Source: a virus. Taken from it: a stretch of DNA of 28,699 bases. The notes below the pieces were generated by a model. It had not been told where the DNA came from and made no database searches. It was given only the letters and a program-made list of their open reading frames with translations. Of this stretch, positions 1 to 28,699 are shown one piece after another. The position numbers and the translations under genes are program-made. Position 1 is the first letter of the stretch. The number at the start of each line of letters is the position of its first letter. The stretch lies in the IMG/VR virus record IMGVR_UViG_3300022934_000123, positions 1-28,699 of that record. One strand, 5' to 3'.

Positions 1-127
1 TCATAGCCGTCAGTCTCGTCGCAAACGATGAAAGGCGCCGAGCGTCCGCGCATTGTCTTAGGCGATCCCGACCAGGAAAACATGAGGAATCCGCCGGGGT
101 AGCTCTTCATGCGCTGATTGTTGACGC
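1..127. repeat. Exact direct terminal repeat, left copy (contig overlap)
   Basis: The first 127 bases are identical to the last 127 (28573-28699). The large-terminase frame is continuous across the join, so the two copies are one locus. A 127-base overlap equals a common largest assembler k-mer, so it most likely reflects closure of a circular or circularly permuted genome and not a biological terminal repeat; the latter cannot be excluded without reads. Confidence 0.95.
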
Positions 128-551
128 CCTCGCGACCTCGAGGCTTTGCAATGAGCCCCTGGAGCTGGTCGTTACTTTCCACCAGCGGATTGAATTTAGT
201 CTCGAGCCATGTCGACAAATCGCCTTGCGACGGCTGCATCATTATTTGGCTTTGCGGGTCTTGCCCTATCTTGAACGCCTGGGCGCATAGCGCGAGCATG
301 GTTTTCCCGACCTGGGCGCTCCACATCAGCGTGATCCGCTGGCATTCCGGGTTAGCGGTCATATCCAGCGGCTCCCGCTGGTACGGCGCGTGATCGAACC
401 GGATCAGACCGGGGACCGCGTTACCAATCGGAACTCGGACGTTCTGCTCCGCCCATTCGCTCGGCTTCAGATTCGGCGGCGGCTTTAGGTGACGCGCTGC
501 GGAGCGGATCGTTCGCCGTAGTCCGTCGAAATTGCTGAACTCACTCGTCAT
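1..551 (-). CDS. terL: Terminase large subunit, N-terminal part (gene crosses the contig join)
   Basis: ATPase half of the DNA-packaging motor, lambda gpA-like family. The ATG at 551 lies inside the last codons of the small-terminase gene and gives MTSEFSNFDG. The frame is open to base 1 and resumes at 28572, ending at 27294, for 609 residues in total, which is a normal gpA-family length. The Walker A motif SAQVGKT lies at about residues 78-84; this form of the P-loop is typical of gpA-type terminases. The Walker B motif FIVCDETD falls at about residues 174-181, just past the join. The overlap of about 11 bases with the upstream stop suggests translational coupling with TerS. The identification is strong; the split is purely an effect of where the contig was cut. 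Confidence 0.93.
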   Translation of the reverse strand, partial: MTSEFSNFDGLRRTIRSAARHLKPPPNLKPSEWAEQNVRVPIGNAVPGLIRFDHAPYQREPLDMTANPECQRITLMWSAQVGKTMLALCAQAFKIGQDPQSQIMMQPSQGDLSTWLETKFNPLVESNDQLQGLIAKPRGREGVNNQRMKSYPGGFLMFSWSGSPKTMRGRSAPFIVCDETDGY

Positions 552-1044
552 CGTCGTCGGGCTCCAGGTCAAAGTCGCCCAGCGACTCGAGCGCCTGGTC
601 GATCTCTTTCAGAATCACGGCCTTGATCCGCGTCTCGCTTTCTTCGCCCAGGATGGCAGTCGCGACCCGGCTCGGGACCGAGCGGATGTTTGTTTTAACT
701 TCCGCAAACGTATTCGAGAGCGCGCGCTCGAGCTGCGCCAGGGGAACGACCTCGCCCTGGGCTCGCGATAGCTCCAGCTCCACCTTCGCCGTCTCCGCTG
801 CGAGCTTGCGGCGCTTCAGCTCGCGCTCGTCCGCTTGTTCACCGCCGGCAGCGGATTCCTTTGCGCGGCGCTCGAGCCAGGCAGACACCTCCGCCGTGTT
901 GATCTGCCAGGCCTTGCCTCGACTCCCGCGCTGCGCGACCGGCATCCCGCGCTTGATCCAGGCGTCTACGGTAGTGTGCGAGATGCCGAAAAGATCAGCG
1001 ATCTCCTGGCGTGTTACGTTTTTTCCCCTAGTTGTTACCGGCAC
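541..1044 (-). CDS. terS: Terminase small subunit, Nu1-like
   Basis: DNA-recognition subunit of the packaging enzyme. The frame encodes a winged-helix/HTH region near its start (TRQEIADLFGISHTTVDAWI, then a K/R-rich wing and WQINTAEVSAWL), as in lambda Nu1-like proteins. A charged helical middle (ELKRRKLAAETAKVELELSR) would be the oligomerisation helix, and the end is very acidic (PDDDDE). I chose the GTG at 1044 (167 residues). The frame stays open to 1245, but those 67 extra codons do not look like protein and lie in the region where a packaging site is expected. The start is uncertain: GGGAA lies about 12 bases upstream, which is far. It is coupled to TerL by overlapping ends. Confidence 0.8.
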   Translation of the reverse strand: MPVTTRGKNVTRQEIADLFGISHTTVDAWIKRGMPVAQRGSRGKAWQINTAEVSAWLERRAKESAAGGEQADERELKRRKLAAETAKVELELSRAQGEVVPLAQLERALSNTFAEVKTNIRSVPSRVATAILGEESETRIKAVILKEIDQALESLGDFDLEPDDDDE

Positions 1045-1417
1045 GTTACCATTATTCCCAAATTCCCAAACCCTCGCAGAATGCAAACACCGCGCTCGCG
1101 AATCACCCGCGACGTTTTGCGCTGACAGTACCTTTTGCCGGGGGGCATGCCCCTCCAGCGCCTCTGTATCGCGCCCTACTGATCGATATAAGTCTCGTCG
1201 ACCGCAACCATAAATAAATCCGAAAGCGCTAGAGCGCCGATTCACGCAATCGTATCACGGGTGTCTAATTTTTTGATACAGCAGCAACCGCCACGCCCCA
1301 GGCTGGTGAGCCCAGACACCCTTAACGGGAAGCCCTAATTTAATCGGCGAAAATTTTAGGTTGCATGGGGGGGGCGGGGGGTAGGGGGGGGGTAGGGGGG
1401 GGTAGCCCCGACCCTGC
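1045..1417. other. Non-coding gap upstream of terS; candidate packaging (cos/pac) region
   Basis: No convincing gene lies in these 373 bases. The stretch holds a perfect 12-base palindrome GGGGCATGCCCC at 1142-1153. It also holds an inverted pair GTATCA/TGATAC (1252-1257, 1274-1279), an inverted pair GGGTGTCT/AGACACCC (1259-1266, 1314-1321), an AT-rich patch (about 1336-1360) and four long G runs (1367-1402). In lambda-like phages the cos site lies just upstream of the small-terminase gene, so position and dyads together suggest the packaging site. This is inference; no cos sequence was recognised. Confidence 0.45.
1367..1402 (+). repeat. Four consecutive long G runs (G-quadruplex-capable tract)
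   Basis: Runs of 8, 6, 9 and 8 G occur on the plus strand, separated by single C or TA spacers, and the tract is followed by TAGCCCC. The complementary strand, which is the mRNA-like strand for the leftward operon, is almost pure C with UA spacers. It lies 15 bases past the stop of the leftward gene ending at 1418 and upstream of terS. Run lengths may carry sequencing error. Confidence 0.85.
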
Positions 1418-2068
1418 CTATCTGATATCAGCCATTTCGTTTTCAAATGCTTTTTCAAATTGCTTATCAAGGTTATTTGAGAACACACCTTTCGCAATCT
1501 GATAGTAAGGAAAGATCGAGCGATACTTTGCCCTCGGTTCCCAGGCGACCAGTAGGGTAAGGCGCCCGTCCCTTTCGCGGCGATAGATGCCAGGCTGAAC
1601 TCCCTCGCGCAATCCGAGCTGAACGTGATTGTCTTTCGCGAGTAGCGTTTTGATATAAGTCCGCGAAAGGTTGCCGTATTTGTTGCGGCGCGCTTTGGCA
1701 GTTGGTACGGGCAGCGCGCGCTTGGGCGGCGTCCTGGTTCCGCCCATCGCTTGCAGCGCGATCACCTTGTTAATCCTTTCGCCGCCAGCGCGGAACTGGC
1801 CGCGAGGCGCGCCCGGTATCAGCTCGGCGCGCAGCGTGTTGAACCTTGAGAAGATCCCGATGAACCCGAGCTTGCCGCGCGGATTGAATATCCCGTTCAG
1901 CAGGAACGGCGTCGGCCTGTCGAATATCTTATCGGCTTGCGCGCGCTGCGCTTTCGCTGCGATGTTCGCCGTCTGGTTGAGCGCTTCGCTCTCGGCGTAC
2001 ATTAGCTTTTTGCGAATCTTCGGAATGTTGCGCTGGAGCTTGCTTAGGTCAGAGCTTGCTTTAATCAT
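1418..2068 (-). CDS. Probable virion morphogenesis / minor tail-like protein
   Basis: A basic 216-residue protein with no transmembrane segment. The N-terminal third is helical (DLSKLQRNIPKIRKKLMYAE). It is followed by FDRPTPFLLNGIF, a GGERINK segment and a basic proline-rich loop, and it ends in an acidic helix. The PTPF-x-LN element followed by a G-G-x-R-x-x-K element resembles phage proteins usually filed as minor tail or gpZ-like; this is from memory and not tested. It sits between DUF3310 and the terminase genes instead of in the tail block, which is unusual for a virion protein. The spacing to the upstream gene contains a G7 tract and there is no strong Shine-Dalgarno site. The function is tentative. 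Confidence 0.6.
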   Translation of the reverse strand: MIKASSDLSKLQRNIPKIRKKLMYAESEALNQTANIAAKAQRAQADKIFDRPTPFLLNGIFNPRGKLGFIGIFSRFNTLRAELIPGAPRGQFRAGGERINKVIALQAMGGTRTPPKRALPVPTAKARRNKYGNLSRTYIKTLLAKDNHVQLGLREGVQPGIYRRERDGRLTLLVAWEPRAKYRSIFPYYQIAKGVFSNNLDKQFEKAFENEMADIR

Positions 2069-2100
2069 TGCGCGTTACCAGGTAGGGGGGGCTAATGATA

Positions 2101-2391
2101 TCAGTCGGGGCCGGCACCCCCCACCCCCCACATTTTTATTCGTAGGTGCATCAGCCGATGCAGGAACCACTGAGCTTTGTCCAAATCCTTCCGGGCCATC
2201 TCCAGATCGTCGCGGTGTTTCTTATCGTAGCGCCAGATATATTTGATCACGTTGCCGCGCAGATACCCGGCGAACTCCTCCGGCGTCATCATCGCCTCAA
2301 TCGCATGAATACACTCGATGTCGCTGGTTCGATAGTGGCTCGGGTTCACCACGCCGTCGTCATCTTGAATCACGATCTTGTCTTCATACAT
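2101..2391 (-). CDS. DUF3310-family protein
   Basis: A 96-residue protein of a small phage family. The hallmark elements are VNPSHYR near residue 16, DIECIHAIEAM, GNVIKYIWRYDKK and a C-terminal helix DLDKAQWFLHRLMHL. DUF3310 proteins are widespread in phages, sometimes annotated as nucleotide-kinase-like, and their role is not settled. The end of the frame (WGVGGAGPD) is encoded by a run of G/C homopolymers at 2115-2130, so the last ten residues are the least reliable part. It starts with ATG and overlaps the preceding small gene by 8 bases, consistent with membership of the same operon as the methyltransferase. Confidence 0.85.
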   Translation of the reverse strand: MYEDKIVIQDDDGVVNPSHYRTSDIECIHAIEAMMTPEEFAGYLRGNVIKYIWRYDKKHRDDLEMARKDLDKAQWFLHRLMHLRIKMWGVGGAGPD

Positions 2392-2593
2392 CTATCGGCG
2401 CCCTCCGCCGAAACCGAACAATCTCGAGAGGCGGCTCTTTAGCTTCGCCCAGCGGGACGACAGCCAGGTCACGGCAGACCGCCATATCCGTTTGCAGTCT
2501 CTCCGCCATTTTGTGAGCCGCGCGGATAGCGATGTCGCAATCCTCCGACTCCAGCGCCGCAATCGTTTTGCGTATTTCTTCATTTACCCACAT
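2384..2593 (-). CDS. Small hypothetical protein
   Basis: A 69-residue protein starting MWVNEEIRKT and ending FRRRAPIDV. The ATG at 2593 is preceded by GGAGG with a 7-base spacer, the best ribosome site available. An upstream in-frame start would lie inside the neighbouring Cys-rich gene. The sequence is mostly helical (IAALESEDCDIAIRAAHKMAERL), with no motif I recognise. It overlaps the genes on both sides, so it is probably translated as part of the methyltransferase-DUF3310 run. An alternative overlapping frame beginning at 2583 is very rich in Arg/Lys and looks like a shadow. Function unknown. Confidence 0.65.
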   Translation of the reverse strand: MWVNEEIRKTIAALESEDCDIAIRAAHKMAERLQTDMAVCRDLAVVPLGEAKEPPLEIVRFRRRAPIDV

Positions 2594-2729
2594 CCTCCTG
2601 CCTCCGGTCCCGCTCCTCCCGATACGCATCAAAGCAATCGGGCTCGTTGTTTACAAAATCACGCTCGTCGTATTCTGGGCAATTAGGATGGTGGCCGTCA
2701 ATGCAGCCACACTCGTTACAAAGTTTCAT
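2580..2729 (-). CDS. Small Cys/His-rich (zinc-ribbon-like) protein
   Basis: A 49-residue protein starting MKLCNECGCIDGHHPNCPEY. The C-x2-C-x-C cluster followed by HH and a further Cys within the first 17 residues suggests a small metal-binding knuckle; the rest is charged (DAYREERDRRQEDVGK). Its ATG at 2729 overlaps the stop of the methyltransferase gene (ATGA), a typical coupled arrangement. Its own stop lies inside the following gene. Similar tiny CxxCG...DGH..xCP proteins are common in phages, but no function is established. The coding call rests on the coupling and on composition. Confidence 0.7.
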   Translation of the reverse strand: MKLCNECGCIDGHHPNCPEYDERDFVNNEPDCFDAYREERDRRQEDVGK

Positions 2730-3703
2730 ATCTTATTGACCTCGTTAATCCTCTCGCCGATCCAGCGCATGACCGGCACCGCCATAGAGTTGCCGATTGC
2801 TTTATACCTCGGCCCGTCTGGGCATTTGTCCGCCGTTCTATTTCGATATGGCACCTGAGTAAATCCATCGGGGAAACCTTGCAGGCGCTCGCATTCCGTT
2901 GGGGTAAGCCGGCGAACGCTCCACCGATCCGATCCCAGCTTTGCATTATCCATTGCGGAAAGTGTTGAGGATACAGATCGGAGCGGCGTCTCGGTGACGA
3001 TTGGCACATTCCCGCCGCCCGTCCCATATTTGGCGGTGACGGTACTACAGGTTTCGCCCAGCGGTTTCACTCTGCTGTCTTGCCCATGACACTCGTATAC
3101 TTCAGCGCCTCGAGCAGAATCGGCGGGAGAGTTTTCCCGCGCTTCTCGGCTCGGCGGAGAATCCCCTCGCAAGCTCTCGCGCTCAAAAAGAACCGCTGCG
3201 GCACGGCGCCAGCCTCCAAGGTATCCGACAACGAACACACGGCGGCGTCGCTGGGCCACTCCCCAGAATTGAGCGTCAAGAACTCGGTATGCGAACCCAT
3301 ACCCGATTTCTGCCAGCGCCCCGAGGAAGGCGCCAAAATCCCGTCCTCCGTTCGATGACAGGACACCGGGCACGTTTTCCCAGACCACCCACTGTGGCCG
3401 CTCTCGTTGAGCAAGCCTAATGAATTCGAGCGCCAGGTTGCCACGGTCGTCGTCCAATCCTTTTCTGAGTCCTGCGACGCTGAATGATTGGCAGGGGGTT
3501 CCTCCAACCAGAAGTCCGATTGTTCCATATTGGTTTTCTCCGATGGTTGTGAAATCGTCGTGGAGCGGAACGTCGGGATAATGATGCGACAGAACCGCGC
3601 GGGGGAATGGATCGATCTCGCTGAAAAAAGCAGGCTCCCATCTCAAGTGATGCCATGCCGCCGTGGCGGCTTCAATGCCGGAACAAACTGATCCGTATCT
3701 CAC
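2726..3703 (-). CDS. DNA cytosine-5 methyltransferase (Dcm-like)
   Basis: Transfers a methyl group from S-adenosylmethionine to C5 of cytosine in DNA. The conserved motifs are present in order in 325 residues: I (SVCSGIEAATAAW, 5-17), IV (GGTPCQSFS, catalytic Cys71), VI (ENVPG, 109-113), VIII (QRRRRVF, 151-157), IX (RLTPTECERLQGFPDGFT, about 265-282) and X (YKAIGNSMAVP, 300-310). The target-recognition region between VIII and IX (about 160-262) is about 100 residues, so a short specific site is likely. I take the GTG at 3703, whose bases overlap the previous stop (GTGA); a TTG two codons upstream is also possible. No partner restriction enzyme is visible, so its job is probably to protect phage DNA. 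The target site cannot be read from the sequence. Confidence 0.95.
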   Translation of the reverse strand: MRYGSVCSGIEAATAAWHHLRWEPAFFSEIDPFPRAVLSHHYPDVPLHDDFTTIGENQYGTIGLLVGGTPCQSFSVAGLRKGLDDDRGNLALEFIRLAQRERPQWVVWENVPGVLSSNGGRDFGAFLGALAEIGYGFAYRVLDAQFWGVAQRRRRVFVVGYLGGWRRAAAVLFERESLRGDSPPSREARENSPADSARGAEVYECHGQDSRVKPLGETCSTVTAKYGTGGGNVPIVTETPLRSVSSTLSAMDNAKLGSDRWSVRRLTPTECERLQGFPDGFTQVPYRNRTADKCPDGPRYKAIGNSMAVPVMRWIGERINEVNKI

Positions 3704-3879
3704 TCGCAAACCTCCGCGTATATCCCGCGATAGTCGGGCCAGGTATCGGCCTCGACGTTCGCGCAGTATTCCGCCTCGAGGCGCTCGGCTTCCGCCAGGT
3801 CACCGTCGCCGACGAAACCGAACGCAGCGACCAGGGCGATGATCGCCAGGGCGATCCAGTGCTCTCCGATATCCATCAT
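3700..3879 (-). CDS. Small single-pass membrane protein
   Basis: A 59-residue protein with two adjacent ATGs at the start (3879 and 3876). It has a short polar beginning, then a hydrophobic stretch WIALAIIALVAAFGFVG (about residues 8-24) long enough to span the membrane once. An acidic tail with two Cys (YCANVEAD, EVCE) follows. GGGAGAG lies 6-8 bases upstream. The stop overlaps the GTG of the methyltransferase by four bases, so translation of the two is likely coupled. No family recognised. The hydrophobic stretch is uncleaved-anchor-like, with no obvious signal-peptidase site. Confidence 0.7.
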   Translation of the reverse strand: MMDIGEHWIALAIIALVAAFGFVGDGDLAEAERLEAEYCANVEADTWPDYRGIYAEVCE

Positions 3880-3901
3880 TCTATTCTCTCCCTTTGATCG
3901 G

Positions 3902-3917
3902 GGCCGCTTACGCGGCC
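3902..3917 (-). other. Perfect hairpin holding a stop codon in its loop
   Basis: GGCCGC/GCGGCC arms enclose a 4-base loop, which on the minus strand is GTAA and contains the TAA stop of the gene ending at 3908. There is no U run after it, so it is not a standard intrinsic terminator. It could protect an mRNA 3' end after processing; that is inference. Confidence 0.55.
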
Positions 3918-4123
3918 TGCTCTTCTACCTTTATGATTCCGGCTTTCGCTTCCTCAACCGTCTTGAAGTAACGCCAGCCATTAATCAAGCGAGAATTCAC
4001 GCCCCACATTTTGCCGAATCGGGGGTGACCTATTCGGCGGATAGTGGCGACACGAAAACCGCTTTCATTAGTTGCGGTGTAAGTCTTGAATGGACCGCCT
4101 AATTTGTTGAATGTGATTGCCAT
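3908..4123 (-). CDS. Small hypothetical protein
   Basis: A 71-residue protein starting MAITFNKLGGPFKTYTATNE and ending VEEAKAGIIKVEEQAA. AAGGGAG lies upstream at normal spacing. It is predicted mostly beta-strand in the first half (FKTYTATNESGFRVATIRRI), with a C-terminal helix. No motif is recognised, and it may be a small DNA-binding or inhibitor-type early protein, which is only a guess from its place in the early block. It ends inside a strong hairpin (3902-3917). In the gap upstream (4124-4214) I see purine-rich sequence and a 7-codon reading frame but nothing firm. Confidence 0.6.
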   Translation of the reverse strand: MAITFNKLGGPFKTYTATNESGFRVATIRRIGHPRFGKMWGVNSRLINGWRYFKTVEEAKAGIIKVEEQAA

Positions 4124-4214
4124 AACCGTTCTCCCTTTAAGCCAGGACCACCCCGGCCATGTGTTAAATCTACTCCTCTCCCCTCCCCCCGTAAAGTTTT
4201 TTTACACTGTTAAT

Positions 4215-4457
4215 TCATGCAGTATTTATAGGCGCCTTTACCTTCACCCAGACCTCGAGGCGCCGACGGTCGCCGATGCGGTTGTCCCACTCCAGGTGAT
4301 CCGGCCTCTGGCCGACCAGCAGCTCGAGCGCTTCCGCCATGCCGCCTTTACTTCCGCCGTGTAGCTTGTACAGGTAACGCAGCTCGGTGTAGCTGACCGT
4401 GCGCCCGACGCATTCGTTGAGAGCTTTAATTGTCGCCAGTGTGTCGACCTTTAACAT
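4215..4457 (-). CDS. Small hypothetical protein, possible winged-helix fold
   Basis: An 80-residue protein starting MLKVDTLATIKALNECVGRT. I use the ATG at 4457, with GGAG nine bases before it; a TTG at 4472 would overlap that site. The pattern is helix (LATIKALNEC), then SYTELRYLYKLHG and GGMAEALELLVGQR, then two strands with RRRLEVWVKVKAP. This looks like a compact wing-type DNA-binding domain, but no sequence family is recognised. It is separated from the helicase gene by a 181-base gap with strong hairpins, so it may be expressed at a different level. Confidence 0.6.
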   Translation of the reverse strand: MLKVDTLATIKALNECVGRTVSYTELRYLYKLHGGSKGGMAEALELLVGQRPDHLEWDNRIGDRRRLEVWVKVKAPINTA

Positions 4458-4638
4458 TTCGCCGGGCTCCAAAATTACGCAACACGAAATTGCGGGGGAT
4501 TGATTTGCCTCCCCCGAGCGCCCCCCAAGGGCGCGAGCGGGGGGCTGATTAAGCCCCCGCCAAGTGTTGCTGTAAAAGTTAAATCAACCACCCTGCACCC
4601 CCCCCTATTTACTAGGGGCGGGGGGGGGTACAGCGTGT
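4458..4638. other. Gap with homopolymer C/G tracts and several strong hairpins
   Basis: No gene is seen. Hairpins: CCCCTA/TAGGGG around a TTTAC loop, extended by flanking C8 and G9 runs (about 4598-4629); AGCCCCC/GGGGGCT around a 5-base loop (about 4534-4556); and GCGCC/GGCGC-type arms near 4518-4533. None is followed by a clear U run on the minus strand. The block separates the helicase gene from the next leftward gene, so it may attenuate transcription or stabilise an mRNA end. Confidence 0.5.
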
Positions 4639-5736
4639 CTACTTTTTTGACAGAATCGTGAACCCCGTGACCCTGCCTTTCTGGTTCATGGCGTCCATGA
4701 CTTCATAATCCTGTTTGATGAAACCAAACACCTCCTCGTTCGATTTGCCGGTCGCCGGCAGCGTGATTTTTAGCGGGATCAGATTGACCGGGACGCTCGC
4801 TGCGCGCCCGGCGGTGTGGATATATCCGCCGATGTTCTCGTCGATCACCGCCCTGATTTCGTCTCGGATCGCCTGGTTCTTTATGTCCTCGTCGACTTTT
4901 CCGACCAGCTCGGCAGCGGCCTCGTCGAACGGCCTCCAATCCAGAATGGACATATCCATCGAACCATTCTCGAACTCGACCGGAACCCGGTACATGGCGC
5001 CTTGCCACACTGGCGGACTATCGACCAGGCGCCAGCGGTCCTTTTCCCAATTCGCCAGCGTCAGGTTCAGCTTTTTGTCGTATGTCACATTGATCGAATA
5101 ATCAATATTGCCAATCAATGCCGACGCGCCCCTGGCGGATCGCCCCTCCGACATTTTGCTCGTGTGGTGTGCCAGGCAAATGGTCCCCTGGGCATCGATG
5201 GCCGGCAGCACATAATCCTCGAGCGACTTAATCAGTTTCGACGCCTCTCGGTTGTCGTTCTCCTCGAATGAGAACATGGTCGCGGTCGTGTCGAAAAACA
5301 CCGCCATCGGTGTGCCGGCCAGCTCTTTAATCCACTCCCCCATGCTCTGAATGTACTCAATCCCGAGCGACATTGTGGGCAGCGAGTACAGATTGAAGCG
5401 CCTCGGGCGATCCCCGAGATATGCTTTCATTCGGCTGCGGATATGCCCAATCGACTCCGAGAACAGGATGACGTCGCCCGGCGTGATCGGGATGCCCTGC
5501 CACTCAGTCTCCCCGGCGATCATGGCAGCGATCAGATCGCACATTAGGTGCGATTTCCCGCTATTGCTCGGCCCGTAGATCATGCCCACCGATCTGGCGG
5601 GGATTAGTTTCTCGAGCATCCACGCCGGTTCGCGGACGATCCAATCCCAGGGCTCGGTCGGGATATCGGCAAACGGACCCTCCCGCGCCTTTTGAATGTT
5701 GAGCATCCGGCTCGCTAATGCGTCATAGTCAGACAT
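4639..5736 (-). CDS. RepA-like replicative helicase / AAA_25 ATPase
   Basis: A 365-residue RecA-fold ATPase that probably unwinds DNA at the replication fork. The Walker A motif GPSNSGKS is at 55-62, and a Walker B-like strand MAVFFDTTATM is at about 144-154. The conserved LAHHTSK-x-GRSARGAS-AL segment is at about 188-207, and a strand-rich NVTYDKKLNLTLANWEKDRWR follows. This arrangement is that of plasmid RepA / phage AAA_25 helicases. The C-terminal ~100 residues (from about 265) look like a small winged-helix region (RDEIRAVIDENIGGYIHTAGRAA). I prefer the ATG at 5736 with AAGGGGG five bases upstream over a GTG seven codons earlier. It overlaps the zinc-ribbon gene by 22 bases, so the two are probably co-translated. 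Confidence 0.85.
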   Translation of the reverse strand: MSDYDALASRMLNIQKAREGPFADIPTEPWDWIVREPAWMLEKLIPARSVGMIYGPSNSGKSHLMCDLIAAMIAGETEWQGIPITPGDVILFSESIGHIRSRMKAYLGDRPRRFNLYSLPTMSLGIEYIQSMGEWIKELAGTPMAVFFDTTATMFSFEENDNREASKLIKSLEDYVLPAIDAQGTICLAHHTSKMSEGRSARGASALIGNIDYSINVTYDKKLNLTLANWEKDRWRLVDSPPVWQGAMYRVPVEFENGSMDMSILDWRPFDEAAAELVGKVDEDIKNQAIRDEIRAVIDENIGGYIHTAGRAASVPVNLIPLKITLPATGKSNEEVFGFIKQDYEVMDAMNQKGRVTGFTILSKK

Positions 5737-6251
5737 GAACACCCCCTTATCATCCACTCCCGCCCACTTACGGCCTCGTGAAACGCCGTGAACTTGCGTA
5801 GGTCTTTTCGAGTCATTTTTAAATCATGGTTCTCCAGGTTGCCGACAAATGTCTCGCGCCAGAGATACATATCGATCATTTCGTCGGCGCTGAATCCGGT
5901 CAGCAGCCGAACCGCATGATGGGCATATCCCCGCCACGCGCTTGACACCGGGACGCCCTGATCGACTGCCCGGCAGAATGCCGCCATAAACATTTCGACC
6001 TCTTCGAGATCGACCTTTCCGGCGTAGTTGAACTGCGGTCGCGTATCCTCGACCAGCCCGGCGTCGGTCAGCCAGCGCGCCAAATCCTTGAACTGGCATC
6101 CCTGGCGGCAATGGACGATCAGATTGTGCTGCCGTCCCTGCCTAACGTGAAAACGGTCCTGTCCGCCGCATAACGGACATGGACCCTTATATTCACCGCC
6201 GGCCCTTTTGAGCCCGAGAACACTGGCGACCGCTTTCGGGTCGCCCTGCAT
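5715..6251 (-). CDS. Primase-like zinc-ribbon protein
   Basis: A 178-residue protein. The N-terminus carries a CHC2/P4-type primase zinc ribbon: PCPLCGGQDRFHV (Cys25, Cys28) and IVHCRQGCQFKDLARWL (Cys48, Cys52). Such ribbons bind template DNA in primases. The remaining ~115 residues are helical (EEVEMFMAAFCRAVDQG, FSADEMIDMYLWRE, RKDLRKFTAFHEAVSGR). They show neither a TOPRIM nor an archaeo-eukaryotic primase catalytic motif, so it may deliver DNA to a host primase or to the neighbouring helicase. The ATG follows the SSB stop directly (TAAATG), suggesting coupling. The ribbon is certain; enzymatic primase activity is doubtful. Confidence 0.8.
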   Translation of the reverse strand: MQGDPKAVASVLGLKRAGGEYKGPCPLCGGQDRFHVRQGRQHNLIVHCRQGCQFKDLARWLTDAGLVEDTRPQFNYAGKVDLEEVEMFMAAFCRAVDQGVPVSSAWRGYAHHAVRLLTGFSADEMIDMYLWRETFVGNLENHDLKMTRKDLRKFTAFHEAVSGREWMIRGCSCLTMTH

Positions 6252-6692
6252 TTAAAACGGAATATCGTCGTCTTTTTGATCGGGCTGCGCGCCGCTAAAC
6301 TCCGGCGATACAGCGCCCTCGTTCGCCGGCTTGAACTGCTTGACGCACCAATCGCCGTCCCGATTTTTCGACACCAGAACCCGCAGCTCGTGCATTTGCA
6401 GCTCGACCGGATTTTTCTCGTCCTGGATCGAGTTGATCCCGACCGCGTTCATTATGTTCGCCAGGATGCGGTACGCAATCTCTCGCACCTCCTCGCGCGG
6501 ATGCGCGACATTAAGGTTTTCCCACAGCTTTTTTCCGTTGTAGTCGGTCAGACTGAAGCGAACCGAAACGTAATTATTCCCGGCTGCGCTCGTTTTCTGC
6601 ATGACCTCATCGATGGTTGCGGGGGTCCAGCCCTCTTTCAGCTCGACCCCGCCACTGCTTTCGCTTGCCCAATCGCTTGCATTAAATCCCAT
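6252..6692 (-). CDS. ssb: Single-stranded DNA-binding protein (DUF669-like)
   Basis: A 146-residue protein starting MGFNASDWASESSGGVELKE. The beta-rich body (GNNYVSVRFSLTDYNGKKLWENLNV, then IAYRILANIMNAVG, then LQMHELRVLVSKNRDGDW) matches phage DUF669-type SSBs, whose usual partner is a Sak4-like annealase, as here. The last residues, QKDDDIPF, closely match the acidic tip by which bacterial SSB recruits repair and replication proteins. AAGGGAG lies upstream of the ATG. The next gene begins immediately after its stop. The role is coating of ssDNA during replication and recombination. The family call rests on pattern and context. Confidence 0.82.
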   Translation of the reverse strand: MGFNASDWASESSGGVELKEGWTPATIDEVMQKTSAAGNNYVSVRFSLTDYNGKKLWENLNVAHPREEVREIAYRILANIMNAVGINSIQDEKNPVELQMHELRVLVSKNRDGDWCVKQFKPANEGAVSPEFSGAQPDQKDDDIPF

Positions 6693-6936
6693 TGTTAGAT
6701 TCTCCCTTTGGGTAGTACGTCCAGAAATCGGGGCTCATCGGATCGAGCCCCAGGTGAAAAAGCCGCTGATAATCAGCGACCGTTGCAGCGAAAACGATCT
6801 CGCCGCGAGTCTTAACGAACCGACCGACACAAAACACCGCCGGCTCGTAATCCCACAATAAAAGCAGGGTTTCCCCCAGCTCGGCATTCCCGACCGGCGA
6901 ACTGTCCGACCAGGGCCGCAATATTCGCTCGGTCAT
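6682..6936 (-). CDS. Small hypothetical protein
   Basis: An 84-residue protein starting MTERILRPWSDSSPVGNAEL. It is followed by strands ETLLLLWDYEPAVFCVGRFVK and GEIVFAATVADYQRL, and ends DFWTYYPKGESNNGI. The WTYYPKGE ending resembles the WxxLPEPP-like end of small phage proteins of the DUF551 kind, but the match is loose. Its ATG overlaps the stop of the Sak4-like gene (ATGA) and its end overlaps the SSB start, so it is translated within the recombination cluster. Function unknown. Confidence 0.65.
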   Translation of the reverse strand: MTERILRPWSDSSPVGNAELGETLLLLWDYEPAVFCVGRFVKTRGEIVFAATVADYQRLFHLGLDPMSPDFWTYYPKGESNNGI

Positions 6937-7664
6937 TTAGCCAGCGCCCCCGCGAACTCGGACCAATCGAGCGGCATTTCCGCCGGCAGTCCATAGCGGT
7001 TTTTTGCGACCCATGCCGGGCGCTCCTCGGTATACATGACTCGATCCCCCTGGCCGTGGCCGCGCGTCCTTGTGCGACCTCGGTCCTCGGTTTTGATCGT
7101 CTGATATTTTTGATTTGCGAACAGGATTGCGTCGGAATGCTCGCTCACCAGGTCGCAGGCTTTCGCCTGGAGCTTGATAACGAAACGATCAAAGCTCTCG
7201 GCGTCGGGCGCCTCGAATCGCTTGATCGAGCTGTGCGCGATCAGGACCGACGTCATTTTCTTGACGTCCCGCAAGTAATTCATGCGGTCAAGGAATTCAC
7301 GCCAATAGCGCAGCGCCTCGACATAGCCGCGCCCGTAGCCCGGCTGCTCGATGCTTGACCATTTGCTCTGCTCGCAAGTGTGCGCCCAGATCAGCGGCTC
7401 GAGCCAATCAAGCGAGTCGACGACCAGCGTCCGGTATTTGTGATCGTCCTGTATCAGCGAGTCGAGCGCCGCGCGCACCTCGATATAGCTCGTCGGCTTC
7501 GGGAATGCGTCGACCTCGATTTTGCCGAGCCCGTTCTCAATCGGCAGGAATATCGGGTTTTTGGCCGACGCTGCGAACGTCGTTTTCCCGATCCCCGCCG
7601 GCCCGTAGATCAACACTCTCGGCGGTTGCAGGTCGCCACCCTTTTTAATGTCTGCAAGTTTCAT
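6933..7664 (-). CDS. Sak4-like RecA-fold ATPase (single-strand annealing)
   Basis: A 243-residue ATP-binding protein of the AAA_24 / Sak4 type, which promotes annealing or strand exchange in phage recombination. The Walker A motif GPAGIGKT is at 21-28, with Walker B RTLVVDSLDWLE at about 78-89. SVLIAHSSIKRFEAPDAESFDRF corresponds to the sensor region, and KACDLVSEHSDAILF follows. The ATG at 7664 overlaps the stop of the nuclease gene (TAATG) and has GGGAG upstream. A longer frame extending to 7775 lies in the nuclease gene and is not used. It sits with an SSB and a resolvase-like nuclease, as expected for a phage recombination module. Confidence 0.85.
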   Translation of the reverse strand: MKLADIKKGGDLQPPRVLIYGPAGIGKTTFAASAKNPIFLPIENGLGKIEVDAFPKPTSYIEVRAALDSLIQDDHKYRTLVVDSLDWLEPLIWAHTCEQSKWSSIEQPGYGRGYVEALRYWREFLDRMNYLRDVKKMTSVLIAHSSIKRFEAPDAESFDRFVIKLQAKACDLVSEHSDAILFANQKYQTIKTEDRGRTRTRGHGQGDRVMYTEERPAWVAKNRYGLPAEMPLDWSEFAGALAK

Positions 7665-8047
7665 TAAATGCTCTCCCTTATTAACCCACAAAAAAGCTCG
7701 AGCCCTATCTCGCAAGCGCTTCGATAGTCCTCCAGCAGAAAAATATCTGTTTCGTATGGCACCAGAACCCGCCAAGGTTGCCGGTCGGCGCGGAAACAGA
7801 CCGCCGGCACCTTGCCGACCGTGCGCGCTTGAAACACCGCCTGGTGCCAGAATATTTTTTTATCGCCGTCCGTTATGTCTCGGTATCGCTTGCATTCGAT
7901 AGCCCAATGATCGAGCCCGATCAGATCGTGACCGCCGCCGAATGACTGCGCGAGATTGCGCTCGAGGCGGATGCCGGTCCATTCCTCAATCGCGAGAATC
8001 AGCTCGCGTTCGCCGGCTGCGCCCTTATTGCGGCTTCTACTTCCCAT
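7664..8047 (-). CDS. PD-(D/E)XK nuclease, Holliday junction resolvase-like
   Basis: A 127-residue protein with the active-site pattern of archaeal-type resolvases: SRNKGAAGERELI (Glu13), SFGGGHDLIGL (Asp41), AIECKRY (Glu51-x-Lys53) and a downstream Gln (HQAVFQA). The start RNKGAAGERE is typical of Hjc-like and phage PDDEXK enzymes. It would resolve branched DNA before packaging or during recombination. The ATG overlaps the end of the upstream membrane-protein gene and its stop overlaps the Sak4 start, so it is embedded in a tightly coupled set. A VRR-NUC or restriction-type nuclease is a less likely alternative. Confidence 0.82.
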   Translation of the reverse strand: MGSRSRNKGAAGERELILAIEEWTGIRLERNLAQSFGGGHDLIGLDHWAIECKRYRDITDGDKKIFWHQAVFQARTVGKVPAVCFRADRQPWRVLVPYETDIFLLEDYRSACEIGLELFCGLIRESI

Positions 8048-8279
8048 TTATCGGTGACACCTCGGCGCGTTCTGATTTCATCTTTTTCCAAATCTCGCGC
8101 CTGGTCTGCTCGCGCCATGACTTCGCGAACGCAAACCCGAACGCCACACATAGCGTGATCCAGAGCGGAGACATGACCCAGAGCCAGGACCACTCGATCA
8201 GACCGGCCAGCTTCAGCCCGACAAACATCAGCAGAAAGTTATCAACCAGGTGACCCCAGCGATTCTTATCTCCTGGCAT
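8037..8279 (-). CDS. Small membrane protein (Fragile-X-F-like phage family)
   Basis: An 80-residue protein with two close hydrophobic segments. The first is about residues 12-28 (VDNFLLMFVGLKLAGLI), then EWSWLWVMSPLWI, then TLCVAFGFAFA, followed by a basic helix (KSWREQTRREIWKKMK). The K-L-x-G-x-I-x-WSWxWVxSPLWI signature is the one seen in small phage and bacterial proteins labelled transmembrane Fragile-X-F; their role is unknown. GAGGT lies about six bases before the ATG. It overlaps the HTH gene upstream and the nuclease downstream, and so is the second gene of the leftward operon. Confidence 0.75.
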   Translation of the reverse strand: MPGDKNRWGHLVDNFLLMFVGLKLAGLIEWSWLWVMSPLWITLCVAFGFAFAKSWREQTRREIWKKMKSERAEVSPINGK

Positions 8280-8451
8280 GGGTTACCTCGGCGAGCTTGA
8301 TCTCCGCGATCATTACCTCCGCCTGGATTCGCCGGGCCTCGGGAATCTCACCCTTGCGCCGCCAGTGATAGATCGTTTGCCTGGTTATGCCCAGGGCTCG
8401 CGCGGTCTGGGATACGCCCCCGAACGCAGCGATAATCTCCTCGAGTGACAT
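8266..8451 (-). CDS. Small HTH regulator, Cro/YdaS-like
   Basis: A 61-residue DNA-binding protein. The helix-turn-helix lies at the start: EEIIAAFGGVSQTARALG then ITRQTIYHWRRKGEIPEARR, the typical form of YdaS/Cro-type phage regulators. It is the first gene of the leftward operon. AAGGAG lies nine bases before its ATG, and overlapping divergent promoters at 8470-8510 lie directly upstream, so it most likely binds there to balance leftward and rightward transcription. No larger CI-type repressor with a cleavage domain was found anywhere, which argues against, but does not exclude, a temperate life style. Confidence 0.88.
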   Translation of the reverse strand: MSLEEIIAAFGGVSQTARALGITRQTIYHWRRKGEIPEARRIQAEVMIAEIKLAEVTHARR

Positions 8452-8469
8452 TTTGGTCGCTCCTTTACA

Positions 8470-8497
8470 TTGACTCGGCGAGCGTACCGCGTAAGAT
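8470..8497 (+). promoter_or_regulatory. Sigma70-like promoter for the rightward genes
   Basis: TTGACT at 8470-8475 and TAAGAT at 8492-8497 are separated by 16 bases, both five of six matches to consensus. It would start transcription near 8504, about 26 bases before the ATG of the PP-loop gene, and it overlaps the leftward promoter. Confidence 0.75.
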
Positions 8498-8510
8498 TGC
8501 GGGGTGTCAA
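8481..8510 (-). promoter_or_regulatory. Sigma70-like promoter for the leftward operon, with operator-like dyad
   Basis: On the minus strand, TTGACA (8510-8505) and TACGCT (8486-8481) are separated by 18 bases. The -35 box is perfect and the -10 is weak. The two -35 boxes of the opposing promoters form an inverted pair TTGAC/GTCAA (8470-8474, 8506-8510), and GCGTA occurs twice between them (8482-8486, 8489-8493). These are candidate binding half-sites for the HTH protein encoded next door. Confidence 0.65.
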
Positions 8511-8529
8511 ATTATTAAACAGGGGACGC

Positions 8530-9360
8530 ATGACCTTCCAGCTCACCGAGGCCGCTTGTATTTCTTTTTCTGGTGGTCGTACTCGCGCGTACATGCTGTG
8601 GCGATTCATTGACGCCAACGATGGGCTGTCCGATGATTGCATCGTGACCTTCGCCAACACGGGGAAAGAAGCAGAGGAAACGCTGGAGTTTGTCAGGGAC
8701 TGCGGGAAGTATTGGGACGTTCCGATTGTCTGGCTGGAATACCAGTGGGCAGAGGAAACCAAGGATCGGTTCAAGGTGGTGGATTTTGACACTGCGGCGA
8801 GGAACGGCGAGCCGTTTGAGGCGCTGATTCACGCCAAAAAGTATCTGCCTAACCCCGTGGCGCGGTTCTGCACCATTGAACTAAAGATACGCACCATCAG
8901 CAACTACTTGTTTTCTATTGGCCATGTGGAAAGCCGCAACCAAGGTGAAAACATGGCAATTGTCGGCATCAGGGCTGACGAGCAACGTCGAGCCGCCAAA
9001 ATTGAGCCACACCGCAGGCCGCTGGTTTCAGCAGGCGTTACCAAAGAGACGGTCAGCAAATTCTGGGCAGAGCAACCATTTGACCTGGGGCTGCCTAACG
9101 TCAACGGCGTCACGCCTCACGGCAACTGTGACCTGTGCTACCTCAAAGGCGCAAGCCTTATTGAGTCTTTGATTGTGGAAAAGCCAAGTCGCGCTGACTG
9201 GTGGGCAAGGATGGAGCGTGAATGTCCTGCCTCGCAGCAGTCCGGCGCTCTTTGGCGCAATGACCGCCCTAGCTATGAGCAGATGCAAGTCATAGCCAGA
9301 GAGCAGGGCCAGCTTGATTTAGCTGGAGACGAAACCATACCGTGCTTTTGTGGAGATTGA
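8530..9360 (+). CDS. PP-loop protein, phosphoadenosine-phosphosulfate reductase-like
   Basis: A 276-residue adenine-nucleotide alpha-hydrolase of the PAPS-reductase superfamily. The PP-loop reads ISFSGGRTRAYML (11-23). VTFANTGKEAEETLEFV, FCTIELKIR (Cys114), VGIRADEQRRAAKI and GNCDLCYLKG (Cys200, Cys203) follow, and the end is PCFCGD (Cys272, Cys274). The Cys pairs could hold an iron-sulfur cluster or carry sulfur. Homologues of this phage type are common and their substrate is unknown; DNA or tRNA thio-modification are possibilities. I use the ATG at 8530 with AGGGG just upstream, because an earlier in-frame TTG is the -35 box. Leu-Glu pairs here use CTG-GAG or CTG-GAA, unlike the CTC-GAG of most other genes, so it may be a recent arrival. 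Confidence 0.88.
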   Translation: MTFQLTEAACISFSGGRTRAYMLWRFIDANDGLSDDCIVTFANTGKEAEETLEFVRDCGKYWDVPIVWLEYQWAEETKDRFKVVDFDTAARNGEPFEALIHAKKYLPNPVARFCTIELKIRTISNYLFSIGHVESRNQGENMAIVGIRADEQRRAAKIEPHRRPLVSAGVTKETVSKFWAEQPFDLGLPNVNGVTPHGNCDLCYLKGASLIESLIVEKPSRADWWARMERECPASQQSGALWRNDRPSYEQMQVIAREQGQLDLAGDETIPCFCGD

Positions 9361-9363
9361 AAA

Positions 9364-10302
9364 ATGGTCGGCAAATTATCAGACGACACCAAAATGTCGG
9401 GATCGCGCATCCCGGTGATTTATTGCTGGAATCATGGGATCGCGCATCCCTGGTCGACGCCGAACGACGAATTACGGAAGTCGATACAAGCCGCAGCCGG
9501 TAGACGGCAACACTCGGACATCGGGGAGCCCGGCATCGTCGGGAACTTGCTCGAGCCGGTGCTGATCCGCGATTGCTGCGCGCACCTTCACATTCCGCAA
9601 GCCGATTTGACGCCGGACGTCATCAAGCTCGAGGATTTCGAGGTTTCTTGCGATGGTATCGTCCAGCTCCAGCAGCCGGTCGACGTCCGCGAGAACGGCA
9701 TCATTTGCGTTGTGGGCGGCGATTCGATCACCCTAGAGGGTACCATTCCCATCGAGTGCAAAGTCACCACAGCGCCTCCTACGGACGATATACCGTTATA
9801 TCGGGGTCCGATCCAGCTCCAGGCGCAGATGATGGCGACCGGAGCGAGCGCGGGGATCATTGTCACGCTGCATCGGGGCATCGAGCGACGGATTCATATC
9901 ATCCCCGCCGACGTCGATATACAGGCTGAGATTGCCGATATATGCAGCGACTTCCGGCGCCGGGTCGCCGCCGAGGATTGGTACCCGCCGGTCAATGTCG
10001 ACGACGCGGTGATTCGCCCAGGCGAGAAAAACGAAACGCCGGTCGACCTGGGCGATGCGATTGCGAATGACGTCTATCAGCTCGAGATGCTGCGCGAGCA
10101 TCGCACCCAGCTCGCGGAGGAAATCGCCGAGCTGGAGCTGAAGATTATGACCGCGATGGGCGATTCGACTCTCGCGCAAGCCGGCCCCTACCGGCTCGAA
10201 TGGCCGATGCGTAATTATAAAGCGCAGCCGGAGCGGGTTGTGCCGCCGAAAGAGGCGCGTTCTATTCGATTGAAGTCGCTGATTGTTAAAGATAGTATGT
10301 GA
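9364..10302 (+). CDS. YqaJ-like / lambda exonuclease-family recombination nuclease
   Basis: A 312-residue 5'-3' exonuclease-type protein expected to make single-strand ends for annealing. The N-terminal GSRIPVIYC and TPNDELRKSIQ match the start of YqaJ proteins. The nuclease core has Glu64 (GNLLEPVL), Asp97 (VSCDGIV), IECK (Glu131, Lys133) and GPIQLQAQMMATG with Gln151/153. A long helix at about 232-265 (ANDVYQLEMLREHRTQLAEE) and a basic tail follow. GGAGA lies about eight bases before the ATG, in the end of the PP-loop gene three bases away, so the two form an operon. Its partners (Sak4, SSB, resolvase) are on the opposite strand. Codon use (CTC-GAG) matches the leftward genes. Confidence 0.85.
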   Translation: MVGKLSDDTKMSGSRIPVIYCWNHGIAHPWSTPNDELRKSIQAAAGRRQHSDIGEPGIVGNLLEPVLIRDCCAHLHIPQADLTPDVIKLEDFEVSCDGIVQLQQPVDVRENGIICVVGGDSITLEGTIPIECKVTTAPPTDDIPLYRGPIQLQAQMMATGASAGIIVTLHRGIERRIHIIPADVDIQAEIADICSDFRRRVAAEDWYPPVNVDDAVIRPGEKNETPVDLGDAIANDVYQLEMLREHRTQLAEEIAELELKIMTAMGDSTLAQAGPYRLEWPMRNYKAQPERVVPPKEARSIRLKSLIVKDSM

Positions 10303-10348
10303 TTGCGGCTGTTTGTTACTCCCTTTCAGCCGTAGACGTTTGAGTCTT

Positions 10349-10370
10349 GCCGCCTTCGGGCGGCTTTTTT
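10349..10370 (+). terminator. Intrinsic terminator of the rightward operon
   Basis: GCCGCC-TTCG-GGCGGC forms a six-pair GC stem with a stable UUCG loop (10349-10364), followed directly by six T. It lies 47 bases past the nuclease stop. A weaker inverted pair CGGCTG/CAGCCG (10306-10311, 10327-10332) precedes it. On the minus strand there is no T run, so it should not stop the converging late operon. Confidence 0.95.
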
Positions 10371-10611
10371 AATAATGCTCCTCGCCGTCGCCTTCCTCGA
10401 TTTCATATTCCTCGATCTCTTCGACTTCCCAGCCCTCCTCCTCGAGCAGTGCCTCGTAGATATCGGCGGTCGGCATATCTATCGATAACCCCTCGGGGAA
10501 GAGCTGCGTGTATATCATCGCGCAGCCCGGTCGACCGCGCTCGGGCAGCATCATCAGAATCTCGCCAGAGCGGATATATAGCTCGCCTTGCTCTGTTATC
10601 AGCTTAATCAT
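10369..10611 (-). CDS. Acidic small hypothetical protein, last gene of the late operon
   Basis: An 80-residue protein starting [20 protein letters not shown]. It has a strand-rich first half ([20 protein letters not shown]), a middle [19 protein letters not shown], and a strongly acidic C-terminal third ([20 protein letters not shown]). The ATG overlaps the HNH gene end by 8 bases. The stop lies at the edge of the rightward terminator. No family recognised. The acidity would fit a DNA-mimic or a partner of a basic protein, but nothing in the sequence shows this. Confidence 0.65.
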
Positions 10612-11155
10612 CGAACCGATTGCCCTTTCGAGAATTATCCCTCGCCGTCAGTATTTGGAGATTCCAGGGAACGTGTAGACCGCAAACCATCTGACCGCGC
10701 AGCGGCACGATATGATCGACTGAGTGCGGGACGCCGGTTTCTGCGGTCACGGCCCTTGCCTGACGGTAAACCTCATCGATTGCCGCCTGGGCCATATCAT
10801 TTTCGCGCAGGATGTTAGCGCGCTCAATGTAAAGCCGGCGCCGCTCTTTCGATTGTCTGTGAGTTTTTCTGTATTTCGGGCGGACATAGCGCGCAGCGTA
10901 CAGGTGCTGGGCGTTTTTTCGGTAATGCTCGCGCCAGTATTCGATTCTGGGGCCGCGTTCCTGGTCATACTCCCGCCAATATGCGCGCTTCTCTGCGCGC
11001 TCTCTGGGGCTCATTGTGGCGGTTTTGATGGCGCTGCAAGTCGAGCAGCATTTGTTCGCGGTGTAGCGGGGCGCCAGATGGCCGAATTTGCACGGCTTCC
11101 CGGTGAAATAGTACGCGGCCCCTGACTTCCGGGCCTGTTTCGCTGACCCGATCAG
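10604..11155 (-). CDS. HNH endonuclease with N-terminal zinc module; unusual start
   Basis: The C-terminus has a standard HNH core: HSVDHIVPL, then [12 protein letters not shown] and DNSRKGNRF. The frame upstream of the first ATG (11014) is open and encodes a conserved phage HNH N-terminal module, [18 protein letters not shown] followed by [15 protein letters not shown], so the gene surely extends past that ATG. Yet there is no ATG, GTG or TTG between this module and the stop of the lysozyme gene at 11159-11161. The only candidate is a CTG at 11155, or the reading continues from lysozyme in the same frame through its TAA. The end given uses the CTG (183 residues). HNH proteins near terminases can aid packaging; here it lies after lysis, so a homing-type origin is also possible. 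Confidence 0.78.
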
Positions 11156-11158
11156 ATA

Positions 11159-11593
11159 TTAAACGGGCGGTTTATCCTCCCTCATTGCGTCAGAGAGTCT
11201 TTTCGCCCTTGCCCCCACTTGCTCGGCCCATTCAGACCGCAACATTTCGTCCGCTGCCTCTGCGAATCTTCCATCACGCATATAGCCGATGGTTCGCTTA
11301 AAGTTGAGGAAACCGAACGTCCCCAGATTGAACGCCATGTTCAGCACTACCATTTGCCTGGTTTCGCTGAGATCGCGCCACTCGGGAAACAGCTCGTCCA
11401 GCTCGCGCATGAGGCGCACAATGTCGCCCTCGAGCATGAATTGCGCCTCGGCCTTGGTGATACCCGTGTCCTCGAGATTGCGCCCTACGCCTATTGTGAG
11501 CTTCCCAGCGGTGCAATAATACGGCTTGAGCTTGCAGCCTTCGTCAAGCTCGAGCCATTTCGTTAATACTTTGAAATCGACGCCATCCGTCAT
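11159..11593 (-). CDS. Lysozyme (GH24, T4-type) endolysin with Cys in place of catalytic Asp
   Basis: A 144-residue muramidase that cleaves peptidoglycan at the end of infection. The active-site block reads LDEGCKLKPYYCTAGKLTIG. The T4 pattern Glu-x8-Asp-x5-Thr is present as Glu18-x8-Cys27-x5-Thr33. The second half (RQMVVLNMAFNLG, FKRTIGYMRDGRFAEAADEM, WAEQVGARAKRLSDAMR) is typical of GH24 phage lysozymes. There is no signal peptide or SAR anchor at the start, so it should need a holin to reach the wall. The ATG overlaps the upstream membrane-protein stop (ATGA). Lysozymes with Cys at this site are known to be active, from T4 mutant work recalled. Confidence 0.93.
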   Translation of the reverse strand: MTDGVDFKVLTKWLELDEGCKLKPYYCTAGKLTIGVGRNLEDTGITKAEAQFMLEGDIVRLMRELDELFPEWRDLSETRQMVVLNMAFNLGTFGFLNFKRTIGYMRDGRFAEAADEMLRSEWAEQVGARAKRLSDAMREDKPPV

Positions 11594-12033
11594 TTCTGAG
11601 CGTTCCCGAACTTCTGGAGCGCGCCTTTCGCCAGGTCGCCCATGTAAGGCGCAGCGAAATAAAAGCCCAAAATGAGCATGACCGCCGGCGTCATGGTTTC
11701 GATGCGACCGTCCAGGATCGCCGTGCTATCCGCGAGCTTGTCCGCTGCGACATCCCCGACCCATATCGAAATTAGAGAGCTGGCGGTCGCCGCCAAAAAC
11801 ATGAGCAGCCAGACCCCGGTGATCGCAAACGCGATGACACGCCGTGCAAGCCTGGAGCCGCTGGTCGACTCGAGCCATTGGATCGTCATTTTTCGAGCGT
11901 CGGCCTCGGCCTGCATTAGCGCCTCGCCTTGCTCCTGCTTGGTATAAAACGACTTATCGATTAACCCGAAAGTTTTGTCGATGATATTACCGGCAGCATC
12001 GCCTGATCCGAACAGATTGCCGAGCAGTGACAT
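11590..12033 (-). CDS. Holin-like membrane protein (GTA_holin_3TM type)
   Basis: A 147-residue protein starting MSLLGNLFGSGDAAGNIIDK. A helical soluble N-terminus (KQEQGEALMQAEADARKMTI) is followed by the motif WLESTSGSRLARRVIAFAIT. Two clear membrane segments then follow, about residues 66-90 (IAFAITGVWLLMFLAATASSLI) and 113-130 (TPAVMLILGFYFAAPYMG). The W-L-x-S...SR-L-A-R-R segment before the first membrane helix is what I recall from 3TM holins of gene-transfer agents and proteobacterial phages. It directly precedes and overlaps the lysozyme, the usual holin-endolysin order. Whether it or the neighbouring 57-residue protein is the true holin is open. Confidence 0.78.
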   Translation of the reverse strand: MSLLGNLFGSGDAAGNIIDKTFGLIDKSFYTKQEQGEALMQAEADARKMTIQWLESTSGSRLARRVIAFAITGVWLLMFLAATASSLISIWVGDVAADKLADSTAILDGRIETMTPAVMLILGFYFAAPYMGDLAKGALQKFGNAQK

Positions 12034-12041
12034 GGCACCCC

Positions 12042-12215
12042 CTAGTCGTCGTCCTTGCCTAGTAGCGCCCGGACGGTTTTCGTCTCGTAAATACGGATGC
12101 CCGTCCAGACAATTGTAAACAGCGCGGCCAGGGGCGGAAGAATCGACCCCAGCGTTCCCAGCATCGTGGCAACACTAGCCGCGTCGACAATCGTTTTCGT
12201 TGTCTCGTCCATCAT
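12042..12215 (-). CDS. Very small membrane protein, possible holin or antiholin
   Basis: A 57-residue protein starting MMDETTKTIVDAASVATMLG. It has one or two tight hydrophobic segments (SVATMLGTLGSILPPLAALF and TIVWTGIRI), a short basic part (RIYETKTVRALL) and an acidic end GKDDD. Two ATGs are adjacent (12215 and 12212). It lies directly before the 3TM holin-like gene with an 8-base gap. Small proteins with a similar AAS-x-AT...LPxxAAL-x-x-IVWTxIRIYE pattern recur in the lysis region of aquatic phages (recalled, unsearched). Size and topology fit a small holin, or a regulator of the larger one. Confidence 0.72.
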   Translation of the reverse strand: MMDETTKTIVDAASVATMLGTLGSILPPLAALFTIVWTGIRIYETKTVRALLGKDDD

Positions 12216-12242
12216 TTAGCCCCCAGGGTTTCCGCGATTCTA

Positions 12243-12719
12243 TCAGACCTGATTTGATACCGCGCTGACAATTAGCGAAATCAGCCCGGCAGCGATCCCC
12301 ACCAGAACGACGATCCAGAACGATTTAATCATGGTGTCCCGAGCGTCCTGCTGCGCGTACACTTCGCGCTTGCGCTGCTCGGTGACTTCCCTGACGCATT
12401 CGCGCCACATTTCGATGCCTTCGTTTCCGTAGGCATAGGTAATCATGGTTATCAGCTCGGCCCGTTGCTGCGTTACCTTTTTGCGCGCAGCGAAAATGCG
12501 CGTTCCCTCGGCCTCCGCCGACTCAGCGAAAACTAATTTCTTGAACGGATTGGCGCGCTTTTCCTGACGCTGACTTGCATAAAGGATATCGCTCGCGTGA
12601 CCCTGCCAGCGCGCGACGACCTGGAAAGTGTCCTCGATGCCTTTCCCCGCCTCGATGAACGCGCGGACGCCGGCATACGCTTTCGTCGCTGCGGTCGCCG
12701 CTGCTATGACATCGATCAT
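12243..12719 (-). CDS. Membrane-anchored coiled-coil protein, unknown
   Basis: A 158-residue protein starting MIDVIAAATAATKAYAGVRA. The body is almost all helix with heptad-like charge (DTFQVVARWQGHASDILYA, EAEGTRIFAARKKVTQQRAE, MWRECVREVTEQRKREVYAQ). One membrane segment lies at the C-terminus (FWIVVLVGIAAGLISLIVSA, about 134-153), giving a tail-anchored layout. It lies between the tail-fibre block and the lysis genes. It could be a spanin-like or lysis accessory protein or a virion-associated internal protein; there is no lipobox and the topology is reversed compared with classic spanins, so I do not call it one. Confidence 0.65.
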   Translation of the reverse strand: MIDVIAAATAATKAYAGVRAFIEAGKGIEDTFQVVARWQGHASDILYASQRQEKRANPFKKLVFAESAEAEGTRIFAARKKVTQQRAELITMITYAYGNEGIEMWRECVREVTEQRKREVYAQQDARDTMIKSFWIVVLVGIAAGLISLIVSAVSNQV

Positions 12720-12739
12720 TCTGGCGCCCCAAGTCTGCT

Positions 12740-12994
12740 TTAATCTGCGTCAGGATCAACCCAATCGGGGTTTTGCGTCCATGTAGTGCCGTCAAACGTG
12801 TACTTGTTGCCAGTCCAATCGCCGGGCGCGTTGGTAACGCTTTCCGTAATTGTTGTATTACTGGAGTCCAGGTCGTCAATAATAAACTGAGCCGGATCGC
12901 CCACAACAATGTGGTCGGAATTGGCAGTGATCGTCACACTGTCATCGAGCAGATATTTTGATAAGCCAGTTGCGGTTTCTACAATCGTTTTCAT
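12740..12994 (-). CDS. Small tail-associated hypothetical protein
   Basis: An 84-residue protein starting MKTIVETATGLSKYLLDDSV. It continues ITANSDHIVVGDPAQFIIDD and ends FDGTTWTQNPDWVDPDAD. It is acidic and beta-rich with no membrane segment. AAGGGATAAAAC precedes the ATG, and the gene follows the fibre by only three bases. A protein of this pattern (VETATxLSKYLL..., VGDPAQFIIxDL, KYTFDGTTW) is frequent just after tail-fibre genes in marine and freshwater phages. It may be a fibre chaperone or a small structural tip protein; the function is not known. Confidence 0.75.
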   Translation of the reverse strand: MKTIVETATGLSKYLLDDSVTITANSDHIVVGDPAQFIIDDLDSSNTTITESVTNAPGDWTGNKYTFDGTTWTQNPDWVDPDAD

Positions 12995-12997
12995 GTT

Positions 12998-14917
12998 TTA
13001 TCCCTTAACAATAAGTTTGGTTGCTGATACGGCTGTTCCTGCAAACACTTCTGGGTCGTCGGCAGTCAAGCCAAGTGAGCCATCGGTTTGCACAAAATAC
13101 TTTTGGCCTGCGGTTAAACTGCTCTGCGCGTCATCCACAGACCCCACGATCTGAATCGTTGCTGTTGTTGTATCAGAATAAGCGGCATCTGAAATGCCAA
13201 TATAGTTTTCTGCTGTCAGGTTGGTTCCAGTAAAGGGAGTTTGATATACAACAGCAGTGCCGTAGTTAGAATTGCCGGCATCCCTGTAAGAAGCCACAAC
13301 CCGCTGGGCATTGGAGTCATAAGCGGCTGCGATATATTCTGTGGATGCGCTTTCAAATACCGATGGACTACCAAAGGCAATTGAAGTGCCACTAACCGTT
13401 CCCACAACAAAAGTGCCGTAATCAGAATTGCCGGCATCTCGATAGGCAATCACCATCTTTTGGGCATTAGAATCATAAACCGCCGACGTAGCTTCTACCT
13501 CGCCTCCGCCCTCAAACGTAGCGGCGCTACCAAAGCTAATTGATGTTCCGCTAACCGTTCCAACGATGGCAGTGCCGTAGCCAGTATCGCCATTTAGCAC
13601 CTCCCCATGTCTATAAGCAATGACCACTTTTTGCGCGTCAGAGTCATAAGTAGATGATATTTCTTGAGTGTCCGCAGTTTCAAATACTGTAGCGCTACCA
13701 AAACTAATTGAAGTGCCACTGACCGTTCCAACAATGGCCGTTCCGTTATAAGAGTTTCCGACATCCCTGTAAGCAATAACGACCTTTTGCGCATTAGAAT
13801 CATAAACCGCCCAAATATGGTCACTATTTGCACTCTCAAAAACAACAGCAGTACCAAAGCTAATTGAAGTGCCACTTACAGTGCCGACGATAGCAGTGCC
13901 ATAGCTAGAATTACCCTGATCTTGATAAGCAATTACTACTTTTTGAGCATTAGTATCGTAAGCAATAGACTGCTGAGTGCTATTTGCACTTTCAAACACG
14001 GCAGCAGAACCAAAACTAATTGACGTTCCACTGACCGTTCCTACAATAGCAGTGCCGTAGTTAGAATTCCCATAATCCCGATAGGCTATTACTACTTTTT
14101 GAGCATTAGAATCATAAGTAACGGCAGTAAATGATGTGGTTGCGCTTTCAAAAACAACGGGGGTGCCAAAGCTAATAGACGTTCCGCTTACAGTGCCAAC
14201 AACAGCGGTGCCATAATATGAGTTGCCGCTATCTACATAAACGATTACTACTTTTTGCGCGTTAGCGTCATAAGCAATAGAAATATCATAGCTATCTGCG
14301 CTTTCAAACAATGTAGCCGTGCCAATTGCCTCCGAAACACTAAGGCCAGTTGCGGAAACGGCGCTGACCGTGCCGTCACTGTTTACGACAACCGTGTCAC
14401 CGTTTGCCAAGGCTCCCGATGCCGTAGCAGTATGAATGCCGCCAGCGACCACGTTCGTTAGCTGAGAACCATCCCCAATAAATGCGTTGGCGGTAAGGTC
14501 TCCGGTAACCGTTAGATTTCCCGTAAATGTACCGCCATCGATTGCAACCGATGCCGTCCCTCCGCCGATTGTGATATTCCAGTCGCTATGTGCGCCGGAG
14601 CCCCCGGTATTCAAAACATTGATAACGAGCGTTGTGCCGCTATAGGACGTCACCGTCCCATCCATGAAATTGGCGGTGTCTGCTCGAGAGACGCAGCGCA
14701 GCGGCGTCCCGACGACGTAGGGCTTTCCGCTGTCCGCCGTGGTAAACGTCTTGGAGCCCGTGCCGATGGTCACGCTGGATGCGGATGTGCTGTTATAGAT
14801 CGCTCCCGCGTGAGTCACAAAATCCTCGAGCGCATCGGGGAACCCCTGGACATAATTTAAGCCCTCGAAATCCGCGAGCGTGTAAGTTGTGCCGTTTAAA
14901 GTAACCGGGAATGCCAT
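12998..14917 (-). CDS. Tail fibre with seven tandem repeats (propeller-like)
   Basis: A 639-residue receptor-binding candidate. Residues 1-120 form a beta-rich attachment part. Residues 121-200 contain GNLTVTGDLTANAFIGDGSQ and LTNVVAGG, a fibre-shaft motif common in phages. Residues 201 to about 558 are seven near-identical units, mostly 52 residues long, built around FESA, YDSNAQKVVIAYRD, GNS-YGTAIVGTVSG and TSISFGS. The C-terminus (SLTAGQKYFVQTDGSLGLTA, TAVSATKLIVKG) is a terminal motif widespread in aquatic phage fibres. Seven beta-rich units suggest a seven-bladed propeller, well suited to binding surface glycans. The repeat DNA is clearly more AT-rich than its surroundings, suggesting separate origin. 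It ends the tail block and overlaps the preceding gene by one base. Confidence 0.85.
   Translation of the reverse strand: MAFPVTLNGTTYTLADFEGLNYVQGFPDALEDFVTHAGAIYNSTSASSVTIGTGSKTFTTADSGKPYVVGTPLRCVSRADTANFMDGTVTSYSGTTLVINVLNTGGSGAHSDWNITIGGGTASVAIDGGTFTGNLTVTGDLTANAFIGDGSQLTNVVAGGIHTATASGALANGDTVVVNSDGTVSAVSATGLSVSEAIGTATLFESADSYDISIAYDANAQKVVIVYVDSGNSYYGTAVVGTVSGTSISFGTPVVFESATTSFTAVTYDSNAQKVVIAYRDYGNSNYGTAIVGTVSGTSISFGSAAVFESANSTQQSIAYDTNAQKVVIAYQDQGNSSYGTAIVGTVSGTSISFGTAVVFESANSDHIWAVYDSNAQKVVIAYRDVGNSYNGTAIVGTVSGTSISFGSATVFETADTQEISSTYDSDAQKVVIAYRHGEVLNGDTGYGTAIVGTVSGTSISFGSAATFEGGGEVEATSAVYDSNAQKMVIAYRDAGNSDYGTFVVGTVSGTSIAFGSPSVFESASTEYIAAAYDSNAQRVVASYRDAGNSNYGTAVVYQTPFTGTNLTAENYIGISDAAYSDTTTATIQIVGSVDDAQSSLTAGQKYFVQTDGSLGLTADDPEVFAGTAVSATKLIVKG
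13244..14317 (-). repeat. Seven in-frame tandem repeats of about 156 bp in the fibre gene
   Basis: Units span residues 201-252, 253-304, 305-356, 357-408, 409-464, 465-517 and 518 to about 558. Units 1-4 are exactly 52 codons; unit 5 has a four-residue insert in the RHGEVLNGD loop, unit 6 has one extra residue, and unit 7 is cut short by the C-terminal domain. The stretch GTAIVGTVSGTSISFGS is nearly invariant, while the residues after FES vary most, so these may be the exposed contact loops. Confidence 0.95.
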
Positions 14918-15771
14918 TAAATAATCTCCTCGACAGTCATGGTGCGACTATATCGCGACAGCGTTGTATTTTCGACGGGTCCGATCGCGGCCAGGCGCCC
15001 GTAAATGTTTTGCGTCAGCCAGGTCGCCGAATCGCTCGGCTGCGGAATGACCAGGACGTCTTTCGACACCCCTTTCACGCGGTCGATATTGTTAAAGATA
15101 TTGGTAAATATCTCGCTCTCGGGTAAATGAATTAAATCGAAAGTGACTCGCCGATATTTGCGAACCTCATCGACAAACACCTGACCGCCCCGTGATTTGG
15201 TCACCCGAGAGTCATCTACGAACTCGAATGACACCCCATTGGCATAGTTGATCGTGGGTTGATAAGCTGGCCCAGCAATAAGGCGCCCGGCCTCGAGGTA
15301 CCCGGCGGAGTTGGTCGAGTCGGCGATATTCAACCGGATATATCTAGCGATTTGCGCGCTCGGCAGCAGCGTAAACGTGCTGGCGTTATACAGACTAATC
15401 ACGCTTGCCGATGGCAATCCGCCCCAGGTGAAAACGCCCCAGGGCGAGCCCCCAAACGCCTCTACCGGCGCCCAGGCATCGAGAGTGCCGGAATCGTATA
15501 GCGTCGTCGAAAAGTTATCATTTGACAGTCGCCAGCGAACGGTCGCAGAAGTCGTCAGGTTGTGCGCGATCAGGGCGAAAAAATCCATAATCTTCTGAGA
15601 GCCGAGATCGATGTTGATCTCCGCCGACGTCGCGCTGTTAGTCCGCCATACCTTGACGATCTGAATGTCTTGGAGGTTGGTCACGGGCAGCGTCGATACC
15701 GCCGAATCAGCGGTCAGCGTAGACGCGCTGTCGACATAATTTTCCGACGATATGATGATTTTTTCAGCCAT
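14917..15771 (-). CDS. Tail-tip protein with discoidin-like (F5/8 C) region
   Basis: A 284-residue protein starting MAEKIIISSENYVDSASTLT. The first ~170 residues are a beta-sandwich with the discoidin-type pattern VWRTNSATSAEINIDLGSQK, VRWRLSNDN and ARYIRLNIADS...AGYLEAGRLI, as in F5/8 type C carbohydrate-binding domains. The remainder (KYRRVTFDLIHLPESEIFTN, VLVIPQ, GRLAAIGPVE, YSRTMTVEEII) looks like a distal-tail-type ring domain. It is coupled to the hub-like protein upstream (TAAATG junction) and overlaps the fibre gene start. It likely joins the tail tip to the fibre and contacts cell-surface sugar. Confidence 0.7.
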   Translation of the reverse strand: MAEKIIISSENYVDSASTLTADSAVSTLPVTNLQDIQIVKVWRTNSATSAEINIDLGSQKIMDFFALIAHNLTTSATVRWRLSNDNFSTTLYDSGTLDAWAPVEAFGGSPWGVFTWGGLPSASVISLYNASTFTLLPSAQIARYIRLNIADSTNSAGYLEAGRLIAGPAYQPTINYANGVSFEFVDDSRVTKSRGGQVFVDEVRKYRRVTFDLIHLPESEIFTNIFNNIDRVKGVSKDVLVIPQPSDSATWLTQNIYGRLAAIGPVENTTLSRYSRTMTVEEII

Positions 15772-17274
15772 TTATCCCCACAGCTCCAGCTCGACCTCGT
15801 TAGATGCCGCATCTTCTGTAATCGTGATGACGCGGAACTTTTTTCCGCTGGTCAGATTATACCGATCAAACGCTATCTGCACGACGTCATTGAGTTTTAA
15901 AGTGTAGGGCTGCGTCTTTACCCTGATCGTGTAAAAGTCCCTCTGTGAGCCATACAGGGCCAGCAGGCGCGTCGCCTCAGTGCTGGCAGCGCTCGACGCT
16001 GCAAAAAGCGCCTCGATAACCAGCTCCTCAGAATTAGGGTAAATGGTGCGGATGCTCGCCGTGTTGTCCGACTCAAACAGCATATCGCGCACCAGGTAAT
16101 CGCGCTGCGCGGTCGTGACCGATGATCCGAAATCGCTCTCGCTCATAACCTTATAGTTTTTGTCATAGCCGACGCGGACCCGATGATTCGGGGTTGCCGA
16201 TGACTGCCGCTGCACCTCGATGATGTTAGTCAGATCAAAGTCGGCATCAGCGGTGCCGCTCGCCAGCTCGAGGCGCGCCATTTCAAACTTGCCGGATCGG
16301 TTGAATCCGTAAAACGCGCCCACGCTATTCGCCAGCTCGTCCAGAACCTTGAGAATGGTTGTCGATTTTTCGACATATATCCCGACCGTCGAATTATTGG
16401 CGGTATTCAGCGCCGTGAGTGATGCCGTGTCGAGATCGCCGGGATCGGCAAGTCCGCCGTATGTCGTGACGATCTCCCTGGCAATGTCCGCAGCGCTGGT
16501 AAGATATGTGCTGCCGCTGTCAACATAACCCTGTATATCCGCCGTGATAATCCCGGTCGGAGCTGCGACCAGCGTGATTTTGCCGTTTGTAAGGTCGACC
16601 GTGTAATCGGTCGTCAACGACAGCGCAACGCCGCCCTCATAGACCGCCGACACCGCGTTTATTTCGCCGTCGTTTACCTGATAGACCCGATTCGTCGAGT
16701 CGATCAATACCGGCTCGATGTTCCTGACTTCGCCAAAACATAGCGGGATCGGCTTGCCGAGAATGTTATCGGATAGCGAGACATCGGTATAAACATTCGG
16801 CGGGAATTCGATCTCGAAATCCTCCTGGTTGTCCCGGAGAACGACCTCGACGGTTTCGTCATCGAACTCGATAGTTTTCGATTCGCCTTTGAAAATGGTG
16901 AAGAAATTAGAAAAGCCGGCGCCGAACTCGCCGACCCTAACCTCGACCTCGCGGCTGTCCCAAGCATAGCCGGCGAAATCGTCCAGCTCTCCGTCGCCAT
17001 TGGAGAGGATTAGATTGCCGTAGCCTGGGCGCGAGAATCCGCCGACTCGTCCGCTGCTGAACATGGTGCGCGAGAATGTGATCGGCTCGACCAGGCGCGG
17101 GTCGAAAAACTGATTCGCCGGAGTGTCGCTGGGGCCAGTGACGAATCCGCTGTCGGAGTAGTAAAGCGTCAGCTCGGTCGCGCCGCTGACATCGTAAGGT
17201 TTCAAAATGGCGATATATGAGAGCTGGACGTTCCTTTTTGCGACCAGCTCCGCGAGCGTAGTGGCGACCGACAT
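15772..17274 (-). CDS. Tail-tip / baseplate-hub-like protein
   Basis: A 500-residue beta-rich protein starting MSVATTLAELVAKRNVQLSY. The segments FSRPGYGNLILSNGDGELDD, REVEVRVGEFGAG and FTIFKGESKTIEF suggest a first ring domain. PLCFGEVRNIEPVLIDSTN, YQVNDGEINAV and VYEGGVALS form a middle part recalled from tail proteins of proteobacterial phages. The C-terminal part (ILKVLDELANSVGAFYGFNR, FYTIRVKTQPYTLKLNDVVQ) resembles gp27-like hub folds. The ATG overlaps the tape-measure stop (TGATG). With the next gene it makes up the whole visible tip; no large lambda J-like protein exists in this genome. The exact homology is inferred. Confidence 0.7.
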   Translation of the reverse strand: MSVATTLAELVAKRNVQLSYIAILKPYDVSGATELTLYYSDSGFVTGPSDTPANQFFDPRLVEPITFSRTMFSSGRVGGFSRPGYGNLILSNGDGELDDFAGYAWDSREVEVRVGEFGAGFSNFFTIFKGESKTIEFDDETVEVVLRDNQEDFEIEFPPNVYTDVSLSDNILGKPIPLCFGEVRNIEPVLIDSTNRVYQVNDGEINAVSAVYEGGVALSLTTDYTVDLTNGKITLVAAPTGIITADIQGYVDSGSTYLTSAADIAREIVTTYGGLADPGDLDTASLTALNTANNSTVGIYVEKSTTILKVLDELANSVGAFYGFNRSGKFEMARLELASGTADADFDLTNIIEVQRQSSATPNHRVRVGYDKNYKVMSESDFGSSVTTAQRDYLVRDMLFESDNTASIRTIYPNSEELVIEALFAASSAASTEATRLLALYGSQRDFYTIRVKTQPYTLKLNDVVQIAFDRYNLTSGKKFRVITITEDAASNEVELELWG

Positions 17275-20200
17275 CAGCGGACCCCGGCGGGTCGGCGACC
17301 GCTAATTTCCCTCGAGAGCTGCCGCCGCAGCATAACGATTTCGTCTTTCATTTCGTCGATGGATCGCTGCAAGTCGGTACTGTCGCCCCTGATCGGCGAG
17401 ACGCTGCCGTTTCGATTCGGAATAAACAGCTCGGGACCGTCCTCGCCGACCATTGAAGGCTGTCCGCGATCCAGCGGCCCACCGAACTGGCGAGAATTAA
17501 GGAACAGAGAGCCGCCGGCAATAGTATTTGAGTCGTTGAACAGCTTTGCGACCAGATCGTCCATATTGAAATCGATGGCGTCGAATCTGACTTTGAGCAG
17601 CTTACCGACCAAAAAATCATAAATGTGTTCGGCAAATCCTGGACCGATCTCGTTTATCCCGTCGGCGACTTTCCGGTGATGGTCAAGGTCGGCGCCGCCC
17701 GGCAGGATGTCATTCACAATGGTGGGTAAAATTATGTCATATAGGTTGTCGACTCCGCCCTGCCTTTTGGGTTTGGTGCGCCGATATAGCCTGCGTCCGA
17801 ATCCATAATTTTCGTCTGCCTGCTTAATAACCTCGAGAAAACTCTCCGCTACATAGTTGCTCGTGCCTCGTCGAATTTTTAACATTTGCCTAGATTCTGG
17901 TTCTCCGCCGAAAATTGAGGCAAATATCGCACCAAAAATCTTGTTCAGTATGCTAGTGACTGCGATGCTTACCGGGTCGAACCCGACAAAGCCGCCTTCC
18001 TGGAATCCAGGCATCTCCATCTTGCCGGCGTTCAACATATCGAAAAAGCCGGTGCCGAACTTACTGACACTCGCGGCGTTGATGACATACTCGCCGGCAG
18101 ATAGGCGCGCCAGAACCTTGTCCTCTTTTGGTCCGCCGGCACCCGATACCCTGCCACCCGCAGCAAACCCCTCCCCGCCAATGAGTCCGCCAGTTGCGAT
18201 CCCTGGGATCAGGTTTTTCAAGAAATTGATGCCGACCGACGCAATCGCGGCAGCGGCAATCTCTTCTAGCGTCCTAATGATCGCCGTCTTAAACGATGAG
18301 AAACTACCGAGCGCGCCGCTGAAAAACGACCCCAGGGCTCCAGTCAGACCATTCAACGCAGCGCCAAATCCGCCCAGCGCGGAGCCCGACCCCGAAAACA
18401 GGTTTTTAATCGCATCGTCAAAAGCGTTGACCGGGCCGACACCGAAACACCCGGCAATTGCGTCTTTCACTCCGCCCCCGCCGATCAATTTAGCGATCAG
18501 TCCATCCAGAGTGCCGGTGCTGCCCGATACGGCATCCAAGTCCGCGAGAAATTCCTCGAGCGGGGTATCGTTAAACGCATCCCGAACCGCGCGCTCAAAC
18601 TGCGTTAAATCCGTTGCACTCAGCTCTTTTATTTCAGCGTTGACGCCCTCGGTTGCGATTTGATATTCGCGAGCGCTTATTTTGCCGCTGTCATATAGCG
18701 ATTTCAGATCGGCCAGCTTGTCATTCAGCTTTTTGATTTCTGTTTCGCTTTTCTTTACCTCGTCCAACACTTCGCGCTGGGATGCGGTAAGCCCGTCCGC
18801 TGCGCGGGTTGCTTCGACCAGCTCCTCGCCTAATTCCTCCAGGCGACGATTCAGAACTGCGATTTCCTCCCCAGCGGGATCAAAACCGGCGTCAGTTGCG
18901 GCCTGTATCGCCGCCTTCACCTTGTCGATTTCTTCGCGAACGCGCCGCGCTTCGAATGTCACGCCGGTCAGCTCTTCGATGCTGTTCAGCAGCGCGTTAT
19001 TGAAATCCTCGGTCGTTGCTTCGGTGTTTTCGACGGTCTTTTTAAATTCCGCCATTTCCGATTCGAAATCGGTAATTTCATCGGCGCCGGTACGCGCGGC
19101 TTCGCGTAAGTCCTCGAGAGCTTCGCGGAATGCGTCAGTCCTCGCCGCAGCGATGATCTCCTCGGATGCCACATATTCGACGGTATCGCCGAACTCCTCG
19201 AGAACCGGATCGGCGGTGTCTACGGTGTCATTTAGGTTGTCGAGCGCTTCCTCGAAATCGTCCGTTTCTTTGGTCGCTTTCTTGGTTGTGTCGGTGTTGT
19301 CCTCGACCTGATCCTCGGCGTCGCCCAGGATGCCTTTGAAAAATTTAACGGCTTTCCCGACCTTATCGGTGATGCCGAGATAATCGTCGAGTGAATCGAT
19401 TGCGTCGCCGATTTCCTCGCGGAAAGCATAAATCGCCGCAGCCGCAGCGGTCACCCCAGCGATTAAAAGCGTAACCGGCCCCCCAAGAACCGCCAATATT
19501 GCCGCCATGCCTCCGAGCGCTTTTACTAGCGCGAGAACCGCAGTCGTGAACGCGATGACCTTCGAGATAACCATCGCCGCAATCAGCAGTTTGAAAGCTG
19601 TCGTGATCTTATCTAGGTTTTTGAGCAGCCAATCCAGCCCGTCGAGCAGCTTGCCGGTCAGCGGAACCGCCATTTCTGCAAGCCGGTCGGCGACCTTTTC
19701 CATGACCGGAGTCGCTTTGCCCAGCCCGTTTATCATTGCCGCCTGGACCCTTCGGCCTAGCAGAAAAACCGCGTCGTTAAATTCCTCGATATTGTGAGCG
19801 GCATCTCGTTTTACCGTGATACCCAGCTTTTTCATCCGCTTTTCGCTGTCAATGAGCGCGCCGCTGCCGTCCTTCAGCATATTGACCATTGCAGCGCCTT
19901 CGGAATCGAACAGCTTGAACGCTAGGCGCAAGCGATCCGCCGGGCTCTTGACCTCCGCAAATGCGTCGGCCAGCACCTTCATGCGCTGATCTAGCGGTAA
20001 CGCCTGGAGCTTTTCGGCATCGATCCGCAGCTCTTCGAGTGCGCCCTTTGCCTCACCAGTGCCAACAGCGGCCTCGGCGGTTCGCCGAGTAAAGCGCTGG
20101 AGCGCCATATCTGCGGTTTGGGTAGAAATACCCGCCAGCTCCGCTTGCGTCTGGAATTTAAAAAGTTGATCCGTTGTGACGCCGAGCTTTGTAGCGGTTT

Positions 20201-20417
20201 TGCCGAGCGAGTCGGCGGTCTGGAGTGCGTTTTTCGCCAGCAAGCCGAAACCGGCAGCGCCGGCAGCAGCACCCAGGGCGCCGGTCATGCCGCCCAGACT
20301 GCTTTTAATCCTATCGACCGCTTTTGTGGCGTTGTTTAGGTTGCTCTTCAGCGAGTTGATGGCTTTGGACGTTTGATCCTTGCCTTCAAATACGACTTTG
20401 ACGGTTTGGTTTGCCAC
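17274..20417 (-). CDS. Tail tape measure protein
   Basis: A 1047-residue protein that sets tail length and is threaded through the tube. The N-terminus is coiled coil (KAINSLKSNLNNATKAVDRI) followed by a Gly/Ala-rich hydrophobic part. Strong membrane-type segments lie at about 280-345 (KLLIAAMVISKVIAFTTAVL, GPVTLLIAGVTAAAAAIYAF). Long charged helices run from about 370 to 650. A Gly-rich region follows with LARLSAGEYVINAASVSKFG and the usual end motif GEDGPELFIPNR. The start is a GTG at 20417 with GAGG six bases upstream, inside the end of the frameshifted chaperone. It is by far the longest gene, as normal for siphophages. At roughly 0.15 nm per residue the tail would be about 150 nm. Confidence 0.95.
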   Translation of the reverse strand: MANQTVKVVFEGKDQTSKAINSLKSNLNNATKAVDRIKSSLGGMTGALGAAAGAAGFGLLAKNALQTADSLGKTATKLGVTTDQLFKFQTQAELAGISTQTADMALQRFTRRTAEAAVGTGEAKGALEELRIDAEKLQALPLDQRMKVLADAFAEVKSPADRLRLAFKLFDSEGAAMVNMLKDGSGALIDSEKRMKKLGITVKRDAAHNIEEFNDAVFLLGRRVQAAMINGLGKATPVMEKVADRLAEMAVPLTGKLLDGLDWLLKNLDKITTAFKLLIAAMVISKVIAFTTAVLALVKALGGMAAILAVLGGPVTLLIAGVTAAAAAIYAFREEIGDAIDSLDDYLGITDKVGKAVKFFKGILGDAEDQVEDNTDTTKKATKETDDFEEALDNLNDTVDTADPVLEEFGDTVEYVASEEIIAAARTDAFREALEDLREAARTGADEITDFESEMAEFKKTVENTEATTEDFNNALLNSIEELTGVTFEARRVREEIDKVKAAIQAATDAGFDPAGEEIAVLNRRLEELGEELVEATRAADGLTASQREVLDEVKKSETEIKKLNDKLADLKSLYDSGKISAREYQIATEGVNAEIKELSATDLTQFERAVRDAFNDTPLEEFLADLDAVSGSTGTLDGLIAKLIGGGGVKDAIAGCFGVGPVNAFDDAIKNLFSGSGSALGGFGAALNGLTGALGSFFSGALGSFSSFKTAIIRTLEEIAAAAIASVGINFLKNLIPGIATGGLIGGEGFAAGGRVSGAGGPKEDKVLARLSAGEYVINAASVSKFGTGFFDMLNAGKMEMPGFQEGGFVGFDPVSIAVTSILNKIFGAIFASIFGGEPESRQMLKIRRGTSNYVAESFLEVIKQADENYGFGRRLYRRTKPKRQGGVDNLYDIILPTIVNDILPGGADLDHHRKVADGINEIGPGFAEHIYDFLVGKLLKVRFDAIDFNMDDLVAKLFNDSNTIAGGSLFLNSRQFGGPLDRGQPSMVGEDGPELFIPNRNGSVSPIRGDSTDLQRSIDEMKDEIVMLRRQLSREISGRRPAGVR

Positions 20418-20936
20418 TCATCGCCTCGCTGCGCTGCTTTTTGTGATCCTCGTCCTGCATAGTGAAGAACACTGACCATTCGATAAACTCATCGACGGAC
20501 ATTTCGGCCTCGAGCTGCGAGACGGTCATCCCCAGCTTTTCGGCCAGCACAAAACGAAAGCGCCTGTCCGCCGACTCTCTTAGTTTTTTTCAAGCGCCTC
20601 GGCGTCGCCCGACATTACCTGGTTGGCAATGCGAGCCACGACTGTGGCGTCTACATCATTCCGCAGCGCGTTTTTGTCCTCGATGGTAAACAGCTTTTCG
20701 CCATCCTCGTCGACCAGCTTCATAATCAGCAGCTCGGCCAGCGTGTCCGCTGCGGATTGCTTCTCCGTCAAATACTGCAGGCGACCTTGATCCTTCAGAG
20801 TAAAGGGCGACGAATAGGCAACCATCGGCCCATTCTCGTCGCCCCACTCCTCGATCTCGATACGCTTTAACGGTTTGCCCTTGAAATGCTCGGTCGCTCG
20901 CTGAATGGCGCGCGACTTCGATTTCTCGGCAACCAT
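20386..20936 (-). CDS. Tail assembly chaperone, frameshifted GT form
   Basis: Predicted 183-residue product: the whole 118-residue G-like protein followed by 65 residues read in the -1 frame. The shift occurs at A-AAA-AAC one codon before the G stop. The T-like part begins LRESADRRFRFVLAEKLGMT and continues VSQLEAEMSVDEFIEWSVFF. This pattern (A-E-x-LGM-T-x-x-L...EW) is typical of phage chaperone T domains. There is no own start codon for that frame with a ribosome site, so frameshifting is the natural explanation. The T part overlaps the tape-measure start by 32 bases. GT chaperones bind tape measure and recruit tube subunits. Confidence 0.9.
20580..20936 (-). CDS. Tail assembly chaperone, G form
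   Basis: A 118-residue protein starting MVAEKSKSRAIQRATEHFKG. It lies between tail tube and tape measure, the fixed place of chaperone G. The body is PLKRIEIEEWGDENGPMVAY, LKDQGRLQYLTEK and IEDKNALRNDVDATVVARIA, with end GDAEALEKN. It is made when ribosomes do not shift at the A7C site just before the stop. Its ATG overlaps the tube-protein stop. It coats the tape measure during tail assembly and is not kept in the virion. Confidence 0.9.
   Translation of the reverse strand: MVAEKSKSRAIQRATEHFKGKPLKRIEIEEWGDENGPMVAYSSPFTLKDQGRLQYLTEKQSAADTLAELLIMKLVDEDGEKLFTIEDKNALRNDVDATVVARIANQVMSGDAEALEKN
20583..20589 (-). promoter_or_regulatory. -1 ribosomal frameshift site A-AAA-AAC
   Basis: On the minus strand the G frame reads GAA-AAA-AAC-TAA, so a perfect X-XXY-YYZ heptamer lies directly before the stop. 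Slipping back by one base opens the 65-codon T frame. The stop codon next to the site would itself promote pausing. I did not see an obvious strong stem directly after it. Confidence 0.9.
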
Positions 20937-21328
20937 TAGGACACAGTGCCTTCAGTCAGTGCGCCGTCGCCCTGGAGCGTCAGAGACGCTTCGACCAGAC
21001 CGTCGAAAGAGCTGTTGATCGTGCGCCCGGTCACAATAGCTGCGCCAGAGAGCAGGTGATCGCCAGTTGTCGATCCCTCGATCTGGAAATTAACAGTGAC
21101 CTCGCTGCCTACTGTAAGCGCGCCCTGACCGCTGGTGTCGGTGTCGTCGAAAAAGACGTCGACCGATCCGTTCCAGCTCTTCAGAGACGTCTCGAAAGTC
21201 CGGTATGTATCGCCCATCGCGGTTGATTCGATAGTATCCATCGTTTCGTCAACGCTAAAAGATCGGATTTCCGCGACAGCGTTGGAGCCGACTTTAACGG
21301 TCCCGTCGTTACCCGTAAGTGTTGCCAT
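20936..21328 (-). CDS. Major tail tube protein
   Basis: A 130-residue beta-rich protein starting MATLTGNDGTVKVGSNAVAE. It continues IRSFSVDETMDTIESTAMGD, ETSLKSWNGSVDVFFDDTD and GSEVTVNFQIEGSTTGDHLL, ending EASLTLQGDGALTEGTVS. The ETMDTIESTAMGD.. / SWNGSVDV pattern is that of lambda gpV / TP901-type tube subunits. These form the hexameric rings of the tail, and its place before the G/GT chaperones fits. The ATG overlaps the previous stop by one base (TAATG). Confident as tube protein; no separate Ig-like decoration domain is present. Confidence 0.9.
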   Translation of the reverse strand: MATLTGNDGTVKVGSNAVAEIRSFSVDETMDTIESTAMGDTYRTFETSLKSWNGSVDVFFDDTDTSGQGALTVGSEVTVNFQIEGSTTGDHLLSGAAIVTGRTINSSFDGLVEASLTLQGDGALTEGTVS

Positions 21329-21501
21329 TAGTTTGCCTCCTCGGCTTTCGCGTCATCTTTCGATTTCGCTTTCGGTTTGGTTTTGGGTTTTGCTTCCGGC
21401 TCGGTTTTCCAGCCGTTCATTATAAGCCGACCCGCGTCAAGCTCATAAACTGTTATCGGGTCGCCCCCGCCTGGGGGCCACACCTGTATTCGCTTTGCCA
21501 T
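21328..21501 (-). CDS. Small Lys/Pro-rich hypothetical protein
   Basis: A 57-residue protein starting MAKRIQVWPPGGGDPITVYE. A short folded part (ITVYELDAGRLIMNGWKTE) is followed by a low-complexity charged tail of alternating K-P and K-A units, ending DDAKAEEAN. AAGGAG lies nine bases before the ATG at 21501, and its stop overlaps the tube-protein ATG, both arguing for real translation. It lies between the tail-completion and tube genes. No family recognised; the tail resembles that of the 65-residue protein at 22271-22468, so the two may share a role in head or tail surface binding. Confidence 0.75.
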   Translation of the reverse strand: MAKRIQVWPPGGGDPITVYELDAGRLIMNGWKTEPEAKPKTKPKAKSKDDAKAEEAN

Positions 21502-21515
21502 AGTCCTGCTCTCCT

Positions 21516-21959
21516 TTAGACGGCAGTATCGACCGCATTCTCCAGCGTGACATATTGAACCGCCACTCCGATTTTCCCGATGGCGACGGGCTGATCCCCT
21601 TCGCCTGAGAAATCCGCATCGAACGAAACGACCCTGGTATCTTTTGCCAGACCGCCCCGCGTAATATCCGCCGCGAGTGCCTCCTCGACTTCCTCGCTAA
21701 TTGTATCCAGATCATTGTCGAAATTCGATACCCCCTTAACAAATGCGTCGACCGTAACGGTCAGCGTTCGCACCTGAGTGCGCGGGGGGTTGATCGTCTG
21801 GACCTCGATCTCCTCGGTGTCGGTGTAAATTGCCAAGCCGGGGAGCTTGCTATCCGCCAGGGGATAGACTCGAGTGCGATAAACATTGCTCCCGGTCGTC
21901 GTCAGCCCGGTCAGCGTTGTGACGATGTTGTCGCGTATCTGTTTGCGAACGTGCGCCAT
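21516..21959 (-). CDS. Tail terminator / completion protein
   Basis: A 147-residue protein starting MAHVRKQIRDNIVTTLTGLT. It follows with NVYRTRVYPLADSKLPGLAI, VRTLTVTVDAFVKG, DLDTISEEVEEALAADI and VAIGKIGVAVQYVTLENAVD. This alpha/beta pattern and the position before the tube gene match lambda gpU/Z-like minor tail proteins that cap the tail and join it to the head. It starts with ATG one base into the preceding stop. Assignment is by pattern plus gene order. Confidence 0.8.
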   Translation of the reverse strand: MAHVRKQIRDNIVTTLTGLTTTGSNVYRTRVYPLADSKLPGLAIYTDTEEIEVQTINPPRTQVRTLTVTVDAFVKGVSNFDNDLDTISEEVEEALAADITRGGLAKDTRVVSFDADFSGEGDQPVAIGKIGVAVQYVTLENAVDTAV

Positions 21960-22270
21960 TACTGTTTCTCGAGCTGGAGCATGGTGGTGCCGGTGCCGTC
22001 ATTCATAACGACCCGGATGATATAGCTGGTCGAGTTGACCGTCAGCGCATCGCCTTCGGCAGCAGCCGAAACGTCGCTGGTTTTGCAGTGAAAAATAGGG
22101 GCGGTGCTTGCTACCGGGACGAACCCGCCGGCCTCGATGGGCTCGAACTCATCGTCAAAAATCCCGGTGATGCTGGCAGCGTCTCCGCCGCTCGGCGTAT
22201 AGGTCGCCGTGACGCCGAAATCGTCAGAGCTGAAAAATACAGCTCGTTCGTCATCGGTTTCGACCGCCAT
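21959..22270 (-). CDS. Head-tail joining protein (gpFII-like)
   Basis: A 103-residue protein starting MAVETDDERAVFFSSDDFGV. It continues TATYTPSGGDAASITGIFDD, GFVPVASTAPIFHCKTSDVS and ALTVNSTSYIIRVVMNDGTG, ending MLQLEKQ. The pattern F-F-x-x-DDFG-x-x-A-TY...G-x-Y-I-x-R-x-x-x-x-DG-x-G-x-x-x-L-x-L-E is that of the lambda gpFII / Gifsy-2 family of small head-tail joiners. The ATG abuts the stop of the 65-residue gene (TAGATG). Its location between capsid and tail genes supports the call. Confidence 0.85.
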   Translation of the reverse strand: MAVETDDERAVFFSSDDFGVTATYTPSGGDAASITGIFDDEFEPIEAGGFVPVASTAPIFHCKTSDVSAAAEGDALTVNSTSYIIRVVMNDGTGTTMLQLEKQ

Positions 22271-22468
22271 CTACTTCGCTGCCTTTTTCCTGGTTGCTTT
22301 AGGCTTCGCCGCGCGAGTATCCGCGTCGACTTGGTTCGCCTCGGTCCAAGCGACCGCGCGACCCCGAGAAATTAGCCAGTGACCATCCGCGTCGCTTACT
22401 TCGAGCGGCTTGCCGGCTTCCTGGTGTTCGCCATTCCAGGCGATTGAACTAACGAGCTTTACTTTCAT
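22271..22468 (-). CDS. Small conserved phage protein downstream of capsid
   Basis: A 65-residue protein starting MKVKLVSSIAWNGEHQEAGK. It continues PLEVSDADGHWLISRGRAVA and ends in a Lys/Ala-rich tail (KPKATRKKAAK). The build (KVKL...HxG....GxxxEVxDxDxxWLIxxGxA) is a common small phage protein found beside head-tail genes; its function is not established. GAGGT precedes the ATG. It follows the capsid terminator at 22480-22507, so its expression probably depends on read-through. Confidence 0.8.
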   Translation of the reverse strand: MKVKLVSSIAWNGEHQEAGKPLEVSDADGHWLISRGRAVAWTEANQVDADTRAAKPKATRKKAAK

Positions 22469-22479
22469 GTCATAACCTC

Positions 22480-22507
22480 AAAAGAAAAAGGCGCCCCGGA
22501 GGGCGCC
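22480..22507 (-). terminator. Intrinsic terminator directly after the capsid gene
   Basis: On the minus strand, GGCGCCC-TCCG-GGGCGCC forms a seven-pair GC stem (22507-22490), followed by TTTTTCTTTT. It begins eight bases after the capsid stop at 22515. Since tail genes lie downstream in the same direction and have no promoter that I can see, it is probably partial and serves to raise capsid mRNA over tail mRNA. Confidence 0.88.
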
Positions 22508-22514
22508 GTTGTCA

Positions 22515-23780
22515 TTAGGACGTAGTGACATCGAGAATCGCTGCGAACGATTCTGCGTGTCGGACTGCAACATCGACATCCTGATACATAGCGATTCGGG
22601 TCGCTCCGGTGCTTGATCCAGTGTAAGGATCAACCAGAACGTCCAGACCGCCGAACATACCGATCATTAGGTCGCTGAAGTTACCGAAAATCACCGCAGA
22701 ACAAACGCCCGAGCTGGTTCCCTTCGTCAAATCAGACGGGACCAGCGTCGTGCTGGCTACTGGGTAACCGAGCAGCGTGTTGGTGTCGTTGAGGATAAAG
22801 TTGCCCTCGACACCGCTCGCCTGACGGGAAATTTGACGCATCTCGCCGACCACTTTCGGGTTGGTGAGATATGCCAGGCTTCCGCCGAGCGCGTTGTCGA
22901 TTGCGACCTCTTTCTCGAGATCAACCAGCGCGGCATAGGTAACCGCTCCGCCGTTGGTGCCGATAGCCACAGAACCGATGCCGCTGGTCTGCGTGATGCC
23001 GGTCGGCTCGTTAGAACCGCCGCCCTCGATTGCCACCTCGTCGATTTTCGCCGCGAACTGGCGGGTCATATCGTCGCGGATGATCTGCTCAACGCTTGGA
23101 TCAGACTGCATAGATAGCTTGCGAGAGATATCGACATACTGCACCAGCGTTTTCGGCGACATTGTTACCTGACGGAACGTGGGTGCGCCCTCTGAGCCCG
23201 GCGCGTTGTTCTCAGCAACAAAACCGACCGCAGTTTTCGCATTCAGCGCGGGAATAGCGACGTCGCCGCTCAATCCCTGCATCATGCGAGCGCCCAGGCT
23301 GGAAGTCACCAGGTTAGCGCGCAGCGCGTCGATGAACTCGCCGCCCAGGTGGTCGGTAGGCTTCAAAAAGCCGCCAGCAGTGTTGGTGCCGACAGTCAGA
23401 TCACGCTTAAAAATGCTCTGCGGAACGTAAAAGCCGCGAGGCTCTTTGCCGTAACGCTTTGCAAGCTCTTCCGATACTTCACGCTCGAAACCGTCGAAAC
23501 GGCCAGTTTGCGCGGAGCGGATTGCGTTGATAAGGCTATACTGACGCTCTTCCTTCTGGGTCAGCTCAACGTCAGCGACATCGAGAGGCTTGTCGGCAAT
23601 CTTGTCCAACAATGCGCCTCGGAACTGCGCCAATGTCATGCCCTGGCGAATAGCGTCGTCAGCAAATGATCGCTGATTGTGCTTTGCGGCCAGGCCCAGC
23701 ATTTCGTTTACTTCCTTGGATCGTTCGGCAGCGGCTTCCGCGCGTACCTGATCCAAATCGATGGGATTTTCCTGTTCCAT
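22515..23780 (-). CDS. Major capsid protein from an internal in-frame start
   Basis: The ATG of codon 475 of the head polyprotein (23780) is preceded by AGGAGG with an 8-base spacer (23789-23794). It is the strongest Shine-Dalgarno match in the region and lies exactly where the capsid part begins. The product is 421 residues starting MEQENPIDLDQVRAEAAAER, a normal length for an HK97-type capsid precursor including its delta region (about 475-595 of the fusion). Independent initiation would solve the copy-number problem of a 1:1 protease-capsid fusion. The capsid homology is certain; separate initiation is inferred from the ribosome site. Confidence 0.75.
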   Translation of the reverse strand: MEQENPIDLDQVRAEAAAERSKEVNEMLGLAAKHNQRSFADDAIRQGMTLAQFRGALLDKIADKPLDVADVELTQKEERQYSLINAIRSAQTGRFDGFEREVSEELAKRYGKEPRGFYVPQSIFKRDLTVGTNTAGGFLKPTDHLGGEFIDALRANLVTSSLGARMMQGLSGDVAIPALNAKTAVGFVAENNAPGSEGAPTFRQVTMSPKTLVQYVDISRKLSMQSDPSVEQIIRDDMTRQFAAKIDEVAIEGGGSNEPTGITQTSGIGSVAIGTNGGAVTYAALVDLEKEVAIDNALGGSLAYLTNPKVVGEMRQISRQASGVEGNFILNDTNTLLGYPVASTTLVPSDLTKGTSSGVCSAVIFGNFSDLMIGMFGGLDVLVDPYTGSSTGATRIAMYQDVDVAVRHAESFAAILDVTTS

Positions 23781-25202
23781 AATTGGAACCTCCTTTTCGA
23801 TGGGTTTAATGGTAGCGGTGTCGGATACCTCGACCGAACGCCCCACACCGACTGACGGGTCGGCGGGAAGTGAAACGATAGAGACCTCCATGATTTCGGC
23901 ATCGATTACTCGGAACAAATCCTGCTCGTCCTTGTCCCTTTCCATTCGCCGAACTTTGTACCCGATTGAGACATTCGAGCGAATGCCGTCGAGAACATCC
24001 TGATAAACCTCGCTAGCAAGCGCGCCTTTTCCAAAACGCACGGTCGCCCGGAGACGCCGGGCCGATCCATCAAGGTTTACGGATTCGATTACCCCGATCT
24101 GTCGCTCGGGATCGTGATCCAGCAGCAGCGGAGCATTGCCAGATCGCAAAAATTTAAGGTCGAGCGTTTCCTCGGTGTGAACAATCAGCTCGCGACCGAA
24201 TGATCGCTCGACTTCCAGCTCACTCGATACTGACATCTCGACGCGCCGATCATCTTTTTCCTCGATCTCGGCGTGTTCCATCCGATGAAATACCTCGGAT
24301 TTGGAGAGTCGCTCCTCGTCATAATCGCCGCCAGATTCCTCGATCTCGGGCTCCTCTTCGGGCTCCTCGATCATTGGCTTCGCGAATGTGATGATGATTT
24401 CGTCATCGGTCTCGACGACCTCTTTGATATGTCGCTGTTCCACTGCGGCATCCTCTGATTTTTCAATCTCGCCAGTATACCCCGCCTTTTCGTTTTCATC
24501 ATCAGATGCCAGCGGATGCCCCGCCGGGAAAAGGTCGGTATCGTGTTTTCCGCCCTGGAATCGGTCGTTCTTCATCGCAAACAAAAACGAATTGACCCTC
24601 GCATAGCCCCATTGCTCCGGGGAGCCGACGCCAGGGCGCACCGATTCCGGGTTTGTCTTATAGGCGCCAATGCCGCGCTCCATTACTTCGCGCAACATCC
24701 CGAGCGTCACCCGCCGCAGCGGATCGTCGCCGACCTCCTCGTTGTGTTCGTCGCGCTTGTTCTTGAGCGCTGTTTCGACCTGATCGGAGAGCTGGCGGTC
24801 CTCTTTCTTTCCTTCCAGCTTTTTAATCAGCTCGAGAATCGCATCCTTCATGCCTTGCTCGCCGAGCGTACCGATGACGCCCCATTTCATCTGCGCCACG
24901 ACCCCGGCGACGTTGCTTTTGTTCGGCTCATCGCTCGATAAATGGGCGCCATCCTCAAAATGGCGCGCTGCCCAGGCTTCCCGCTCCTTGATCCAGTCCA
25001 GAACTGAATCGGCCTCGTCGCCATCCCGCGCGCGCCCCCATAACCGGAAAGCGTCATTGCCCCGGACATTCCCGCCCAGCGCCCATACTTCGGAATTGAA
25101 TTCCTTAATATTTTCCGCGAATTCTCTGTCGAACTGCGGATATTCGGAGTTTCGCAACGATATTTTCAGATCATCGCCCTTCTGGGGGAAGTCAGTCGCC
25201 AT
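22515..25202 (-). CDS. Head polyprotein: N-terminal module + HK97-type protease + major capsid protein
   Basis: An 895-residue fused frame. Residues 1-240 form a module with coiled-coil parts and EQWGYARVNSFLFAMKNDRF / DTDLFPAGHP near 197-230, a short motif met in other phage proteins. Residues 240-320 are an acidic linker. Residues about 325-460 are an HK97-type prohead protease: LLLDHDPERQIG (His363), IRSNVSIGYKVRRM (Ser412), IMEVSIVSLPADPS (Glu439). Residues 475-895 are an HK97-fold capsid protein with a long helical delta-like region and QSIFKRDLTVGTNTAGGFLK, GEFIDALRANLV and FVAENNAPGSEG. The protease would cut itself and the delta region away. An internal start at 23780 (see separate entry) can supply capsid alone. 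The gene overlaps the portal gene. Confidence 0.9.
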   Translation of the reverse strand: MATDFPQKGDDLKISLRNSEYPQFDREFAENIKEFNSEVWALGGNVRGNDAFRLWGRARDGDEADSVLDWIKEREAWAARHFEDGAHLSSDEPNKSNVAGVVAQMKWGVIGTLGEQGMKDAILELIKKLEGKKEDRQLSDQVETALKNKRDEHNEEVGDDPLRRVTLGMLREVMERGIGAYKTNPESVRPGVGSPEQWGYARVNSFLFAMKNDRFQGGKHDTDLFPAGHPLASDDENEKAGYTGEIEKSEDAAVEQRHIKEVVETDDEIIITFAKPMIEEPEEEPEIEESGGDYDEERLSKSEVFHRMEHAEIEEKDDRRVEMSVSSELEVERSFGRELIVHTEETLDLKFLRSGNAPLLLDHDPERQIGVIESVNLDGSARRLRATVRFGKGALASEVYQDVLDGIRSNVSIGYKVRRMERDKDEQDLFRVIDAEIMEVSIVSLPADPSVGVGRSVEVSDTATIKPIEKEVPIMEQENPIDLDQVRAEAAAERSKEVNEMLGLAAKHNQRSFADDAIRQGMTLAQFRGALLDKIADKPLDVADVELTQKEERQYSLINAIRSAQTGRFDGFEREVSEELAKRYGKEPRGFYVPQSIFKRDLTVGTNTAGGFLKPTDHLGGEFIDALRANLVTSSLGARMMQGLSGDVAIPALNAKTAVGFVAENNAPGSEGAPTFRQVTMSPKTLVQYVDISRKLSMQSDPSVEQIIRDDMTRQFAAKIDEVAIEGGGSNEPTGITQTSGIGSVAIGTNGGAVTYAALVDLEKEVAIDNALGGSLAYLTNPKVVGEMRQISRQASGVEGNFILNDTNTLLGYPVASTTLVPSDLTKGTSSGVCSAVIFGNFSDLMIGMFGGLDVLVDPYTGSSTGATRIAMYQDVDVAVRHAESFAAILDVTTS
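23789..23794 (-). promoter_or_regulatory. Internal ribosome binding site for the capsid protein
   Basis: AGGAGG on the minus strand, inside codons 470-472 of the fused head gene, eight bases before an in-frame ATG. It encodes K-E-V of the linker between protease and capsid, where there is little protein constraint, so its presence is unlikely to be chance. Confidence 0.8.
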
Positions 25203-26703
25203 CGGAATCCTCAGTCATCGCATCAAATGATTCGCCGGTCATCAGATTGATTTTGCCGGGTCCGTAGGGCGATTGTCCGCCGCCAAACGGCTCGAACGCT
25301 AGTTTCAGACCAAACTGCTCGGCGAGCTGCTTATCTCGAGCGACCTGGGAGAATACCTCCTCGACATCCCGACCGTATACGTTCGCGACGTCCTGGAGCG
25401 ATATCAGGCCATTTTGCAGGGCGACGACATGGGCATTGATCTCTTTCTGCGGATCGACCCAGGCAAATCCGCGCGGTCGGAACTGCGACGCGCTGGCGAA
25501 CTTGTCGAACTTATCGATGGGCAGATTAACCGAGCCAATCGTGAACGCATTAATCAGCCATTTTTCATATATCGGCATAACGAAATGCGTTATCAGATAG
25601 CTCTGAATCATTTTGTAAAAGTCGCGGTCCTCGATGCTGCCCTGCCGGATGCTCGAATAGCTGGTCTGCGTCAGATCATTCGCCAGCGAGTGATATGAAA
25701 CGCCGAGCCCCGACGCGATGCCGCGCAGGATCGATTTCTCGAAATCACCGAACGCGCTCGTCGGATGCGACGGGTCCCAGGGTTGGAACTCGACATCCCT
25801 CGGGAGCTGAAAGAATGAGCCCGGCTCGGCGTCGGTAATCGGGACGACGTTATCCTCGAGATCGTCGCCCATGAAACCCTCGCCGGACCTCGAGACGAAA
25901 AAGCCCATTTTGCTCGCAGCAGTGCGCGCAGCGACCAGCTCCGCCTCGCGATACCCGTGCAACATCTTCAGCGACGTCAGCGCGGTCGACATCCAGGGTA
26001 CGCCGCGCGTTTGCTGGGCGCGGTCGGGCATATACAAATGCAAAATGTTCTCGGCGTCGACTCGCTGGGTCCGCCGGTCGTATTGGTGGAATTGATAATC
26101 GCCGGGATGCTCGGTCATCATGTGATATGCGACCGGGCGCCGGTATTGATCGAACTCGACGCCCATCCTGATTTCGTTGCCATTCGGCGCGCGCTCGTTT
26201 TTCTCCTCGTCGATCAAGTCGGGCTCGAGGAATTCGAGCGCAAAACGGTCCTGGTTGCCGTCATAGTTGACGACTCGCACCAGCGCCTCGCCATCCCGAG
26301 CCATAGACTCGACGACCATCGCCTGCGCGTCGGCGAACGACAGCCGCCCGTCGACCGTGCAGCTCCCGACCTTCGACCATCTTTTCCATTCTTGCTCAAT
26401 GATGGTGTTGCCGATGGTATCGAGACTGCCGTCGACGTTGGTCGCTTTGACCTGGAGAGACGCCCCACGTTCCCCGACGACGTTGGTTTTTACTAGGTGC
26501 AAGTATCGCCGGGCGTATTCGTTATTTCTGGCAAGCTCTCGGCAGCGATTCCGCAGCGTTTTCAGCGAGTACCGCAGCTCCGAATCCGCCGAGCGCTGGG
26601 ATGTTACAAAGTCAGAAAACAGTCGCCCGGTCGCAGCTCCGTCGAAACCGCGCTTTTTTGCGACCGGCTTCGGCTTGCGTCGGAATATATCGAGCATTCC
26701 CAT
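25192..26703 (-). CDS. Portal protein (lambda gpB-like)
   Basis: A 503-residue protein that forms the dodecameric vertex ring through which DNA enters and leaves. The N-terminus, MGMLDIFRRKPKPVAKKRGF, is followed by LRNRCRELARNNEYARRYLH and LVKTNVVGERGASLQ, the standard opening of lambda-family portals. VESMARDGEALVRVVNYDGN, LEFLEPDLIDEEKN, GMGVEFDQY-type strands, LHLYMPDRAQQTRGVPWMST and LGVSYHSLANDLTQTSYSSI follow in the usual order. The ATG overlaps the stop of the connector gene (TGATG), and its end overlaps the head-polyprotein start by 11 bases, indicating tight coupling in the packaging-head block. Confidence 0.95.
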   Translation of the reverse strand: MGMLDIFRRKPKPVAKKRGFDGAATGRLFSDFVTSQRSADSELRYSLKTLRNRCRELARNNEYARRYLHLVKTNVVGERGASLQVKATNVDGSLDTIGNTIIEQEWKRWSKVGSCTVDGRLSFADAQAMVVESMARDGEALVRVVNYDGNQDRFALEFLEPDLIDEEKNERAPNGNEIRMGVEFDQYRRPVAYHMMTEHPGDYQFHQYDRRTQRVDAENILHLYMPDRAQQTRGVPWMSTALTSLKMLHGYREAELVAARTAASKMGFFVSRSGEGFMGDDLEDNVVPITDAEPGSFFQLPRDVEFQPWDPSHPTSAFGDFEKSILRGIASGLGVSYHSLANDLTQTSYSSIRQGSIEDRDFYKMIQSYLITHFVMPIYEKWLINAFTIGSVNLPIDKFDKFASASQFRPRGFAWVDPQKEINAHVVALQNGLISLQDVANVYGRDVEEVFSQVARDKQLAEQFGLKLAFEPFGGGQSPYGPGKINLMTGESFDAMTEDSDGD

Positions 26704-27290
26704 CAGATAAACCTCACCTTAACCGTCGCCGCTGTTTTGCGCCCTAGATGAATCTGCTCGTGTCGCTTTAACGCCAGTACCTCGGCGTTGTAGTAATCGC
26801 GCCACTTTATCAGCTCGTCGATGGATAACTTGGTTAGGCTGCGGCCTTGGATTGAATAATTTGAAACGTCGGAATCCGCGCGCCCCTCGAGCAGCGACTC
26901 GATTTTCGTCAGCATTTTCTCGGCGTGAATGCGCGGGTCCGCGTTGTTCGCGTCCAGATCGACCAGAATGTCGAACGCGCCCCGGTCGACGACGATCCGA
27001 TTGCTGTCGGAATCTCGAACGATCTCGAGCTGCCAGTGATAATACCCAGCATTATATGCCGCCGTCGTTGTCGAGTTGGCGGTGAACAAGTAAGCCCCGC
27101 CGCTCGCAGTCCCGGCGATTTGGATTTCGCTGGCGCCGCCGCCGGTCACTCTGGCGATATAGGTCGCGGTATATTCGTCGGTCGGGTAGTCAGTTGTAAG
27201 GTCGGAGCGTTTCCATTGCACATAATCACCGACAATAAAGTTGAGCGGTTCCCCTTCCGGGGCGCTCGCGGCGTCGAATAGGTTTGCCAA
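26703..27290 (-). CDS. Connector protein with gpW-like C-terminal domain
   Basis: A 195-residue protein starting at a TTG (27290) that has GGAGG six bases upstream and lies three bases past the TerL stop. Residues 1 to about 115 are beta-rich (LNFIVGDYVQWKRSDLTTDY, YIARVTGGGASEIQIAGTAS, YYHWQLEIVRDSDSNRIVVD), like a small Ig/FN3-type domain. Residues 120-195 (MLTKIESLLEGRADSDVSNY, SIQGRSLTKLSIDELIKWRD, AEVLALKRHEQ) match the helix-strand-helix plan of lambda gpW, which seals the portal and starts neck assembly. gpW normally stands alone at about 68 residues, so the extra N-terminal domain is notable. The order TerL, W-like, portal is as in lambda. Confidence 0.78.
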   Translation of the reverse strand: MANLFDAASAPEGEPLNFIVGDYVQWKRSDLTTDYPTDEYTATYIARVTGGGASEIQIAGTASGGAYLFTANSTTTAAYNAGYYHWQLEIVRDSDSNRIVVDRGAFDILVDLDANNADPRIHAEKMLTKIESLLEGRADSDVSNYSIQGRSLTKLSIDELIKWRDYYNAEVLALKRHEQIHLGRKTAATVKVRFI

Positions 27291-27293
27291 TTC

Positions 27294-28699
27294 CTACCTC
27301 CAATTATTTACGAATCCGCCCGACTTCCGATTCGCCTGCCGCTTCCTGGGCTCGGCTTTCTGGCCGTCTCCCTGCGGTCGCTGCTCTGCGATTTTATCCG
27401 CTAGTATATTGATATTAATGCCCGAAATATACAGCGCCGCCATAGCATAGCATCGAACGTCAAGCGCTTCATTCCTTCGCCGCCTTTTTACCCATTGTCG
27501 CTTTGCATGACCGCGAACGTATCGCGTGACAAGCTGCTCCGCCGTGAGCTGCAAAAAATACTCTGAATCGCGATTATTTGGAAAATGACAGTACCCAGGG
27601 CCGGGGTCAGCGATCCGCAGCCGCCCGTGTACCAGCTCTTTCGCAGTATCGGCGCCCAGAGGATACAGTCGCACCTTGCCGATGTTGTTTTTGCTGGGGC
27701 GCCCGACCAGGGGACGACCCTCACCGCCGACGCCCTTTATCCCGAACACTCGCCGCGACTCCCGGCCCTTGATATATCGATAGGTCGCCTGAGTGTGGTG
27801 TCCGCCGGTATCGATACAAGTCGCGCGAACTGGTAGCTCGCGACCGTCCGCCGTTTCATAGCTCGCAAATAAAACCGCGTCCAGATCAGCCCAAACCTGG
27901 GGGCTGCTCGGGTCGCCGGGCAGAATCATATAGTCGAGGCTCCACGTTTCCTCATCCCGCCCGACGCCCACCAGCTCCAGCTCGAGCCGGTCGTCCTGGA
28001 CGTCGACCCCAGCGACGACCGCAACGACCTCCGCCGGCCAAGTATCGCCCCAATCCTCCGCGCGCTCCTCGAGCATATCCTGATCGACGCTATCGCCTGA
28101 CTCTTCCCAGGTTTCGGCGAGCGATACGTTTACGAATGTCTGGAGATCACCGCTGCGCTTTTTCTCTAGGAATGACTGCGCGATATCGCCGAGCTTCCGA
28201 AAGCATGAATACAGCTCGTTCAAATGATAGCTGGCGTGGCCTCGGAACTCTCTAGCGCCGCGCCATTCGCCGCGCCTGATCGCAGCAATCCGCTCGCCAT
28301 CGCCCCACATAACGCCGCAGCCGTTGCAGGCGTATTTCGCGGTTTCCGGCTGATCCTCGTCCCATATCACGCTCGCCCACACCAATTTCTGGCGATGATC
28401 GCAGCTCGGGCATGGCACATAAAAATGCCGCTGGTCGCCCTGGATATAAGAGTCCTCGATCCAGCTCGCATTTTTTATTGTCGGTGTACTGATCTCGAGC
28501 AGCTTCCGCCGGTCGCCGAACGTCGCCGCGCGCTGCCACAGCAGCGATACCGGATGCCCCTCGGTGCTTTTGTCATAGCCGTCAGTCTCGTCGCAAACGA
28601 TGAAAGGCGCCGAGCGTCCGCGCATTGTCTTAGGCGATCCCGACCAGGAAAACATGAGGAATCCGCCGGGGTAGCTCTTCATGCGCTGATTGTTGACGC
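27294..28699 (-). CDS. terL: Terminase large subunit, C-terminal part (gene crosses the contig join)
   Basis: Continuation of the gene that starts at 551; codon 148 (ATG) lies at 28682, which equals position 110 of the left copy, and the stop is TAG at 27294. The Walker B motif FIVCDETDGYDKS lies close to the join. A zinc-ribbon-like pair CPSCDHRQ and YACNGCGVMW follows. The C-terminal nuclease part contains VVAGVDVQDDRLELELVGVG and an Asp-rich CIDTGGHHTQATYRY segment. This is the RNase H-like nuclease that cuts the DNA concatemer, in gpA style. The protein ends in a basic tail. Bases 28573-28699 duplicate 1-127. Confidence 0.95.
   Translation of the reverse strand, partial: VNNQRMKSYPGGFLMFSWSGSPKTMRGRSAPFIVCDETDGYDKSTEGHPVSLLWQRAATFGDRRKLLEISTPTIKNASWIEDSYIQGDQRHFYVPCPSCDHRQKLVWASVIWDEDQPETAKYACNGCGVMWGDGERIAAIRRGEWRGAREFRGHASYHLNELYSCFRKLGDIAQSFLEKKRSGDLQTFVNVSLAETWEESGDSVDQDMLEERAEDWGDTWPAEVVAVVAGVDVQDDRLELELVGVGRDEETWSLDYMILPGDPSSPQVWADLDAVLFASYETADGRELPVRATCIDTGGHHTQATYRYIKGRESRRVFGIKGVGGEGRPLVGRPSKNNIGKVRLYPLGADTAKELVHGRLRIADPGPGYCHFPNNRDSEYFLQLTAEQLVTRYVRGHAKRQWVKRRRRNEALDVRCYAMAALYISGININILADKIAEQRPQGDGQKAEPRKRQANRKSGGFVNNWR
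28573..28699. repeat. Exact direct terminal repeat, right copy (contig overlap)
   Basis: Identical to bases 1-127 and lying within the large-terminase gene. Removing one copy gives a closed genome of 28,572 bp with an intact TerL frame. Confidence 0.95.

Follow-up and report, generated by a model that had tools for sequence, protein, structure and literature searches.

Nu3 of phage lambda is made from a nested start. It shares its open reading frame (ORF) with the protease C (PMC8508860; the papers named by PMC number here and below are cited from excerpts), a likeness to the gene described here that ends with the nested product, which in lambda is a scaffold only while the capsid protein has a gene of its own. 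In HK97, the protease gp4 is likewise followed by a capsid protein, gp5, with an N-terminal scaffold domain (PMC10275583, PMC8508860), but the two are separate genes and not a fusion. In the UL26/UL26.5 pair of HSV-1, a long protease-containing form is accompanied by a nested product that has the same sequence as the C-terminal part of the long form (PMC12474303); there, the nested product is a scaffold with its own gene start, whereas in our case it would be the major capsid protein, served by a predicted ribosome site. Protease–capsid fusions are also known. The families phrog_617 and NF045541 and gp5 of Pseudomonas phage MD8 (PMC8508860) combine a protease, a delta or scaffold part and an HK97 capsid in one ORF, and RcSwan is annotated as such a fusion as well. 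The MD8 protease was modelled on ClpP, and the account of MD8 in section 9 of that paper, in the excerpt covered, describes no internal start.

Here, we analysed a marine phage represented by a 28,699-base virus record (hereafter the window), in which a fusion of this kind carries additional N-terminal modules. Its gene order and fusion ORF recur in the CRP-822-type roseophages CRP-821, CRP-823, CRP-831, CRP-406 and CRP-811 (PMC12629253), where the gene is named capsid and the word "protease" occurs 0 times in the paper. Polyvalent proteins are similarly multi-domain and head-associated, with swapped domains, and have been proposed as head-packaged effectors; the carriers named for them in the excerpted text are portal and MuF proteins, not protease–capsid fusions (PMC5512222). 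While protease–capsid fusions and the nested product of a protease–scaffold gene (HSV) are thus already known, a conserved nested capsid start in protease–capsid fusions was not found in the open-access literature, a weak negative, as this scope lacks most subscription journals. We propose, with a probability of roughly 80%, that this one gene gives two in-frame products, a long carrier and a nested capsid protein from a hidden start.

Architecture of the fusion gene

The head genes of the window follow the order terminase, small protein, portal, fusion ORF and connector proteins, which is also that of roseophage CRP-821. An earlier note, made from the window's letters, had read one 895-codon frame as an N-terminal module, a serine protease with His363, Ser412 and Glu439, and an HK97 capsid, and profile searches with Pfam and phrog_617 confirmed this reading. 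The ORF is uninterrupted, its first codons overlap the portal gene (25192-26703) at that gene's 3' end, and its parts are arranged as an N-terminal module of about 235 residues, an acidic linker, the S78 protease, a short linker and the HK97 capsid (Table 1). Peptidase_S78 was matched at residues 353-451 (1.7e-11; 45 bits against a cut-off of 21) and Phage_capsid at residues 620-888 (9e-37; 127.4 bits against a cut-off of 24.2). The phrog_617 profile (major head protein, fusion) matched residues 315-892 at 2.8e-135 over positions 22-624 of 626, thereby spanning protease and capsid almost at full length and placing the protease–capsid fusion in a known family. The protease/MCP fusion model NF045541 was matched in part (140.5 bits, residues 316-553), below its curated cut-off of 525. 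H363, S412 and E439, which we take to be the catalytic positions of the S78 protease, are present without exception both in an alignment of 81 sequences and in a set of 20 more distant ones, each of which includes the window.

The other landmarks noted earlier were also recovered. AGGAGG lies 8 nt upstream of an in-frame ATG (23780-23778) that encodes Met475, and a terminator-like hairpin begins 7 nt past the stop codon. In the window, the inner Shine-Dalgarno (SD) duplex is much stronger than the outer one (Table 1). In a 45-nt fold of the same region, a 6-bp hairpin pairs the last G of the inner SD and the UG of the inner start codon, and this small hairpin could lower or regulate initiation there.

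Table 1. Features of the fusion locus, in window coordinates
Feature	Coordinates	Strand	Remarks
Long-form CDS: N-terminal module, S78 protease, HK97 capsid	22515..25202	-	895 aa, 98 kDa
Long-form SD, GAGGA	25208..25212	-	duplex -5.9 kcal/mol
Module A, residues 1-131, predicted helical	24810..25202	-	boundary from AlphaFold model
Module B, residues 132-235, DUF5824-like	24498..24809	-	
S78 prohead protease region, residues ~320-458	23829..24245	-	Pfam core 353-451; H363, S412, E439
Internal SD, AGGAGG	23789..23794	-	duplex -12.3 kcal/mol
Nested CDS from Met475: delta domain and HK97 capsid	22515..23780	-	421 aa, 45 kDa
Delta (scaffold) domain, residues 475 to at most 609	23376..23780	-	end uncertain (588-609); model mostly helical
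Mature capsid, residue 610 at latest to 895, HK97 fold	22518..23375	-	
Terminator-like hairpin with T-rich tail	22490..22507	-	7 nt past stop codon; fold z -2.5

A predicted internal ribosome site across the fusion family

A first collection comprised 80 of 475 relatives from IMG/VR together with 19 annotated records, and two further relative searches kept 80 of at least 577 and 80 of at least 592, with loci L103-L175 left out. By a fixed rule, the inner start was taken as the first in-frame ATG past the S78 end motif, and an SD was counted where the duplex reached -4 kcal/mol or better. For the pooled set, both collections, which overlap in part (L308 is the contig of L060), were re-clustered at 80% identity into 64 clusters. 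L001 (module only), L275 (end motif not found) and one of the 167 ORFs in the pooled test were left out, as were nine ORFs with a protease and without a capsid match, eight of which reach the contig end. The ninth, L205, is a closed ORF on an apparently chimeric contig.

The linker between protease and capsid is variable in residues and length, yet it holds an in-frame Met in every sequence; in all 100 sequences, 9-38 residues (median 20) separate the S78 end motif from the first ATG downstream of it. In the first collection, the fixed rule gave an SD in 95 of 100 sequences and 26 of 30 clusters, compared with 104 of 590 other in-frame ATGs of the representatives, and the inner Met picked by alignment (for 19 distant sequences and L060) agreed with the rule at 26/30. 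A set collected through the N-terminal modules alone behaved alike, with an SD in 32 of 36 nonredundant ORFs versus 229 of 1372 comparison ATGs. After pooling, the inner ATG was preceded by an SD in 58 of the 64 clusters, while the controls reached 87/303 for in-frame ATGs 105-260 residues upstream of the end motif (p = 2e-20), 11/74 for out-of-frame ATGs within the same linker (p = 2e-17) and 253/1376 for other in-frame ATGs (p = 2e-29). In 61 of the 64 clusters an SD core of at least 4 nt was present, and in all but one of these 61 the distance to the ATG was 4-8 nt. The six clusters weaker than -4 kcal/mol all retain the linker Met; no SD was found upstream of it in the cyanophages S-LBS1 and S-CBS3, and a weak one in Mano, FoX3, L279 and L304.

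The nested start for free capsid, first suggested for the window, is well supported by these comparisons of sequence. The earlier note had held that homologues with the same fusion and no internal ribosome site would speak against it; among those searched, 58 of 64 clusters keep the site, which makes it a family-wide feature and, as a sequence feature, a conserved in-frame internal initiation site of the UL26/UL26.5 type. A capsid start at the inner ATG is annotated in 0 of the 19 GenBank records of relatives, and the records of Mica and Mano annotate ribosome sites at gene starts and none at the inner ATG.

Two readings would leave the inner start without a function in initiation. All capsid might be made as the long polyprotein and cut by the protease, the internal ATG and its SD being an unused relic of separate genes. 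Just after a fusion, such a relic would be expected, as HK97 has the unfused order of protease then capsid (PMC8508860). It would decay, however, and relatives with 34-94% identity in the capsid part keep the site despite the variable linker, with an SD stronger than the amino acids require: in synonymous-codon shuffles of the pooled set, the observed mean was -7.0 kcal/mol against a null mean of -3.8 (Fisher p = 3e-9). By simple arithmetic, a polyprotein-only route would moreover crowd the prohead with about four hundred copies of the 53-kDa N-terminal part; at the copy number of phage R4C, whose head holds 415 capsid subunits (PMC10276861), an extra 53.5 kDa on each adds up to ~22 MDa. We therefore regard this reading as unlikely. 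Slightly less likely still is that Met and purine tract are kept for the K/E-rich linker residues and not for initiation. K-E-V and similar words do encode GGAG by default, hence the null mean, and the codon register is the same in 50 of the 61 SD cores (7 and 4 fall in the other two), so that residues of the same kind encode much of the site. Because of the default GGAG, single-locus shuffles are often unremarkable (p = 0.34 in the window), and strong evidence comes from the pooled test only. Against this reading stand the distance between observed and null means, the low share of SDs at the upstream in-frame control ATGs (87/303), the 11 cores in other registers (e.g. T-Q-R-S in CRP-821 and T-I-R-G in VP882), and an SD-to-ATG spacing that is that of ribosome sites.

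Three fusions built on other proteases were also scored, with Blf4 and CP1 left out. Met220 of MD8 (SD -6.9) aligns with Met188 of PhiR47_1 (-6.0) at the protease/scaffold junction, and Met214 of RcSwan, whose front part is unmatched by that of MD8, has an SD of -5.6. As only three sequences are concerned and other SD-bearing Mets lie nearby (Met185 of MD8, close to Met220, has an SD of -11.4), we treat these fusions as a lead rather than as evidence.

The predicted nested product and the proposed mechanism

In the AlphaFold2 model of residues 475-895 (mean pLDDT 72.8), a helical N-terminal part precedes an HK97 fold; the delta-domain helices, seen in this model only, span positions 9-33, 37-45, 50-62 and on of the nested product. 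The best Foldseek match in the PDB was the R4C capsid (8gta, 1.6e-20), and 1ohg was matched at 1.1e-13; VIA aligned 242 residues with 8gta at Z 18.5 and 4.4 A. Judged by the model, the prediction for the nested product is that of an entire capsid protein of the HK97 type, a delta (scaffold) domain of its own included. R4C itself belongs to the fusion set, with a 629-aa ORF and GGAGG at the inner ATG. Its modelled virion chain in 8gta corresponds to residues 362-629 of that ORF and so contains no protease and little of the delta part. The first modelled residue aligns with window residue 610; since the entry numbering runs ~26 above the chain position, the true mature start may lie near R4C residue 336, equivalent to window residue ~589. 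The cleavage near residue 595 foreseen in the earlier note is compatible with this alignment-derived range of ~589-610. In the main text of the R4C paper (PMC10276861), neither "protease" nor "cleav" occurs.

The two-product proposal builds on the anatomy of the gene, on an internal site conserved across the family, on a nested product that is predicted to be complete, and on the virion chain modelled for R4C, which lacks the upstream part. Initiation at 25202 would yield a 98-kDa carrier composed of N-terminal module(s), S78 protease, delta domain and capsid, and initiation at the internal SD and Met475 would yield a 45-kDa delta-plus-capsid protein equivalent to HK97 gp5. The capsid part of the carrier would let it co-assemble with the capsid made in bulk, and a minority of protease molecules would in this way be brought into the prohead with no separate targeting signal. 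There, the protease would remove the delta domains and probably cut itself and the N-terminal modules off, leaving capsid from ~589-610 onward. Both starts would be used, the inner one presumably more. The earlier suggestion that the long form acts as a protease carrier is supported in part, as such a role would follow naturally from a nested start; the SDs, however, do not systematically favour the inner start. Of 72 loci, 35 have the stronger SD at the inner start and 37 at the outer, so that SD strength does not reveal whether capsid is made in excess.

If the proposal is true, the annotation "major capsid protein" stands for two proteins in many phages, among them VP882, phiHAP-1, R4C, RcRhea, ep3 and the CRP-822-type roseophages, and the shorter and probably more abundant of the two is unannotated. 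It would provide a simple answer to the question of how a capsid-fused protease is kept in the minority, and a parallel to herpesvirus UL26/UL26.5 in which the capsid protein itself is the nested product.

Exchangeable modules at the N-terminus

The earlier note had also taken the N-terminal module to be perhaps a scaffold and had proposed a structure prediction of this part. In the AlphaFold model (mean pLDDT 77), modules A and B form a compact helical two-part domain; the scaffold role is not supported, as discussed below. No relative of A or B was found in the PDB by sequence (E <= 1) or Foldseek (E <= 0.001), no catalytic domain or enzyme family in either module by profile and structure searches, and no polyvalent enzyme domain in the window protein by Pfam. 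Among the BFVD matches at E <= 0.002, those with a name come from uncultured phages: one protein is XkdF-like, one is named ChaB and one is a prohead protease, and these names agree with the contexts in which the modules occur.

These contexts vary widely. Module B is absent in three loci (L018, L045 and L050), and other relatives have module Ap in place of A, or add module C, Hva1_TUDOR (PF11160, 9e-9) or a Cys-rich module D; in CRP-821, for instance, Ap, B and C take the place of the window's A and B. In a module scan of 137 loci, the modules precede a protease–capsid part in 67, in eight orders, and a protease only in 9. By our probes, 61 module ORFs had neither protease nor capsid, and 19 of these were scanned with Pfam: a portal domain was recognised in 12, three of which also gave MuF below the cut-off; 2 hold a different S78 protease, accompanied in one case by ferritin-like and HAD domains; 1, a cut ORF, gave MuF below threshold; 1 has ART-PolyVal; and 3 have no recognised partner. 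In portal proteins, the modules sit at the C-terminus, and in L232 a B-like (DUF5824-like) stretch adjoins ART-PolyVal, a polyvalent-type ADP-ribosyltransferase. Exchangeable cassettes, which also occur on portals and separate proteases, make up the N-terminus, and they mark an exchange place for small head-associated domains. Modules common to portal and protease proteins point to the head interior as their site.

What the cassettes do there can be weighed from the same data. That they are the scaffold, with the long form as the major assembly species, would suit their N-terminal position and modelled helical fold, and lambda-type scaffolds do share an ORF with the protease (PMC8508860). We nevertheless hold it to be very improbable, because a helical delta domain is predicted to follow Met475 within the nested product itself, because the modules are exchanged or partly missing among relatives and also sit at portal C-termini, and because the ORFs of VP882 and R4C are too short for them; the 632-aa ORF of VP882 shows no match ahead of residue 335, leaving no room for an N-terminal module. 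A cargo role, in which the modules are loaded into the prohead by virtue of the fusion, cut free and perhaps accompany the DNA into the host, is compatible with the two-product explanation and seems to us a real if minority possibility. Gain, loss and swapping of modules before a constant protease–capsid part, their occurrence on portals, on stand-alone proteases and once beside ART-PolyVal, and the proposal of polyvalent proteins as packaged effectors (PMC5512222) speak for such a role; against it, A and B gave no catalytic domain or known fold, and the modules could equally aid the protease, portal function or DNA handling. The shared module set is thus compatible with cargo and also with an assembly or DNA-handling role. 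More speculatively, and a shade more doubtful, the whole gene might be a cargo loader, in which the hidden start supplies bulk capsid, the minor long form tows cassettes and protease into the prohead, and the self-cleaved cassettes are delivered with the DNA, the portal C-termini being a second route.

In CRP-823, one extra T splits the fusion ORF in its front part, separating Ap and B from C, protease and capsid; unless this is a sequencing error, the front modules may not need to be fused to the rest. In the CRP-822-type study, purification was not possible for five of the seven phages (PMC12629253).

For A and B together, the best row returned by VIA was the mimivirus sulfhydryl oxidase fold 3td7 (Z 7.1, 119 aligned, 3.9 A), which lies within chance for helical models according to VIA's own note and was discarded as a fold assignment. 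A and Ap were also compared as a possible single family, but the profile comparison gave a probability of 0.2%, with only four Ap sequences, and the two were handled as different modules. By eye, both have a tryptophan/glycine-rich core.

Predicted inner start region and related fusion genes

In the window, a 6-bp palindrome (GTTCCA-ATTA-TGGAAC, 23774-23789) covers the start codon and the final G of the Shine-Dalgarno motif at the inner start, the predicted capsid-only start at Met475 of the protease-capsid fusion. A 5-bp stem of this palindrome, as judged by eye, is retained in close relatives, and the element could either control inner initiation or be a side effect of the V-P-x-M-E-Q codons. 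In fusions that carry other proteases (MD8, PhiR47_1, and RcSwan; L313-L315), an in-frame ATG with a Shine-Dalgarno motif was likewise observed near the protease/scaffold junction, a possible convergence.

Among the relatives, roseophage CRP-823 (L084) carries one additional T near position 5050 compared with CRP-821, which interrupts the fusion within the N-terminal module C; the part downstream of the break has its own start, annotated at 5016. In locus L044, a stop truncates module A (3608-3990), which lies in a different frame from module B, the protease, and the capsid. Locus L303 encodes an S78 protease ORF lacking the capsid (3282-5399) that also bears module Ap together with HAD phosphatase-like and ferritin-like domains.

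Other genes of the window

The reductase-like gene listed below is possibly an auxiliary metabolic gene.

Additional genes annotated in the window
Feature	Position	Strand	Family
DNA methyltransferase-like gene	2726-3709	-	phrog_116
Phosphoadenosine phosphosulfate reductase-like gene	8470-9360	+
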